Assembly: GCA_025357945.1 (NCBI GenBank)
Contig: JANYLJ010000056.1
Coordinates: 1 to 60,645, forward strand
Direction: 5' to 3'
From: Gemmatimonadota bacterium
GTDB lineage: Bacteria; Gemmatimonadota; Gemmatimonadetes; Gemmatimonadales; GWC2-71-9
DNA: 60,645 bases
Made by a program: the position numbers and the translations under genes. Shown here piece by piece: positions 1 through 60,645 of this stretch (positions within the stretch are counted from its first letter, which is position 1; every line of letters starts with the position of its first letter). Under the pieces are notes generated by a model. It had not been told where the DNA came from. It saw only the letters and a list, made by a program, of their open reading frames with translations, and ran no database searches.

Positions 1-1241
1 TTCGAGATCGCCGCGTAGTACCACTGCCCCATGAACTCCTCCCGCTTGGGCCTGGGCCAGCGCGGGTCGGGCAGCGTCATGTTATAGCGACCTTCCAGCT
101 TCGCCTGCTCGAACGGTCCGGGCGTGTCCATCGACGCCGACGTCGTCGAGCGCATGAACGGCGGCGTCTCCTTCACGCGCGCCGGGTCGGACGCCGGCAC
201 CGTGATGATGTGATGATCCACGAGGAACTGCCGCAGCGAATCGAGCGTCGCCTGGGTCGTCTCGAGCAGCTGGTCCGGCGCGGGATGATCCGCCTGCAAC
301 GACGCGAGCACCTTGTCCGCAGAGAGCCCGGGAGCGATCTGCTTGGCAACGGACTGGAATGCATCTTCGTTCTTTCGCCGGTCCGCCTCGGCAATCTGGA
401 GCAGCGAGTCCAGCGGCAACTCGATCATCTCGGTGGCGGCAAGCGCCTTCGAGTAGGTGTCGGCTCCGTATGCGTAACTGCCATTGGACGTTGGCAGCAG
501 CTCACCCTGGAGCCACGTCTTGTACGACGCCAGCGCCGCCATGACACTGTCGTTCGTCTGCTTGAATGTCTTGACGAGCGCCGAGTCTTTCACGTCAACG
601 AATGCTGCCGGGACATCGTTCTTGAAGAAGCTGATGTTCCCGTCAATCTGCTCGATCGCGATCTGGGTATAGATCTTCGGCGGGTTCGCCAGATTCTTCC
701 GCGCCTCGGCCAACGTCGCCGGCATCAGCCGTTCACGCGCAATGAGCGACTTCAGTCGGTCCGCCGGGGGCGCGAAGTCGCGTTTCATGATGGTGTACGC
801 GGCGTTGGTGATCGCGCCGCTATACGCGTCGGGGTCCTTCGCCCAGCGTTTGATGACGTCGTTGGCGAGGATACCCGCGTTCATCGAACGGATGAGGAGC
901 TCACGGTCGGCGCGGTTCGCTTCGGAAAGTGCCGACGTGTCCACCGCCATGAGCTTCGCGCGGAAGTCGGTGAGGGCCTTCGACTCGGCGTGAATCGCAG
1001 CTTGCGATGCGTCCTCGATCATGGCGTCGTACTTGTGGACGCCGAGGTCCGTGGCGGAACTCGGGTAGCGCGCCATGCGATCGTCGATGATCGCGCGCGC
1101 GAGCGCGGTGAAGCTCGAATCGGCGAGGCTCATGGCGGCGGGAGTTCCCACTGCAGGCGCCTTCTCGGCGGGGCGGCAGGCGGTGATGGCGAGGATGCAA
1201 GTGACCGGGGCTGCGAAGAGGATGCGGAGACGAATGTTCAT
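1..1241 (-). CDS. DUF885 family lipoprotein, C-terminus beyond window
   Basis: About 413 residues are visible and the reading frame runs off the left edge. It starts at the ATG at 1241 with a lipoprotein signal (hydrophobic stretch, then AITAC near residue 21), so it is probably anchored in a membrane and faces the periplasm. After that comes the long helical pattern of DUF885 proteins: an RYPSSATDLG-like start (ARYP...LGVHKYD), many charged helices, and a DSLLQIAEADRRK segment. The family resembles M32-like metallopeptidases and is often annotated as uncharacterised peptidase. The metal-binding region would lie beyond the edge, so catalytic competence cannot be judged. The call is by overall resemblance. 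Confidence 0.8.
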   Translation of the reverse strand, partial: MNIRLRILFAAPVTCILAITACRPAEKAPAVGTPAAMSLADSSFTALARAIIDDRMARYPSSATDLGVHKYDAMIEDASQAAIHAESKALTDFRAKLMAVDTSALSEANRADRELLIRSMNAGILANDVIKRWAKDPDAYSGAITNAAYTIMKRDFAPPADRLKSLIARERLMPATLAEARKNLANPPKIYTQIAIEQIDGNISFFKNDVPAAFVDVKDSALVKTFKQTNDSVMAALASYKTWLQGELLPTSNGSYAYGADTYSKALAATEMIELPLDSLLQIAEADRRKNEDAFQSVAKQIAPGLSADKVLASLQADHPAPDQLLETTQATLDSLRQFLVDHHIITVPASDPARVKETPPFMRSTTSASMDTPGPFEQAKLEGRYNMTLPDPRWPRPKREEFMGQWYYAAIS

Positions 1242-1459
1242 CTCCGCTATTCTAGCAGACGCCACGCCTTTTCGCTTCCGTCAACGACCAGTGCCATAAA
1301 TTCGCTCACCGGCTATCTTGGCGGTGCCGCCGCCAGCCACGGGCGAGCTGGCGACCCGCTCGTTCCCGATGTCCTTTTCCCGCTCGACATGGGCCTGCGG
1401 CACTGGGCGAGGGCGGCAAGGTTAACGTGGAACTGCAGGACCTGTTCTGAGGCGCCCGG

Positions 1460-2278
1460 ATGACCCACAGCTCCCCGCAATGCCAAATATTTCACCAGCT
1501 CCATCAGTCTGGTTGCTTCGTGATACCCAATCCGTGGGATGTCGGGAGCGCACGACTGCTTGCGGCACTCGGCTTCCCTGCTCTCGCGACCACCAGTTCG
1601 GGGTTCGCCTGGTCCCGGGGACGGGCCGACAATCACGTGTCGCTGGAGCAAACCCTGGCCCATCTTCGGTCGATCGCCGCCGCCGTGGACGTGCCCGTCA
1701 ACGCCGACTTCGAAGGCGGCTTCGCGACCATGCCAGCCGACGTTGCAGCGAACGTCGCCCGTGCCACGGCCACCGGCATCGCCGGACTCTCGATTGAAGA
1801 TTCCACCGGCGATACGTCCAACCCCCTCTTCGACTTCACCCTCGCGGTGGAACGGATTCAGGCCGCCCGACGTGCGATCGATGAGAGTGCAACGGGAATT
1901 CTTCTTACCGGCCGATCCGAAGGCTTTATCGTCGGACGTCCCGACCTGGCGGAAACAATCCGCCGGCTCACGGCCTATGCCGCGGCTGGAGCCGATTGTC
2001 TCTACGCGCCAGGCATTCGCACCAAGGCCGACATCGCCGCCGTGGTCAGCGCGGTCGCTCCAAAACCGCTGAACGTTCTGGTCGGCAGCGATTTTACCAC
2101 CGTGGCCGATCTGGCGGCGATGGGCGTCCGCCGGATCAGCGTCGGCGGCGCACTTGCCCGCGTAGCGTGGGCGGGCTTCCTCCAGGCGGCGAGGGAAATC
2201 GCCGAACAGGGGACGTTTTCGAATTTGGCCCGCGCCGTTCCGTTTGCCGACATCAATCGTTCGTTCAGCTCGGAGTGA
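1460..2278 (+). CDS. Isocitrate lyase/PEP mutase superfamily protein
   Basis: A 272-residue cytosolic protein with the fold signature of the PEP mutase/isocitrate lyase superfamily. It opens with FVIPNPWDVGSARLLAALGF, continues with VPVNADFEGGFA (the metal-site acidic loop, D/E near residues 76-78), then GIAGLSIEDS and LTGRSEGF. Members cleave or rearrange C-C or C-P bonds next to a carboxylate (methylisocitrate lyase, oxaloacetate decarboxylase, carboxyphosphonoenolpyruvate mutase). This short form most resembles the generic oxaloacetate decarboxylase-like group. The KKCGH lyase motif of true isocitrate lyases is not seen, so the substrate is open. It stands alone, convergent with the cytochrome gene. 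Confidence 0.85.
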   Translation: MTHSSPQCQIFHQLHQSGCFVIPNPWDVGSARLLAALGFPALATTSSGFAWSRGRADNHVSLEQTLAHLRSIAAAVDVPVNADFEGGFATMPADVAANVARATATGIAGLSIEDSTGDTSNPLFDFTLAVERIQAARRAIDESATGILLTGRSEGFIVGRPDLAETIRRLTAYAAAGADCLYAPGIRTKADIAAVVSAVAPKPLNVLVGSDFTTVADLAAMGVRRISVGGALARVAWAGFLQAAREIAEQGTFSNLARAVPFADINRSFSSE

Positions 2279-2317
2279 CCGATCCGGTTCCGGTCACGCG
2301 GCGGCAAGGCCAGCCCG

Positions 2318-3541
2318 CTACAGCGACTTCAGGTACTGGACAAGATCTGCTTTCTGCCGCGCCGTGAGGTTGAGTCCCTTCCTCGTGTTGTAGCGATCCA
2401 CGACCGCGACAAGCGTCGGGGCAATGCCGTTGTGGAAGTACGGTGGGTGCTGCCAGATGCCCTTCAGCGGCGACGTGCGATACATCTTGGTGGCGCTGCG
2501 TGAGGCATAGCTCGGTACACCGTTCGGTTCTGGCTCGCTGACGACCTCCGCGGGCGAGTGGAGCCGCTGGTTGGCATCGGTGAAAAGGGGTGCCGCGTGG
2601 CAGGTGGCACACTTGCCCGGGCCATCAAAGACTTCCTTGCCTCGGCCGGCTGCTATCGGGTCAAAGCTCCCCGCCGTCGGCGCCGGGGCCTCGATGCTGA
2701 GCTGATACGCCTGCAAGGCCGCAAGTTTCGACGAGATCATGTCCGGCGGATTTTGCACGCTGACGCGGGTCCGCGAGTCGCTGAACGACCCGTGGCCGTG
2801 CATCTGGGTGACGCCCACGTAGCGATTCCAGTACTCGACCTGGTCGCCATCGCCGGTCGCGGTAATGCGGTGAATGCCGGCCAGGCCGTAGGCCGGCGGG
2901 ATGACCTGCGGCCCATTCTTGCCATCGAAGTTGTAGCGCGGGTCGTACTTGCCCGGCCCCCATGAGTTGTACACGGTCTTCTGGCCGGCCGTGAGCGCGG
3001 CCGAGAGCGCGATGATCGCTCCGGGGTTGAGATCGCGATTCGGCCAGCCATCGCGCCGCTGACCGATTCCCTTGGCGAACGAATTATTCACGGTAGAGTG
3101 GCAGAGGGCGCAGGTGATACCGACGCGGGTGAGCCTGTCCTTCCCGTTGATGGTCTCGACCGTGCCCTTCAGCCCGACCACGGCGTTGAGTTTGAGCAGC
3201 GCGAGTGTGGTGGCCGGACTGGTGAGGCTGATCGAGCCGTTCTGAATCCCCTGCACCACGGCTGGCGGGAGGGCGTCGGCATCCACCTTGAGGCCGACGG
3301 ACAGCGCTGTTGTGGGATCAACAGCGGTCTCGATCACCTCATGCATCCGGAGAGTATCAGTCCAGAAGGTTTCGTCACCGAACGTGTCGAAGCGGAATGT
3401 TTCCTTCCCCTCGGCCACCCGACCCGGAACCGGCGCCTGTAGTCCGGTCGTTCCGCCGCGGCAACCGACAAAGAGCGCGGATAGGTTGCAGACAGCGAGC
3501 GCAGTGGCCGACCAAGCGACCGCCCTTACGTTCCTGGTCAT
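2318..3541 (-). CDS. Di-heme cytochrome c peroxidase/MauG-like lipoprotein
   Basis: 407 residues from the ATG at 3541, chosen because GAGGAGG sits just upstream; an in-frame upstream ATG at 3595 lacks this. The N-terminus is a lipoprotein signal (SALFVGC, Cys27). Two covalent heme sites are visible: CALCH at about residues 144-148 and CATCH at about 311-315. The C-terminal part (SPLKGIWQHPPYFHNGIAPTL) matches the MbnH/MauG/bacterial cytochrome c peroxidase group. It probably performs peroxide reduction or oxidation of a periplasmic target. The first heme motif is preceded by a long insert with no classic peroxidase spacing, so it may be an electron-transfer or maturation enzyme rather than a true peroxidase. 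Confidence 0.85.
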   Translation of the reverse strand: MTRNVRAVAWSATALAVCNLSALFVGCRGGTTGLQAPVPGRVAEGKETFRFDTFGDETFWTDTLRMHEVIETAVDPTTALSVGLKVDADALPPAVVQGIQNGSISLTSPATTLALLKLNAVVGLKGTVETINGKDRLTRVGITCALCHSTVNNSFAKGIGQRRDGWPNRDLNPGAIIALSAALTAGQKTVYNSWGPGKYDPRYNFDGKNGPQVIPPAYGLAGIHRITATGDGDQVEYWNRYVGVTQMHGHGSFSDSRTRVSVQNPPDMISSKLAALQAYQLSIEAPAPTAGSFDPIAAGRGKEVFDGPGKCATCHAAPLFTDANQRLHSPAEVVSEPEPNGVPSYASRSATKMYRTSPLKGIWQHPPYFHNGIAPTLVAVVDRYNTRKGLNLTARQKADLVQYLKSL

Positions 3542-3691
3542 ACGATCCTCCTCAGCGTGGGAGCGTGTGGTCCCGTCGGAGGCGGCAACCATCACGACAG
3601 CGTGAAGCTACCTAAATGGCGCACCGGCGTGTTCAATCCCAACCTCGCATTCACACGCAAAATCTCGACGTCACCTGGCCAGCCAGCTAAA

Positions 3692-3706
3692 TGATAAGCA
3701 TTCTCA
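3692..3706 (+). promoter_or_regulatory. Fur-box-like operator 1
   Basis: A 7-1-7 inverted repeat TGATAAG-C-ATTCTCA, 12 of 14 matches to the Fur half-sites TGATAAT/ATTATCA. It lies eight bases upstream of the -35 hexamer of the TonB receptor promoter. Binding of iron-loaded Fur here would repress the receptor. Read directly from sequence; binding is inferred. Confidence 0.75.
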
Positions 3707-3713
3707 AATAGAT

Positions 3714-3744
3714 TTGACAACGGTCTCCGGCAAGGGAATATTAT
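3714..3744 (+). promoter_or_regulatory. Sigma-70-like promoter of the TonB receptor
   Basis: TTGACA at 3714-3719 matches the -35 consensus exactly. AATATT at 3737-3742 follows with a 17-base spacer, and TATTAT at 3739-3744 is an alternative -10. The region is notably AT-rich for this genome. It lies between two Fur-box-like sites and ends about 50 bases before the ATG at 3797. Confidence 0.65.
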
Positions 3745-3755
3745 CGCCACGAATC

Positions 3756-3770
3756 TGATAATTATTCTCA
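3756..3770 (+). promoter_or_regulatory. Fur-box-like operator 2
   Basis: TGATAAT-T-ATTCTCA matches the 7-1-7 Fur repeat at 13 of 14 half-site positions. It sits just after the -10 region, covering the probable start of transcription and leader of the TonB receptor gene. With operator 1 it brackets the promoter, a usual arrangement for tight iron repression. Confidence 0.8.
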
Positions 3771-3796
3771 ACTCATTTTGCTGGAGCCGTCATCTG

Positions 3797-6196
3797 ATGC
3801 GCCGACTAGAAGTTGTCGCTACCCTCCTGATCCTTAGCCCTATCGCAGCATCCGCGCTCGGCGCCCAGTCACCCAGCGGAACACTTCGCGGCCGGCTCAC
3901 CGACGCGGGCAGGGTTTCCCAAGCGGTCATCGAAGTTCGCGTGGAGCTGCTGGGCACCAATTTCCAGACCAGGACCGACAGCACTGGGAAGTGGACCTTC
4001 CCCGGCGTCCCCGCAGCGACCTATACCGTGGTCATTACCCCGGCAAACTGGCTGGCGCTCAGGCGGGTCGTCACAGTCCGGGCGGGAGAGGTCGTGGACG
4101 TCTCCTTCGAGTTGCCGCGGGCACCAGTTCGCCTCGCGGCCCTCGTCGCGACGGCGACTCGCCCGCTACACGTGATCGGACACCTCCCCGACGTCCGCGA
4201 CAACGTGATCTACGCCGGGAAGAAATCGGAAGTAATCACGCTCGACAGCTTGCATGCAAACCTGGCCCAAGACGTCGAGCGCCAAATTCTGGGACGAATT
4301 CCGGGGGCCAATTTTTCCGAGACGGCCGGCGCCGGCTTCCCTTCCAACGGTGTCGGCTTCCGCGGGCTCAATCCGACCCAATCGGTCGAGATGAATACCC
4401 GGCAGAATGGTGTCAACATCGCGGCAGACCTGTTCGGCTATCCGGAAACCTACTATACGCCCCCGTCCGAAGCACTCGACCGCATCGAGGTGGTTCGGGG
4501 CGCCGGGTCGCTCGCATTCGGGCCGCAGTTCGGCGGGACGATCAACTACGTCGTGCGGCAGGGCGCCTTGGCCACCCGACCATCGCTTTCCGCTAACCTG
4601 ACGAGCGGAAACTTCGGCCTGCTCAACGCCTTCAGCGCGGTCGCGGGTGGCACTGCACGCAGCACCTATTACGCGTTCGTGGACTACCGCGACCAAGGCG
4701 GCTGGCGACCGAACTCGGATTTCCGGCAGGTGACGGCGTACGGTAGCGCAACCCTCCATGCCTCCGAGCGGCTGACGTTGGGGTTCGACTACACGCTGTT
4801 CCGTAACCGGATTCATATGCCGGGCGGGCTCTCGGACGCCGAGTTCGCCAAAAACCCGCGCCAGTCATTCCGGGCGCGCAATTGGCTGGCCAGTCCCTGG
4901 AACATTTTCGCGACGCGACTGCGGTACCAGTTCTCGCCCACCACCAGCTGGGAGACGGTGCTCTCCTATCTCGCCGGAGACCGTCATCTGGTCTGGCGCA
5001 GCGAGGGTGGCGGCCCGCAGGCCCTCGATACGGTCGACCCCGCGACGGGAGCCTTTGTGCCACGCGAGGTCGAACGAGAAACCTTTCACAACGGGACCAT
5101 TGAGTCCCGGCTCAGGTTCGAGCACTCCTGGTTCGGCCGCCCGAGCACGACCGCGGTCGGCGTGCGACTCGGGCTGAATCACATGCAACGCTTCGAAGGC
5201 GGCCCCGGATCGACCGGTGCCGACTTCGACATGAGTTTGTACGGTGGCACGTGGGAGCGGGCGCTCCGTTTCGAAACCACGAACACCGCCGCGTTTGTCG
5301 AGAGCCTGGTCCACGTGAGCGATCGCTTCTCGATCACGCCGGGGGCCCGCGTCGAATACGTTCGATCGTCGGCCGCCGGCTACACCGACGTGACCTCGAG
5401 CTTCGCGCCCCGATCGCTCGGTTACCCGTTGTTCGGCCTCGGCGTCGCGTACATCACGAGCTCCGCCACAGCGCTCTATGCGAACGTGTCGCAGGCCTAC
5501 CGGCCGGTGCTCTATTCGGCGCTCACACCGTTCGGAAGTATTGCGCGCGTCGATTCCTCGCTGCACTCCGCGCGCGGATTCAACGCCGACCTCGGTTGGC
5601 GGGGCACGATTGGCAACCGGCTGAAGCTTGACCTGAGCGCGTTCTACCTCCACTACGGCGATCGGATCGGCAGCCGCACCCTGAACGACGGGGTCGGCGG
5701 CACGATCCTGGAGACCGCCAACATCGGCAACAGTACGCACACGGGAGTTGAGGCTTACCTGGAGTTTGATCCGCCGGGCCTGACCGGCATCGACCTGTTC
5801 ACCTCCTTCGCGTATGTCGACGCGCACTACACATCGGGAGTGTTCGGCGGGAACCGGGTCGAGCAGGCTCCCCGCGTGGTCGACCGGAACGGGGTCACCT
5901 ACTCGCGCGGGCGCGTCGCGACCACGGCGCAGCTCAGTTATACATCGGGTTCCTACGGAGACGCCAACAACAGCATGGCGCCGACGGGAAATGCCGCCGC
6001 CGGCTTTGTGCCGGCATACACGGTGCTCGACTTGTCAGGGCAGTTTCAGCTGGACCGCACGACCATGCTTTCGCTCGGGATCAACAACCTCGCGAACACC
6101 CGGTATTTCACCAAACGCACGGATGAGTATCCTGGCCCGGGGATTCTGCCGGGGATGGGGCGGAGCGTCTACCTCACGATTGGATCGAGATTCTAG
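3797..6196 (+). CDS. FecA-like TonB-dependent outer-membrane receptor
   Basis: 799 residues. A signal peptide ends near ALGAQ (residue 24). A carboxypeptidase-regulatory-like beta domain follows (about 27-110), then a plug domain (about 125-255) and a 22-strand barrel ending in the aromatic terminus GSRF. The plug segment YPETYYTPPSEALDRIEVVRG with AFGPQFGGTINYVVRQ closely resembles FecA-type ferric citrate receptors. It should import a ferric chelate using TonB energy. Two Fur-box-like sites flank its promoter, which supports an iron role. No TonB, ExbBD or ABC partner lies nearby. The chelate itself cannot be named from sequence. Confidence 0.92.
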   Translation: MRRLEVVATLLILSPIAASALGAQSPSGTLRGRLTDAGRVSQAVIEVRVELLGTNFQTRTDSTGKWTFPGVPAATYTVVITPANWLALRRVVTVRAGEVVDVSFELPRAPVRLAALVATATRPLHVIGHLPDVRDNVIYAGKKSEVITLDSLHANLAQDVERQILGRIPGANFSETAGAGFPSNGVGFRGLNPTQSVEMNTRQNGVNIAADLFGYPETYYTPPSEALDRIEVVRGAGSLAFGPQFGGTINYVVRQGALATRPSLSANLTSGNFGLLNAFSAVAGGTARSTYYAFVDYRDQGGWRPNSDFRQVTAYGSATLHASERLTLGFDYTLFRNRIHMPGGLSDAEFAKNPRQSFRARNWLASPWNIFATRLRYQFSPTTSWETVLSYLAGDRHLVWRSEGGGPQALDTVDPATGAFVPREVERETFHNGTIESRLRFEHSWFGRPSTTAVGVRLGLNHMQRFEGGPGSTGADFDMSLYGGTWERALRFETTNTAAFVESLVHVSDRFSITPGARVEYVRSSAAGYTDVTSSFAPRSLGYPLFGLGVAYITSSATALYANVSQAYRPVLYSALTPFGSIARVDSSLHSARGFNADLGWRGTIGNRLKLDLSAFYLHYGDRIGSRTLNDGVGGTILETANIGNSTHTGVEAYLEFDPPGLTGIDLFTSFAYVDAHYTSGVFGGNRVEQAPRVVDRNGVTYSRGRVATTAQLSYTSGSYGDANNSMAPTGNAAAGFVPAYTVLDLSGQFQLDRTTMLSLGINNLANTRYFTKRTDEYPGPGILPGMGRSVYLTIGSRF

Positions 6197-6303
6197 CAGC
6201 GGCGATCCCTCGTGGTGGCATCTCCCGATCTGGTTCGGCCGCCGGACGTGACTGAACTTCCGCCCGAAAAGTACGGCCCTCGTCGTGGCCAGCCGCAATG
6301 CCC

Positions 6304-6855
6304 TCACCGAGGCTTCGACCACCTGGCCTTGGCGAAGGCATCGTCGAGCGGTGTTTCAGCGAAATGATTCGTGTAGTTCGAGAGCGTCTTCATGCCGACG
6401 CCGAGGACCACCTCCAGAATCTGTGCCCGCGAATAGCCGGCACTCAGAAACGCCCGGGTGTCGGTGTCCGACGGCAGGCCCCGCGAAGCCACAACGGCCG
6501 CAGTGAAACGGCGAAGTGCCTGGAGCTTCTGATCCGCGATCGGTTGCCCCTCCCGGATCGCTTGCACCACATCGCTTGGCACCTTCTGCATCCCGGCGAT
6601 GGCGCTGTGCGCCGCAACACAGTATTCACAATTGTTCTCGTAGCTTACCGTGAGCAGGACGACCTGACGTTCAGCCAAAGTGAACGACGTCTCGTCGAAC
6701 AGCTCACCGACGCGACGGTATGCCTTCAGCAAGGCGGGAGCCCCGGCCATGACGGCATGAAGATTCGGCACGAAGCCGTACGCCTTCCGGGAATCGGCGA
6801 GCATTGCCTTGGCGGTATCAGGAGCGGTTTCGATGGTATGAATTGGGTACGTCAT
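6304..6855 (-). CDS. AhpD/carboxymuconolactone decarboxylase-like peroxidase-related protein
   Basis: 183 residues from the ATG at 6855, which is preceded by GGAGAA; an in-frame upstream start at 6915 has no ribosome site. It carries the redox-active CEYC pair (Cys76, Cys79) followed by AAHS, the AhpD alkylhydroperoxidase core motif. A C-terminal helix pair (LEVVLGVGMKTLSNYTNHF) is typical of the uncharacterised peroxidase-related branch. Such proteins reduce organic peroxides or act as thiol carriers. It lies 23 bases after the beta-barrel gene in the same direction and is probably cotranscribed with it. A distant paralogue is at 10261-10803. Confidence 0.85.
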   Translation of the reverse strand: MTYPIHTIETAPDTAKAMLADSRKAYGFVPNLHAVMAGAPALLKAYRRVGELFDETSFTLAERQVVLLTVSYENNCEYCVAAHSAIAGMQKVPSDVVQAIREGQPIADQKLQALRRFTAAVVASRGLPSDTDTRAFLSAGYSRAQILEVVLGVGMKTLSNYTNHFAETPLDDAFAKARWSKPR

Positions 6856-6878
6856 TTCAAATTCTCCATTGGTTGAAA

Positions 6879-7472
6879 TTAGAGGTGGAACCGGTACGAC
6901 ACGCCACCGGTCCACGCCAGATCGAATTGAGTCCTGTTGACACCCGTAAGGGACCCGCCGACACCGTTCGGCTTGTAGACGTATCCCACGCCTTCAGTGA
7001 ATACGGAGACCGCGGACCCGGGGATGGCATAGCTGAAGCCGGCCCCGAAGGTTCCTTGCCCCTTGCTCTTGGTGGCGGTATTGATCGGCTTCAGGGTCAC
7101 GCCACCCCCGCCTGCGAGGACGTACGGCGTGAACCCACCAGCGAACGGATATTGAAGTTGAATGGCGCCGCCGTAGAAGTACTTCTGCAGGTGTTCGCCA
7201 GTGCCGGTCCCGTTGATTCGGAATTCGTCCCGTGCGTACGTGAAGTCGCTTCGGACGACGACGAATTTGGAGAGTTGAACGGCCACGCCGCCGCCCACCG
7301 ACCAGCCCGTCTTGAAGTCACTCGTTCCGAGATCGTTGAGATTGGCGAGCGCTGTGAAGCCGCCACCGCGGCCGCTCACGACGATGGCGCTGGAGGACGA
7401 TTGCTGGGCAGTCAGCGGAGTCGCGGCGAGGAGCGCGAGAACAGCAAGGTGGGGAATCCGGTTGGCCAACAT
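6879..7472 (-). CDS. Small outer-membrane beta-barrel protein
   Basis: 197 residues from the ATG at 7472 with GGAGA upstream. A signal peptide ends at TPLTAQQ. The mature part is rich in Gly and aromatic residues in alternating strands (VSGRGGGFTALANL, FYGGAIQLQYPFAGGFTPYVLAGGGG) and ends YRFHL with a plausible BAM-type terminus. This resembles the OmpW/OmpA-like eight-stranded barrels common in this phylum, often annotated simply as outer membrane beta-barrel protein. No ligand or enzymatic residues can be seen. It precedes the AhpD-like gene and may share its transcript. Confidence 0.75.
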   Translation of the reverse strand: MLANRIPHLAVLALLAATPLTAQQSSSSAIVVSGRGGGFTALANLNDLGTSDFKTGWSVGGGVAVQLSKFVVVRSDFTYARDEFRINGTGTGEHLQKYFYGGAIQLQYPFAGGFTPYVLAGGGGVTLKPINTATKSKGQGTFGAGFSYAIPGSAVSVFTEGVGYVYKPNGVGGSLTGVNRTQFDLAWTGGVSYRFHL

Positions 7473-7629
7473 CGTAGTCTCCGTGTCAAGAGTTGGTGGT
7501 TCGGTTGCGACGTGTGTCGCGATGCCGGTGCAGCATGTTCCAACCGACAAAGTGACGAACCCGCTCGAGAGTTCCGGCGTTGCGCGTCCCATGTAGGAAG
7601 GCGATCGACGCGCGCCGGACCGGGAACTT

Positions 7630-7953
7630 CTACGCGCAGTGTGGAGTTCCTACGCGGCGGCGGCGTGACTCCACCGACTCAGCCACCGGGATAGCGACAG
7701 CGTCGAGGCAGGCAACGTGGCCACAAATGAACCGCGCCCCGGCTGCCGTCGAGAGTTCGCGTAGTTTCAGGGTGATATTCCCACGGTTGTACCGACCTGC
7801 GATGTAGCCAGGGATCATTCCCGAGTACGCATGCTCATCGGCCTCGGAGAGCAGGGTGATACTCGAGCACGGCCACGGGTGTTTGGCGAACGCCGCAAGC
7901 ACCACGAGATGGGCGTGACCGCCGCCAACGAGAACCAGCCGCGGCGCGGACAC
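7630..7953 (-). pseudogene. Truncated SelD-associated/NDH-type FAD oxidoreductase
   Basis: From a GTG at 7953 the frame reads PRLVLVGGGHAHLVVL, then SGMIPGYIAGRYNRG and RFICGHVACLDAVA. This is the FAD-binding N-terminus of the pyridine nucleotide-disulfide oxidoreductases fused or linked to selenide water dikinase. Resemblance stops after roughly 90 residues and the frame ends in an unrelated Arg-rich tail at 7630. The full family length is about 370 residues or more, so most of the FAD and all of the NAD domain are missing. It overlaps the 3' part of the YtxJ-like frame by more than 130 bases. I read it as the 5' stub of a gene lost by deletion. Confidence 0.75.
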
Positions 7954-8231
7954 GTTCGGCAGTCGCGATCTCGGTCCACGGTCTCGAGCACGGCCGCCTG
8001 GTTGACTCCGTGCTGTGACCCTGCCCACACCATCGAACCATCAACCAGGAGAATGGCTTGCGGAGATTCGTGCCGGATTCCGAGGTCCTCAGCGATTTGC
8101 TGCGAGAGTCCCCGCTGTCCCACCACATCCACCTGCCGGATCGGGAGATCGGGATGGAGAGTCGGCAGCCATCGGACTTGGGTTGGGGCGACGGCGGACA
8201 GTCCGCACAACGGGCTATGCTTGAAGATCAT
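7815..8231 (-). CDS. ytxJ: YtxJ-like (DUF2847) thiol protein with aberrant C-terminus
   Basis: The frame holds IFKHSPLCGLS, then VDVVGQRGLSQQIAEDLGIRHESPQAILL and MVWAGSQHGVN, which is the whole thioredoxin-like core of YtxJ (DUF2847), the proposed monothiol bacilliredoxin of bacillithiol systems. The active Cys is in the CGLS motif where relatives usually have CPIS. The ATG at 8231 has a good AGAAGGGGG site; an in-frame ATG at 8267 would add the usual N-terminal helix. The core ends near residue 82. The remaining 50 or so residues are out-of-frame translation of the adjoining oxidoreductase stub, suggesting that the original stop was lost when the region rearranged. It may be active or decaying. 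Confidence 0.6.
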   Translation of the reverse strand: MIFKHSPLCGLSAVAPTQVRWLPTLHPDLPIRQVDVVGQRGLSQQIAEDLGIRHESPQAILLVDGSMVWAGSQHGVNQAAVLETVDRDRDCRTCPRRGWFSLAAVTPISWCLRRSPNTRGRARVSPCSPRPMSMRTRE

Positions 8232-8429
8232 CGCGATCCCCCTTCTGCCAACCAAGTCGCGCCACATCGGGCCGGCGTCATCGGGCAAGCGATGGGCCGT
8301 CATTCGGAACTCCATGCTGCACAAGGAGAGACGCCACGCTCAGGAAGGCGTCGGATCGGGACCACCGCGGCGATCTCGCGGTCTGTCAACGCCGATGAGC
8401 CGTTTTTGCCACATGCTCGCTTCGAGGGA

Positions 8430-8693
8430 CTACGGCAGTCCATTGGCTCGGAGAGCCGCCATGACACGCTCCCGCTGCTGGGCGGGGGGCGGGTTCTCTT
8501 CGCGTACCGACCTAACGGCCCGCAGGAACGCCCGTTCGAAGTCGTACTGCGGGAAACACCGATTGCAACCCGACAGGTGTGCGGCGATGGCAGACATCCG
8601 CTCGGGGGTCAACTCTTCATCGAGATAATCCCAGAGTTGCCGCATCACCTTGTCGCAGGAGAGCATTTTCCCCATCGTCGCGTCTTCGTTCAC
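8430..8693 (-). CDS. Zinc-finger (ZAS-type) anti-sigma factor
   Basis: An 87-residue soluble protein with the HXXXCXXC zinc motif (His39, Cys43, Cys46 in AAHLSGCNRC) and a further Cys13, as in class I zinc anti-sigma domains such as RsrA/ChrR. There is no membrane segment, so it should hold its sigma factor in the cytosol and respond to oxidants, metal or thiol state through the zinc site. Its ATG overlaps the stop of the sigma gene by four bases (8690-8693), implying translational coupling and a cognate pair. Confidence 0.85.
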   Translation of the reverse strand: MNEDATMGKMLSCDKVMRQLWDYLDEELTPERMSAIAAHLSGCNRCFPQYDFERAFLRAVRSVREENPPPAQQRERVMAALRANGLP

Positions 8694-9286
8694 GTCCCCT
8701 CCTTCAACGGGCCAAACGATCGATTGGCAGCGAGTCCAGCGTCCTGGGCGTGGGCGAGTAACAATTCCTGAAGCAGGCGACGACCCCGAAAGAGGCGTGA
8801 GCGTATGGTTCCAACCGGTACACCGAGGACCTGAGCGGAACCCTCATACGACATCCCTTCGAGGTCGACTAGGACCACCGCCTCCCGAAAGGCCTCCGGG
8901 AGCTTGTCGAGTCCGCACTTGATCGCGTCGCCAAGGTCGATACGGCTGAAAATGTCGCCCATACCCGACGAGACTGCTCCGGCATGAACGGCCGCGGCGG
9001 CCAGCGCCTCCAGCTCCGGGGCATCATAGGCGACCGGCTTCCTGCTCTGAAGTCCCTGAATGAACGTGTTCCGGCAAATCGTGAACAGCCACCGGCGACA
9101 TTCGGTACCGGGGGTGAAGGTGTGCCAACCACGGAGGGCGCGGAGAAATGTCTCCTGAAGCAGGCCTTCGGCATCGGCCGGATCCTTCGTCAGGTGGCGA
9201 CTGAATCGGGCGACGTCGTCCAGCCACGGGATGGCAATTTCCTCGAAGCCAGTCTCGGCTGCAGGTGCTGATGGGTCTTGACCCAT
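8690..9286 (-). CDS. ECF RNA polymerase sigma factor
   Basis: 198 residues. Region 2 is visible as DPADAEGLLQETFLRALRGW...RRWLFTICRN (about residues 35-80). Region 4 is LPEAFREAVVLVDLEGMSYEGSAQVLGVPVGTIRSRLFRGRR (about 130-175), with the helix-turn-helix at its end. It is coupled by a four-base overlap to a soluble zinc anti-sigma gene. Targets are not evident; the neighbouring AhpD-like, YtxJ-like and redox genes suggest an oxidative or thiol-stress regulon. No ribosome site is obvious at the ATG at 9286. It is only distantly similar to the second sigma factor at 11119-11712. Confidence 0.9.
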   Translation of the reverse strand: MGQDPSAPAAETGFEEIAIPWLDDVARFSRHLTKDPADAEGLLQETFLRALRGWHTFTPGTECRRWLFTICRNTFIQGLQSRKPVAYDAPELEALAAAAVHAGAVSSGMGDIFSRIDLGDAIKCGLDKLPEAFREAVVLVDLEGMSYEGSAQVLGVPVGTIRSRLFRGRRLLQELLLAHAQDAGLAANRSFGPLKEGT

Positions 9287-9374
9287 GGGGAATCAACTCG
9301 CGAGTTGGTGGATAAGTTCCGTGAGATGAGGCACCGGTCCGGCAGACAACATCCTTCTCCATGGCTCGGCATCG

Positions 9375-9602
9375 TTACCGGTGAGACCGGTGAGTAGCGT
9401 GCCCATCGGTCGTGGCCGCTGACCTGAGTTCAGCGGCGACGGACCGCCGGATCTGGTCGTAATTTTCGTCGGTCGACTCGCCGACCCATCGTCCAACGAC
9501 TTGACCGTCGCTGCTGACCAGCAACGTCCGCGGCAGATCGAGGTACCCGTATTCCCGCTGCAATCGCCCGAGCCCCAGCGCAGTTGAGAGTGATTGTTCG
9601 GG
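9375..9602 (-). pseudogene. C-terminal remnant of TlpA/thioredoxin-like protein
   Basis: About 75 codons without a plausible start read TALGLGRLQREYGYLDLPRTLLVS, then GRWVGESTDENYDQIRRSVAAEL, ending DGHATHRSHR. This aligns residue by residue with the last 70 residues of the intact propeller-thioredoxin gene at 12325-13818 (TAFGLGRLQEQFGYLGLPWTLLVS ... DGHRAHH). The WCGPC active site and everything upstream are gone. It is a 3' fragment of a related but diverged gene, in opposite orientation to the neighbouring remnants. Confidence 0.85.
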
Positions 9603-9768
9603 CTTGCAGATTCATTACACGGTAACCGTCGGAGGCCAGCCAAAACTGGAGAGGATCCCGAGCGAGTCGCTGCAGTTAAGCGCGGCGGCCTCGACGTGAT
9701 CGATCAACTTTTCCGGAAATCGTACCAGGACTACTCCGGGACGGCGTGGGCATCGACGCCGCGAGATC

Positions 9769-9913
9769 GTGGGATTCGAAACCGAAGAGATTTGTAAGAT
9801 TCTCGAGGTGTCGGCAAACAACTTGGGTGTACTTTACCTCTTGTACGCGAAACCGGCTGCGGGAATGACTGGAGCAAAAAGGTTTCAGGGGATCCGCAGA
9901 CGCTCACCTGTAA
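9769..9913 (+). pseudogene. 3' remnant of an ECF sigma factor gene
   Basis: The frame reads VGFETEEICKILEVSANNLGVL, then after a frameshift TRNRLRE-stop-LEQKGFRGSADAHL. It matches the region 4 end of the intact sigma factor at 11119-11712 (EGFETEEICNILQVSANNLGVLLFRARNRLRECLESKGMKGSEDARL). A TGA stands where the intact gene has a TGT Cys codon, and a length change separates the two halves. Bases 9603-9768 upstream show only weak traces of the same gene. It is dead as a sigma gene and lies on the opposite strand to the intact copy. Confidence 0.85.
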
Positions 9914-9914
9914 G

Positions 9915-10187
9915 GATGCCGCCCAACTCGGGGCCAAGGTGGCGCTGATCGAAGCCCATCACATGGGCGGCGATTGCCTCATCGTCGCTGCGCACGCCGG
10001 CGAACTGCTCGGGGAGGCAAGCGTGGCCGTCACCAGAAGGATGCGACTCGGCACCATCGGGCAGGTGATGTACCCCTACCCCACGAAAGCCGAAGCGTTT
10101 CGCAAGGCGTCCGACATCTGGCGCCGGGAGAAGCTCACCCCGCTGGTGCGGCGGGTGTTTACAACGTGGCTCAGAATGCTTCGCTAA
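9915..10187 (+). pseudogene. Internally deleted flavin disulfide reductase
   Basis: The frame starts at AAQLGAKVALIEAHHMGGDCL, the FAD-domain end and first redox Cys of MerA-like reductases. It then jumps directly to IVAAHAGELLGEASVAVT...GQVMYPYPTKAEAFRKASDIWRREKL...WLRMLR, the dimerisation-domain C-terminus. The intact relative at 14611-16131 has about 370 residues between these points, including the second Cys, the NAD domain and most of the interface domain. The join keeps the frame, so an 82-residue protein could still be made from the GTG at 9939, but it cannot be an oxidoreductase. It directly abuts the sigma remnant. Confidence 0.85.
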
Positions 10188-10260
10188 ACTCCGTCATGCA
10201 CAGCGCACGAATCTCGGCGGTCCAGCAACTCCGGCGCGCCACTCTTATCAGGAGATGCCA

Positions 10261-10803
10261 ATGGCCTTCATTGAATACCGCAGTCCCGAAAACATCCCGC
10301 CGGTGCACCGGGTACCGGACGGCGACAACATTCTGCGCATCCATGGTGTCCATCCGGAGGCGCTGTCGCTCCATTATGCGCTGTACCGGGAACTGATGTA
10401 TGGCGCCAGTCCGCTGAGCCGCGTGCAGCGTGAGATGATCGCCGTGACAGTGTCACGGGTGAATCGCTGCCGCTATTGTCTCCTGCATCACGGTGGCAAC
10501 CTCCGCGCACAGCTCAGGGCGGAGGGCGCCGGTGAGGGCGAAGCGCAGGCGCTCTTCAATGCCCTCGCCGAGGATCACCGCACCGCTGACGTCAGCCCAC
10601 CCGACCTCGCAATGCTTCACTACGCCGCCAAGGTGGCCGGCCTGCCATCGGAGATCACCGACGCCGACGTCCTGGCCCTGCGTACGGTAGGGTTCGACGA
10701 CCGGGGCGTCCACGACATCTGCGCGATTGCGAGCTATTTCGCATTCGTCAATCGGATCGCGCTGGGGCTAGGTGTGGAGCTCGAAGCGCGGTTTCTGCCG
10801 TAG
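10261..10803 (+). CDS. AhpD-like peroxidase-related protein
   Basis: 180 residues. Of two close ATGs, that at 10261 has AGGAG six bases upstream, whereas the ATG at 10255 touches it, so 10261 is preferred. Core motif CRYCLLHHGG gives the redox pair Cys70/Cys73 followed by the His of the proton relay. Flanking helices (LSRVQREMIAVTVSRVN, VHDICAIASYFAFVNRIALGLGV) fit the carboxymuconolactone decarboxylase fold of the peroxidase-related subfamily. It probably reduces organic peroxides or acts as a thiol-dependent antioxidant. It is a second, diverged AhpD-like protein and again lies beside a sigma/anti-sigma pair. Confidence 0.85.
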   Translation: MAFIEYRSPENIPPVHRVPDGDNILRIHGVHPEALSLHYALYRELMYGASPLSRVQREMIAVTVSRVNRCRYCLLHHGGNLRAQLRAEGAGEGEAQALFNALAEDHRTADVSPPDLAMLHYAAKVAGLPSEITDADVLALRTVGFDDRGVHDICAIASYFAFVNRIALGLGVELEARFLP

Positions 10804-10868
10804 CGCCGGTGTGGCAGTGCCTGATCGAGGCGTCACGCGCCTTCGGCCATCACCATTCCCCTGACGGA

Positions 10869-11132
10869 TCAGACCCCAGCGCCCCGCGAACGGTTCGCAC
10901 GCCGCACCTCTTCGAGAAGTCGGCGCTCGAGATCCGGCGCGGAAGTCGCGACCCCGAGAAGTTGACCCGCGGCCCGCCGCGCCGCCGCACCGATCATGGC
11001 GAGTTCGCGAACGTAGCGCCGACAATGCCGGCACATCACCAGATGCATCCGCACCGCGAGCCGTCGAGTTAGCGGCGCGCGGCGTATCTCCTCAGTCGCC
11101 CAGAGCCGGGTGACCTCGCTACAGGCGAGCAT
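10869..11132 (-). CDS. Zinc-finger anti-sigma factor
   Basis: 87 residues from the ATG at 11132, preceded by GGAAG; a GTG six bases upstream (11138) is an alternative. It has HXXXCXXC (His30, Cys34, Cys37 in MHLVMCRHC) plus an early Cys4, a minimal ZAS-type zinc anti-sigma domain with no membrane helix. It starts inside the last codons of the sigma factor gene, a coupled cognate pair. The Arg-rich C-terminal half is unlike the first anti-sigma at 8430-8693. It likely responds to oxidants or thiophilic metals, which would release the sigma factor. Confidence 0.8.
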   Translation of the reverse strand: MLACSEVTRLWATEEIRRAPLTRRLAVRMHLVMCRHCRRYVRELAMIGAAARRAAGQLLGVATSAPDLERRLLEEVRRANRSRGAGV

Positions 11133-11712
11133 CTTCACTTCCTTTCATTCCTTTGGATTCCAGACACTCCCGCAGGCGATTGCGCGCACGGAAGAGGAGC
11201 ACTCCCAGATTGTTGGCCGATACCTGCAGAATGTTACAGATCTCCTCGGTTTCGAAGCCCTCCACTTCTCGGAGCACAAAGGCCAACCGTTGCCGGTCCG
11301 GAACCTCGTCGAGGCAGAGGCCCAGCAGGCGGTGGACTTCACCGGCTGCCAAGTCCTCGCCGGGCCCCTGTGGTGGTCGCGCCCAGTTGCCGTCGCGGTC
11401 GAACCGCGCTTCCATGACCTCGTCAATATCCTCGCGCGCATCGTCCCGCCGGAGAATCCTTCGCTCCTCGGCAATCTTGTGCACCAGGATGCCGTGAATC
11501 CAGGTCGCAACCCGCGCCCGCCCGTCGAAATCCTTCAGCCGCCGCAGAAAGACCAACACGCTGGCCTGGACGGTATCCTCCGCGCGGTCCGAGGAGAGAC
11601 CGGCCGCGCGGGCGGCGCGCAGCAGCCCGGGCAGCGCATCGCGAATGATCTCCTCGAGAACCGCCGGATCGCCCCGCTGAATCGCGGTGGTCCGCTCGGG
11701 ACGCTCCCTCAT
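11119..11712 (-). CDS. ECF RNA polymerase sigma factor
   Basis: 197 residues from the ATG at 11712. Region 2 covers DALPGLLRAARAAGLSSDRAEDTVQASVLVFLRRLKDFDGRARVATWIHGILVHK. Region 4 covers VPDRQRLAFVLREVEGFETEEICNILQVSANNLGVLLFRARNRLRE. The DTVQASVLVFLRRL segment differs from the usual DLVQETFLRA, so this is an atypical ECF group. It is coupled to the zinc anti-sigma at 10869-11132 and divergent from the secreted-protein/TlpA/TVP38 run, which it may control. A diverged dead copy of its 3' end lies at 9769-9913. Confidence 0.88.
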   Translation of the reverse strand: MRERPERTTAIQRGDPAVLEEIIRDALPGLLRAARAAGLSSDRAEDTVQASVLVFLRRLKDFDGRARVATWIHGILVHKIAEERRILRRDDAREDIDEVMEARFDRDGNWARPPQGPGEDLAAGEVHRLLGLCLDEVPDRQRLAFVLREVEGFETEEICNILQVSANNLGVLLFRARNRLRECLESKGMKGSEDARL

Positions 11713-11918
11713 GCCCGCGCGCGAACGGCAGGCGCCGTGTAAGGAATCTGCACCCGCCAACAATAATCCTCGTGACCGACCCGGGACCAGCGTGAGCTGA
11801 AGCCGGGCACGCTCCCTTGGGTTGCCAGGTCGCACCGAGTCCGGTCATCGCGCTGCGTATCGCAGCATGCGCATCGTCGCTGCTCGAAGGCGACGTTCTC
11901 TCACGTCTTGGAGGTACC

Positions 11919-12317
11919 ATGGTACGCGCTTTGGTGGTCACCGCCCTCATCGGGGTCTGCACGCCGCTCGCGGCGCAACAGCCCGCGCAGGGTGCCAAGC
12001 CAATGGGCAACATGCCCGTCGGCAAGGAGACAACGATTACCGGAACGGTGATTGATGTCTCCTGCAAGTTCGGCAATGGGCTGTCTGGTGCGGAACACCG
12101 GATGTGCTCGCAGGTGTGCGCCGACAACGGGTTGCCGCTCGCCATCCTCGGCAGCGACGGGAAGCTCTATGTCCCGGTGACCCCCGAAATGCCGGGCAAG
12201 GGACAGAACTTCCGGCTCAAGGAATTCGCGGAGCAGAAGGTGTCGGTGCACGGCAAGGTGTTCGCCGCCGCTGGCGCGCAGGTGATCCAGATTCAGACCG
12301 TCAGTGCGACGAAGTAG
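11919..12317 (+). CDS. Secreted small cysteine-containing protein, possibly OB-fold
   Basis: 132 residues from the ATG at 11919 with GGAGG upstream. A signal peptide ends at PLAAQQ. The mature part starts with TTITGTVIDVSCKFGNG and has a cluster HRMCSQVCADNG (His60, Cys63, Cys67) plus Cys49. A beta-rich C-terminus follows (GKLYVPVT, KVSVHGKVF, QVIQIQTV). The strand pattern suggests a small OB-like barrel; the Cys/His cluster could bind a metal or form disulfides. I do not recognise a named family. The next gene, a thioredoxin-domain protein, starts eight bases after its stop, so the two are likely coexpressed in the periplasm. Confidence 0.7.
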   Translation: MVRALVVTALIGVCTPLAAQQPAQGAKPMGNMPVGKETTITGTVIDVSCKFGNGLSGAEHRMCSQVCADNGLPLAILGSDGKLYVPVTPEMPGKGQNFRLKEFAEQKVSVHGKVFAAAGAQVIQIQTVSATK

Positions 12318-12324
12318 TAGCTCC

Positions 12325-13818
12325 ATGGAGGACCGCACGGCGGGGCGCCGCACGCGCCCCGCCGTCGCGGTGGTCCTCGCGGCAATCGTCCTGGCCGTCG
12401 GATGGCACGAACGGGCTGCGCTCCTGCCGCACGCAGCGCTGCGTCCGCCCGCACGGCTCTCCGGGCCTGACGGCGTCGCGCACATCGCGATCGACACCGT
12501 CGCCCCTGCTGTGCCGGTCCGGTTGCTGTGGCTCACGGGTCGCCCCGCCACACCCGGCAGGGATGATGTGCTCGTTGAGGATGGGGCGGGCGGCGTACTC
12601 GCGGTGACGGGGTCGCTGAAGAGTTCGTTCGCGTCGTTGAACCCCGGCGGCGATCCGGTGGCCGCCGTGGCCGCAGCGGCCGATGGCTCGACGTGGCTCG
12701 TTGACGGTCGCGGGCGCCTCCTCCAGTACTCTCCGCGTGGCATGCTCCTCCGGACACTCGTGCCTTCGCTGCCGGTGTCGTCCGTTACCGTCGATCCCGC
12801 CACAAACAGTGTATGGCTGGTCCGTTCCAGTTCACGATTCACTTATCGACTACCTGGCGAAGTCAGCCCGTTGTTCGAACGGCTAGTCGTCGGCGACTCG
12901 GTTCTTCGCCCCGTCGGGCGGGCGCAGGTTCCCGAGCACAGCATCCTGGTGGATCTCCAGAATGCCGGGCATCTCCTCGCGCGGGGCGACACGGTCTGGT
13001 TCGCGCCGTTCATCCGCGATGAGGTGATCGCGATGACCGCTACGGGAGACACGCTCTGGCGCACCGTGCGCCACCTTCCACACACGACGGTTGAGCCTCG
13101 GTTCGAGCTGGTCGGGGGAAACGCCGTTGTCGACTACCATGCCGTCAATCTCGGCCTGGTATTCGAGCCGAACGGGCGTCTGCTCGTGCTCTCCACGCCG
13201 ACCGGAATGCCCGACGGCGGACGGCTGGATGAGCTGGATCCGGCAACGGGCCGGGTGCTCGCGACGGCTGCCTTGGCCAACGCGTTGCCGACGCTCGCCG
13301 CAGACGTAACCGGTCGCATCTACTCGATCGATCCGTTGCACTTGCTGATCCCTGGTGGCGGGCCGGCCACACCACTGCCGGCCATCGACCTCCCGATGGC
13401 TGACGGCTCCCGCTTGCATGGGTCGGGATTGCGCGGCGCGCCGACGGTACTGAACTTCTGGGCAAGCTGGTGCGGACCGTGTCGGCGCGAGTTGCCGGCG
13501 CTGGATTCGCTTCGTCGTGAGCTGGCGTCCTCTGGCGCGCGGGTCGTCGGCATGAACGACGACCGAGACACAGTTGCCGCGCGGCAGTTCCTGGCGAAGG
13601 TGGCGCCCGGGTTTCCGACGGCCTTCGGCCTGGGCCGGTTACAGGAACAGTTCGGCTATCTGGGGCTGCCATGGACCCTGCTGGTCAGTGGCGACGGCCG
13701 GGTTGTCGAGCGATGGGTCGGTGAGCTGACGGAGCAGAACATGCGGGAAATTCGGCTAACCGTCGCGATGGAACTTCGCCGCACTGAGCCGTCCGATGGT
13801 CATCGCGCGCACCACTGA
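12325..13818 (+). CDS. Membrane-anchored propeller-like plus TlpA thioredoxin protein
   Basis: 497 residues from the ATG at 12325. An N-terminal membrane segment (VAVVLAAIVLAVGW) is followed by about 300 residues of short repeating blades (STWLVDGRGRLLQYSP, NSVWLVRSSSRFTYRLPG, GRLLVLSTPTGMP), which I read as a beta-propeller or 6-bladed-like domain. A C-terminal TlpA/AhpC-TSA domain has the active site WCGPC (Cys383, Cys386). The protein should be exposed to the periplasm and act as a thiol-disulfide oxidoreductase on the neighbouring Cys protein or another exported partner. A 3' remnant of a diverged relative lies at 9375-9602. Confidence 0.85.
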   Translation: MEDRTAGRRTRPAVAVVLAAIVLAVGWHERAALLPHAALRPPARLSGPDGVAHIAIDTVAPAVPVRLLWLTGRPATPGRDDVLVEDGAGGVLAVTGSLKSSFASLNPGGDPVAAVAAAADGSTWLVDGRGRLLQYSPRGMLLRTLVPSLPVSSVTVDPATNSVWLVRSSSRFTYRLPGEVSPLFERLVVGDSVLRPVGRAQVPEHSILVDLQNAGHLLARGDTVWFAPFIRDEVIAMTATGDTLWRTVRHLPHTTVEPRFELVGGNAVVDYHAVNLGLVFEPNGRLLVLSTPTGMPDGGRLDELDPATGRVLATAALANALPTLAADVTGRIYSIDPLHLLIPGGGPATPLPAIDLPMADGSRLHGSGLRGAPTVLNFWASWCGPCRRELPALDSLRRELASSGARVVGMNDDRDTVAARQFLAKVAPGFPTAFGLGRLQEQFGYLGLPWTLLVSGDGRVVERWVGELTEQNMREIRLTVAMELRRTEPSDGHRAHH

Positions 13819-13945
13819 GGCGCGGCTCTCACGACACATTCACTTTTCATTCCGGCGGCGGAAGCGATGCGCATGAACGACGTGAAGGTGATCAGTGCCG
13901 GCATGATCGCTGACCCAGCGTCGCCAGGGTGAGCAAGCGCATGGT

Positions 13946-14614
13946 TTGTCCACCAGGTGTTGCGTGAGCCACTGTACGGCGGGTGGTATGGCGTGTGCGT
14001 TCGTTCCGATCGTCACCGCGCGCATCGAGAACCTTGGGGTACTCGCGCCGGTCGCGTTCATTCTCGTCTACGCCATGGCCGATGTTGCCTTCGTCCCAGG
14101 GAGCCTGCTCACGCTCACGGCGGGGGCACTCTTCGGCCCGGCTGTCGGGACGACGGTGGCAATGGTCGGTGCGACGCTCGGTGCGTCGGCGGCCTTCCTG
14201 CTGGCGCGATACGTCATTCGGCGCAGGGTGGAGCATTGGATCCACGCATCGCCCAGACTGGCGGCGCTCGATGCCGCCGTGGCGAACGAGGGCCGCAAGA
14301 TCGTCTTCCTCATGCGCCTGGTGCCGTTGATTCCATTCAACGCGCTCAACTACGCGCTGGGCGTCACCCGAGTCCGTTTCGTCGACTACCTCGTCGCATC
14401 GATCGGGATGCTGCCGGGCGCGCTGCTGTATTCCTACTACGGGCACGTCGCAGGTGACGCGGCGCGGTTAGCGGCGGGGGTTGCTCCGCCACGAGGCACC
14501 GGGTACTACGTCCTGCTGGTTGGCGGACTCCTCGCCACGATCGCGCTCACTCTCGTGCTGACCCGCGCTGCGCGCCACGCGCTCTCGGCCACCACATCGA
14601 TCGCTGCCGAATGA
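13946..14614 (+). CDS. TVP38/TMEM64 (DedA-like) membrane protein
   Basis: Up to 222 residues. The VTT-domain core is clear: VAFVPGSLLTLTAGALFG, LGASAAFLLARYVIRR, then RLVPLIPFNALNYALG and SIGMLPGALLYSYYGHVAG, with a final C-terminal helix. These proteins are lipid scramblase or transporter-like and often sit beside flavin reductases. The start is unsure: TTG 13946 opens the longest frame, but the first ATG (13988) leaves no room for the usual N-terminal helix and no ribosome site is visible at either. Its stop overlaps the ATG of the reductase gene (ATGA at 14611), so they are coupled. Confidence 0.82.
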   Translation: MSTRCCVSHCTAGGMACAFVPIVTARIENLGVLAPVAFILVYAMADVAFVPGSLLTLTAGALFGPAVGTTVAMVGATLGASAAFLLARYVIRRRVEHWIHASPRLAALDAAVANEGRKIVFLMRLVPLIPFNALNYALGVTRVRFVDYLVASIGMLPGALLYSYYGHVAGDAARLAAGVAPPRGTGYYVLLVGGLLATIALTLVLTRAARHALSATTSIAAE

Positions 14615-16131
14615 CCACGCTGCCGCACTCCGCCGCTCCGTTGGATGAGAACGACCGGCGGCTACTCGAGCAGGTTCATCCACCCGGCTGGATCGACCCC
14701 AAAGCGAAGGACCGATACGACCTGGTAGTTCTCGGCGCTGGCACCGGCGGATTGGTGAGCGCGGCCGGGGCGGCCGGTCTGGGGGCGCGAGTGGCCCTGG
14801 TGGAGGAGAACCGGATGGGTGGCGATTGCCTGAACGTCGGCTGCGTCCCGTCGAAGGCCCTCATTGCCGCAGCACGTTCGTGGGAAGCCGCACGTGATTC
14901 CGTCAAATACGGCGGCCCACCGGTTTCGGGAGACGGCGACTTCGGCGCGGTGATGGCCCGTTTGCGCCGGTTGCGCGCGGATCTAAGTACCGTCGACGGC
15001 GCGCCACGTTTCACTCAGCTGGGAGTTGACGTCTTTTTCGGCCGGGGGCGCTTCACGGCGAACAATCGCGTCGAGGTGAACGGGCAAACGCTCCATTTCC
15101 GGCGCGCAGTCATCGCGACCGGGGCGCGGCCGGTTGCACCGCCGATTCCGGGTCTGGCCGAAACAGGCTACCTGACCAATGAAACCGTCTTCTCACTTGC
15201 GCAACTGCCGACGCGGCTGGCCGTGATCGGTGCGGGCCCCATCGGCTGCGAGTTAGCGCAGGCGTTCGCCCGCTTCGGCAGTCAGGTGACGGTACTCGAT
15301 CAGTCGCCTCGCATTCTCCCGCGGGAGGACTCCGAGGCCGCGGCGGTTGTGCACGAGGCGCTCGTATCCGCGGGGGTGGTTCTCAATCTGGCGACTCGCA
15401 TCGAGCGCGTAGCGCGGGAGCATGGGGGCACGACGGTGCACATCCTCCGCGACGACGGACGCCGGTTGATCATCACGTGCGACCAACTGCTGGTGGCCAC
15501 TGGACGGGTGCCCAACGTAACAGACCTTGGTCTGGCACAGGCTGGCGTGACGTTCGATCATGCGGGCGTCGCCGTCGACAGCCGACTTCGCACCACCAAC
15601 GCCCGCATCTTCGCCGTGGGCGATGTCTGCTCGCCGCAGCAATTCACCCACGCCGCTGACTTCCAGGCGCGACTGGTCATCGCCAATGCGCTGTTCTTCG
15701 GCCGAGGGCGACACCCAAGCCTGGTGTATCCACGATGTACGTACACCAGCCCTGAGCTCGCCCACGTGGGAATCACGCCAGAGGAAGCGGCACGCCAGGG
15801 GATTCCTCTCGACACGATCACCATCCCGTTTGCCGAGGTCGATCGTGCCGTGCTCGACGGCCCGACCGAAGGGTTCCTGCGCGTCCTTCTCAAGCGCGGG
15901 ACCGATCGGATCCTGGGCATCACCATCGTCGGTGACCACGCCGGAGAGTTGATCGCGGAGGGGTCGGTTGCGGTGACGAATTCCCTGGGCCTGTCCGCGC
16001 TGGGGCGCACCATCCATCCGTATCCAACCCGAAGCGAAGCCTACCGGAAGGCGGCCGATGCGTGGCGGCGTCGCAAACTCACCGCGACGGTTCGGCGGCT
16101 GCTCTCGTTGTGGTTCCGGCTGCTTCGGTAA
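14611..16131 (+). CDS. MerA-like FAD/NAD(P) disulfide oxidoreductase
   Basis: 506 residues. FAD-binding VVLGAGTGGLVSAAGAAGLG at about 40-58, redox CLNVGC (Cys73, Cys78), NAD-binding AVIGAGPIGCELAQAFARFG at about 207, second FAD motif FAVGDVC, and a dimerisation domain with HPYPTRSEAYRKA. A 37-residue N-terminal extension precedes the FAD domain. It lacks the MerP-like N-terminal domain and the C-terminal Cys pair of mercuric reductase, so mercury is unlikely as substrate. It is coupled to the TVP38 gene. Members of this branch are usually annotated mercuric reductase by homology only. A deleted relative remains at 9915-10187. Confidence 0.88.
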   Translation: MTTLPHSAAPLDENDRRLLEQVHPPGWIDPKAKDRYDLVVLGAGTGGLVSAAGAAGLGARVALVEENRMGGDCLNVGCVPSKALIAAARSWEAARDSVKYGGPPVSGDGDFGAVMARLRRLRADLSTVDGAPRFTQLGVDVFFGRGRFTANNRVEVNGQTLHFRRAVIATGARPVAPPIPGLAETGYLTNETVFSLAQLPTRLAVIGAGPIGCELAQAFARFGSQVTVLDQSPRILPREDSEAAAVVHEALVSAGVVLNLATRIERVAREHGGTTVHILRDDGRRLIITCDQLLVATGRVPNVTDLGLAQAGVTFDHAGVAVDSRLRTTNARIFAVGDVCSPQQFTHAADFQARLVIANALFFGRGRHPSLVYPRCTYTSPELAHVGITPEEAARQGIPLDTITIPFAEVDRAVLDGPTEGFLRVLLKRGTDRILGITIVGDHAGELIAEGSVAVTNSLGLSALGRTIHPYPTRSEAYRKAADAWRRRKLTATVRRLLSLWFRLLR

Positions 16132-16135
16132 GTCC

Positions 16136-16152
16136 GCGGACGTAATGTCCGC
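16136..16152 (+). promoter_or_regulatory. Short inverted repeat before the ArsM fusion gene
   Basis: GCGGAC-GTAAT-GTCCGC forms a six-base-pair stem with a five-base loop, five bases after the stop of the reductase gene and about 100 bases before the radical SAM-ArsM gene. No T tract follows, so an intrinsic terminator is not well supported. It could be an operator or a chance hairpin. Confidence 0.35.
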
Positions 16153-16248
16153 GCTCCTCACGTCAATAATCACAGCGGGTCGCACTGCTGTCACCCGCGC
16201 GCTGAACAAGTGCAGCGCTGACCCGATCGCCCTCCGGAGCGCCGCCTG

Positions 16249-18726
16249 ATGATGCTGGCCGAACGAACTCCCCTGCACCTGCCCGAACTTGATCTCTTCG
16301 CGGACCAGGGTCTCACCTACTTCGTGCAAGGTGCCGCCCCGAACTGGGTCGCGGTGGAGCCCGCGGGGCGCGAACTGCTCCGGGAAATCCAACGGGCCAA
16401 CGGCCGGTTGACCGCGGGTGATCTCACCGCGGGGTACTCCGCTGCAACCGGACTCGACGGGGCGAAGGCTCGACTGCATGTCCACGCCTTCTTGCAGGCG
16501 CTCGACCGGGCCAACCTCCTCGCTGACCAAGCATTTCCGACGCCGACCTACCCGGGACGGTTGGCGCTGATCCAACCCGAAGGACTGCAGGAGCTCTGGC
16601 TCCAGATCAACAACAACTGCAACCTCTCCTGCAGCCATTGCCTGGTCGGCTCGGGACCGGGCAAGGAACCTGGCCTGCCGCTCGAGAAACTCGTCGCAAT
16701 CGTGGATCGGGCCGTGGAGCTTGGCTTGGAGCGCCTCTATATCACCGGAGGGGAGCCCTTTGTGAGGCGGGACATCTTCGCGCTGCTGAGGCATGCAACC
16801 GAGGAGAAGGGGCTTGAGGCGATCGTCCTCACCAACGCCACCGTCTTTCAGGGCCCCGTTCGCACCGGCATCGCCCAACTCGATCGCTCAAAGGTTCGCT
16901 TCCAGGTCTCGATCGACGGCGCCCACCCCGCGACGAACGATCCGATTCGCGGTCACGGCACCTTTGAGCGTGCCCTCGACGGCGCGCGTTTTCTCGCCGA
17001 AACGGGCTTCGATGTCTCCCTGACCACCGTCACGACAAAGGACAACCTGGCGGAGCTGGCTGAGATCCCCGAGTTAGTGCGATCGGTGGGGGCGCGGAGT
17101 CAGCACCTCATGTGGGCCCACAAGCGCGGCCGCGCGGCAACGAGCCTGAACGGGTTCTTCCCCGATAGTTCGGCCATCGTCGCGGCCGTCATGCAAACAG
17201 CCGACGCCGCCGAGCGCGCAGGCACCGTGCTCGACAACCTGGAGACGGTCAAGCGCCGAGTGAATGGCGTCCCGGGTCTCAAGTACGATCTGGGCAACGG
17301 CGGCTGGGATTCGTTGTGTGTGAACTTCGACGGGCGCGTGTACCCCACACCGGCGCTCGCAAACGAGCCCGCGCTTCTCTGCGGCGACGCCAATCAGGAA
17401 GACTTGGCCGACATCCTCGCCGGCTCGACGATCGTACGCCAACTGCGTGAGGCGACGGTTGCCCGCAAGCCCTCCATGCGGGATGATCCGTTCCGGTTCC
17501 TGACTGGCGGTGGCGATTGGGAACACGCGTGGACGTTCTCCGGCGGCGACCCGCTTGCACCGGATCCGTACTACTCCATTCAACTTGCGTTGGTGCGCCG
17601 GGTCATGACCACGCTCGGCCAGGAGAAGGCCGCGCGGCGCAATCGCCGCTCCGGATACGATGCGCCCGTCGTGCTGCATGCGATGGGTGAAGGGGCGATC
17701 GCCTGTGGCACCGCCGACGGACGGCTCGCCGAACAGCCGGTGCTCACCCTCCACTCCAACTGCGTGCTCTCATTCGACGTCGACCGACCGCGGGCCAAGG
17801 TCCGGGAGTATTACCACGCCGCCGCCGAGAAACCGCAGGCCGATCTCTGCTGTCCTACCCGGTATGACGACAACCTCGTCTCCCACATTCCTCGAGAGGT
17901 GATCGACCGATTCTACGGTTGCGGCTCGCCGATCGCACTGGCTGGGATCACGGCAGGTGAACGGGTCGTCGACCTCGGGTCCGGGGCTGGTATTGACGTA
18001 TTCATCGCCGCGAAACTCACCGGCCGGGGCGGCTGTGCGATCGGGGTCGATATGACCGACGCGATGCTGGCTGTTGCTGAGGCCAATCGCCCCGTGGTCG
18101 CAACCGCACTCGGCTATGACGTAGTTGAGTTCCGCAAGGGCTATCTGGAGCACATTCCGATCGAGGATCGCTCGGTCGATCTCGTCACTTCCAATTGCGT
18201 GATTAACCTCTCCCCTGACAAGCCGCGGGTCTTCGAGGAGACCTGGCGGATTCTCAAGGATCACGGTCGGATCGTTCTTTCCGATATCGTGAGTGAGCGC
18301 GAGGTACCGCCGCACCTCAAGGTCAACCCGGAGCTCTGGGGAGAGTGCCTGGTTGGCGCACTGACCGAAGCGGAGTTGCTCTCTCAGCTTGAGCGCGCGG
18401 GATTCTACGGGCTCACGATCCTCCGCAAGAGTTATTGGAAGGACGTTGAGGGTTATCCGTTCTTCTCCGTGACGGTGCGCGGCTACAAGTACCAGAAGAG
18501 CGCCGGGTGTGTGTACCAGGGACATCAAGCGATCTACCTCGGACCCGGGAAGGCGTTTCTCGACGAAGAAGGCCACCTCTTTCCGCGCAACGAGCCAATC
18601 GAAATCTGCACCGATTCCCTGGCCAAGCTCCAACGCGCGCCGTACGACGCGATGTTCGCGGTACTGGAGCCCGGCGAGGCACGAGCGGGGTACTCCTGCT
18701 GCGAGCCGGATGCCGCATGCTGCTGA
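16249..18726 (+). CDS. Radical SAM/SPASM-like - ArsM arsenite methyltransferase fusion
   Basis: 825 residues. About 10-95 resembles a PqqD-like peptide or substrate-binding domain. The radical SAM domain follows (110-300) with the 4Fe-4S motif CNLSCSHC (Cys124, 128, 131) and YITGGEPF. A SPASM-like region has Cys357, 378, 486 and 505. From about 519 comes a complete As(III) S-adenosylmethionine methyltransferase: LCCPTRYD (Cys534/535), FYGCGSP (Cys558), SAM motif VDLGSGAGID, SNCVINLSPDK (Cys650), WGECLVGAL (Cys700), and a Cys tail SCCEPDAACC like that of human AS3MT. All four AS3MT cysteines have a counterpart. It probably methylates arsenite and adds an adenosyl-derived group, as separate ArsM and ArsS do. 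The radical SAM half lacks an evident ArsS-type DUF3641 tail. Confidence 0.88.
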   Translation: MMLAERTPLHLPELDLFADQGLTYFVQGAAPNWVAVEPAGRELLREIQRANGRLTAGDLTAGYSAATGLDGAKARLHVHAFLQALDRANLLADQAFPTPTYPGRLALIQPEGLQELWLQINNNCNLSCSHCLVGSGPGKEPGLPLEKLVAIVDRAVELGLERLYITGGEPFVRRDIFALLRHATEEKGLEAIVLTNATVFQGPVRTGIAQLDRSKVRFQVSIDGAHPATNDPIRGHGTFERALDGARFLAETGFDVSLTTVTTKDNLAELAEIPELVRSVGARSQHLMWAHKRGRAATSLNGFFPDSSAIVAAVMQTADAAERAGTVLDNLETVKRRVNGVPGLKYDLGNGGWDSLCVNFDGRVYPTPALANEPALLCGDANQEDLADILAGSTIVRQLREATVARKPSMRDDPFRFLTGGGDWEHAWTFSGGDPLAPDPYYSIQLALVRRVMTTLGQEKAARRNRRSGYDAPVVLHAMGEGAIACGTADGRLAEQPVLTLHSNCVLSFDVDRPRAKVREYYHAAAEKPQADLCCPTRYDDNLVSHIPREVIDRFYGCGSPIALAGITAGERVVDLGSGAGIDVFIAAKLTGRGGCAIGVDMTDAMLAVAEANRPVVATALGYDVVEFRKGYLEHIPIEDRSVDLVTSNCVINLSPDKPRVFEETWRILKDHGRIVLSDIVSEREVPPHLKVNPELWGECLVGALTEAELLSQLERAGFYGLTILRKSYWKDVEGYPFFSVTVRGYKYQKSAGCVYQGHQAIYLGPGKAFLDEEGHLFPRNEPIEICTDSLAKLQRAPYDAMFAVLEPGEARAGYSCCEPDAACC

Positions 18727-19808
18727 CAGCACTCCTCCTCATCGCCCTGACATTGGGCGTCGCGTTCGCCAACGGGGCAAACGATGTCTCGAAGGGTATC
18801 GCGACACTGGTCGGGGCGGGCCTCGCCGGGGAGCGTCGCGCCATTCTCTGGGGGACCGTCTGGACCGTGCTCGGCGTGTCTGTCGCGCTGGTACTCGCGC
18901 ACGGGCTCGTCGCGACGTTCTCGGGGCGCGGCATTCTCGTCGCGCCGCCGGCGGGGCTGATCTGGCCCGCGTCGGTCGCGGTCGGTGTCATCGGCTGGCT
19001 CGTGGTTGCTACCCGGGCGGGCCTGCCGGTCTCCACCACTCACGCGCTCGTCGGGGCGATCCTCGGTGCCGGGATGGTGGCCGGTGGACCCACCGGTGTC
19101 TTGTGGACCGGAGTACTCGCCAAGGTCGGGCTACCGCTGTTCGCCTCGCCACTACTCTCTCTCGCGCTCGTGTTCGGCCTGCTTCCGACGGCCGCCGCCG
19201 CGTTTCGTCGCCTCGCCACGTACTGTGTCTGTCTCGAGCAGCACGAGGTGGTGCTCATCCCGTTGGGCTTCAACGAGGCGGTGATCGCTGGACGCGAGCT
19301 CCGCGTCGTGGCTGCCGCCGACTGTCCGCCGCGGGTCCTCACGCGGGTGAATGCGCTGGATTCGATGCACTGGCTCACGGCTGGCTTCACGAGCTTCGCC
19401 CGCGGGTTGAACGATTCACCCAAGATTCTTGCCCTCGGATTGGTCGCCGGCCCTACGGTGGGCGTCGGGCCCGGTGCTCTCCTCGCGCTGGTGGCGGTGG
19501 CGATGGGTGCAGGCAGCGTGTACGCGGGACGCCGGGTCACCGGGACGCTCGCCACCAAGGTCACCGCGATGTCCGCCCCCGAGGCGCTGACGGCAAACGC
19601 CGTGACCGCAGGCCTGGTCGGCATCGCGTCCAACTTCGGCTGGCCGGTGTCCACGACGCACGTCTCGGCCGGCACCGTCATCGCGGTCGGAATGCACCGT
19701 CGGGAACTGCAGTGGAAACTCGTTCGGGAGATGGCCGTCGCCTGGCTGGTGACGGTACCAGTCGCCGCCCTGCTGGCAGGCGCCGCGTACGCGGTGGCGG
19801 GCCGATGA
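18717..19808 (+). CDS. PiT-family inorganic phosphate transporter
   Basis: 363 residues from the ATG at 18717, which overlaps the end of the ArsM fusion by ten bases. It holds both PiT signatures: FANGANDVSKGIATLVGAG near the start and RGLNDSPKILALGLV in the second half, plus VSTTHALVGAILG and VSTTHVSAGTVI. About ten membrane helices are predicted by eye. PiT carriers import phosphate as metal-phosphate with a proton and admit arsenate. Its tight coupling to arsenic methylation and glycosyltransferase genes suggests a role in supplying arsenate or balancing phosphate, or export of a product; none of these is shown by sequence. Confidence 0.9.
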   Translation: MLLTALLLIALTLGVAFANGANDVSKGIATLVGAGLAGERRAILWGTVWTVLGVSVALVLAHGLVATFSGRGILVAPPAGLIWPASVAVGVIGWLVVATRAGLPVSTTHALVGAILGAGMVAGGPTGVLWTGVLAKVGLPLFASPLLSLALVFGLLPTAAAAFRRLATYCVCLEQHEVVLIPLGFNEAVIAGRELRVVAAADCPPRVLTRVNALDSMHWLTAGFTSFARGLNDSPKILALGLVAGPTVGVGPGALLALVAVAMGAGSVYAGRRVTGTLATKVTAMSAPEALTANAVTAGLVGIASNFGWPVSTTHVSAGTVIAVGMHRRELQWKLVREMAVAWLVTVPVAALLAGAAYAVAGR

Positions 19809-20503
19809 GGCTCTCCGTCGTGATCCCAACCATCGACGAAGCTGCGGCGCTTCCGGCACTTCTCGATGACCTGCGCGAACTGAAGCCGCTGTTCGGTGAA
19901 ATCGTGATCGCTGACGCCGGCTCGTCCGACGGAACCGTCGACCTTGCCCGGGCCGCAGGCGCCCGCATCGTCCCGGCCCCGCGGGGACGCGCGCATCAGT
20001 TGAATGCTGGCGCGCAGTATTCTCGGGGTGACTGGTTGCTGTTCCTGCACGCCGACTCCCGGATCGACACAAACGCGTGCGCCGCGATTCGAGATGCACT
20101 CGCTGTAGTTCCGCCAGTGGACGCTGCCGTCTTCCGATTCGCGATCGACCTGCCGCCGGTGTGGAAGCGCATGATCGAGGCCGGGCAGGCGATCCGCGAA
20201 TCACTCTTCGGCCTGGCGTATGGGGATCAGGGACTGCTCATCCGCCGCGAGTGCTTCGACGCAGTCGGGGGGTACCCGGAATTGCCGCTCATGGAAGACG
20301 TCGAAATGATCCGTCGTCTGCGGCGGCGCTACGGCGTCGCCCGGCTCCCCGCCGTGGTGCTGACGTCGGGACGACGATACCGGCAGCGCGGGATCGTCCG
20401 CACCTGGATTTCGCATACTCTGCTCATCACCCTTTTCGCGGCCGGCGTTTCCCCGGCACGCCTGGCCCGCTGGCGCGATGGCACAACCGCTCTCGCGCGC
20501 TGA
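19805..20503 (+). CDS. TIGR04283-type arsenosugar glycosyltransferase (GT2)
   Basis: 232 residues. GT-A nucleotide-sugar fold: LSVVIPTIDEAAALPALLDDL, VIADAGSSDGTVDLARAAGA, RAHQLNAGAQYSRGDWLLFLHADS (DXD-equivalent HADS), and YGDQGLLIRRECFDAVGGYPELPLMEDVEMIRRL. This is the pattern of the TIGR04283 family, which is named for arsenosugar biosynthesis on the basis of gene context. Its ATG overlaps the PiT stop (ATGA). It should transfer a sugar in the cytosol, or at the membrane given the hydrophobic ISHTLLITLFAAGV segment at the end. Substrate specificity is inferred only from the family and context. Confidence 0.88.
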   Translation: MRLSVVIPTIDEAAALPALLDDLRELKPLFGEIVIADAGSSDGTVDLARAAGARIVPAPRGRAHQLNAGAQYSRGDWLLFLHADSRIDTNACAAIRDALAVVPPVDAAVFRFAIDLPPVWKRMIEAGQAIRESLFGLAYGDQGLLIRRECFDAVGGYPELPLMEDVEMIRRLRRRYGVARLPAVVLTSGRRYRQRGIVRTWISHTLLITLFAAGVSPARLARWRDGTTALAR

Positions 20504-21128
20504 CGTTCTCGGCGTCTTCGTCAAGGTTCCGACGCCGGGTCACGTGAAGACCAGGTTGGCTCAGACCGTCGGTGCCGACCACGCTGCCGCCCTTTACAGA
20601 TTTATCGGGAGGCAGGTGGTGGCCCAATGTGTGGACCCGGGCGGGCACCGCACCGCCATCTGGTTCGCCCCCTCGGGCGGCGAAGCGGGGACACGAGCCT
20701 GGCTGGAGTGGCTGGGGGTTGACGACTTCCTCTCTCAACCTGACGGTGGGCTCGGTGTACGGCTCACCGCGACGTTCGATCATCACTTCGCCCACGGAGC
20801 GCGCCGAGTCGTCGTGATCGGCTCCGACTGTCCTGACGTCGGACGAGAGCTGGTACATCGCGCCTTCGCCGCGCTCGAGCAGGACGATCTGGTGGTCGGG
20901 CCAGCGGTTGACGGTGGCTTCTACCTGCTCGGGCTCAATTCCCCGGCGCCCGAACTCTTTCGCGATATCGAGTGGTCCACTGACGCCGTCTACCGCCAGA
21001 CGATGACGAATGCTGGACGCCTCGGCCTTTCCATGGCCGTGCTACCCGAGCTTCAGGACGTCGACACGGTCGATGACGCCCGCGCGCTTGGACTCCTACC
21101 GCCCGTTTCCCGCGGACAGTTGGAATAG
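20478..21128 (+). CDS. TIGR04282-type (DUF2064) glycosyltransferase-like protein
   Basis: 216 residues, starting 26 bases before the end of the GT2 gene. VFVKVPTPGHVKTRLAQTVG at the start, IGSDCPDVGRELVHRAFAALEQDDLVVGPAVDGGFYLLGL in the centre, and VDTVDDARALG at the end define the DUF2064/TIGR04282 family, a nucleotidyl- or glycosyl-transferase-like GT-A fold. TIGR04282 and TIGR04283 proteins are regular partners in arsenosugar loci. No signal peptide. It is the last gene of the run: the next gene, merR, starts 135 bases later behind its own promoter. Confidence 0.88.
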   Translation: MAQPLSRADVLGVFVKVPTPGHVKTRLAQTVGADHAAALYRFIGRQVVAQCVDPGGHRTAIWFAPSGGEAGTRAWLEWLGVDDFLSQPDGGLGVRLTATFDHHFAHGARRVVVIGSDCPDVGRELVHRAFAALEQDDLVVGPAVDGGFYLLGLNSPAPELFRDIEWSTDAVYRQTMTNAGRLGLSMAVLPELQDVDTVDDARALGLLPPVSRGQLE

Positions 21129-21201
21129 CCGAATGACCCATGGAGTCAGCGCGCGCGCCACAGGTGCCGTCGTTCGGTCGCGACCTGCCGGCGACGAGCC
21201 C

Positions 21202-21233
21202 TTGACCTTATAGCTGGGTACAGGGTCTATACT
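21202..21233 (+). promoter_or_regulatory. MerR-type promoter/operator with 20-base spacer
   Basis: TTGACC (21202-21207) and TATACT (21228-21233) are separated by 20 bases, longer than the normal 17 and typical of promoters untwisted by MerR-family activators. Between them lies an imperfect dyad ACCTTATA-N6-TACAGGGT (21205-21226, six of eight pairs). The promoter drives merR and, by continuous orientation and overlaps, the whole mer operon, so MerR should be autoregulated. Confidence 0.8.
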
Positions 21234-21263
21234 GAACGCGAGCGGCCTGAGGAGGACTCGAAG

Positions 21264-21677
21264 ATGCCCTTGACCATCGGCCAAGTCGCGCTGGCGGTCG
21301 ACGTAAATGTCCAGACGGTGCGCTACTACGAGCGCCGCGGTTTGTTGGCGGCGCCACAGCGCACCGTATCGGGGTATCGCCAGTACCCCGAAGACACCAT
21401 CGGTCGGTTGCGGTTCATCAGGCACGCCAAGGGCCTCGGGTTTGCCTTGAGGGAAATTCAGGAGTTGCTCGAGCTGCGGGTCAGCCGTCGAACCGCCTGC
21501 GACGCCGTCGAGCGCAAGACCCGCGAAAAAATCGAGCTGGTCGAACAGAAGATTTACGACCTGCGCCGGATCAACCGGACGCTGGGGCACCTCGCCGCCG
21601 CGTGCGCGGCAAGGCGGCCAACGGACGACTGTCCCATCCTCGGGGCATTGGAGGAGCATGACGAATCCGACAACTAA
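21264..21677 (+). CDS. merR: MerR mercury-responsive regulator
   Basis: 137 residues with AGGAGG ahead of the ATG. The winged-helix start is LTIGQVALAVDVNVQTVRYYERRGLL, followed by a dimerisation helix. The Hg(II)-binding cysteines are Cys79, Cys114 and Cys123. Their spacing (35 and 9 residues) equals that of the Tn501 MerR triad Cys82/117/126, and the DDCPIL motif is also kept. This makes it a true mercury sensor rather than a copper or zinc relative. It overlaps merT by 20 bases and lies downstream of a promoter with a 20-base spacer, so it activates its own operon when mercury binds. Confidence 0.95.
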   Translation: MPLTIGQVALAVDVNVQTVRYYERRGLLAAPQRTVSGYRQYPEDTIGRLRFIRHAKGLGFALREIQELLELRVSRRTACDAVERKTREKIELVEQKIYDLRRINRTLGHLAAACAARRPTDDCPILGALEEHDESDN

Positions 21678-22011
21678 GACCGCGCTCGCCGCCAGCGGTG
21701 GCCTCGCCGCGGCCGTGGCCTCGGCACTCTGCTGTGCGGGACCGCTGATCGCGGTCGCGGTCGGCCTGAGCGGCGCCGGACTGGCCGCGACGTTCGAGCC
21801 GTTGCGGCCCTATTTCGTTGGCGCTACCGTACTCGCCCTCGGCTCCGGGTTCGTGGTCGTTCACCGGGAGGAGCGGAAGGCTTGCGAGCCGGGATCACTG
21901 TGCGCGTCACCGGTCACGCGCCGCCGCCTGAAGCTGGCGCTCTGGATTGCCACGGTCATCGCCGTTCCCCTGGTGACGTTCCCCTGGTGGTCGGCGTTCA
22001 TACTCGGCTAG
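21658..22011 (+). CDS. merT: MerT mercuric ion transporter
   Basis: 117 residues, three membrane helices. A vicinal Cys pair in the first helix (Cys25-Cys26 in SALCCAGPL) and a second, cytosolic pair (Cys76, Cys82 in ACEPGSLCA) are the Hg(II) relay of MerT. It takes Hg(II) from MerP in the periplasm and passes it to MerA in the cytosol. It overlaps merR by 20 bases and is followed ten bases later by merP, with AGGAGG in the gap. Confidence 0.93.
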   Translation: MTNPTTKTALAASGGLAAAVASALCCAGPLIAVAVGLSGAGLAATFEPLRPYFVGATVLALGSGFVVVHREERKACEPGSLCASPVTRRRLKLALWIATVIAVPLVTFPWWSAFILG

Positions 22012-22021
22012 GAGGTTGCAC

Positions 22022-22408
22022 ATGTTGAAAGCACTGAAAGCAGGATGGGTACTCGCGGCAGGAATCGCTGGAACCGCCTTCCTTTGTCCGCTGTGCGGCG
22101 GCGGGGTTGCGGCGGTAGGCGCGCAGAGCATACGGGCAGGCGTTCAGGTCGCGGATTCTGCCACCGTGCGCTTCCATATCACCGGGATGACCTGTGGCAG
22201 CTGCCCCACGACGGCGCGCCTCGCACTGAAGCGGCTGCCGGGTGTTTACCGTGCCACGGTGACGCTGGACGACAGCGTTGGTGTGGTACGCTACGATCCA
22301 CACCAGGTGACGCCTGCCCTGATCGCCGCCCACCTCACGCGACTCACCGGATTTGGTGCGAAGGTCATCGCGGACAGCACCGAAAGGACCGGCCGGCGCC
22401 GGACATGA
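22022..22408 (+). CDS. merP: MerP-like periplasmic HMA-domain mercury carrier
   Basis: 128 residues from the ATG at 22022, preceded by AGGAGG. An N-terminal hydrophobic segment (GWVLAAGIAGTAFLCPLCGGG) carries an extra CPLC pair not found in standard MerP. The HMA domain has GMTCGSCPTTAR near residue 58, then ALKRLPGVYRATVTLDDSVGVVRYDPHQVTP, the usual beta-alpha-beta fold. It should bind Hg(II) outside the inner membrane and hand it to MerT. It is longer than classical MerP (about 91 residues) because of the N-terminal segment and a charged tail. ATGA overlap with merA. Confidence 0.88.
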   Translation: MLKALKAGWVLAAGIAGTAFLCPLCGGGVAAVGAQSIRAGVQVADSATVRFHITGMTCGSCPTTARLALKRLPGVYRATVTLDDSVGVVRYDPHQVTPALIAAHLTRLTGFGAKVIADSTERTGRRRT

Positions 22409-23862
22409 CGATCGCGGACCGCACGGGGCCCGGTGCCCCCATGGTAAACTCCCGAAGCGGCGACGAGTTTGACCTGGCCATTGTCGGCGGCGGGTCGGCG
22501 GGCTTCGCTGCCGCGATCAAGGCGGCAGAGCTCGGTGCGCGGGTCGCGATGGCCGAGGGCGGGACGCTCGGGGGCACCTGCGTGAACGTGGGCTGCGTTC
22601 CGTCGAAGACCTTGATCCGCGCGGCCGAGGCGCAGCACCGCCGGGTGAACCACGGATTCAACGGTATCGCCGCGACCGATGGTCCGCCCGACTGGAGCGC
22701 CGTGCGGGCCCAGAAGGACGCGCTTGTGTCGGACCTGCGGCACGCCAAGTACTGGAACGTGTTGCAGTCCTACGAGGCGATCTCGCTGTTCGAACAGCGC
22801 GCCGAGATCCTCTCCGGCAACGTCGTACGGTTGGCCGATGGCCGCACGATCACCGCCGGCAAGATCCTCATTACCACGGGTGCGTCCTCCTGGCCTGCGC
22901 CGATCCCGGGATTGACCGAAGCGGGCTACCTCGACAACGTGACGGCGATGGCGCTCGAGCGGCTCCCCGACTCGATGATCGTGATCGGCGCGAGCGCGGT
23001 GGGTCTCGAGCTGGCCCAGATGTTCGCGCGTCTGGGGGTCAGGGTTACCGTGCTCGAAGCCCTTGCCACGGTGGTACCCGCCGAGGATCCGGAAATCGGG
23101 AATGCGCTCGGCGACTACCTGCGAGGCGAAGGCCTTGGTGTACGGACCGGCGTGCGGATCGAGCGCGTCAGTCGTACGGCAGCGGGGTACACCGCGTCGT
23201 TCAGCGACGATGGCCGTACCGAGGCGGTTCGCGCTGAGCAACTTCTCGTCGCGACCGGGCGCCGACCCAATACGGCGGGACTGGGATTGGACGCGCTCGG
23301 TGTCGCGCTTGGTGGAAAGGGCGAGATACAGGTCAACGAGTTCCTTGAGACATCCCATCCGGGTGTTTATGCGGCAGGGGACGTGATCGGCGATCCGATG
23401 CTTGTGTACGTCGCCGCGTACGGCGGCACGCTCGCGGCCGAGAACGCGCTGGCGGGCAACCTGCGCCGCTTCGACCTCACGGCGTTGTCGCAGGTCACCT
23501 TCACCGACCCGGCCGTCGCCTCGGTCGGGCTGACCGCGGACCAGGCTCAGGCGCAGGGGATTGAACCCCTCGCGACCAAGCTCGCCATGGAACACGTGCC
23601 GCGCTCGTTGGCGGCGCGCGATACGCGTGGGTTCGTCAAACTCATCGCCAATGCCGCAACCCGGAAAATCGTCGGCGCGCACATCCTCGCCGGGGAGGCG
23701 GGCGAGATGATCGCGGAACCGGCCTTGGCGATCAAGTACGGGCTGACGATCGAGGACCTGACCGCGACCTTCCACCCGTACCTGACCCTGTCAGAGGGGA
23801 TCAAGCTCGCCGCGCTGTCGTTCACGAAAGACGTGGCGAAGCTCTCGTGCTGCGCGGTGTAA
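22405..23862 (+). CDS. merA: MerA mercuric reductase
   Basis: 485 residues. FAD motif AIVGGGSAGFAAAIKAAELG, redox CVNVGC (Cys59, Cys64), NADPH motif VIGASAVGLELAQMFARLG, second FAD motif YAAGDVIG, and the decisive C-terminal vicinal pair LSCCAV (Cys482, Cys483) that delivers Hg(II) to the active site. It reduces Hg(II) to volatile Hg(0) with NADPH. The N-terminal MerP-like domain of Gram-negative MerA is absent. It overlaps merP by four bases. It is only distantly related to the other flavin reductase in the window (14611-16131), which lacks the Cys tail. Confidence 0.96.
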   Translation: MTIADRTGPGAPMVNSRSGDEFDLAIVGGGSAGFAAAIKAAELGARVAMAEGGTLGGTCVNVGCVPSKTLIRAAEAQHRRVNHGFNGIAATDGPPDWSAVRAQKDALVSDLRHAKYWNVLQSYEAISLFEQRAEILSGNVVRLADGRTITAGKILITTGASSWPAPIPGLTEAGYLDNVTAMALERLPDSMIVIGASAVGLELAQMFARLGVRVTVLEALATVVPAEDPEIGNALGDYLRGEGLGVRTGVRIERVSRTAAGYTASFSDDGRTEAVRAEQLLVATGRRPNTAGLGLDALGVALGGKGEIQVNEFLETSHPGVYAAGDVIGDPMLVYVAAYGGTLAAENALAGNLRRFDLTALSQVTFTDPAVASVGLTADQAQAQGIEPLATKLAMEHVPRSLAARDTRGFVKLIANAATRKIVGAHILAGEAGEMIAEPALAIKYGLTIEDLTATFHPYLTLSEGIKLAALSFTKDVAKLSCCAV

Positions 23863-23951
23863 GACTGCGGTCGGTAGTCGGTTTTTCGCGCAAGTCCGCC
23901 GGCCCCTGCCCAAACGCCACGACGGACCAACAGAGGAGGCGAGATCCCATT

Positions 23952-24557
23952 GTGAAGGAGTATTCCCGCCTCGCTCCGGAGTACGACACGAGGTGGTCGT
24001 TCTACATCGCGGCGACAACGAGCGCGACGTTAGCGCGATTGTCGGTGCCTCCAACCGGGCGGGTGCTCGACGTTGGCTGCGGCACTGGCGCCCTACTGCA
24101 ACAGCTCGCACGCAAATTCCCACAGGCCACGCTGGTTGGCGTGGACCCGGTGCCGGAGATGCTGGCAGTCGCCCGCGGACGAGTGCCGTCGAGCACGGAG
24201 CTCCGCGAGGGGTGGGCTGAGGAACTACCCTTCGAGGACAACGATTTTGACGTCGTCGTGTCGTGCAGCATGTTTCACTACGTCCGGCAGCCGGTCGCCA
24301 CACTTATGGAGTTGAGCCGTGTCCTCCGCCCGGGCGGCGAGCTTATCATAACCGACTGGTGCGGCGATTATCTGGCCTGCCGCGTTTACGATTGGTGGCA
24401 TCGCCTGTTCAGCCCGGCACATGTTAACGTTTACCGCGAGCGGGAGTGCCTCCGATTGCTCAAGGAGGCTGGGCATCCGCGGGCGCAGATTGAACGCTAC
24501 AAGATCAACTGGCTCTGGGGCCTGATGACCGTCAGGGTTACGAAAGATGCAGCCTGA
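23952..24557 (+). CDS. Class I SAM-dependent methyltransferase
   Basis: 201 residues from the GTG at 23952, with AGGAGG about 12 bases upstream; the spacing is loose but no better start is seen. Motifs: RVLDVGCGTGALLQQLAR (SAM binding), LVGVDPVPEMLAVARGR, then LPFEDNDFDVVVSCSMFHYV and LRPGGELIITDW, as in UbiE/Methyltransf_11 proteins. It lacks the Cys set of ArsM. It follows merA by 89 bases in the same direction and may be the last functional gene of the mer operon. Substrate unknown; a lipid, quinone or small-molecule role is more likely than methylation of mercury. Confidence 0.85.
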   Translation: MKEYSRLAPEYDTRWSFYIAATTSATLARLSVPPTGRVLDVGCGTGALLQQLARKFPQATLVGVDPVPEMLAVARGRVPSSTELREGWAEELPFEDNDFDVVVSCSMFHYVRQPVATLMELSRVLRPGGELIITDWCGDYLACRVYDWWHRLFSPAHVNVYRERECLRLLKEAGHPRAQIERYKINWLWGLMTVRVTKDAA

Positions 24558-24680
24558 CTACGGCGTGCAGCGGCCAGCCCGCGCCCGCCAGTTACGACGC
24601 GCGGCCGTTCTCGCTGACCACCCGTTCACCCTGATGCCGCCATTGGCGGCGCCGAATGATTCGTCAACCCGAGGAGAAGC

Positions 24681-25040
24681 GACCACGCATCCCCTCCGAT
24701 TCGATGGCCACGGCATGACCTGCAGCGGCGGCACGAAGCATCGACACCGAGCGGATGGCGCGCTGAATTCGCCGGTCCAGGAACCACCACGAAAATGACC
24801 ACGACACCCGAAGATGCCCACGCCGGCCACGCGACACCGGGCGGGCAGGCCGCGATGGTCCGCGACATGCGCAACCGTTTCTGGATCTGCTTCATCTTCA
24901 CCGTGCCAATCCTCTTCTACTCACCGATGGGACTCTTCACTCCGCCCCAGCCACCATTTGGCCTGAAACGCAATCTGTGGTTGTTCATCTTCGCGACGCT
25001 CGCGATCGTCTATCCGAGCTGGCCGTTCTTCGTGTCCGCC
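24681..25040 (+). pseudogene. 5' remnant of a metal-translocating P-type ATPase
   Basis: Bases 24681-24771 carry a decayed HMA motif: GHGMTCSG, then after a one-base shift ARSID. From the ATG at 24795 the frame reads HAGHATPGG, MRNRFWICFIFTVPILFYSPMG and NLWLFIFATLAIVYPSWPFF. This is the His-rich leader and first two membrane helices of CopB/ZntA-like P1B ATPases. It stops at about residue 82 where an IS3-family sequence takes over in the same frame. The phosphorylation, ATP-binding and CPX segments, over 500 residues, are missing. The gene was probably part of the metal cluster before the insertion and deletion. Confidence 0.82.
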
Positions 25041-25327
25041 TGGTGCGACGAACACGGCGTGCGACTCCATCACATCCAGCCGGGGAAACCGAACCAGAAC
25101 GCCTTTATCGAGCGCTTCAACCGGACGTACCGCACGGAAGTGCTCGACGCCTGGGTCTTCACCTCGCTGGCGCGGGTACGAGAAGTGACGGAGGAATGGC
25201 TGGAGATGTACAACACGGAGCGGCCGCATGGCAGCCTCGGTGGCGTGCCGCCTCGCACCTGTTTGCCGAGGCTCATCGCGGTGTGACAGTCTAACTATGA
25301 ACTGTGTCCTTGACGGGGAAGCTTACG
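25041..25327 (+). mobile_element. 3' remnant of an IS3-family insertion sequence
   Basis: The frame continues from the ATPase stub as WCDEHGVRLHHIQPGKPNQNAFIERFNRTYR, EVLDAWVFTSLARVREVTEEWLEMYNTERPHGSLGGVPP and stops at 25286. This is the C-terminal quarter of the DDE transposase OrfB of the IS3 family, including the last catalytic Glu in FIERFNRTYR. OrfA, most of OrfB and the left end are absent. The bases after the stop (GAACTGTGTCCTTGACGGGG near 25299-25318) resemble IS3-type right-end repeats, but no matching left end is present. The element is dead. Confidence 0.82.
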
Positions 25328-25475
25328 GATCGACGGAGCGGAACCGGGAGTGCCGATGTTCCGGCTCCGGGGCGCCCGCGGGCTCATCGGAGATAGCAAG
25401 TCCACGAGCGCGGCGACGACGGCCGCGGGGACCGGCCGCCGCGGCCGAATTCTTGACCCTGCCCCGGAGTTGACG

Positions 25476-27131
25476 ATGACCGTGGACCCAGCAGCCGGAA
25501 CACTCGCCGACCCTGGCCACCTCACCGACATTCCCAGGTTGATGACCGCGTACTTTGCGGCGGTGCCCGACCCGGCCGTCGCTGCGCAGCGCGTCGTCTT
25601 CGGCACCTCGGGCCACCGTGGTTCGGCGTTCGATACGTCGTTCAACGAAGGGCACATCCTGGCCATCACGCAGGCGATCTGTCACTACCGCCGTGCCCAC
25701 GCCATCGACGGTCCGCTCTTCCTCGGCATCGACACGCACGCGCTCTCCGCATCGGCCTTCGTGACCGCGCTCGAGGTGCTGGCTGCGAACAATGTCGACG
25801 TGATGATTGATGATCGCGACGGCTACACACCCACGCCGGTTATTTCACACGCAATTCTCGCGTACAATCGCGGTCGGTCAACCGGACTGGCCGATGGCAT
25901 CGTGATCACTCCCTCCCACAATCCGCCGAGTGATGGTGGCTTCAAGTACAATCCGCCAAACGGCGGCCCGGCAGACACGCGCGTCACCACCTGGATCGAG
26001 CGAGAAGCGAACACACTGCTCACCGATGGTGGCATCGGCGTCAAGCGCATCCCGTTCGATCGGGCGCGTCACGCCGCGAGTACGCGCCGATACGATTACA
26101 TGGACAGCTACATTCGTGATCTGGGTAATGTCATCGATTTCGACCGGATGCGGAGCGCCCGGCTGTCGCTAGGGGTCGATCCACTTGGCGGCGCCGGGGT
26201 GCATTACTGGGGCATGATCAGCGAGCGCTATCGCGTGCCAGTCACGGTCGTAAGTGATGAGGTCGATCCCACCTTTCGCTTCATGACGCTCGACTGGGAC
26301 GGCAAGATCCGCATGGATTGCTCCTCGCCGTACGCCATGCAGCGGCTGATCCAGCTCAAGGATCGCTTTGACGTCGCCTGGGCGTGCGACACCGATCATG
26401 ACCGGCACGGGGTGGTTGCCGGGAGCAGCGGCCTGCTCGATCCGAACGCCTATCTCGCCGTCGCAATTTCATATCTCTTTGGCCAGCGCTCGAATTGGCC
26501 CGCCGCGGCCGGCATCGGCAAGACGATTGTCAGCAGCAGCATGATCGACCGTGTTGCCGCGCACCTGAAACGCCCGCTCATGGAAGTGCCGGTAGGATTC
26601 AAGTGGTTTGTCGATGGTCTGGGCGATGCGTCGCTCGCGTTCGCTGGCGAGGAAAGCGCGGGCGCCGTCTTTCTGCGTCGCAATGGTACGGTGTGGACCA
26701 CCGACAAGGACGGCATCGTGCTCGGCCTGCTGGCCGCAGAAATGACCGCGGTGACGGGGCGCGATCCAGGTGAACTCTACGCCAACCTGATACGGGAACT
26801 CGGCGTCACCACGTATCAGCGGATCGACGCACCGGCGACGTCGGCGCAGAAAGCCATTCTTGCCCAGTTAACAGCCGCCGCGATCAACGATCGCGAACTG
26901 GCAGGCGACCCGATCGAACAGGTGCTGGTCGAGGCGCCGGGGAACCATGTGAGAATCGGCGGGCTGAAGATCGTCACCCGGAATGGCTGGTTCGCGGTGC
27001 GCCCATCGGGTACGGAAGACGTGCACAAGTTGTACGCCGAAAGCTTTCGCGGTACCGAGCACTTGCACCGTATTCAGGCGGAGGCCCAGGCGATGATTGT
27101 GCGCGTGCTCCAAGCCGGTACCGCGAACTGA
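25476..27131 (+). CDS. pgm: Phosphoglucomutase (alpha-D-glucose phosphate-specific)
   Basis: 551 residues from the ATG at 25476 with GGAG seven bases upstream. VVFGTSGHRGSAFDTSFNEGHI near 40-61, the phosphoserine loop ITPSHNPP (Ser147), the metal loop ACDTDHDRHG, the sugar loop GEESAG, and the phosphate loop AVRPSGTED are all present. It interconverts glucose-1-phosphate and glucose-6-phosphate in the cytosol for glycogen or polysaccharide metabolism. Full length and intact, starting about 150 bases after the IS remnant. Convergent with the glycoamylase-like gene, whose stop lies 14 bases beyond. Confidence 0.96.
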   Translation: MTVDPAAGTLADPGHLTDIPRLMTAYFAAVPDPAVAAQRVVFGTSGHRGSAFDTSFNEGHILAITQAICHYRRAHAIDGPLFLGIDTHALSASAFVTALEVLAANNVDVMIDDRDGYTPTPVISHAILAYNRGRSTGLADGIVITPSHNPPSDGGFKYNPPNGGPADTRVTTWIEREANTLLTDGGIGVKRIPFDRARHAASTRRYDYMDSYIRDLGNVIDFDRMRSARLSLGVDPLGGAGVHYWGMISERYRVPVTVVSDEVDPTFRFMTLDWDGKIRMDCSSPYAMQRLIQLKDRFDVAWACDTDHDRHGVVAGSSGLLDPNAYLAVAISYLFGQRSNWPAAAGIGKTIVSSSMIDRVAAHLKRPLMEVPVGFKWFVDGLGDASLAFAGEESAGAVFLRRNGTVWTTDKDGIVLGLLAAEMTAVTGRDPGELYANLIRELGVTTYQRIDAPATSAQKAILAQLTAAAINDRELAGDPIEQVLVEAPGNHVRIGGLKIVTRNGWFAVRPSGTEDVHKLYAESFRGTEHLHRIQAEAQAMIVRVLQAGTAN

Positions 27132-27145
27132 GTGGACCGGCGACA

Positions 27146-28444
27146 TCATAGCCAGCCGCTGGCAAACCCCGCTCGCCGCAAGCCATTGACGAGGTACGGG
27201 CAGTGTCGCGTCAATCGCCACAATAAGCCCGTGCGATAATTTTCAATCATCAGAACGATCGGGCCCTGGCTGAGCCCGAAATGCCACGGCGATACCCAAG
27301 CGTCGGCATTGCCCGCTTTCTCCGGGAAGGTCGGATTAAACGACGCCTTGAATCCGTACGGATTCGACGCTGTCAATTGGGCCTCGTGGATACAATAGCC
27401 AAGCGCGGGCAACACGATCTCGGGCGCGAACGGCAACGACGCCACCACGGCCCACGGCGCGATGGTGCCGTCATCCGGTCCGTACGGTACGCCTCGCCCC
27501 ACGTAATCGAAAAACTGTCGCTCGATGCCGTTGACGCTCAGGGTCGTTGGACCCGGACCTTCGCTGGCGCTGATTCCCCAGCAATCGCGGCCGTAGGCGT
27601 CGAACTTCAGCGGGTTGTCGATCGCGTATTGTTGCTGCACATACGTAGCACGGCGACTGTTCTCGAAATAGTCGATGCCTTTCCCACGCATGAAGGCGTC
27701 CTGAATGCCGCGAAAGTCGATCCAGATATGTGAGAACTGGTGCGGGAACAATGGCCCCGCGTAAAGATACTCCCGTCCGTAAATGCGTTTCCATTCATAC
27801 GTGGAACACCACGCTGAGTAGCTGGTTTCCGGCAGCGGATGCGTGGGCGAGCCGAGCCCCAGCACATACAGCAGCAGCGCCTCATCGTAGCCTTCCCATC
27901 GGTATTTGAGAAAGCCGCCTTCGGGCGTCCAGCCGTGGGTAACGGTTGCGCCGCCATTTTGCGCCCATTGCCAATCGGCCCGGCGATAAAGCGCGTCGGC
28001 CAAGGAGCGGATCTCCCGCTCGTCGGGCGTATCCGCATCAAAATAGAGTCGCGCCGTCAACGCGCCGGCCAGCAGAAACGTGCTGTCCACCGTTGACAGC
28101 TCGCATTGCCAGGCGCGCCGTCCGGTCTGCATGTCGAGAAAATGATAGTAGAAGCCATGGTAGCCGGTGGCGTCGGGCTCCGGACCTTGCGGGCTGCTCC
28201 AAAAGAACCGCAACGTCAGGAGCGTTCGATCTACTGCGGCGGCACGCGACATATACCCGCGCTCGACCCCAACGGGATAGGTCGCCAGCGCGAGGCCGGT
28301 GGCGGCGATGCTCGCGGGCCAGTCCGGCGCTGTCTTGTCGATCACCAATCCATTGGCGGCACTCGCCTCATACAGGAAGTAGTTGAACGATTCGTGCTGG
28401 AGCTTTTCCAGGTCGGCATCGGTGGTTGGCTGTCGGTGGCGCAT
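27146..28444 (-). CDS. Glycoamylase-like (PF10091) beta-glucanase
   Basis: 432 residues from the ATG at 28444 with CGGAGAAA upstream. (Alpha/alpha)6-barrel pattern of the glycoamylase-like domain: ESFNYFLYEASAANGLVIDKT near the start, GYHGFYYHFLDMQTGRRAWQCELSTVDSTFLLAG, YDEALLLYVLGLGSPTHPLP, YEWKRIYGREYLYAGPLFPHQFSHIWIDFRGIQDAF and ENYRTGLLWRL at the end. Characterised relatives are beta-1,2-glucanases (GH144), and the domain is also found in cyclic beta-1,2-glucan synthases. No signal peptide is seen from this start, which argues for a cytosolic enzyme that degrades imported oligosaccharides. The glucose-phosphate enzyme next door fits. Confidence 0.85.
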   Translation of the reverse strand: MRHRQPTTDADLEKLQHESFNYFLYEASAANGLVIDKTAPDWPASIAATGLALATYPVGVERGYMSRAAAVDRTLLTLRFFWSSPQGPEPDATGYHGFYYHFLDMQTGRRAWQCELSTVDSTFLLAGALTARLYFDADTPDEREIRSLADALYRRADWQWAQNGGATVTHGWTPEGGFLKYRWEGYDEALLLYVLGLGSPTHPLPETSYSAWCSTYEWKRIYGREYLYAGPLFPHQFSHIWIDFRGIQDAFMRGKGIDYFENSRRATYVQQQYAIDNPLKFDAYGRDCWGISASEGPGPTTLSVNGIERQFFDYVGRGVPYGPDDGTIAPWAVVASLPFAPEIVLPALGYCIHEAQLTASNPYGFKASFNPTFPEKAGNADAWVSPWHFGLSQGPIVLMIENYRTGLLWRLTRHCPYLVNGLRRAGFASGWL

Positions 28445-28701
28445 ATCGATTTCTCCGTGGTCGGCTCCCACCTCCCCCGCGGCGAGACAGGGTGTCCTAG
28501 CCGCGCACGCGCTCCGCACAGACATTGCACGCGTTCTCCACCCGCTCCAGTCGTCAGCCTGGAACGCCGGCCCGAGGGCGATGCGTCTCCGGCGCCGGAA
28601 AGCCCCCCAGATCGCGGTATCGCAGATGAAGATAGGTGATGCGGTACCCGCTCGGTGGCTGGGCGGTTGCCCGCCGTGGACCGAAGGGCTACCGTTCCAC
28701 C

Positions 28702-29055
28702 ATGTTCCGGTCCTTCGCGGTCCTCATGCTGGTGTTGCAGGCGCGCCCATTCATGGGAGCGGCTGTCTGCCTTCATCAGGCGCTGGCGAACGATCAGAAG
28801 TCCGAGATGGCGATGCCGGGCACCGATCGTCACAAGGAATCGGTTCCGCATGCTCCGGGTACCGCCCCCACGCCGCGCTCCTCAGCGGACTGCCCGCTGG
28901 CACAACTTTGCGCCGTTCCCGCTGGTGCCGTCCTCTTTGCGACCGCTCCTGCTTCTCTCGCAACGACGGAAGCGGTGGCTCCTGTGCCGCCGTACACCGA
29001 CACGCTGCTCGCTGCCGACCCCACCGCGCCCCTCGTCCCACCGCCCAACAGCTGA
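28702..29055 (+). CDS. Small secreted Cys/Met/His protein ahead of cus operon
   Basis: 117 residues from the ATG at 28702; an in-frame ATG at 28636 would give an N-terminus without a signal peptide. A hydrophobic start (FAVLMLVLQ) leads to a processed region with KSEMAMPGTDRHKESVPH and a Cys pair CPLAQLC, then a Pro/Ala-rich end. Similar small proteins, often DUF2946-like, precede copper efflux operons and could bind metal in the periplasm. The family is not firmly recognised. It sits 96 bases before cusC in the same direction. Confidence 0.55.
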   Translation: MFRSFAVLMLVLQARPFMGAAVCLHQALANDQKSEMAMPGTDRHKESVPHAPGTAPTPRSSADCPLAQLCAVPAGAVLFATAPASLATTEAVAPVPPYTDTLLAADPTAPLVPPPNS

Positions 29056-29150
29056 CCTCAACACGCGCCTGTTTCCCGACCTGACGCGAACGCGCCCGGT
29101 CTGAACTCACGTATGCAGACCGTCCGTGGTCTGCGGTGTCGAGGTATGAC

Positions 29151-30434
29151 ATGTCCAGCTCCACGTTTCGCGGCATCACCGCCATGCTGGTGCTTTCCGG
29201 GTCGGTTCTTCCCGCATCCGCGCAGCCGCTGCCGGTGCCTGATACGCTACTGGCGCGCCTGACCCGGGAGGCGCTCACCACGAACTTCGCGATTGCGGCT
29301 CTCACGAACCGGGCGCGGGCGGCCGATGCGCGGGCTGTCACTGCCGGTGCCCTGCCGAATCCGATGTTGACAGTCGGCGTGATCGACCTCGCGCTGCCGC
29401 GGTTCGCGTTCCGGCAGTCCGACTTTACCGAGGTCGATGTCCAGGCCGAACAGGCGTTCCCTTGGCCCGGCACCTTGGCGGCGCGAACGCAGAGCGCACA
29501 AGCCGCGGCGCGCGCCACGACGGCCGGCCTTGAGGCGCAGAAACGCGACGTGATCGTTCGTGTGGCGCGGGTCTACTTCCGGTTGCGCTCTGTCGTCACC
29601 GCCGAAAGCCTGCTCGCCCGCCAACGGACGGTGCTCGACGCAGCGGTCCAGACCTCAACGTCGCGCTATTCGACCGGCGCCGTGCCACAGAGCGACCCGT
29701 TACAGGCGCGGGTCGCGGCCGCTCGCCTCGATGCAGATGCGACGGATCTCCGCGCCGAGGAAGCGACGCTCCGCGCCCAGCTGCGCTCCCTCCGCGGGCG
29801 ATCGAGGGCAGACACCGTGGCAGTCGCCGTCATTCGCCCAGAGGAAGCCGATTCCTTGATTGCCGCCGGTGATGCACAGCATGCCGGCGACCCGCCGCAC
29901 CTCGACCGGAGCCCACAAGTGACGGCACAACTCGCCGCCGAACAATCCGCGACCAGCTTGGCCCGCGCCGAGCGACTCGCGGCGAGACCGGAATTCACGC
30001 TCACCACCCGTTACGGTGCGAGGCCGCTGGGCGTGGACTTCTTCACCGCGATGGTCGGCGTGCGCCTGCCGCTGTGGCGTGGTCGAACACCTGCACGCAT
30101 GGCCGAAGCAGCTGAAGCAGAGGCCGCAGCAGCACGCGACGCGGTGGCCGACACGAGAGCGAACCTGCGCGCCGAATGGGATGCGACGATCGCGTCAGCC
30201 AGCGCCAACCGCGAGCGGCTCGACATTCTCGTCCATCGCGTGCTGCCACCCGCAGACGCTGCAGTGGACGCGGCGCTTCGAGCGTACTCGCTGGGCGGCG
30301 CCGATATCAGTGCCGTACTCACGGCGCAGGAAGCGCGCTACCGGGCACAGGTCGCGATCGCCCAGAACGTGGCCGAGCACCTCACCCATCTCGTCCTCCT
30401 GGTCCAACTGGCAGCGCCGGAGGTCGGCTCATGA
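29151..30434 (+). CDS. cusC: CusC-type outer-membrane efflux protein (TolC family)
   Basis: 427 residues from the ATG at 29151, which has GAGG six bases upstream; a GTG at 29136 is an alternative. A signal peptide ends at SAQPLP. Two copies of the OEP helical hairpin pattern are seen: long Ala/Arg/Glu helices (TRARAADARAVTAG, AQAAARATTAGLEAQKRDVIVRVARVYF and the matching second half EAEAAAARDAVADTRANLRAEWDATIASA). It forms the trimeric channel through the outer membrane for the RND pump encoded next. Its stop overlaps the cusB ATG by three bases. Confidence 0.88.
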   Translation: MSSSTFRGITAMLVLSGSVLPASAQPLPVPDTLLARLTREALTTNFAIAALTNRARAADARAVTAGALPNPMLTVGVIDLALPRFAFRQSDFTEVDVQAEQAFPWPGTLAARTQSAQAAARATTAGLEAQKRDVIVRVARVYFRLRSVVTAESLLARQRTVLDAAVQTSTSRYSTGAVPQSDPLQARVAAARLDADATDLRAEEATLRAQLRSLRGRSRADTVAVAVIRPEEADSLIAAGDAQHAGDPPHLDRSPQVTAQLAAEQSATSLARAERLAARPEFTLTTRYGARPLGVDFFTAMVGVRLPLWRGRTPARMAEAAEAEAAAARDAVADTRANLRAEWDATIASASANRERLDILVHRVLPPADAAVDAALRAYSLGGADISAVLTAQEARYRAQVAIAQNVAEHLTHLVLLVQLAAPEVGS

Positions 30435-31606
30435 AAATACGTTCGCCTCTTGCCGCCCTGGCGATGCTCATCAGCGCTTGCGCTCCCCGCAAGCAGTCGG
30501 AATCCAAGCCACCGGCGGACACCATGGCGAGCACGGCGGGGATGCCCGGCATGGCCATGCCGGCGACGAACGCCAGCGATTCGGGATCGGTCGGTGTCGA
30601 TCGCGCGGTGACCGCCCGCGAAGGGATTTCGTTTGCGCGCGCCACCGTGGCACCGATCCGGAACGACGTGCTGCTCGGCGGCACCGTCGCATATCCGGAA
30701 TCGAGTCGGCAGGTCGTCACCACCCGAGTCAACGGATGGGTCGAAACGCTGAATGCCGACTACGTCGGAAAGCCGGTACGCGCCGGGGACGCATTGCTCA
30801 CGCTCTACGCCCCGGAACTGGTTGGCGCGGAGGAAGAGTACCTGACCGCGCGATGGCTCGGCGACTCCGCGCTCACGATCGCCGCCAGGCGGCGACTCAG
30901 CGTGTGGAACCTGCCCGCCGACCAGCTCGCAGCAGTAGATAGCGCTGGCGTGTCACGGCGTACGCTCACGCTCACCGCTCCCCGCAACGGTGAGATCGCC
31001 GAGAAGATGGTGACCGCTGGGCAAGCAGTGCGTGCTGGCGATGCCCTTCTCGTGATCGCAGATCGCGCGACACTATGGGTGAATGCCGCCGTCCACGAGA
31101 CGGATGCGTCAGTCATACGAATTGGCACACCGGTCGCGCTCACCGTTCGAGGGCTGCCCGGCCGTACTTGGCGTGGCCGGGTCACTTTTCTGCAACCGAC
31201 CGCGGATTCGAACACCCGCACTCTGACGGCGCGCATCGAGGTGGCCAACAGGGATGGCCAATTGCGCCCCGGCATGTACGCCACTGTTGCCGCAGCTCCG
31301 GCGGGTCGGCGCGCGCTCAGCGTGCCGCTGACAGCGGTCCTGCCAACTGGCACACGCAACCTTGTCTTCGTCAATCGGGGCGATGGCCGATTTGTGCCGC
31401 GCGACGTGCAGGTCGGGGTCCGGGGCGACTCACTGATTGAAATCGTTTCCGGCCTGCGACCCGGCGACGAAGTCGTCGCTTCGGCGACCTATCTGATCGA
31501 TTCTGAGTCCAACCTCGCGGCGGCGATGCAAGGGTTGATGCTGCAGATGGGCATGCGCCCCGGTGGCGGCCAGCCGCGCCCGTCAGGAAAGGATCGGGCG
31601 CCATGA
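30431..31606 (+). CDS. cusB: CusB-type periplasmic adaptor of RND metal efflux
   Basis: 391 residues. Lipoprotein signal LAMLISAC (Cys17), then a Met-rich segment TAGMPGMAMPATN that could carry Cu(I)/Ag(I). The barrel-sandwich hybrid region is VTTRVNGWVETLNADYVGKPVRAGDALLTLYAPELVGAEEEYL, the second lipoyl half LTAPRNGEIAEKMVTAGQAVRAGDALLVIADRATLWVNAAVHE, then a beta-barrel and membrane-proximal domain. It links CusA to CusC and passes metal to the pump. Overlaps neighbours by four bases on each side. Confidence 0.9.
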   Translation: MKIRSPLAALAMLISACAPRKQSESKPPADTMASTAGMPGMAMPATNASDSGSVGVDRAVTAREGISFARATVAPIRNDVLLGGTVAYPESSRQVVTTRVNGWVETLNADYVGKPVRAGDALLTLYAPELVGAEEEYLTARWLGDSALTIAARRRLSVWNLPADQLAAVDSAGVSRRTLTLTAPRNGEIAEKMVTAGQAVRAGDALLVIADRATLWVNAAVHETDASVIRIGTPVALTVRGLPGRTWRGRVTFLQPTADSNTRTLTARIEVANRDGQLRPGMYATVAAAPAGRRALSVPLTAVLPTGTRNLVFVNRGDGRFVPRDVQVGVRGDSLIEIVSGLRPGDEVVASATYLIDSESNLAAAMQGLMLQMGMRPGGGQPRPSGKDRAP

Positions 31607-34600
31607 TCGCCAGACTGATCGCCTGGTCGATCCGCCGCCGGGGCCTGGTGGCCGCCACCGCGTTGGCACTGCTCGTCGCCGGCACACTGCACCTGCGCTC
31701 GATGCCGGTCGATGCGATCCCTGATCTCTCGGATGTTCAGGTGATCGTCTATTCGGACTTCCCCGGGCAGGCGCCGCAAGTCGTGGAAGACCAGGTCACC
31801 TATCCCCTGGTCTCGGCCCTCCTGGGCGTGCCCAACGTCAAGGTCGTACGCGGGCAGTCGATGTTCAGTACGTCCTTCGTGTACGTCACCTTCCAGGACG
31901 GCACCGACCTCTATTGGGCGCGGTCGCGCGTGCTGGAACGTCTGGCTGGCATGCAGTCCCGCCTGCCATCGGGTGCCCGGAGCGAACTCGGGCCGGATGC
32001 GACCGGGGTTGGCTGGGTGTTCCAGTACGCCGTCGAAGGAACGGGATCGTCGCCAGCCGATCTCCGCTCAATTCAGGACTTCCAGATTCGCTATGCGCTC
32101 CAGGGTCTCCCCGGCGTCGCCGAGGTTGCCTCAATCGGCGGGATGGTGCGCGAATACCAGGTGCTGCTCGACCCGGTACGGCTGCAGGAGTTCGGCCTGA
32201 CCGCACCGCAGATTATCGCGGCGGTGCGCAACGCCAACCAGGACGTTGGAGGGCGTACCGTGGAAATGGCCGGCAGCGACTATGCCATCCGCGGTCGCGG
32301 CTACTTCCATGGCATATCGGATATTGCCAACATCCCTGTTCGCGCCGCTCCCGGCGGTCGGACCGTTCGGGTCGCTGACGTGGCCGATGTCACCCTTGGC
32401 GGAGACCTTCGCACCGGGATCGCCGAACTGAACGGCCGGGGCGAAGCGGTGGGGGGCATCGTGGTCATGCGCGTCGGCGCGAATGCGCTCGATGTGGTGG
32501 CGCGGGTCAAGGCGCGGCTCCAGGAGATCGCAGCCACACTGCCCCCCCGCGTGCGCGTCATCACCACCTACGACCGGACCACATTGATTGAAGGGTCGAT
32601 CGCGACGCTGCGGCGCACCCTGATCGAAGAATCGATCATCGTGGGCCTCGTGTGCGTCCTGTTCCTGCTGCACGGGCGCAGCGCTCTCGTCGCAATACTC
32701 ACGTTACCGCTCGGCCTGCTGGCATCGCTCACCGCAGTGCGGCATCTCGGCATCAATGCCAACATCATGTCGCTCGCCGGACTCGCCATCGCCATTGGTG
32801 CCATGATCGACGCCGCGATCGTGATGGTGGAAAATCTCCACAAGCACATGGAACATGAGCCCGACCGACCGCATTGGGAGCGCGTGCGCGCCGCCGCGAC
32901 CGAGGTCGGACCGGCGCTCTTCATGTCGCTCCTGATCGTGACGCTGTCGTTCACGCCAGTCTTCGCGCTCGAGAGCGAGGAAGGACGTTTGTTCCGTCCC
33001 CTGGCGCTGACGAAGAGCTTCGCCATGGCTGCGGCGGCGCTGTTATCCGTCACGCTGGTGCCCGTCCTGATGGGCCTGTTTGTCCGTGGGCGAATTCGCA
33101 ACGAAGCGAGCAATCCACTCAATCGCGCACTGGCGGCAGCCTACCGCCCGGTGTTGCGTTGGTCGCTGCACCATCGCGGCGTGGTGCTGCTGTCGGCGTT
33201 GGCACTGCTCGGCCTGACCGTGCTGCCGTTGCGGCGACTCGGCAGTGAATTCATGCCGCCGCTCCGGGAGGGCAGCCTGATGTACATGCCCAACACCATG
33301 CCGAACATCTCGCTCACTGAGCAAAGGCGCCTGCTGCACCTGGAGGACAGCATTCTCAGGACCTTTCCCGAAGTCGCGTCGGTGTGGGGGAAAGCGGGCC
33401 GGGCGAGCACGGCCACCGACTGGGCGCCGATCTCGATGGTGGAAACCACCGTGAATCTCAAGCCGTCCGACGAATGGCCTCGCGGATTGACGCAGGATGC
33501 GTTGACCGCGCAGATGGACCAGGCGCTTCGGATTACCGGTGTGATGAACAGCTGGACCATGCCGATCAAGAATCGCACCGACATGCTCTCCACCGGCGTG
33601 CGCACCACCCTGGGCGTGAAGATCTTCGGGCCCGACCTGGCGGAGATTCAACGCATCGGCGAAGGCATCGAAACTGCGCTCGCGGCGCTGCCCGGCACGT
33701 CGAGCGTCTACGCCGAGCGATCCTTCGGCGCGCGCTATCTCGACATCACGCCCGACCCCGCCGCGCTAGGTCGCTTTGGCCTCACCACGGGCGATGTTCA
33801 GACGCTGGTCGCGTCGGCGCTGGGCGGCGAGCGCGTCACCACCACCGTCCAGGGCCGCGAACGGTATCCGGTATCGGTGCGCTACGCCCGCGACTTCCGC
33901 GATTCTCCCGACGCCATCGGGCGATTGCTTGTGGGCGGCGAGAACGGGGTACAGGTGCCTTTGGCGCAAGTGGCGCGCATCGCCGTGGTGCCAGGAGCGC
34001 CGATGATCCGCAGTGAGAACGGACAGCTCAGCTACATCGTGTCGGTCGGCGTCCGCGATCGGGACATCGGAAGTTATGTCGCCGAGGCGAAGGCAACGCT
34101 CGAGCGACTCAAGATCGTTCCACCGGGCTACCGGCTGGAATGGAGCGGCCAGTATCAGGCGCTGGAGCGGGTCCGTGCCCGATTGGAAGTGGTCGTGCCG
34201 ATCACGCTGGCGGTGATCGCACTACTACTGTACCTGACGTTCGGGAGCCTGGCCGAAACCGCGATCGTGATGGTTTCGTTGCCATTCGCATTGATCGGCG
34301 GGGTCTGGACGATGTGGTTGCTGCAGTACGACCTGTCGGTGGCGGTGGCCGTGGGCTTCATCGCGCTGGCGGGCGTGGCGGCGGAAACCGGGGTGATCAT
34401 GCTGGTCTATCTCGATCACGCCTGGGCGGACATCACGCGAGAGACCCGGATACCGACGCTCCTCGACCTGTTCGGCGCGATCGAGATCGGCGCCGTCAAC
34501 CGGCTACGCCCCAAACTCATGACCGTCGCTGCCATCATGCTCGGGCTGCTGCCGGCGCTGTGGGCGACTGGTACCGGTTCCGAAGTCATCCGGCGCATCG

Positions 34601-34779
34601 CCGCACCGATGGTGGGCGGGATGCTGAGTTCAACGCTACTGACGCTGCTGGTGATTCCCGTGCTGTATTTCCTCTGGCGGCGCCGCGGGCTCGTTGCCGG
34701 GACTACGCCCGCCGCTCAGGTTGTGCCCGGGATCGTCGCGCAGCCGTCCGTACAGGCGGAACGGCCGCGAACGCCCTGA
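31603..34779 (+). CDS. cusA: CusA-type HME-RND copper/silver efflux pump
   Basis: 1058 residues, twelve-helix RND pump of the heavy-metal family. The proton-relay helix is LAIAIGAMIDAAIVMVENLHKHME, the CusA form rather than the CzcA form. The CusA methionine triad Met573/623/672 is matched by Met562 (MYMPNTMPN), Met612 (APISMVETT) and Met661 (TDMLSTGV), with identical 50 and 49 residue spacing. This indicates Cu(I)/Ag(I) as cargo. Later motifs QYQALERVRARLEVVVP and GFIALAGVAAETGVIML agree. Its last 64 bases overlap, antiparallel, the 3' end of the CDF gene at 34716-35369. Confidence 0.95.
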   Translation: MIARLIAWSIRRRGLVAATALALLVAGTLHLRSMPVDAIPDLSDVQVIVYSDFPGQAPQVVEDQVTYPLVSALLGVPNVKVVRGQSMFSTSFVYVTFQDGTDLYWARSRVLERLAGMQSRLPSGARSELGPDATGVGWVFQYAVEGTGSSPADLRSIQDFQIRYALQGLPGVAEVASIGGMVREYQVLLDPVRLQEFGLTAPQIIAAVRNANQDVGGRTVEMAGSDYAIRGRGYFHGISDIANIPVRAAPGGRTVRVADVADVTLGGDLRTGIAELNGRGEAVGGIVVMRVGANALDVVARVKARLQEIAATLPPRVRVITTYDRTTLIEGSIATLRRTLIEESIIVGLVCVLFLLHGRSALVAILTLPLGLLASLTAVRHLGINANIMSLAGLAIAIGAMIDAAIVMVENLHKHMEHEPDRPHWERVRAAATEVGPALFMSLLIVTLSFTPVFALESEEGRLFRPLALTKSFAMAAAALLSVTLVPVLMGLFVRGRIRNEASNPLNRALAAAYRPVLRWSLHHRGVVLLSALALLGLTVLPLRRLGSEFMPPLREGSLMYMPNTMPNISLTEQRRLLHLEDSILRTFPEVASVWGKAGRASTATDWAPISMVETTVNLKPSDEWPRGLTQDALTAQMDQALRITGVMNSWTMPIKNRTDMLSTGVRTTLGVKIFGPDLAEIQRIGEGIETALAALPGTSSVYAERSFGARYLDITPDPAALGRFGLTTGDVQTLVASALGGERVTTTVQGRERYPVSVRYARDFRDSPDAIGRLLVGGENGVQVPLAQVARIAVVPGAPMIRSENGQLSYIVSVGVRDRDIGSYVAEAKATLERLKIVPPGYRLEWSGQYQALERVRARLEVVVPITLAVIALLLYLTFGSLAETAIVMVSLPFALIGGVWTMWLLQYDLSVAVAVGFIALAGVAAETGVIMLVYLDHAWADITRETRIPTLLDLFGAIEIGAVNRLRPKLMTVAAIMLGLLPALWATGTGSEVIRRIAAPMVGGMLSSTLLTLLVIPVLYFLWRRRGLVAGTTPAAQVVPGIVAQPSVQAERPRTP

Positions 34780-35369
34780 TAGCCTTCGTATGCGATGAGG
34801 GGAACCATCACCATCGCGGCGACGGGATCGGCCCACCACCAGGAGAGAAGGGCGTTGAGCAGCAGCCCGGCGAGCAACGTGGCGGCCAGGTACCCGCAGA
34901 CCTCAGTCTGCCGGGCTTCGGCGACCAGCGCACCGCTGGCCAACCCGAAACCGACCCGCCGCTTGGCCCGTCCGAGCAACGGCATCAGCACCACCGACGC
35001 GAAGGCGAGCCCGATGCCGACCTTGCTCTCCGTTGGTGCCGAATGGGTCAGCAACGCGTGCATCGCGTCGGCGCCCACATAGCCGGCTAACGCGAGAAAG
35101 CACAGCCCGGTACATCGCAACGTGATCCGCTCAACCCGTTCGCGACGGACCGGATCGAGATCAGCCGACAGCCGCCACAACGCCGCGGCCGCCGCCACCA
35201 ACTCGATGAAACTGTCAATCCCGAAACCGACCAGCGCGACGCTGCCCGCAACGATTCCGGCGGTGAACGCCACGCCGCCTTCAACGGTCATGTAGACCAA
35301 CGTGGCGTAGTTCAGCAGCCTGCCGCGGCGGCGCAGGCGTGCGCGTTGGTCAATGGCAAGCGAGGTCAT
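34716..35369 (-). CDS. Cation diffusion facilitator-like transporter
   Basis: 217 residues from the ATG at 35369, about six membrane helices. Key segments are NYATLVYMTVEGGVAFTAGIVAGSVALVGFGIDSFIELVAAAAALWRL and LLSWWWADPVAAMVMVPLIAYEGYQG, with Asp residues in helices 2 and 5 where CDF proteins bind metal. The usual cytosolic C-terminal domain is missing, as in the short TMEM163/CDF-like subgroup. It should export zinc or another divalent cation. Convergent with cusA: its coding end overlaps that of cusA by 64 bases on the other strand, an unusual amount, though both proteins read well to their stops. Confidence 0.85.
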   Translation of the reverse strand: MTSLAIDQRARLRRRGRLLNYATLVYMTVEGGVAFTAGIVAGSVALVGFGIDSFIELVAAAAALWRLSADLDPVRRERVERITLRCTGLCFLALAGYVGADAMHALLTHSAPTESKVGIGLAFASVVLMPLLGRAKRRVGFGLASGALVAEARQTEVCGYLAATLLAGLLLNALLSWWWADPVAAMVMVPLIAYEGYQGVRGRSACTDGCATIPGTT

Positions 35370-35544
35370 GCCCACAGTATAACAACTCCAGGACGAAGTC
35401 CTCTGTGGCGAAGGGTTCACGCCGCGCGGAACACTAATGATGGCGCCCGCGGCGTGGCACTTCGTAATCTTGCAGGGGGTGATGACGACTGCTATACTCG
35501 CTCAGACCGCATCGCTTCGTCGCTTCATCGCGGAGGATGGACGC

Positions 35545-36690
35545 ATGTGCCACCACGCCCCGCACCGCCACCCGATCCTCTGCATCCTGCCGCCACAGAT
35601 CCTGCGTGAGCTCGCTCGCAACGGCACCGCGGCGGAGCGTGACATAGCGCTCGCGACGCTCGCGACGGACCAGACCGCCCGCATGACCCGCGTGACCTGC
35701 GAGCTGCAGGAGTCAGGCGCGCACCACGCACTGATGCCGGCCGGACCTGCCCGGAAGCAACGAACCGTCTACGATGGCGGCGCGCGGGAAGCCCTGCCCG
35801 GCCGGGTCGTGCGCAACGAGGGTGACAAGGCCACCAGGGACGCCGCCGTCAACGAGGCGTACGACGGCCTCGGCGCCACCTGGAACTTCTACTTTACCGC
35901 GTACCAGCGCAATTCGATCGACGACCGGGGCGTGCGTCTCGACGCCACCGTGCATTACGGCAAGCGCTACGACAACGCGTTCTGGAACGGACAGCAAATG
36001 ATCTTCGGTGACGGCGATGGCAAGTACTTCAACCGGTTCACCGCCGCCCTCGACGTGATCGGTCATGAGTTGACACACGGGGTCACGGGCAGCGAGGCCA
36101 GGCTTGCCTACCTCGGGCAGCCGGGCGCACTCAACGAGTCGATTTCGGACATATTCGGGTCACTCATCAAACAGTTCACGTTGGACCAGACGGCCGATCG
36201 AGCCGATTGGCTGATCGGCGTTGGTCTCTTCAGCAGTCGCGTCAAGGCGAACGGTGGGCGCGCGGCAGCGCTGCGGTCGCTGAAATCACCAGGCACCGGG
36301 TACAATGACCCCGTGCTCGGGAAGGACCCCCAGCCAGCTCACATGGCGGACTTCGTCCACACCTCGCGGGACAACGGCGGCGTGCACATCAACTCGGGCA
36401 TCCCGAACCGCGCCTTCTACCTCGCCGCCATGGCGATCGGCGGGAAGGCGTGGGAGCGCGCGGGGCGCATCTGGTACGAGACGATTCGAGATCGGCAGCT
36501 GAAGCCCACGGCGCAGTTCGCCGATTTCGCCCTCCGCACGGCGATGGCCGCTGGCCGGCTCTACGGCAGTGCGAGCGATGAGCGTACGGCGGTGCTCGCG
36601 GCGTGGCGGCAGGTGGGCGTGACGGTGCCGAGCCTTCAGGCCGAGCCGCATGTGCCGGCCAGTGTCGCAACGGTCGGCGCGGCCGACTAG
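35545..36690 (+). CDS. Protealysin-like M4 metallopeptidase
   Basis: 381 residues from the ATG at 35545 with GGAGG upstream. There is no signal peptide but a short precursor of protealysin type (HRHPILCILPPQIL, the PPL-like propeptide). Thermolysin domain: zinc site HELTH (His174, Glu175, His178) with the third ligand Glu198 in NESISDIFGSL, and the catalytic His in NNGVHINSGIPNRAFY-like DNGGVHINSGIPNRAFYLAA. Such enzymes act outside classical secretion, on cytosolic or invasion-related targets. The next gene codes for an emfourin-type inhibitor, supporting a protease-inhibitor pair. Confidence 0.92.
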   Translation: MCHHAPHRHPILCILPPQILRELARNGTAAERDIALATLATDQTARMTRVTCELQESGAHHALMPAGPARKQRTVYDGGAREALPGRVVRNEGDKATRDAAVNEAYDGLGATWNFYFTAYQRNSIDDRGVRLDATVHYGKRYDNAFWNGQQMIFGDGDGKYFNRFTAALDVIGHELTHGVTGSEARLAYLGQPGALNESISDIFGSLIKQFTLDQTADRADWLIGVGLFSSRVKANGGRAAALRSLKSPGTGYNDPVLGKDPQPAHMADFVHTSRDNGGVHINSGIPNRAFYLAAMAIGGKAWERAGRIWYETIRDRQLKPTAQFADFALRTAMAAGRLYGSASDERTAVLAAWRQVGVTVPSLQAEPHVPASVATVGAAD

Positions 36691-36743
36691 AAGGCCGCTC
36701 GCCGGCGGCGCTGAACTCACCTTCGCCCACCGGACTCAAGAAC

Positions 36744-37055
36744 ATGCGCATCCAACTCGAAACAGACGGTGGCTTCGCGCTCATCCCGGGGCTCAGCCGT
36801 CCGCTCACGGTCGACACCAAGGAGCTGCGACCCGTCGATGCAGCGGAGTTATCTCGCCTGGTGGAGGATGCCGGCTTCTTCGCCCGTCCAACTAGCGGCG
36901 GCGAAGCTCCGGCCGGAGCGGCCGACGTCAGGCGCTTCACGCTCAGCGTCGTGGCTGGTGCCCGCCGGCACACGGTGTCATTCAGCGACCCCGTGACAGA
37001 CCCGCACCTGGCAGCGCTGCGAGACTTCGTGCGGACGCACGCGCGAGGCGGCTGA
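36744..37055 (+). CDS. Emfourin-type protealysin inhibitor
   Basis: 103 residues. MRIQLETDGGFALIPGLSRP, then a long central helix with VEDAGFFARPTSGG, and a C-terminal sheet VRRFTLSVVAGARRHTVSFSDPVTDPHLAALRDFVR. This follows the emfourin pattern (ETEGGFA ... GAADYR-like VTVEDG ... HTV.F.D). Emfourins inhibit protealysin-like proteases in the same operon. It begins 53 bases after the protease gene in the same direction. Cytosolic, no signal peptide. Confidence 0.85.
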   Translation: MRIQLETDGGFALIPGLSRPLTVDTKELRPVDAAELSRLVEDAGFFARPTSGGEAPAGAADVRRFTLSVVAGARRHTVSFSDPVTDPHLAALRDFVRTHARGG

Positions 37056-37147
37056 GCCGCCTTGGGCGCAAGCGGTCGCGGCGGGAGCTACGTCCGCGAT
37101 GCGTCACCGCGCTCACCCCGCCGTCGACTCGCGACTAGCTTTCCCAC

Positions 37148-37732
37148 ATGCTACATCGCGATACGCTGCTCCTTGCCGCACTGATCGGTTCGCCGTTCCT
37201 CCTCCGCCACGGCGCATCGGGGCAGTCGGTGTGTGCGGCCGGGAAGGTAGCCCTCGTGCAAACCCGCACGATCTTTGCCAGCATTCCGCGCTATGCCGAG
37301 CAGGACTCCGTGCTGACCATCGCCATCAACATGTACAAGGTTGACGTGTCGCGCCTGCAAGGCGTGATGGACTCGGTTGCCCGGGCCTACCAGGAGAAGT
37401 CCGCGCTGCTTCCCGCCGCCGCCAGACAGGTCGAGCTCAAGAAACTCGACGACCAGAATGCGCAGATCCAGCAGCGGATCCAGGAGCTCCAGCAACAACT
37501 TCGTCAGCAGCGGGAACGTATCCTCCAGCCGATCGAGATCGGGGTACAGTCGGTGATCGATTCGATTCGCACCGAACTCAAGTGTGCCATCATCTTCGAT
37601 GTCAGTTCGGGGGCCGGCATCGCCTCGGTGAACCGATCGCTGGACCTGACCCAGCGCGTCATCGATCGCATCACCACCACGGGTGACACGGCACTCTTCG
37701 GTCCGCACAGCCGCATTACGCGGCGACCGTAG
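37148..37732 (+). CDS. OmpH/Skp-family periplasmic chaperone-like protein
   Basis: 194 residues with signal peptide ending near ASGQSVCA. The mature protein opens with KVALVQTRTIFASIPRYAEQD, the typical OmpH beta-strand and first helix. A coiled-coil arm follows (AAARQVELKKLDDQNAQIQQRIQELQQQLRQQRERILQPI), then the second beta part AIIFDVSSGAGIASVNRSLDLTQRVIDRI. Skp-like proteins hold unfolded outer-membrane proteins. It is probably a paralogue of the housekeeping copy; no bamA neighbour is seen. The gene stands alone, convergent with the LVIVD gene. Confidence 0.85.
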   Translation: MLHRDTLLLAALIGSPFLLRHGASGQSVCAAGKVALVQTRTIFASIPRYAEQDSVLTIAINMYKVDVSRLQGVMDSVARAYQEKSALLPAAARQVELKKLDDQNAQIQQRIQELQQQLRQQRERILQPIEIGVQSVIDSIRTELKCAIIFDVSSGAGIASVNRSLDLTQRVIDRITTTGDTALFGPHSRITRRP

Positions 37733-37826
37733 ACGCGGCCTACCTTCTGGCGCGTCGTCTCACGGACATGTCAGCACACCGTCGACGGTACGACTCGCCC
37801 CCGCCCCTGTTCACGCGAGAATGATG

Positions 37827-39638
37827 TCAGTGCGACGCCTTCGCCAGATCCCGGACCGCTGCCGCCATCGCCTTCACCCGCGCCCCATCAGCCGCGCCCG
37901 ACGCGTCCTTGTCGAGTTGCCCGGCCAACTTCGCCAGTGCGCTCGCGCGACCAACGCCTCTCAACTTCTCGGCGCTGTTCAACTCCTTGGCGATCGCCGA
38001 GGTGCGGGCCGTTGCCAGTCCGTCCCCTCGCACCAGTTGGTCGAGATAGGAACGCACGACCGGAAACGCGGCGGGCCAGACAATCTTGGGCTGCATCTGC
38101 GGGTTGAACTGGTCCCACTTCACCAGTTTCGCTGCATCGATCTCATTCTGCGACAGCCACTCGCTCGGCGTGAGTTCGAAGATGTCGATTCCGCGGGCGA
38201 TCTCCGACGCGATGATGTGACCGTTATACCAGTACCCTGCCCAGAAGCCGCCGGTGACGATAGCGGTCGTGCTCGAATCGGGACGCTCGGGATGGTTCGG
38301 GATCGGACCGCGGTCGAAGTAGGCAATCTCATGCGGGTGCATCGGATCGGTGAAGTCAAATACGTCGACGCCGCCCTGATACCAACCCTGCACCATGATG
38401 TCACGCCCCGGCACCGGGACGAGCGAACCGTTGTGCGCGACGCAATTCTCCTGCTCGGTCTGCGCGGCCGGCATCTTGAAGTAGGCGCCCTGGATGAGCT
38501 TGCGGTCCTTGATGGTGAAGATCGCGTCGCCGCCCCAGTTGAGCGGGTCGATCACGCGGCAGCGTGGCGAGGTCCCGCCGCCCCACTCGTCGGTGAAGAT
38601 CACCTTCGAACCGTCGTTGTTGAACGTGGCCGAGTGCCAGAAGGCGAAGTTCGAGTCGCCGGCGAAGTCGATGCGGCGTGGATTGACCGGATCGGAGATG
38701 TCGAGGAGCAGTCCGTATCCACCGCACGCGCCGCCGGCCAGCCCGACCGCGGGATACACAGTGATGTCGTGGCACTGATTCGGCCCGCTGTCGCCGCGAC
38801 CGCCACCAGGTGCGTTACCGTGGGCCTTTGCGCGCGTGAGATCGTTGAAGAGTCTTGCGCCGCTGACAACCTCCGCCCGCTCCGGATGCGCCAGCGGCAC
38901 ACGAATCACGTCAATGCGGAAATTCGCAGTGTTCGCGGAGTCAATCGGGTAGTTCAGGCAGCCTGGGAGCTCGGTCAACGACCGAACCGGGGCTGACCCG
39001 GAGACATACACGTACACCACGCTCTTGTCCTTGGCATCGGGCACCAGCGTGTGGGTGTGCGAGCCGCGGCAAGTCTGCACGTCGGCGACCTTCTGGGGAT
39101 GCTCAAGGTCCGAGATATCCCAGATGCGCACACCGACCATGCGGTCCTTGCCGGCCCCGGCGGGCACGCCCTCCGTCCCGCAATCCGTGCGGTCGCTGGC
39201 GCCCTCGGACGAGATGAACAGGAGGTTGCCCCAGATCGAGGGATCGCCCTGACCGGTGGCGCAAAGCACCGTCTTGCGAAGCACCGGCCGGCTCGGATTG
39301 GCGATATCCCAGATCGAGAAGCCGCTGAAATTGCCCTGGACGACGTAGTTACCGCGGAACGCGAGGTCGGAATTCGCGTATGTCAACCCGCGATTCCCGC
39401 CGGGGCCATCGAAGAGGTCCGGCTTGGGGCGGTGCCCCACCAGTTCCATGTTCTTCGACGCCACGCCGGCGTCCGTCATGCCGGGATGGAGACCGACCCG
39501 TGGATCGGTGATGCTCGCGGCGTTGGGATCGATGACGGCGGCGCCGCCGCCGCGTTGCGCACCGACAGCAGGCGCCACGGCGAGCGACGTAATGGTGAGC
39601 AGCGAGACGACCTGACGTACGAGTACCGTGTGGCTCAT
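37827..39638 (-). CDS. Secreted LVIVD-repeat protein
   Basis: 603 residues. A signal peptide ends at AVGAQ. Several LVIVD-like blades can be seen: GFSIWDIANPSRPVLRKTV, GVRIWDISDLEHPQKVADVQT, GLLLDISDPVNPRRIDF and GVDVFDFTDPMHPHEIAYF. They form a beta-propeller of about 400 residues, followed by a helical C-terminal part that would link to another domain (SEKL-like ALAKLAGQLDKDASGAADGA). Function is unknown; related proteins are secreted or cell-surface. Its start overlaps the end of the DUF305 gene by four bases, so both are coexpressed. Confidence 0.85.
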   Translation of the reverse strand: MSHTVLVRQVVSLLTITSLAVAPAVGAQRGGGAAVIDPNAASITDPRVGLHPGMTDAGVASKNMELVGHRPKPDLFDGPGGNRGLTYANSDLAFRGNYVVQGNFSGFSIWDIANPSRPVLRKTVLCATGQGDPSIWGNLLFISSEGASDRTDCGTEGVPAGAGKDRMVGVRIWDISDLEHPQKVADVQTCRGSHTHTLVPDAKDKSVVYVYVSGSAPVRSLTELPGCLNYPIDSANTANFRIDVIRVPLAHPERAEVVSGARLFNDLTRAKAHGNAPGGGRGDSGPNQCHDITVYPAVGLAGGACGGYGLLLDISDPVNPRRIDFAGDSNFAFWHSATFNNDGSKVIFTDEWGGGTSPRCRVIDPLNWGGDAIFTIKDRKLIQGAYFKMPAAQTEQENCVAHNGSLVPVPGRDIMVQGWYQGGVDVFDFTDPMHPHEIAYFDRGPIPNHPERPDSSTTAIVTGGFWAGYWYNGHIIASEIARGIDIFELTPSEWLSQNEIDAAKLVKWDQFNPQMQPKIVWPAAFPVVRSYLDQLVRGDGLATARTSAIAKELNSAEKLRGVGRASALAKLAGQLDKDASGAADGARVKAMAAAVRDLAKASH

Positions 39639-40267
39639 GGTGACTTGCTCCCGGGGGACGAGTTCAGCATTTGCTGCATGCGGTCGATTTCGGCGCGCTG
39701 GTCGGCATCAACATCGGTGGCGTACCGGAATATTTCCGAGCCCTGACCGGCGCTCGGCGTGGCAAAGAGATCGGCAACCATCTTGAGCGCTCCCTCATGA
39801 TGCTGGATCATGCCGGTGAGCAAGAGCCGATCGAACGCCGTGTCCTTCGCCTGGTCGAGCTGCTTGAGCTGTTCGGGGGTCAGCATGCCGGGCATCAGCA
39901 TAGCATGGTCTGCCATGCTCATGTTCATGCCGTCGTGCGCAGGCATGGCGGACGGGTCCGGCGCTGACTGGTTCCGGTCCTTGAGCCAGTTCTGCATCAT
40001 CACGATCTCGTCGTGCTGGGAAATCATGATCTTCCTGCAGAGCAGCGCCACCCTGGCACTGGCCCCGTGGGTCGGTGCCCAGGCGGCCATCACCAGTGCC
40101 TGCGCGTGGTGACCAATCATCCCTTGCATGAATTGCGCGTCGGCGACGACGAACCCGGTGCCGCCATTGGCAGTCGCCGCGGGCGCCTGGGCCGTTCCAA
40201 TTTGCGTCGCGAGCGGCAGGGAAACCAACAGGCAGGCAGTAACAAACGTGGAACGTGGTCGTTTCAT
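39635..40267 (-). CDS. DUF305 family secreted protein
   Basis: 210 residues from the ATG at 40267 with GGAGG upstream. A signal peptide ends at GTAQAPA. The DUF305 duplicated helical motif appears as FMQGMIGHHAQALVMA near residue 55 and as LLTGMIQHHEGALKM near 155, each with a HH pair, and a Met/His-rich stretch lies between (SAMPAHDGMNMSMADHAM). DUF305 proteins are four-helix bundles of the ferritin-like type, and several occur in copper and metal resistance loci. Metal binding by these His/Met clusters is inferred. First gene of a two-gene operon with the LVIVD protein. Confidence 0.9.
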   Translation of the reverse strand: MKRPRSTFVTACLLVSLPLATQIGTAQAPAATANGGTGFVVADAQFMQGMIGHHAQALVMAAWAPTHGASARVALLCRKIMISQHDEIVMMQNWLKDRNQSAPDPSAMPAHDGMNMSMADHAMLMPGMLTPEQLKQLDQAKDTAFDRLLLTGMIQHHEGALKMVADLFATPSAGQGSEIFRYATDVDADQRAEIDRMQQMLNSSPGSKSP

Positions 40268-40339
40268 GAAGCGAAACCTCCACTGCAACAATACCGAATT
40301 CCTCGTTCGGTTGAAAGTGGCTCCTCACCGCAACCGGGA

Positions 40340-40864
40340 CTACGGGCGGCGAGGCGGCGTGGTCGGCGTCGCGGCCGTCGCGGCCGTCGCGGCCATCATC
40401 GCCTTGATCACATCTTGCGAGACCTTGTTCTGGTTCAGCTTGATGATGCCGCTGGTGGTCAGGTCGTAGTCGGCCTTCGCCGCCTGAATTTTCAGGAGAA
40501 TGATCTCCTTCGACAACTGCCCGTTCACCATCTGGATGATCGCGTCGTCATTCAGTGTTTCCTTGGTGGCGCCCGACGGCGTCGCCTGGATCATCGCCTT
40601 CACGACGTCATCGGCGACCTTGCTGGCGTGCAGGCCGATGAGACCGGTGGGCGTGAGGTCGAACGCCGCCTTGGTCGTGCGGATCTTGGTCAGGATCAGG
40701 TCCTTCGGCACCTTCCCCAGGACCATCTGGGTGATCGATTCGTTGGTGAGCACCTCGATGCCGGCCGTGCCCGCCTGCGCCCTCGCTGTCACCGCCGATG
40801 CCGCCACGAGACAGATCGCGAACAGAAGTGATCTCGCACAGGACTTGAGCGCCGAGTAGTTCAT
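40340..40864 (-). CDS. Secreted protein with two ~56-residue tandem repeats
   Basis: 174 residues from the ATG at 40864. A signal peptide ends at TARAQAGT. Two repeats follow: LTNESITQMVLGKVPKDLILTKIRTTKAAFDLTPTGLIGLHASKVADDVVKAMIQA and LNDDAIIQMVNGQLSKEIILLKIQAAKADYDLTTSGIIKLNQNKVSQDVIKAMMAA. Each reads as a short winged helical unit with hydrophobic i, i+3 spacing. The end is a low-complexity ATAATAATPTTPPRRP. I do not recognise the family. Similar repeats occur in uncharacterised secreted proteins of Acidobacteriota and Gemmatimonadota, by general impression. Confidence 0.75.
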   Translation of the reverse strand: MNYSALKSCARSLLFAICLVAASAVTARAQAGTAGIEVLTNESITQMVLGKVPKDLILTKIRTTKAAFDLTPTGLIGLHASKVADDVVKAMIQATPSGATKETLNDDAIIQMVNGQLSKEIILLKIQAAKADYDLTTSGIIKLNQNKVSQDVIKAMMAATAATAATPTTPPRRP

Positions 40865-41017
40865 GATTCCCTCACGTGGTGATGAACCGTCCGACGTCGG
40901 CACGAGCGCGTGTTCCGTGCCGAAGCAGCGGGTGGGGTTCGACCTGTGGCAACGATCCAGCGAAGCTACGGCGCGTGCGCGATGCAGGCAAGATGGCATG
41001 CAGTTTCATGCATATCG

Positions 41018-42562
41018 CTACCAGTCGGTCGGCCGATAGTCCTTGAGGAACTGCCCCCAGACGTGTTCCCCGGTGTTGATCCCCGAGATGATCGGGTCGA
41101 CGATGCGGGCGGCGCCGTCCACGATGTCGAGCGGCGGATGAAACCGATGCTCGTCGACCTTGCGCGCCGCGATCTCGACCGGATCCTCGTCGGTCACCCA
41201 GCCGGTGTCGACGCTGTTCATGTGGATCCCGTCGGCGTGGTAGTCGGTGGCCGACGTGCGCGTCATCATGTTGAGCGCGGCCTTTGCCATGTTGGTGTGC
41301 GGGTGCCGCGTGGTCTTGAACTTCCGGTAGAACTGCCCTTCGACTGCCGACACGTTGACGATGTGCTTGTCACGGTTTGGCGTGCGCAGCATCAGCGGCT
41401 TGAGGCGGGCGTTGATGATGAACGGCGCGATCGCGTTGACGAGTTGCACCTCCAGCAGCTCGACGGACGGCACCTCGGCCATCATCAATCGCCACGAGTT
41501 GCGACCACGCAGGTCCACCTGCTGCAGGTCCTGATCCAGTCGCCCCTCGGGAAAGAGACCCCGCTGCGCGACGCGCTCCTCCGGCAGGAGTACCACCTGA
41601 GACAGCTCCGCGGCGCGCGTCAACCCCGCCGCGCCGGCGAGGCGGCGGTCGGTCTTTGCGATGGCGCCATCGCCCTCGGGGAGCATGTGGTACCCGCGCA
41701 GACCCTCGTATGGGCCGAGCAGGCGTCGGACGTGTTCGGGCAGCTCACTCAGCAAGGCCGTTTCACCGGCCATCATGTGGCGATAGAAATCGGGCGGGCG
41801 CCGCACGGTCTGACACGCGTTGTTGACGATGAAATCGAGCCGATCGAGTTCGCCGACGAGCTGCGTGCAGAAGGCTTCCACGCTCGGCGTGTGGCGCAGG
41901 TCGAGCCCGAAGATTTCGAGGCGATCGCGCCACTCGGCAAAATCGGGCTCCCCGGCGTACCGCATCGCGGAGTCGCGGGGAAACCTGGTCGTGACGATCA
42001 ATCGTGCGCCAGCGCGCAGCAGCTTGATCCCGGCCTGATAGCCGATCTTGACGCGACCGCCGGTGAGCAACGCCACCCGACCGCGCAGGTCGGCGGTCTC
42101 CGTGCGCTTGGCGAAATTCAGTGCCGCACACGACGGACAAAGCTGGTCGTAGAAATGATGGATTGCCGTGTAGTTCCGCTTGCAGACATAGCAGTTCTGC
42201 GGCTCCACGGTCTCCCGGAAGTCGGCGTCCCCCTCGACGTCGCGCTGCTCGAAGTGTTCCGGCGGGAACACGTTGGGCGTGGTGAAGACGGTCTGCTTGC
42301 GCAACGTCCGGATGCCTGTCGCCGAGAGCACGTGTTCTTCGCGTGCCACCTTCGCCGCCTTGCTCTTGCGATGGGTGGCCTTCACCAGCTGGCGACGCTG
42401 GAAGAGGTCCGGGCTGTAGATCTCGCCCGCAGCGCGAAGCAGTCGCCGGCGCTCCTCCTCCGAGAGTTCGCCGAGCAGCGGGCGGTTGGCGGCGACCTGT
42501 TCGAGCAATTCCATCGCGGCGCGGAGCCGCTCAGCGAGCGCTGCGCGATCGCCGGCGGTCAC
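41018..42562 (-). CDS. Large SDR oxidoreductase with CxxC zinc-like module
   Basis: 514 residues. N-terminal ~150 residues are helical and hold NCYVCKRNYTAIHHFYDQLCPSCA, a likely zinc knuckle (two CxxC). The SDR domain then starts with GRVALLTGGRVKIGYQAGIKLLRAGARLIVTTR and shows DLRHTPSVEAFC, FIVNNACQTVRR, NVSAVEGQF and a YxxxK-like segment near FKTTRHPHTNMAKAALNMMTR, where a usual Tyr is replaced by His. So the catalytic Tyr is not obvious. Its ATG overlaps the PepP-like gene stop by four bases, the last gene of a five-gene reverse operon. Substrate unknown. Confidence 0.85.
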   Translation of the reverse strand: MTAGDRAALAERLRAAMELLEQVAANRPLLGELSEEERRRLLRAAGEIYSPDLFQRRQLVKATHRKSKAAKVAREEHVLSATGIRTLRKQTVFTTPNVFPPEHFEQRDVEGDADFRETVEPQNCYVCKRNYTAIHHFYDQLCPSCAALNFAKRTETADLRGRVALLTGGRVKIGYQAGIKLLRAGARLIVTTRFPRDSAMRYAGEPDFAEWRDRLEIFGLDLRHTPSVEAFCTQLVGELDRLDFIVNNACQTVRRPPDFYRHMMAGETALLSELPEHVRRLLGPYEGLRGYHMLPEGDGAIAKTDRRLAGAAGLTRAAELSQVVLLPEERVAQRGLFPEGRLDQDLQQVDLRGRNSWRLMMAEVPSVELLEVQLVNAIAPFIINARLKPLMLRTPNRDKHIVNVSAVEGQFYRKFKTTRHPHTNMAKAALNMMTRTSATDYHADGIHMNSVDTGWVTDEDPVEIAARKVDEHRFHPPLDIVDGAARIVDPIISGINTGEHVWGQFLKDYRPTDW

Positions 42563-44016
42563 TTCGGCCTCTTGAGCAGGTGGGCGCCGAGACCTGGCTG
42601 CTTCATCAGCTTCTCGATGTCGGCAATCTCGATCGGGACGAATCCCGAGAGCACTTCATACCCGGTCTCGGTGATCAGGACCATGTCCTCCAGCCGAACC
42701 GAGAGTTCGCCGCCCGCGATCGTCATCTGCGGCTCGATGGTGAAGATGTATCCCGGTTCGAGCGTCGCCGTGATGTTGCGCACGTCGTGTACCTCCATCC
42801 CGACGCTGTGGCCGAGCACGGCGCGGAGTCCGGTGCCATCCGGGTTGCGCCGGTAGCGTTGCACGAACCCCGCCGCGGCTACCGTGATTTTCGGATCGGT
42901 GAAATGGTACCTCGCCATGATCCGGTCCATCGTGACGACCGCAGTATCCATGATCTCGCGCCCGGTCACGTGCGGCCGGATCGACGTCAACACCGCCTGA
43001 TAGAGCCGCAGGTAAATGGTGTAGAACTCGCGCTGCCGTGGCGTGAACCGGCCGTTCGCCGGAAAGACACGGGTGACGTCCGACGTGTAGTTGGCATAGT
43101 CGGGCGCCCAGTCGAACTGCACCAGGTCGCCGTCCCGGAGAAGCGCCTCGTTCCGGTGATAGTGCGTGAGCGGCATGTTCGATCCGTTGGCGATCAGTGG
43201 GAAATACGCTTCGCCGTACGCCCCGCCTCGCTTGTACACGTACTCCGCCGCCGCCTCGAGTTCGTATTCGTGCATGCCAGGCTTGGCGTCCCGCATCACT
43301 TCCATGATGCCGAGGCCGGCCTGGCGTGTCGACTCGCGAATGACCGCGATCTCCCGCGGGCTCTTGAAGGCTCGCAGCGAGTCGAGGAGTGGATCGAGGT
43401 TCTTGATCTCGGACGTGGGTGCCGCCGACTGGAGATGGGCGAGAAAGGCTTCCTCGCGTGAGATGCGACCATCCCACGGATCACGCTTGTTGGCGCGCGC
43501 GAGCGCCCCCGGATCATCGGCCGATTCGCTGCCGAGCACCTCGGCTCGGAACGGGGTAACGATGGTCCTGCCGTCGGCCGCCAACCGGGCGATCGCCGGG
43601 GCGAACGAATCGCGAGGCATCACGACGTCGATCCCGGTGGTCTTCGCTGCCGCGTCGCCGGGGCCGAGATACGGCCCGATCGCCCGCCCCGCTCGACCCT
43701 CGTTGTATGCCTGAAGAAAGAGCGTCGTCCGCCTGGTGCGACCGTCGATGATCAGGAGTGCGCGCGGTTCCACCACGCCGGTCAGGTAGAAGAACTGATT
43801 GCTCTGCCGCAGTGGCTCTTCACCCGCGCGCTCGGTCGTCCCTTGCATCACGGCGACAGCGTCACCGATGTGCTCGATGACCTTCGCGCGCCGCGCCGCG
43901 AATTCCTCCGGCGGGAAGAATCGGGTGAACCCCTGTTGCCCGCGAAGTGGCGTGGCGACGACGATGACTCCAATGCCGATCGTCCATCCCCGGTTGCGCA
44001 TGCGGCGATCCCTCAT
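42559..44016 (-). CDS. Secreted Xaa-Pro aminopeptidase (M24B)
   Basis: 485 residues with an N-terminal signal peptide (GWTIGIGVIVVATPLRGQ). An aminopeptidase P N-domain (FPPEEFAARRAKVIEHIGD) precedes the pita-bread catalytic domain. Metal ligands are recognisable: Asp in VQFDWAPDYANYTSDVTRVF (two Asp), His in LGHSVGMEVHD, Glu in TIEPQMTI and Glu in SVRLEDMVL. It removes N-terminal residues before proline in the periplasm. It overlaps its neighbours by four bases on each side. The enolase-type gene in the same operon may act on hydroxyproline derivatives, which would link the two. Confidence 0.92.
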   Translation of the reverse strand: MRDRRMRNRGWTIGIGVIVVATPLRGQQGFTRFFPPEEFAARRAKVIEHIGDAVAVMQGTTERAGEEPLRQSNQFFYLTGVVEPRALLIIDGRTRRTTLFLQAYNEGRAGRAIGPYLGPGDAAAKTTGIDVVMPRDSFAPAIARLAADGRTIVTPFRAEVLGSESADDPGALARANKRDPWDGRISREEAFLAHLQSAAPTSEIKNLDPLLDSLRAFKSPREIAVIRESTRQAGLGIMEVMRDAKPGMHEYELEAAAEYVYKRGGAYGEAYFPLIANGSNMPLTHYHRNEALLRDGDLVQFDWAPDYANYTSDVTRVFPANGRFTPRQREFYTIYLRLYQAVLTSIRPHVTGREIMDTAVVTMDRIMARYHFTDPKITVAAAGFVQRYRRNPDGTGLRAVLGHSVGMEVHDVRNITATLEPGYIFTIEPQMTIAGGELSVRLEDMVLITETGYEVLSGFVPIEIADIEKLMKQPGLGAHLLKRPK

Positions 44017-45461
44017 CGTGCGAAGTCGATGAATCCGCGCAGCGGATCAGTGTCAACGAGTCGTACGGTCACCTTATCGCCGACGTCCATGCCATGCTGT
44101 CCGCGGACGACCATCCCCTCCGCCGGTGGCTTCAGCGTGCGGACGAAGGTGCCCTTCGGTCCGGCGCCGGTAACGATCGCGTCGAACGTTTCGCCAATGC
44201 GGGTCGCGAGCAACTGCGCCGCTGCCTGCTTGCGGCAGGTCCGTTCCACCTTGCGTGCAGCGTCCTCCATCGACGTGCACCGGTTGGCAATTTCGGTGAG
44301 CGCCCCGTCGTCGTACGCCGCCTCCGATCCCGCCAGCGACGCTTTGAGCAACCGCTGGGTGATCAGGTCCGAATAGCGGCGATTGGGCGCGGTGGAATGG
44401 GTGTAGTCGTGCACCGCGAGGCCGAAGTGCCCCTCACCCGTTTCACCCGGGCGTTCCAGCACGTAGATACCCGGCCCCATCAACTTCACGATGGCCAGCG
44501 AAAGATCGGGAAAGTGATCAGGATCCGCCCCGCGCCGCTTCGCAAGAAAGGCGGAGAGCGCACCGGAGTCCGGTGTCGCTGGCAGCGTGTCGCCGAGGCC
44601 CGCCGCCAACGCGACGATGCGATCCCAGCGCTCTGGCACCTTGACCACGCGTCGGATCGACGAGGACCCCTTTGATTCGAGAAAGAGCGCCATCGTAGTA
44701 TTCGCCGCGATCATGAAGTCTTCGATCAGGTACGTGGCGTGATTCTGCGGGCGAATGATCAGGTTGGTCACGCGGCCGTCCTGCGCGACAGGCGTCGCCT
44801 CGATCGTCTCGAGTTCCAGCGCGCCGGCGAGGTGCCGCTGCTTCCGGAGCAACTGGGCCGCCTGATCCTGCAAACGGAGTTGATCCTGGAGTAGCGTCGA
44901 TGCCGCAACCTTCGCAGGCGCGGCGGCCTGACCTTCGAGCCAGGCGCCAACGGACGGATAGTCCAGCTGAGCCGCGTTATGCGTCCAGGCGCGATAGACG
45001 TCGCGCGAGCGCACGGCACCCTCGGGAGTCACCACAAACTCAATCACGACCGATCCGCGGTCGACTCCCTCGTTGAGCGACGTCAAGTCGGTCGAGAGGT
45101 GTTCCGGCAGCATCGGAAAAGTGATCACGCCGCAATAGACCGACGTGGTATTGTGCGCCGCGTGCTGGTCAGTCGCCGAGCCCGCCGCGACCAGCGAATC
45201 CACGTCGGCAATGCCAACCATCACTCTGATATCGCCATTCGGCAGCAGCTCGGCGAACTCCGCCTGATCGAGGTCGCGGGATTCCGGATTGTCGATCGAC
45301 GACCAGAGGAGCTGGCGCAGGTCGCGGACGCCGACACCGGGGTTCGCGGCGTGGTGCACCGCCTGCACTTCGCGAGTGACGTCGGCCGGAAAGTCCGGCT
45401 CGAACCCGCCGCGAACCATCTCGAGGTGCGCGGCGGCTTTCAGGTCGAGGGGAGCAGGCAT
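44013..45461 (-). CDS. RNB-domain (RNase II/R-type) exoribonuclease
   Basis: 482 residues from the ATG at 45461; a GTG at 45488 is possible. RNB catalytic core: SSIDNPESRDLDQAEF at about 55-70, aligned with the Asp cluster of RNase II. Asp207 and Asp209 are kept but the fourth (Asp210) is Gln, a variant common in this shorter subfamily. Then TFPMLPEHLSTDLTSLN and VHDYTHSTAPNRRYSDLITQRLL. A small C-terminal S1-like OB part follows (GPKGTFVRTL ... VGDKVTVRLV). No cold-shock domains. It should degrade RNA 3' to 5'. It overlaps the PepP gene and starts 13 bases after the enolase gene. Confidence 0.9.
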   Translation of the reverse strand: MPAPLDLKAAAHLEMVRGGFEPDFPADVTREVQAVHHAANPGVGVRDLRQLLWSSIDNPESRDLDQAEFAELLPNGDIRVMVGIADVDSLVAAGSATDQHAAHNTTSVYCGVITFPMLPEHLSTDLTSLNEGVDRGSVVIEFVVTPEGAVRSRDVYRAWTHNAAQLDYPSVGAWLEGQAAAPAKVAASTLLQDQLRLQDQAAQLLRKQRHLAGALELETIEATPVAQDGRVTNLIIRPQNHATYLIEDFMIAANTTMALFLESKGSSSIRRVVKVPERWDRIVALAAGLGDTLPATPDSGALSAFLAKRRGADPDHFPDLSLAIVKLMGPGIYVLERPGETGEGHFGLAVHDYTHSTAPNRRYSDLITQRLLKASLAGSEAAYDDGALTEIANRCTSMEDAARKVERTCRKQAAAQLLATRIGETFDAIVTGAGPKGTFVRTLKPPAEGMVVRGQHGMDVGDKVTVRLVDTDPLRGFIDFAR

Positions 45462-45474
45462 CGGATTCTCGATC

Positions 45475-46577
<1,103 letters not shown>

Positions 46578-46578
<1 letters not shown>

Positions 46579-47393
46579 CAGGCGACGCTCGCCGCGTTGC
46601 GCGAAGACGACCAGAGCGTCACTGCCGTATAGAGGAGCACGCCGACTACGATCCACCGCACCACGTCGAGCGGGAGCGCCTTGACGACGAACACCGCGAG
46701 GAGCACGCCGGGGATCCCGCCCATCGCCAGGCCGACCGCAGTACGCTTGTCGAATCGGCCAGACTTGTAGAATCGAAGCGCCGCAGCCGGCAGGATCAGC
46801 GACGCGGAAGCTGCCATGATCGGAAATACCGCCTTCTGATTCATCCCGAGCATGTACGTAGCCGCCATGGTCGGTGCGTAGTTGCCGATGCCCAGGCTGG
46901 TGAGCGAACCGATCACCAGGCTGGCCACGATTGCAACCGCCAATGCGATGCCGGTGAACCCGATGGTGCCTTCGGTCAATGAAAGACTCGTGAGCATCCG
47001 GAGGGCCATGAACGCGGCAGTGATCACGAGGGCGATCGCCATGGCGCGTTGAATCGTGCGCCGGGGCCAATGCACGACGATGCTCGTTCCGAACCAGGCG
47101 CCGATTCCGCCAGCGATCACCATGGTCACGATGGTCGGCACGTCAATCATCCCACCCAGCGCAATGATGAACAGCACGGCCTCGAGAATGGTGGGGATCG
47201 CATGGCCGACGTTGAGCGTGCCGGGGATGTTTTCGTCCGGCATCACGCGCCCGAGCCGGAGTACCGCTGTTGTCGTCGCAAACGAACCCACTCCCAGCGT
47301 ATCGAAGAAGTTGGTCACGGCGCCGAGCAGGAACAGGCCCGGCGACGGAACTGCGCTGGCCGAAGGCGTCGCGGTCTCGGATGTTTCGGGCAT
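46578..47393 (-). CDS. TauE/SafE-family membrane permease
   Basis: 271 residues from the ATG at 47393. About eight membrane helices. [30 protein letters not shown] at the start and [49 protein letters not shown] in the second half match the TauE/SafE duplicated domain. [23 protein letters not shown] follows. These carry sulfite, sulfoacetate or other small organic anions. It is the first gene of the reverse operon (TauE, enolase-like, RNB, PepP, SDR), so it may export or import a ligand of the enolase-type enzyme. Confidence 0.88.
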
Positions 47394-47464
47394 CAGGTGT
47401 CCTTCCGTAAGCGGATGGAGGAGCGGCGGGCGGGGTCCGGCGACGTGGCCAAATGTACGGCCCA

Positions 47465-48208
47465 CTACCCCGACTGACCAACCTCGAAGTTCCTGAGCCG
47501 CGATATGCACAGGGCCACGGCCCCGACCACGATCACGCTACTCATGTAGAACGCTGTCTTGTGCGGCAACGGTGCCGTAAAGACCGCGGCATCGGCGGTC
47601 GAGATCGCGTCCGTCACGCTCAGCATGTACTGACGGATGCTGAGTGTGCGCGTGCCGGCGAACAGCCTGCTGAGGGCACCTTCCCAGACCACCAGATAGA
47701 CGAGACCCACCAGCATCCCGCGCCGCGTCACCAGCCCCAGCGCCAGGAAGACCGCCGTATACATTACGCTGCCCAGTGCTGCCCCGACCGCGAAACCGAT
47801 CAACAATCGTGTCGCATCGAACCCGCCGAGTGCGATGACGCCGGCAGCCAGCGTGGAGGCCACCGCCAGTACCACAGCGATGAGGGCCGTCACCACCAGT
47901 TTCGTCACCACGATCTCGGGCCGCGGGATCGGCTTCGTGAGCAGGTACACCACCGTGCCGTCGTCCACCTCGGCGCCAAATCCCGAGCTCGCGAGGGTAA
48001 GTGCCGCGATCGGCACCACGACGGTGAAACTCAGCGCCGAGAGGATCTCGATCAGGACGCCGATCGGCTCCTGATCCTGGCTGGCATAGAGACGGGTCAG
48101 CATCGCCATGATCACGGGCAACGCCGCGAGCACGCTCACAACGAGCCAGCGACGGCGCGCGAGCGATTGACGAACGGTCAACCCGGCGATGGCGGGATTG
48201 AACAGCAT
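47465..48208 (-). CDS. ABC-2 type exporter permease
   Basis: 247 residues, six membrane helices typical of ABC-2 permeases (LVVSVLAALPVIMAMLTRLY, FTVVVPIAALTLASSGFGAEVDDGTVVYLLTKPIPRPEIVVTKL, LVYLVVWEGALSRLF). The GAEVDDGTVVYLLTKPI segment is the conserved cytosolic coupling loop. It partners the ATPase gene two bases upstream (48211-49119). Substrate cannot be inferred; last gene of a four-gene ABC cluster. Confidence 0.85.
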   Translation of the reverse strand: MLFNPAIAGLTVRQSLARRRWLVVSVLAALPVIMAMLTRLYASQDQEPIGVLIEILSALSFTVVVPIAALTLASSGFGAEVDDGTVVYLLTKPIPRPEIVVTKLVVTALIAVVLAVASTLAAGVIALGGFDATRLLIGFAVGAALGSVMYTAVFLALGLVTRRGMLVGLVYLVVWEGALSRLFAGTRTLSIRQYMLSVTDAISTADAAVFTAPLPHKTAFYMSSVIVVGAVALCISRLRNFEVGQSG

Positions 48209-48210
48209 GG

Positions 48211-49119
48211 CTATCCCTGCACCAGGTAGGAGAAGACACTCTCGAGCGACTCGTCCGTGGGCGTGACCTCGAGGATCGACACGTTCGCATCGCGCGCGAG
48301 TACCGGCAGCGCCCGCGTGAACCGGCCGAGATCCGCGGTGCGGATACTCATGCCGGCCGGAACAAACTCGACGCTCGTAGTCGCCGACTGCCGGACCAGC
48401 GCGGCGGCAAGCGCCCGATCATCGCTGGTCCGCACGGTGAAAGTGTGCGGGCGGTCCGTCATCAACTGGCGGATGACACGGCTTGGCCCGGAAGCCGCCA
48501 GTCGTCCGCCGATGATCACCAGCACCGTGTCGGCGAGGCGATCCACTTCCTCCAGGATGTGCGAGCTGACCAGCACGGTGCGGCCCTCGTCCGCGAAGCG
48601 TCGCAGCAAGGCCATCATCTGCAACCGCTGCTTCGGATCCATCCCGTTGAACGGCTCGTCGAGCAGGAGGACGGCTGGGTCGTGGACCAGCACCGCAGCG
48701 ATCTTCGCGCGCTGACGCATGCCCTTGGAGTACGTCGCGATTGGGCGATGCTGCGCCTGCTCCAGCTCCACCAGCCCGATGGCACGCGCGGCCGCCACCG
48801 CCGGCTCGGCCACACCCTGCAGGCGCGCATTCAGCAACACGAACTCGTAGCCGCTGAGAAACGCGTATACCCCCTCACTCTCCGGCACGAACCCGAGCCC
48901 GCGATAAATCGTGGGATGCTGCCACGACGGCGTGCCCGCGATCGTCACCGTGCCGCCGGAGGGTCGCAGCAAGCCCACGATCATGTGCAGGATGGTCGAC
49001 TTGCCCGCCCCATTCGGCCCCAACAGCCCGGTGACGCCCGCGCTCAGCGTGAACGAGACGTCATTCACGGCGACGATGTTGCCATACCACTTGGAGGCAT
49101 TCGTGAGCTCGACCGTCAT
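48211..49119 (-). CDS. ABC exporter ATP-binding protein
   Basis: 302 residues from the ATG at 49119. Walker A GPNGAGKST at about 37-45, Q-loop region FVPESEGVYAFLSGYEFV, signature YSKGMRQRAKIA, Walker B VLLLDEPFNGMD and switch HILEEVDRLAD. The C-terminal extension (TFTVRTSDDRALAAALVR) is usual in ABC-2 ATPases. Works with the permease at 47465-48208, and perhaps with the second permease at 49116-50117, with which it overlaps by four bases. Confidence 0.92.
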   Translation of the reverse strand: MTVELTNASKWYGNIVAVNDVSFTLSAGVTGLLGPNGAGKSTILHMIVGLLRPSGGTVTIAGTPSWQHPTIYRGLGFVPESEGVYAFLSGYEFVLLNARLQGVAEPAVAAARAIGLVELEQAQHRPIATYSKGMRQRAKIAAVLVHDPAVLLLDEPFNGMDPKQRLQMMALLRRFADEGRTVLVSSHILEEVDRLADTVLVIIGGRLAASGPSRVIRQLMTDRPHTFTVRTSDDRALAAALVRQSATTSVEFVPAGMSIRTADLGRFTRALPVLARDANVSILEVTPTDESLESVFSYLVQG

Positions 49120-50117
49120 GTTTCGATGCTCCGGTAACGGAGCGTGAGCACGCCAGCGCCGAGCAGAATCAGGCCGACAGTGGTGGCGAGGTACACGACG
49201 CCGGGAAGATTGGCGGTCTCGAGCACACTCGGGCGTCGCCGCCGAAAACGACGGCGCATCTCGGCGCGACGCGCTGCGATTGCCGCCGAATCGGCTCCCG
49301 GTGCCAGTGGCGGCAGCGGGACCCATTCGGTCGTGTCAACCGGCGGGCGCACCGTCGTCGTGTCGAACACCCAGGTGGTGAGGCCGTCGCCAACCATCAT
49401 CGGACTCGCGAGAACCAGGTAGCGCATCTTGTCCGGGCGACTCATCACCAGCGGTGCCACGAACGCGCTTGCAAGCAGGAAGAGCGCGAGAATCGCCGCC
49501 GTGGCGAACGGGCGCCGCCGGATGATCGCGGAAATCGTAATCGAGACGGTGGCCAGCAGCACCGCGATCGCGAATGCGGCGCCAAGAATGCGCGGAATCA
49601 TCGGCAGGCTCTTGCGGATCGCCTCGCCAACATGTTCTGCCGCGAAGTAATCCCCCATAAGCATGACGAAATGCGGGAGCAGCGCCACGATGAAGAGTGC
49701 GGTCGCCAGTGCGCCGACGCGGGCGAGCACGTAGTCGGATCGAAGCACGGCGCGCGAGAAGTACAGCGCCAGGACGCGGTACTGTTGGTCGCCCGTCACC
49801 AGTTCCGGCGTCTGGAACGCGCAGAACAGGCCGAAGATCCACACCGTCGTGCGGAAGTAGCCTTCGTGGGTGAACACCTGGATCTGGCCGTTGCCAAGAC
49901 CGGCGAGTGCCGCCTGGATCACGGCGGGAATCACCATGATGGCGATCAACGCGATCGGCGGAATCTTGGCACGCCCGCCGCGGCCGATGCCGAAGACCGT
50001 GCGCAAGCCGTGGAAGTACAACGCGCGGACCGCGCCGGCCCGCCCCAGGCGCTTGCCGTCGTAATGCTGATAGCCGATGTCGTAGATCGCGCCGGCGGCG
50101 GGCTCAGGCTGCGGCAT
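49116..50117 (-). CDS. ABC-2 type permease with proline/arginine-rich loop
   Basis: 333 residues from the ATG at 50117. Opening QPEPAAGAIYDIGYQHYDGKRLGRAG is a short cytosolic segment. Six membrane helices follow, with GYFRTTVWIFGLFCAFQTPELVTGDQQYRVLALYFSRAV as the ABC-2 coupling loop. A large loop near 260-310 (PPVDTTEWVPLPPLAPGADSAAIAARRAEMRRRFRRRRPS) is probably periplasmic or cytosolic and is uncommon. It overlaps both ATPase genes (four and 14 bases) and completes the second exporter. Confidence 0.85.
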   Translation of the reverse strand: MPQPEPAAGAIYDIGYQHYDGKRLGRAGAVRALYFHGLRTVFGIGRGGRAKIPPIALIAIMVIPAVIQAALAGLGNGQIQVFTHEGYFRTTVWIFGLFCAFQTPELVTGDQQYRVLALYFSRAVLRSDYVLARVGALATALFIVALLPHFVMLMGDYFAAEHVGEAIRKSLPMIPRILGAAFAIAVLLATVSITISAIIRRRPFATAAILALFLLASAFVAPLVMSRPDKMRYLVLASPMMVGDGLTTWVFDTTTVRPPVDTTEWVPLPPLAPGADSAAIAARRAEMRRRFRRRRPSVLETANLPGVVYLATTVGLILLGAGVLTLRYRSIET

Positions 50118-51042
50118 TCGTCGCCCCGCCCGCACCGGCGGGTGCCGCCTGAAAGAGGTCCTCGAGCCGATCGCGACGCCGCGCCACCCGCATCAATCCC
50201 ACGCCCATTTCGGCAGCGGTGTCGCGCACCACGTCGAAGGGTGAACCGTCACCGAGCACAATCAGGATGCTGCCGCCGACGCCGGCCCGGGCGGCGAGCC
50301 CCTTGGCCACCAGGCTCTGCCGGAACGCCTCGCTGTCGCCAACGACCTCGACGACCAGCAGCTCCGTCTCGCGCGTGAACGTCTCGATCGAGGCGGCGCG
50401 CAACAGGTGGCCGGCGTCGATGGCGACGAGAAAGTCGCACACCTGTTCGATTTCGCTGAGCAGGTGCGACGCGACGATGACGCCGATGCCGAACTCGTGA
50501 CCGGTCCGCCGGATCAGGTCGAGCATGTCGGCTCGACCGGCGGGGTCGAGGCCGTTGGTCGGTTCATCAAGGAGCAGCAGCTTGGGGTCGTGCACCAGTG
50601 CCTGCGCCAACTTGACTCGCTGCTTCATCCCGGTGGAGTACCCGCCGATCTGTCGATAGCGCTCGTCATAGAGACCGACGTGCCGGAGCATTTCCGCCGC
50701 ACGCTCCCGGGCCGCCGTCGCGGGAAGACCGGACACGCGCGCCATGTGCGTCACCAGGTCGGCGGCCGTCTGGTCCGGCGGCAAGCAATCGAACTCGGGA
50801 ATGTAGCCGAGGAACTGGCGCAGCTCCGGACCGTTCCGGGTGGCATCGATGCCGAGCACGACGAGTGAACCACTGGTCGGTGCGAGCAGGCCGAGCATGA
50901 TCTTGAGAAAGGTGCTCTTCCCGGCGCCGTTCGCCCCGACGAGACCGATGATGCCCGGTTCGAGCTCCAGGGTGAGCCCGTCGAGGGCGGTGACGCCGCC
51001 GGGATAGCGTTTGGTGAGTTCAAACGTGCTCAGGAGCGGCAT
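50104..51042 (-). CDS. ABC exporter ATP-binding protein
   Basis: 312 residues. Walker A GANGAGKST near residue 38-46, Q-loop IPEFDCLPPDQTAADLV, signature YSTGMKQRVKLA, Walker B LLLLDEPTNGLDP and switch SHLLSEIEQVCD. The Q-loop and C-terminal half are of the NatA/CcmA-like ABC-2 class. Paired with the permease at 49116-50117 by a 14-base overlap. It begins 37 bases after the dicarboxylate symporter gene in the same direction and is likely cotranscribed. Confidence 0.92.
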   Translation of the reverse strand: MPLLSTFELTKRYPGGVTALDGLTLELEPGIIGLVGANGAGKSTFLKIMLGLLAPTSGSLVVLGIDATRNGPELRQFLGYIPEFDCLPPDQTAADLVTHMARVSGLPATAARERAAEMLRHVGLYDERYRQIGGYSTGMKQRVKLAQALVHDPKLLLLDEPTNGLDPAGRADMLDLIRRTGHEFGIGVIVASHLLSEIEQVCDFLVAIDAGHLLRAASIETFTRETELLVVEVVGDSEAFRQSLVAKGLAARAGVGGSILIVLGDGSPFDVVRDTAAEMGVGLMRVARRRDRLEDLFQAAPAGAGGATNAAA

Positions 51043-51079
51043 GAGGGAAGGATAAACTGCAGCCGCGAGCCGTCGTGGC

Positions 51080-52327
51080 TCACGCCTGCCGTTGGGGCTC
51101 CCGGCTCCACCGTGCCACCAGCACCGCCGCCACCAGGTCGCCGGTGACGTTCATGACCGTGGCGAACAGGTCCGGGATGGCGTCCACGGCGATCAGGATG
51201 CCGATCCCTTCGGCCGGCAAGCCGATCGCGAGGAAGAGCGGCGTGAGCAGCAAGAACGCTCCTCGCGGAACGCCGGGTGCCGCGAACGCGAGAAAGATCG
51301 CGGCCAGCGCGACGAGCACCAGTTGCGCCACGTGGAGCTCGACATGATAGAACCACGCGACAAACAGCGCGCCGACCATCCAGGACACGGGCGCGGCCAG
51401 CTTGAACGTCGACACGGCGAGCGGCAATACGAATCCCGTGACCCGCTTCGGCAGCGATAGTCCCTGCTCGGCGGCCGCCACCAGCGCGGGGAGCGAGGCG
51501 ATGGACGAACTCGAACTGAAGGCGATCAACTGCGGCGCCAGGGCGGCACGGGCGAACTGGCGCACGGGGACCCGGCCGGCCACCGCAACCACCGGATACA
51601 GCAGCAGCACGAAGCCCACGCTCGCGATCGAGTACACGGCGATGTAGAAGCCTACCGCACCGGCAAGGCCCGCTCCGCCGTGTGCCGCCAGCGGCAACAT
51701 CAACCCGAACACGCCGATCGGCGCGAGCGCGATCACCCAGCGAACCAGGATCAGCATCGCGTCGCTCAACGCGCGAAAGAAACCGAGCAGCGTGTCGCGC
51801 GTGCCGGCCGGGCTGCGTGCGATCGCAAGCGCGAGCAGAAGGGTGAACACAATCAACGGCAGAATCGCCCCGGTGGCCGCCGCCGCGATCGGGTTCGTCG
51901 GGATCAGCGACGTCAGCCAGCTCGAAACGCTCACCACCTGGCCACTCGCGGCGAGCGCACCGGCCGCCTCCGCCGCGCCCGCCGGCAGCGCCGGGCGTAC
52001 GGTGATGAGGTGGGGCAGCCAGGCGAACACCGCCACCGAGAGCGGTGTCACCACCACCGCCACACCGGCGAGCAGCACACCGAAGACGAGCAGGGTTCTC
52101 GCACCGATGCGCCCGATTGTCGCGAGGTCGGCCGCCGACGCGACGCCGGTGATCAGCAACGACACCACGAGCGGGATCACGGTCATCCGGATCGCGTTCA
52201 CCCAGAGCGTGCCGACCGGGGCGATCGCGTCCGCTGCGTTCAGGAGCGCGGCGTTGTGCGACGCCGCAATCGCGAAACCACCAACGAGTCCCGCTCCGAG
52301 TCCGGCGAGAACGCGCGTGCCTTCCTT
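51080..52327 (-). CDS. Dicarboxylate/amino acid:cation symporter (DAACS)
   Basis: 415 residues from the GTG at 52327, preceded by AGGAG. The DAACS core is recognisable: WVNAIRMTVIPLVVSLLITGVA, LTSLIPTNPIAAAATGAILPLIVFTLLLALA, the serine-rich reentrant hairpin QLIAFSSSSSIASLPALV, and LPLAVSTFKLAAPVSW followed by AFAAPGVPRGAFLLLTPLFLAIGLPAEGIGILIAVDAIPDLFATVMNVTGD. It imports glutamate, aspartate or C4-dicarboxylates with Na+ or H+. It starts 11 bases after the SDR gene. Confidence 0.93.
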   Translation of the reverse strand, partial: KEGTRVLAGLGAGLVGGFAIAASHNAALLNAADAIAPVGTLWVNAIRMTVIPLVVSLLITGVASAADLATIGRIGARTLLVFGVLLAGVAVVVTPLSVAVFAWLPHLITVRPALPAGAAEAAGALAASGQVVSVSSWLTSLIPTNPIAAAATGAILPLIVFTLLLALAIARSPAGTRDTLLGFFRALSDAMLILVRWVIALAPIGVFGLMLPLAAHGGAGLAGAVGFYIAVYSIASVGFVLLLYPVVAVAGRVPVRQFARAALAPQLIAFSSSSSIASLPALVAAAEQGLSLPKRVTGFVLPLAVSTFKLAAPVSWMVGALFVAWFYHVELHVAQLVLVALAAIFLAFAAPGVPRGAFLLLTPLFLAIGLPAEGIGILIAVDAIPDLFATVMNVTGDLVAAVLVARWSREPQRQA

Positions 52328-52338
52328 CACGGTCGCTC

Positions 52339-53085
52339 CTACATCATGAGGTCGCCACCGTTGATATCCAGCGACGCGCCGGTAATGTACCCTGCAGCCT
52401 CCGACGCGGCGAAGCAGATCAAGTCGGCCACCTCGAGAGCAGTGCCGAGACGGGGAACCGGAAAACCCTGCGCCAGCCGTTCCAGCGTCTCGGATGTTGC
52501 CGTTTCGCGCGTGAGTTCGGTATCGATCATTCCGGGGCACACCGCGTTCACGGTGATCCCGTATTGTCCAAGTTCCTTCGCCGCCGCGCGGGTGAGGCCG
52601 AGCAGTCCGGTCTTGGACGTGGTGTAGTGCGCGCCACCGAGTGTGCTCACCATCCGCCCCGCCGTCGACGAAACGTTGATGATGCGCCCATACTGCTGCG
52701 CCTGCATCGCCGGCAGCATCGCCTTGATGAGCAGGAACGGCGCCGTGAGGTTCACCTCGAGCGCCTCCCGCCACTCCTCGACCGAGAGGTGCTCGAATCG
52801 CGTGGTCAGCGGCAACGCGGCGTTGTTGACCAGGATGTCAATACGCCCGAAGCGGTCCAGCGTGCGACGCGCGATTTCTGCCGGCACACCCGGCGAAGCG
52901 ACATCGCCCGGCACCGCGAGCGCTCGTTCACCAAGCTCACACGCGATAGCCTCCGCGCGTTCATGGTCGCGCACATTGACGGCGACCGAAGCTCCCCGCT
53001 CATGGAGCCGTGCCGCGACGGCCCGGCCCAACCCCCGGGCAGCACCGGTGACGATGGCAACGCGGCCGGTGAAATCAGCGTTCAC
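52339..53085 (-). CDS. SDR-family NAD(P)-dependent oxidoreductase
   Basis: 248 residues from the GTG at 53085. Classical SDR: VTGAARGLGRAVAARL (TGXXXGXG), VLVNNAA-type ILVNNAALPLTT, catalytic NVSSTAG Ser and YTTSKTGLL (Tyr-x-x-x-Lys), then VNAVCPGMIDTELT and the C-terminal YITGASLDINGGDLM. This is FabG/3-oxoacyl-ACP reductase-like, but FabG-type names are used loosely for this group. The start is inferred from family length; no clear ribosome site. First gene in the reverse cluster with the symporter and the ABC genes. Confidence 0.9.
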   Translation of the reverse strand: MNADFTGRVAIVTGAARGLGRAVAARLHERGASVAVNVRDHERAEAIACELGERALAVPGDVASPGVPAEIARRTLDRFGRIDILVNNAALPLTTRFEHLSVEEWREALEVNLTAPFLLIKAMLPAMQAQQYGRIINVSSTAGRMVSTLGGAHYTTSKTGLLGLTRAAAKELGQYGITVNAVCPGMIDTELTRETATSETLERLAQGFPVPRLGTALEVADLICFAASEAAGYITGASLDINGGDLMM

Positions 53086-53186
53086 AACGCGTATGGTTTG
53101 GCATGATGGCCCTGAATCTCCACCGAACAGCGTGGTATGTAAGGGGTAACGTGCGGCCGGTCGCGTGCATCGGCACCTGCTTCCGA

Positions 53187-53216
53187 TTGGTTTTCCTGCT
53201 CGCTCGGTCGTACAAT
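53187..53216 (+). promoter_or_regulatory. Candidate promoter of the sugar-isomerase operon
   Basis: TTGGTT (53187-53192) and TACAAT (53211-53216) are 18 bases apart, 77 bases before the ATG of the isomerase gene. The -10 differs from TATAAT at one position, and the -35 at two of six. It is the best sigma-70-like pair between the divergent SDR and isomerase genes. Confidence 0.5.
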
Positions 53217-53248
53217 ATGACTGCTGAACGTAAGCCGAGTTGCCAGTC

Positions 53249-53284
53249 ACGACCCATGACGCACGATCCACGACCCACGACCCA
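53249..53284 (+). repeat. Short degenerate ACGACCCA repeats in operon leader
   Basis: Copies of ACGACCCA at 53249-53256, 53270-53277 and 53277-53284, with ACGATCCA at 53263-53270 and related ACGC steps between them. The spacing is irregular, with a seven-base step at the end. They lie between the candidate promoter and the isomerase ATG at 53293. They may be slippage products or protein-binding sites; nothing further can be read from sequence. Confidence 0.4.
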
Positions 53285-53292
53285 GGTACCGA

Positions 53293-54962
53293 TGAAACAG
53301 CGACCGCCGAAGCCTGACTCAGACATCGTCCTGGTCGCCAGCGGCGACTCGCGACTCCCTGCCAATCAGGCGTGCTGGCCGGCTCAGGTGGCGCTGGAAG
53401 CGACGGTTGCTGAGACATTGGCCGGGCTCGGCCGGCGGGTCGTTCGCGGACACCCCGTCGATGCGGTCGAAGGACACGGCTTCATCACCGGTCAGGCACA
53501 CGGCATCGAAATCTTCCGGCAAATCGATCGCGATGCACCCCTGATCGTCGCCGAGTCGTGCTGGCAGTACACCAGCAACGTGCTTGCGGGGCTCACCAAG
53601 CACCGCGGCCCGATCCTGACCCTCGCCAACTGGAGCGGGCAATGGCCGGGCCTCGTCGGGCTCCTCAACCTGAACGGTTCGCTCACCAAGGCGGGCATCC
53701 GCTATGGCACGATCTGGAGTGAAGACTTTACCGATGAGTTCGCGCGCAACGCGATCGCCGAATGGCTTCGTAGCGGAAAGATTTCGCACGACCTGTCTCA
53801 CACGCGCCAGCTCACCAATGAGAGCTTCGACGCCGCGCTCGCGCCGGATCGCGATCGCGGCGCGGAGCTCGGCACCGCCCTCGTCCGCGACCAGGCGATC
53901 CTCGGCGTATTCGACGAAGGCTGCATGGGGATGTACAACGCAATCATCCCCGATCACCTGCTCCACAAGACCGGCCTGTTCAAGGAGCGGCTCAGCCAGA
54001 GCGCACTCTTCGCGGCCATGCAGGTGGTGCCGGCGGCACGGGCGCAAGCGCACTACACCTGGCTCACATCACGGGGAATGCGCTTCGAACTCGGCAACAA
54101 CGAGGCAACCGAGCTCACGGCGCGCCAGGTCCTCGAAGGACTGCGGATGTACGACGCTGCAGTGCGCCTGGCCCACAATTTCGGGTGTGCGGCGATCGGC
54201 ATCCAGTACCAACAGGGACTCAAGGACGTGTGCGTCGCGTCAGACCTGGCCGAAGGACTGCTCAACAATCCCGACCGGCCGCCGGTGCGCGGCGAGAAGG
54301 GCGAGGTGCTCTTCGACGGGCGCGCCGTGCCGCACTTCAACGAGGTGGACGAGTGCGCCGGCGTCGACGCGCTGATCACCGATCGCGTGTGGACCGACAT
54401 GGGACTCGATCCGTCCAACACGTTGCACGACGTGCGCTGGGGCGCCCACGTCAACGAGCTGGGTATCGATGAATTCGTCTGGGTATTCCTGATCTCGGGC
54501 GCCGCGCCCGCTTCACACTTCATCGGTGGCTACGCGGGGGCGGTCGGCGCACGACAACCACCGATGTACTTCCCCAAGGGCGGCTCCACGCTCAAGGGCG
54601 TGAGCCGGCCAGGCGAACTCGTCTGGAGCCGGCTCTACGTCGCCAGCGACTCGCTCCACATGGACATCGGCCGCGGCGGAGTGGTCAAGCTCTCCGATGC
54701 AGAGACGGCGCGCCGCTGGCAGGCCACGACGCCGCCTTGGCCCATCATGCACGCCATCCTGTACGGCGTGTCGCGCGACCAGTTGATGGCCAAGCACCAG
54801 TCGAACCACATCCAAGTGGTGTATGCCCCCGATGCCGACACCGCCAAACGGGCGCTGGTGCGGAAGGCTGGGATGGCGCGGGCGATGGGCATCCGGGTGA
54901 ATCTGTGCGGCGACATCGACGACGCGCTCGACCGGCATCAGGGCGTGGAGCATCGCAGATGA
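53293..54962 (+). CDS. L-fucose/arabinose isomerase-like sugar isomerase
   Basis: 556 residues. The N-terminal half (VLVASGDSRLPANQACWPAQ, VEGHGFITGQAHGIEIFRQIDRDAPLIVAESCWQYTSNVLAGL) and the C-terminal half (GIQYQQGLKDVCVASDLAEGLLNNPDRPP, EVLFDGRAVPHFNEVDECAGVDALI) match the FucI/AraA-related family. Metal ligands likely include Glu and Asp in FDEGCMGMYN and the later EVDE and His residues. It should interconvert an aldose and a ketose, such as L-fucose or D-arabinose. First gene of the operon with the RbsAC-type transporter, binding lipoprotein and GH172 enzyme. Confidence 0.85.
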
Positions 54963-54981
54963 CGCCCATTAGTGGCAGCCA

Positions 54982-57516
54982 GTGACCGCACTCGTCGAAG
55001 CCCGCAGGGTCGGCAAGCGGTTCGCCGCCGTACCCGCCCTCACCGATGTCGACTTCGACCTGCAGCCTGGCGAAGTACATGCGCTGATTGGTGCGAACGG
55101 CGCCGGCAAGTCCACCCTGGTCAAGATCCTTTGCGGCGAGATCGGCGACTATGAAGGCGCGGTGACCGTACGTGGAGTCGCGCGACGCTTCACATCACCG
55201 CGCCAGGCGCTCGCCGCCGGAATCGCCGTCATCCCGCAGGAACTGCAGCTGGTCGCGTCGCTCTCCGTGGCGGAGAATATCCTGCTGGGGCGCGAGCCGC
55301 GGCGTCCGGGCGGACTGATCGATAGGTCCGCACTGCACCGGCTCGCGCGCCAGCAACTCGAGACGATCGAGACACACCACATTCCGACCGACGTGCTGCT
55401 CGGTTCGCTGGAGGCGGCGAGTCGCCAGCTCGTTGCGATCGCGCGCGCCATTTCGCTCGACGCCCAGTGCCTCATCATGGACGAACCCACAGCATCGCTC
55501 GGCGCCGCGGAGGCAGCCCATCTCGAACAAGTTATCCGCAGACTGGTGGCCGATGGCTCCGGCGTGATCTACGTGTCGCATAAACTCGATGAAGTGCAAC
55601 GCCTCGCCGATCGGGTCACCGTGCTGCGCGATGGCAAGCAAGTGATCACTCGACCCGCCGGGGGTCTCGACGAAGGCGAGATGGTGCGCCTGATGTGCGG
55701 GCGACAAATCACCCGTGGCGTGCTGGCGCCCGTCGCCCTTGAGGCCGCCGAGCTGCTCGCGGTTGAGAATCTCTCGGTGCCCGATCCGGCGCGCCCCGAC
55801 GGATATCGATTGCACGACGTGTCATTCACGGTGCGTCGAGGCGAGATCGTCGGATTCGCCGGCCTCATCGGAGCCGGGCGTACCGATCTCCTGCTGGCAC
55901 TTGTCGGCGGACTCGAACGCGCGGCACACGGCCGGATCCGGCTCGATGGCCGGACCTACGTGCCGCTCAATCCTGCCGTGGCCCGCGACGCCGGCCTGGT
56001 GATCCTGCCGGAGGAACGAAAGACGAGCGGCATCTTCCCGCACCTGGGAGTGGATCGCAACATCACCATGGCGGCGCTCGGACGCGTGAGCCGAATCGGA
56101 TGGATCGATCGGAGGCACGAACGCCGCGAAGCGGCGCGAATGATGGCCACCACCGGCGTCCGCGCGGCGAGTCCCGCCGTCGCCATCAGCACCCTGAGCG
56201 GCGGCAACCAGCAGAAGGCGCTTCTGGCACGCGCGCTCTTCGCCTCTCCCAAGGTGTTGCTGCTCGACGAGCCGACGCGCGGAATCGACCTGGCGGCAAA
56301 GGCAGAGATCTACGCCGAACTGAGTGCCCTCGCGGCACAGGGATTTGCCGTGGTGCTCTGTTCGTCTGAAATGGCCGAAATCCTGACTCAGTGTCACCGG
56401 ATACTGGTGTTTCGCGACGGCCGCATCGCGGCGTCATTCAATCGCGACGAAGCGACCGAGGAGAAGTTGCTCGCTGCCGCTGCGGGCCAGGGCGCGGAGT
56501 CACCGGCGACACCCTCGCGCAGGGCGCCGCCTCCGACGCCACCCATGCGCCGACGGCGGGAGCGCATCGCGCGCTACGCCGGTGCGTTCGGTCTCGCACT
56601 CGTGTTGCTCATGGCGATCGTCACCTCGCCACTGCGCGGCGGACGGCTCGTCTTCCTCGACCTCGGCAACCTGACCGACATCCTGCGACAGGTGTCCGAG
56701 AAGGGCGTCCTCGCAGTCGGCATGACCGCGGTGGTGATCGCCGGTGGGATCGACCTGTCGGTCGGCTCGGTGCTCGCCTTCGCCGCCACGATGAGCGCCT
56801 GGCTCTGGATGAAGGAGGGAGTCGGCCTTGGGCTCTCGCTCGTGCTCGTCACGGCAGTCGGCGCCCTGTGGGGAGCGCTCAACGGCATCGTCATCGCGCG
56901 GTGGCGCCTCCCGGCGTTCATCGCTACCCTGGCCACCATGAGTGCGGCTCGCGGCGCCGCCCGGTACCTCAGTAACGGTGCGGCGATCCCGCTCGGCTTC
57001 GGTCCCGGTGGCGCTCCGGCGTCGGTCCGTTCCGTCGCAGCGCCGTTGCTGAACCACGTGCCGGCGCCGGCGCTGATCTTCGGGCTTGCGGCGTTGGCGA
57101 TGCATTTCTATCTGGCGCGAACCCGCAGCGGGCGCTATGTCTACGCGATCGGGGACAACGAGGCCGCGGCTCGACTCGCCGGCGTGCGGGTGGCGTGGCA
57201 CAAGGCGATGGTGTATGTGATCTGCGGCGCTCTCGCCGGAATCGCTGGACTGGTACATAGTGCGCAACTCGAACAGGGAAACCCGAACGACGGCGTTTCC
57301 TACGAACTCGATGCGATTGCGGCAGTCGTCATCGGCGGAACGGCGCTGAGTGGCGGGACCGGCACGGTAGGCGGAACGATCGTTGGCATCCTGATCATCG
57401 GCGTCATCAACAATTCCATGGGACTCAACAACGTCGATGCGAATCTCCAGCTCATTCTCAAGGGCCTCATCATCGTCGTCGCAGTCTGGCTCCAGCGGCG
57501 GCGTCCTGCGACGTAG
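54982..57516 (+). CDS. One-piece RbsA-RbsC type sugar ABC transporter
   Basis: 844 residues from the GTG at 54982, 19 bases after the isomerase stop. Residues 1-505 form a dual ATPase of RbsA type: Walker A GANGAGKST (37-45), Walker B CLIMDEPTASL, a second nucleotide site of degenerate type, signature LSGGNQQK near 405, VLLLDEPTRGIDLAAK. After a Pro-rich linker (TPPMRRRRER near 522) comes a BPD_transp_2 permease with GMTAVVIAGGIDLSVGSVLA and GGTGTVGGTIVGILIIGVINN. Usually these are two proteins; the natural fusion leaves no room for separate expression. It pairs with the binding protein encoded next. Confidence 0.92.
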   Translation: MTALVEARRVGKRFAAVPALTDVDFDLQPGEVHALIGANGAGKSTLVKILCGEIGDYEGAVTVRGVARRFTSPRQALAAGIAVIPQELQLVASLSVAENILLGREPRRPGGLIDRSALHRLARQQLETIETHHIPTDVLLGSLEAASRQLVAIARAISLDAQCLIMDEPTASLGAAEAAHLEQVIRRLVADGSGVIYVSHKLDEVQRLADRVTVLRDGKQVITRPAGGLDEGEMVRLMCGRQITRGVLAPVALEAAELLAVENLSVPDPARPDGYRLHDVSFTVRRGEIVGFAGLIGAGRTDLLLALVGGLERAAHGRIRLDGRTYVPLNPAVARDAGLVILPEERKTSGIFPHLGVDRNITMAALGRVSRIGWIDRRHERREAARMMATTGVRAASPAVAISTLSGGNQQKALLARALFASPKVLLLDEPTRGIDLAAKAEIYAELSALAAQGFAVVLCSSEMAEILTQCHRILVFRDGRIAASFNRDEATEEKLLAAAAGQGAESPATPSRRAPPPTPPMRRRRERIARYAGAFGLALVLLMAIVTSPLRGGRLVFLDLGNLTDILRQVSEKGVLAVGMTAVVIAGGIDLSVGSVLAFAATMSAWLWMKEGVGLGLSLVLVTAVGALWGALNGIVIARWRLPAFIATLATMSAARGAARYLSNGAAIPLGFGPGGAPASVRSVAAPLLNHVPAPALIFGLAALAMHFYLARTRSGRYVYAIGDNEAAARLAGVRVAWHKAMVYVICGALAGIAGLVHSAQLEQGNPNDGVSYELDAIAAVVIGGTALSGGTGTVGGTIVGILIIGVINNSMGLNNVDANLQLILKGLIIVVAVWLQRRRPAT

Positions 57517-58402
57517 TTTCGCCTCGCTCCTCGTCCTGGTACTTGCCGTCGGATGCGGTCGCCAGCAGAAGGGCAAGTTCCTGATCGGCTTCTCGCAGGC
57601 GAACCTCGGCGAGCCCTGGCGCGTGGCGATGAACGCCGAAGTGGCAGCGCGTGCGACGGGTTTTCCCGCCATCGAGATCGTCTACGCCGACGCGCAGCAG
57701 GACAACGCCAAACAGGTCGCCGACGTCGAGAACTTCCTGCGACAGAAAATCGATCTGCTGATCATCTCGCCCAATGAGGCGAAGCCACTCACGCCGGTGG
57801 TCAAGCGGGCATTCGATGCCGGGGTCCCCGTGATCGTCGTTGACCGCGAGATCGAGGGCGACAGTTACACCACGTTCATCGGCGCCGACAATCGTGCCAT
57901 CGGCCGCGCCGCCGGCGAATACGCGGACTCCCTCCTCGGCGGCCAGGGGAACATCATCGAGATCAAGGGATTGCCTGGCTCCACACCAGCGCGCGACCGG
58001 AGCGACGGGTTCCATGAGGCGATCGCCAAGTCACCGGGCCTGCACATCATTCATGACCCGGTCGCCAATTGGCTCCGGGAAGAAGCGATGACCCAGATGG
58101 AAGCGGCGCTACAGGCACATGACAGGATCGACCTGGTCTACGGCCACAATGATCCGATGGCGGTCGGCGCCTACCTTGCCGCGAAGGCCAAGGGGCGCGA
58201 AAAGGACATGAAGTTCATCGGGATCGACGGACTCGCCGGCCTCGACGGCGGTCGGCAGGCGGTCGCGGACGGCAAGCTCGCCGCGACATTCGTGTACCCG
58301 ACGGGCGGCAAGCAAGCCGTCGAGTTAGCCGACAGTATTCTCCGGCACCTCCCGGTCCCGCACCGCGTGACGCTACCAACCAAACGAATCACCCAACCGT
58401 AA
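57437..58402 (+). CDS. Sugar ABC transporter substrate-binding lipoprotein (RbsB-like)
   Basis: 321 residues. The start is not certain: ATG 57437 overlaps the RbsAC gene by 80 bases and leads to a long n-region before the lipobox LVLVLAVGC (Cys40). A start nearer the hydrophobic stretch would need a rare codon. The mature protein is type I periplasmic binding fold: FLIGFSQANLGEPWRVAMNAEV, IEIVYADAQQDNAKQVADVENFLRQKIDLLIISPNEA, VPVIVVDREIEGD, ADNRAIGRAAGEYA, DLVYGHNDPMAVGAYLAAK and KFIGIDGLAGLDGGRQAV. It collects a pentose or hexose for the fused transporter. Confidence 0.88.
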   Translation: MRISSSFSRASSSSSQSGSSGGVLRRSFASLLVLVLAVGCGRQQKGKFLIGFSQANLGEPWRVAMNAEVAARATGFPAIEIVYADAQQDNAKQVADVENFLRQKIDLLIISPNEAKPLTPVVKRAFDAGVPVIVVDREIEGDSYTTFIGADNRAIGRAAGEYADSLLGGQGNIIEIKGLPGSTPARDRSDGFHEAIAKSPGLHIIHDPVANWLREEAMTQMEAALQAHDRIDLVYGHNDPMAVGAYLAAKAKGREKDMKFIGIDGLAGLDGGRQAVADGKLAATFVYPTGGKQAVELADSILRHLPVPHRVTLPTKRITQP

Positions 58403-58438
58403 CACACCGAAGCCGGCCCATCCGGCAGGAGACCCATC

Positions 58439-59542
58439 ATGTGGCGGAGAAACTTTGTGCAATCGATCGCCGGCGCCGCGGGATTCGCGGCACTCCCCGG
58501 TATGCCGCCGATCGACGCGCCGGTGGCGCCCGTCACTGAGTGGGTGCCGCCCTACGCCAGACTGCAACGCTACCGTTCCCGCAAGCAGTCCAGTCATGAC
58601 GTCACCGGCGGCAATAACGATGCGTGGCCGATCAAGGCCGGGGCTGAACGAGAGATCTTCAACGCCACCGGCGCCGGCGTGATCAGCCATATCTGGTTCA
58701 CGATCTCGGCCAGTTCGTTGCACCTCAAGGAACTGGTGCTGCGTGCCTACTGGGACGGCAATGCCAAGCCGAGCATCGAGACGCCAATCGGCGACTTCTT
58801 TGGTCTCAACCTCGGCGACTACGTCATCTTCGAAAGTCAGTACATCGCCTGTTCGCCCGGACAATCACTCAACTGTTACTTCGCGATGCCGTACCGGAAG
58901 GGAGCGCGCCTCACAGTCACCAACGAGGGGTCGCGCGACGTCGGGGCGTTCTACTCGAACATTGACTATCTCGAGGCCGACGCCGTTCCCGATGATGCGC
59001 TCTACTTTCATGCGCAATACCGTCAGGCCGCTCCGAACGTCGCCCAGAGCCTCGCGAACGAAAAGAACATCGACGGTAAGACCAACTATGTCTTCTGCGA
59101 GACCCGCGGTCGGGGCCATCTGATGGGCGTCACGCTTGGCGTGATCCAGACGGCCGAGGGGTGGTTCGGCGAGGGCGACGACATGATCTTCGTTGACGAT
59201 CCCGCGATGCCGATCATCACCGGGACCGGGACGGAGGACTACTTCCTGGGCAGCTGGGATTTCGGCGGCCGGATGCATGCGGAACAATTCTCCCATCACC
59301 AGTATGGCGCGCCGCTGATGCAGAGCGCCGAGAAGATCGGCGGGCGGTATTGCCTGTACCGGTTCCATGGCGACAATCCGGTCACGTTCAACACCTATCT
59401 CAAGCACACCATCGAGCACGGCCACGCCAACAACCGCGCCGACAACTTCTATTCGTGCGCGTTCTGGTATCAGGACCAGCCGTACACGGACTTCCCGGCA
59501 ATGCCGCCGGCGACACAGCGGCGACCCCGGGTCAATGGCTGA
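58439..59542 (+). CDS. DUF2961 (GH172-type) protein with Tat-like signal
   Basis: 367 residues. The N-terminus WRRNFVQSIAGAAGFAALPG is a twin-arginine-like signal. Core DUF2961 features: RSRKQSSHDVTGGNNDAW, ATGAGVISHIWFTI, YWDGNAKPSIETPIGDFFGLNLG, NCYFAMPYRKGARLTVTNEGSRDVGAFYSNIDY, then IVDDPAMPIITGTGTEDYFLGSWDF and FHGDNPVTFNTYLKHTIEHGHANN. GH172 enzymes of this family act on D-arabinofuranosides or fructofuranosides. It closes the sugar operon; the last 11 bases overlap the SpoIIM gene end. Confidence 0.88.
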   Translation: MWRRNFVQSIAGAAGFAALPGMPPIDAPVAPVTEWVPPYARLQRYRSRKQSSHDVTGGNNDAWPIKAGAEREIFNATGAGVISHIWFTISASSLHLKELVLRAYWDGNAKPSIETPIGDFFGLNLGDYVIFESQYIACSPGQSLNCYFAMPYRKGARLTVTNEGSRDVGAFYSNIDYLEADAVPDDALYFHAQYRQAAPNVAQSLANEKNIDGKTNYVFCETRGRGHLMGVTLGVIQTAEGWFGEGDDMIFVDDPAMPIITGTGTEDYFLGSWDFGGRMHAEQFSHHQYGAPLMQSAEKIGGRYCLYRFHGDNPVTFNTYLKHTIEHGHANNRADNFYSCAFWYQDQPYTDFPAMPPATQRRPRVNG

Positions 59543-60494
59543 CGGAGGATCGCCGCCCGTTCAGGAGATAGATGACGAGAAACGCTACGCTCCCACTACT
59601 CACCGCCAGTCGCGCCGGTACCGACCAACCGCTCGACGAGATGAACCCCTCGATCGTGCCCGCGACGATCAACAACACGACCGCCACCCCCACGAGTCGC
59701 ATGGCTCGGCGTCCTGCCAGGATCAGCGCGTCGGTTCGCGGCAGATCGCCCGGCGCGATGATCGCCCGCCCCAGCAGAAAGCCGGCGGCCGCGGCGATAC
59801 AGAGCGCGGTGATCTCCAGCAATCCGTGCCCGATCACGAACGTCCACAGGTAGCCCAGCATGCCGACGTTGGCGTAGTGCCCGGAAACGGCGCCGAGGAG
59901 CAGGCCATTGTACCCCAGCACGACGAGTGAGCCAACGCCCAGCACAATCCCTGCGGCAAAGCAATAGAATGCCACGCGGACGTTGTTGGTGATGATCGAT
60001 GTCGCCATCACGGGTCGGTCCTCGCCGGGCGCGAGCACGTACCCTTGTCCTTTCGCGAGCCGGGCGGCACCCGCTTCGGCGCGCTCGAGCATGGTGTCCG
60101 GAATCAGTTCCGGCGCCAGGCTCGGCCGGTCGCGAAGCAACGCGAAGCCCGCACCGGCCGGAATCAGGAAGACGAGGTAGGCGATCGCGACGTAGCGCCA
60201 CGACTCGGCGACAGCACCGGGGCATTCTCGCGAGATGAAGGTCCAGATTCGCCGCCACGTCTGTCGTTCGTTCCGGTACAACGCGTTGTGACCGGCGGCG
60301 ACCAGCCGTTCAAGCTGGGCGAGCACCAACGCGTCGGCACCGTACGTGCGGGCCCGCGCCAGGTCCGCGGCAACCTCGCGGTAGCGCGTCGCAAAATCGG
60401 GCAGTTCACGCGCGGCGAGTACGTCGAGTCCCCCGGCGGTGACCCGATCCGCCATCGCGTGGAACTCGTTCCATCGCACCCCCTTTCGCGCCAC
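59532..60494 (-). CDS. SpoIIM-family membrane protein, start near right edge
   Basis: The frame is 320 residues from the GTG at 60494, but it stays open upstream to the window edge (60645) and no ATG is visible, so the N-terminus is uncertain. A soluble helical part with FATRYREVAADLARARTYGADALVLAQLERLVAAGHNALYRNERQTWRRIWTFISRECP is followed by helices ESWRYVAIAYLVFLIPAGAGFALL, NNVRVAFYCFAAGIVLGVGSLVVLGYNGLLLGAVSGHY and FVIGHGLLEITALCIAAAAGFLLGRAI. This is the stage II sporulation protein M pattern. Outside spore formers these act as uncharacterised membrane proteins, often beside RDD genes. Confidence 0.85.
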   Translation of the reverse strand: MARKGVRWNEFHAMADRVTAGGLDVLAARELPDFATRYREVAADLARARTYGADALVLAQLERLVAAGHNALYRNERQTWRRIWTFISRECPGAVAESWRYVAIAYLVFLIPAGAGFALLRDRPSLAPELIPDTMLERAEAGAARLAKGQGYVLAPGEDRPVMATSIITNNVRVAFYCFAAGIVLGVGSLVVLGYNGLLLGAVSGHYANVGMLGYLWTFVIGHGLLEITALCIAAAAGFLLGRAIIAPGDLPRTDALILAGRRAMRLVGVAVVLLIVAGTIEGFISSSGWSVPARLAVSSGSVAFLVIYLLNGRRSSVSH

Positions 60495-60645
60495 CAGCCG
60501 TTCGGCGACGGATCGCCGCGGCGCACGCCCGTCACTGGTGCCGGCGCGCGCGCCGAAGCGACCGCTGCGTCGCGCCAGTTCATCCTCGTGCAGCTGGGTG
60601 ACGAACTCCAGGTCGTCGGCAGGTCGTCCCGGATGGCGTTCGGTG

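Follow-up and report, generated by a model that had tools for sequence, protein, structure and literature searches.

Arsenosugars and arsenolipids are major organic forms of arsenic. The methyltransferase ArsM acts on trivalent arsenic held by cysteines, and among prokaryotic radical SAM enzymes it is ArsS and ArsL to which C-As bond formation has been ascribed. ArsS adenosylates arsenic (reviewed in PMC12159101) and, according to work cited in PMC8552651, partners ArsM in the opening steps of arsenosugar synthesis. ArsL transfers a 3-amino-3-carboxypropyl group to As(III) (PMC8552651). In arsinothricin biosynthesis this noncanonical radical SAM enzyme and ArsM, encoded as separate proteins in the arsQML cluster, jointly yield an organoarsenical whose C-As bonds are of two kinds (PMC8552651). 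Proteins joining ArsM to a second domain exist in the form of the fusion selenoproteins ArsM/AhpD (NF041537) and ArsM/DUF2284 (NF041536). The protein described here likewise carries ArsM joined to another domain, but its partner is a different one, lies N-terminally, is a radical SAM domain and uses Cys.

The window, by which we mean the whole 60,645-nt stretch of contig JANYLJ010000056.1 analysed from a Gemmatimonadota bacterium, contains a gene whose single frame, free of internal stops, runs from a PqqD/RRE-like domain through a radical SAM domain of SPASM-type fold into a complete ArsM (Table 1). An earlier note on this DNA had placed both halves in one frame of 825 residues and had named residues 505-530 as the stretch where a join might be suspected. 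The frame was confirmed, every cysteine that the note listed was found at the position given, and the suspected stretch turned out to be among the better conserved parts of the protein, with C505 and C534/C535 present in 69/69 family sequences.

Table 1. Features of the fusion gene and its same-strand neighbours, in window positions.
Feature	Position	Strand	Basis or remark
VTT-domain (TVP38/DedA-like) membrane protein	13946..14614	+	PF09335 3e-28
MerA/lipoamide-dehydrogenase-like FAD oxidoreductase	14611..16131	+	NF004991 1e-215
Fused radical SAM-ArsM gene	16249..18726	+	825 aa; intact homologues elsewhere
PqqD/RRE-like N-terminal domain (residues ~12-100)	16282..16548	+	PF05402 in relatives; CteB fold match
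Radical SAM core (residues ~113-300)	16585..17148	+	PF04055; fold matches
CxxxCxxC motif, Cys124/128/131	16618..16641	+	kept in 68/69
SPASM-type fold (residues ~345-460), full auxiliary cluster missing	17281..17628	+	PF13186; fold match to residue 460
Lost CX2CX5C block, M410/D413/T419	17476..17505	+	fourth position Y442 at 17572-17574; family alignment
Linker between halves, Cys486 and Cys505	17629..17841	+	Cys486 in 86%, Cys505 in 100% of family
ArsM half (residues ~532-811), C534/C535, C558, C650, C700	17842..18681	+	5evj and 4kw7 matches; fold
Cys-rich C-terminal tail (CC...CC)	18694..18723	+	common in stand-alone ArsM too
PiT-type phosphate/anion permease	18711..19808	+	PF01384 1e-56; 16-bp overlap with end of fusion gene
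TIGR04283 'arsenosugar biosynthesis' glycosyltransferase	19805..20503	+	233 bits, cut-off 182
TIGR04282 'arsenosugar biosynthesis' glycosyltransferase (CofC/DUF2064-like)	20478..21128	+	190 bits, cut-off 134

Six other full-length fusions were detected among 395 genomes of Gemmatimonadota, 67-72% identical to the window protein over essentially the whole length, together with one distant full-length fusion (47% identity) and two copies incomplete solely through contig ends (G036, G327). When the radical half served as query, ~85,000 species genomes yielded 79 loci, 68 of them full-length fusions (69 with the window's own). Complete frames at these loci always continued into the ArsM half, with a usual total of 820-870 aa; none of the 79 loci had a radical half on its own, and local frame breaks occurred at two of them (L051 and L107). 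The 69 full-length sequences span ~17 named phyla, although individual assignments may err since the genomes are mostly metagenome bins: Gemmatimonadota, Acidobacteriota, Omnitrophota, Elusimicrobiota, Wallbacteria, Myxococcota, Nitrospirota, Planctomycetota (many of them anammox Scalindua), Thermodesulfobacteriota, Latescibacterota, Zixibacteria, Hydrogenedentota, Eisenbacteria, Lindowbacteria, Armatimonadota, Chloroflexota and the archaeal Hydrothermarchaeota (one sequence). Because the same intact fusion recurs across so many phyla, a frameshift or assembly join is ruled out as its source. The fused protein was absent from a plasmid collection in which ArsM alone was found. We conclude that the architecture is real, conserved and unnamed: none of the Pfam and NCBIfam models matched names it, and a search of the open-access literature found no description of it.

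Sequence and predicted fold agree on the identity of the C-terminal half. It matched the solved structures 5evj (6e-41) and 4kw7 (2e-35), methyltransferase models of Pfam cover residues 568-717, and residues 532-811 of the predicted model matched solved ArsM/AS3MT entries with Z scores of 24-29. Four conserved cysteines mark the ArsM family, numbered C44, C72, C174 and C224 in CmArsM. C558, C650 and C700 align with C72, C174 and C224 of CmArsM (numbered on the aligned chains); in CrArsM (5evj), the counterpart of C534 is the first of the conserved cysteines. C534, C535, C558, C650 and C700 were kept in 69/69 sequences, supporting the earlier proposal of a complete ArsM half with AS3MT-type cysteines. 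The Cys-rich tail proposed alongside is indeed present, with C824/C825 in 97-99% of sequences, but CC...CC endings are frequent in the phylum's stand-alone ArsMs and the tail is therefore not special. Fold, SAM-binding domain, catalytic cysteines and tail are thus shared with known ArsM/AS3MT enzymes (PRK11873, NF008823; CmArsM, 4fr0/6cx6; CrArsM, 5evj). The differences are the attached radical SAM half, a score of 226 bits (E 5e-67) against the cut-off of 263 of PRK11873, the NCBIfam arsenite methyltransferase model, and a separate tree branch. On that score, the fusion's C-terminal half is an ArsM domain outside the curated stand-alone subfamily. A branch with support 81 separated the fused ArsM halves from 21 stand-alone ArsMs of Gemmatimonadota, which is compatible with a single fusion event.

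The N-terminal half belongs to the radical SAM superfamily by its CxxxCxxC motif and its barrel (PF04055 on residues 120-274, E 5e-24; predicted fold). An AlphaFold model of the fusion (pLDDT 88.8, pTM 0.88) predicted the folds of both halves with high confidence. In this model the radical half adopts the RRE-radical SAM-SPASM fold of RiPP maturases of the CteB/SkfB type, and residues 12-460 superpose on CteB (5wgg; Z 30.3, 406 residues); anSME, SuiB, PqqE, BlsE, SkfB and TigE were further fold matches. That the CteB match begins at residue 12 and that PF05402 (PqqD) matches 27/56 family members (best 1.4e-7) supports the PqqD-like N-terminus described earlier. The SPASM model PF13186 matched 49/56 members and was weak in the window protein (residues 352-400, 0.0043, under the cut-off), and the best NCBIfam models, those of the Rv1681 family, the sactipeptide maturase StsB and the mycofactocin maturase, all scored far below their cut-offs. 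Domain order and the fold of residues 12-460 are thus those of the RRE-SPASM sactipeptide maturases CteB, SkfB and StsB and of TigE (5wgg, 6efn, 8vpo). Those enzymes act on peptides, whereas the fusion has an ArsM attached and includes a clade without auxiliary-cluster cysteines, and no precursor gene was found for it.

Membership of the ArsS family was rejected. The radical half reached 60.6 bits against the cut-off of 300 of the ArsS model TIGR04167, over residues 109-256 only, and DUF3641 was unmatched in the window protein, so that the earlier judgement that this half is not ArsS held. ArsS is moreover a separate protein of ~350 aa whose C-terminal cysteines follow a pattern of their own, and the fusion has the extra RRE-like domain. 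A PDB search with an ArsS query found no sequence relative.

The auxiliary cluster required a revision of the earlier note, which had taken C357, C378, C486 and C505 for SPASM-cluster cysteines. These are conserved to 96%, 67%, 86% and 69/69, respectively, and are the wrong set: the family alignment places the true auxiliary block at C410-x2-C413-x5-C419 ... C442, and there the window protein has M, D, T and Y, hence none of the SPASM cysteines. C410, C413 and C419 occurred together in 39/69 sequences and C442 in 37/69, while in 30/69, the window's own included, the block was wholly replaced (D413, mostly with T419 and Y442). In a tree built without the auxiliary-block columns and without the chimeric L126, the loss mapped to a single clade, of 28 sequences and with support 98, and in addition to the divergent L127. 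Given M/D/T/Y in the window's clade, no full auxiliary cluster is expected there, and it is probable, judging by its residues, that the window enzyme carries the radical SAM cluster without a complete auxiliary one. Directly after the lost block, a GGGDxEH motif is retained, invariant or nearly so; this conservation makes GGGDxEH and C505 candidates for a function common to both branches. Clade-wide loss of the SPASM auxiliary block, with the rest of the domain kept, offers a natural test of the cluster's role.

In order to compare gene neighbourhoods, we used loci of at least 9 kb around 61 fusion, 30 ArsS and 20 stand-alone arsM genes; these counts, like the genome counts below, are inflated by related genomes such as those of Scalindua. 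TIGR04282/83-type glycosyltransferases were found near 34/61 fusion, 10/30 ArsS and 2/20 stand-alone arsM genes. The difference from stand-alone arsM was significant for the fusion (p=0.0003) and not for ArsS (p=0.09), in Fisher tests that ignore relatedness, and ~27/61 fusion loci had no such glycosyltransferase nearby. None of the 20 stand-alone arsM loci had any of the other neighbours. VTT proteins accompanied 22/61 fusion and 12/30 ArsS genes, MerA-like reductases 19/61 and 6/30, DUF547 proteins 19/61 and 3/30, and PiT permeases 33/61 and 1/30. Fusion and ArsS, both radical SAM partners of ArsM, therefore have TIGR04283, TIGR04282, VTT, MerA-like reductase and DUF547 neighbours in common.

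All ten tested glycosyltransferases, taken from ten fusion loci of different phyla, exceeded the TIGR04283 cut-off, and three of the ten were TIGR04283-TIGR04282 fusions. Since the two are fused in some genomes, they probably act in one pathway; their 'arsenosugar' label is itself presumably an inference by association. One-protein fusions of the pair lie at L062:6354-7616, L069:15034-16287 and L105:5147-6490, in Omnitrophota and Planctomycetota. Counted per genome in the phylum, and ignoring relatedness, TIGR04283 was present in 7/10 genomes with the fusion, 30/34 with ArsS and 83/351 with neither, making it common even where both enzymes are missing; within the window's family the corresponding counts, with the same reservation, were 5/8, 7/9 and 2 of at least 62. 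In marine anammox bacteria, a Scalindua-type cassette lies upstream of the fusion (L084, L091, L094, L104, L109, L120), comprising a thioredoxin-like protein, PiT, a GT2 glycosyltransferase, DUF3179 and a membrane glycosyltransferase. A long ORF at L126:458-3505 combines a TIGR04283-like domain with an N-truncated radical SAM-ArsM fusion; lacking the first ~175 residues, CxxxCxxC included, it was discarded as a triple fusion and is a chimera or a decayed gene.

The window's fusion locus thus has the ArsS-type neighbourhood (TIGR04283/TIGR04282, VTT, reductase), the same set seen at some ArsS loci (L167, L183, L191), and no ArsS exceeded the cut-off in its genome, which is 99.8% complete. Among Gemmatimonadota, ArsS was found in 34 genomes and the fusion in 10, with an overlap of 0 where ~0.9 would be expected by chance. 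Among Planctomycetota, 64/199 genomes had ArsS but 0/12 fusion-bearing ones did; chance would give this in ~1% of cases on the assumption, which does not hold, that genomes are independent. Strict mutual exclusion was not upheld, since 4/60 fusion genomes have both and the zero overlap in the phylum is within chance. The fusion may nevertheless tend to stand in for ArsS; the task would then be served by another radical SAM lineage, independent of the first.

Motif conservation, together with the neighbours that fusion and ArsS have in common, leads us to infer methylation of arsenite followed by formation of a second C-As bond. The reading that we favour, with moderate confidence, is that the fusion is a one-chain organoarsenic synthase combining the roles of ArsM and of a radical SAM enzyme like ArsS. 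The C-terminal half would methylate arsenite with SAM through Cys534/535, 558, 650 and 700. The arsenical, now trivalent and mono- or dimethylated, would stay bound to cysteines and be handed on, perhaps through the invariant linker Cys505, to the radical half, which would cleave a second SAM and put a second kind of carbon group on arsenic, most likely 5'-deoxyadenosyl as in ArsS. The product would be built into an arsenosugar or arsenolipid, aided by the neighbouring TIGR04282/TIGR04283 enzymes. What the sequences show is the fusion, its conservation, the motifs and the gene neighbourhood; both activities, their order, the handover and the group transferred are inferred. The radical half stands closer to peptide maturases of the RRE-SPASM kind than to ArsS, so its substrate may differ. 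The fusion probably provides a route to organoarsenic compounds, in one chain, that has been overlooked.

If this is true, a scaffold resembling that of peptide maturases was recruited for arsenic, and a widespread single-chain enzyme of uncultured lineages (soil, groundwater, marine and anammox) would greatly widen the range of possible makers of complex organoarsenicals. Surveys counting arsM or arsS alone would misread fusion genomes as simple methylators. One clone would permit joint testing of the methylation and radical steps. A bolder proposition, which we regard as doubtful, is that the fusions are unnamed, self-contained organoarsenic synthases of ~17 phyla, independent of ArsS and of peptide-maturase-like origin, which make a C-As bond to a non-adenosyl group and thus organoarsenicals not yet known.

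The chemistry of the radical half could differ from that of ArsS. SPASM-type enzymes usually employ the 5'-deoxyadenosyl radical for hydrogen abstraction, and here a sugar, lipid or nucleotide might lose the hydrogen and bond, as a carbon radical and in place of 5'-deoxyadenosyl, to the methylated arsenic, or the half might perform other arsenic-directed chemistry. Its position outside the ArsS family agrees with this, as do the sugar-acting BlsE, which is both its best sequence match among solved structures and a fold match, and the membrane and GT2 glycosyltransferases at many fusion loci. Since the gene context overlaps that of ArsS, however, and ArsS is rare in fusion genomes, an ArsS-like reaction by another radical SAM lineage is likelier than unprecedented chemistry, and we rate the latter as unlikely. 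We consider it still less probable that only methylation matters, in plain arsenic detoxification, with the radical half as a regulator, redox helper or degraded passenger. Adjacency of the cluster to a mercury-resistance operon and loss of the auxiliary cluster in the window's clade could be so read, but CxxxCxxC persists in 68/69 sequences and the core motifs are near-invariant over ~17 phyla, and the ArsS-like neighbours of the fusion are missing at stand-alone ArsM. Furthermore, the window's genome also encodes a separate stand-alone ArsM (L050; G000 C10:32777-33331), so that simple methylation does not need the fusion.

The fold raises one other explanation, namely that a ribosomal peptide, which might bind arsenic, is the substrate of the RRE-SPASM half, with ArsM serving arsenic handling. 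The CteB match includes the leader-binding domain, SkfB, SuiB and TigE match likewise, and the PqqD domain recurs in the family. We searched for conserved small ORFs in the 700-bp flanks of family members and found only the ends of known neighbour genes, which weakens this explanation; in the window itself the gaps are 117 bp upstream and -16 bp downstream. With neighbours of sugar and arsenic type, and the auxiliary cluster lost in part of the family, peptide maturation appears highly improbable, and the one-chain organoarsenic synthase remains the reading we prefer.

The mercury-resistance operon lies directly after the arsenic cluster (21264-23862) and encodes MerR-like, MerT-like and MerP-like proteins and MerA (549 bits, over the cut-off); a class I methyltransferase (23847-24557) follows it in what forms an arsenic/mercury island. 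Just downstream of the mer genes is a fragment of an IS-type transposase with an integrase core (rve_3, 24795-25286), hinting that the metal island was once mobile. Upstream of the cluster, positions 10255-10803 encode a peroxidase-related AhpD/CMD protein (TIGR01926, over the cut-off).
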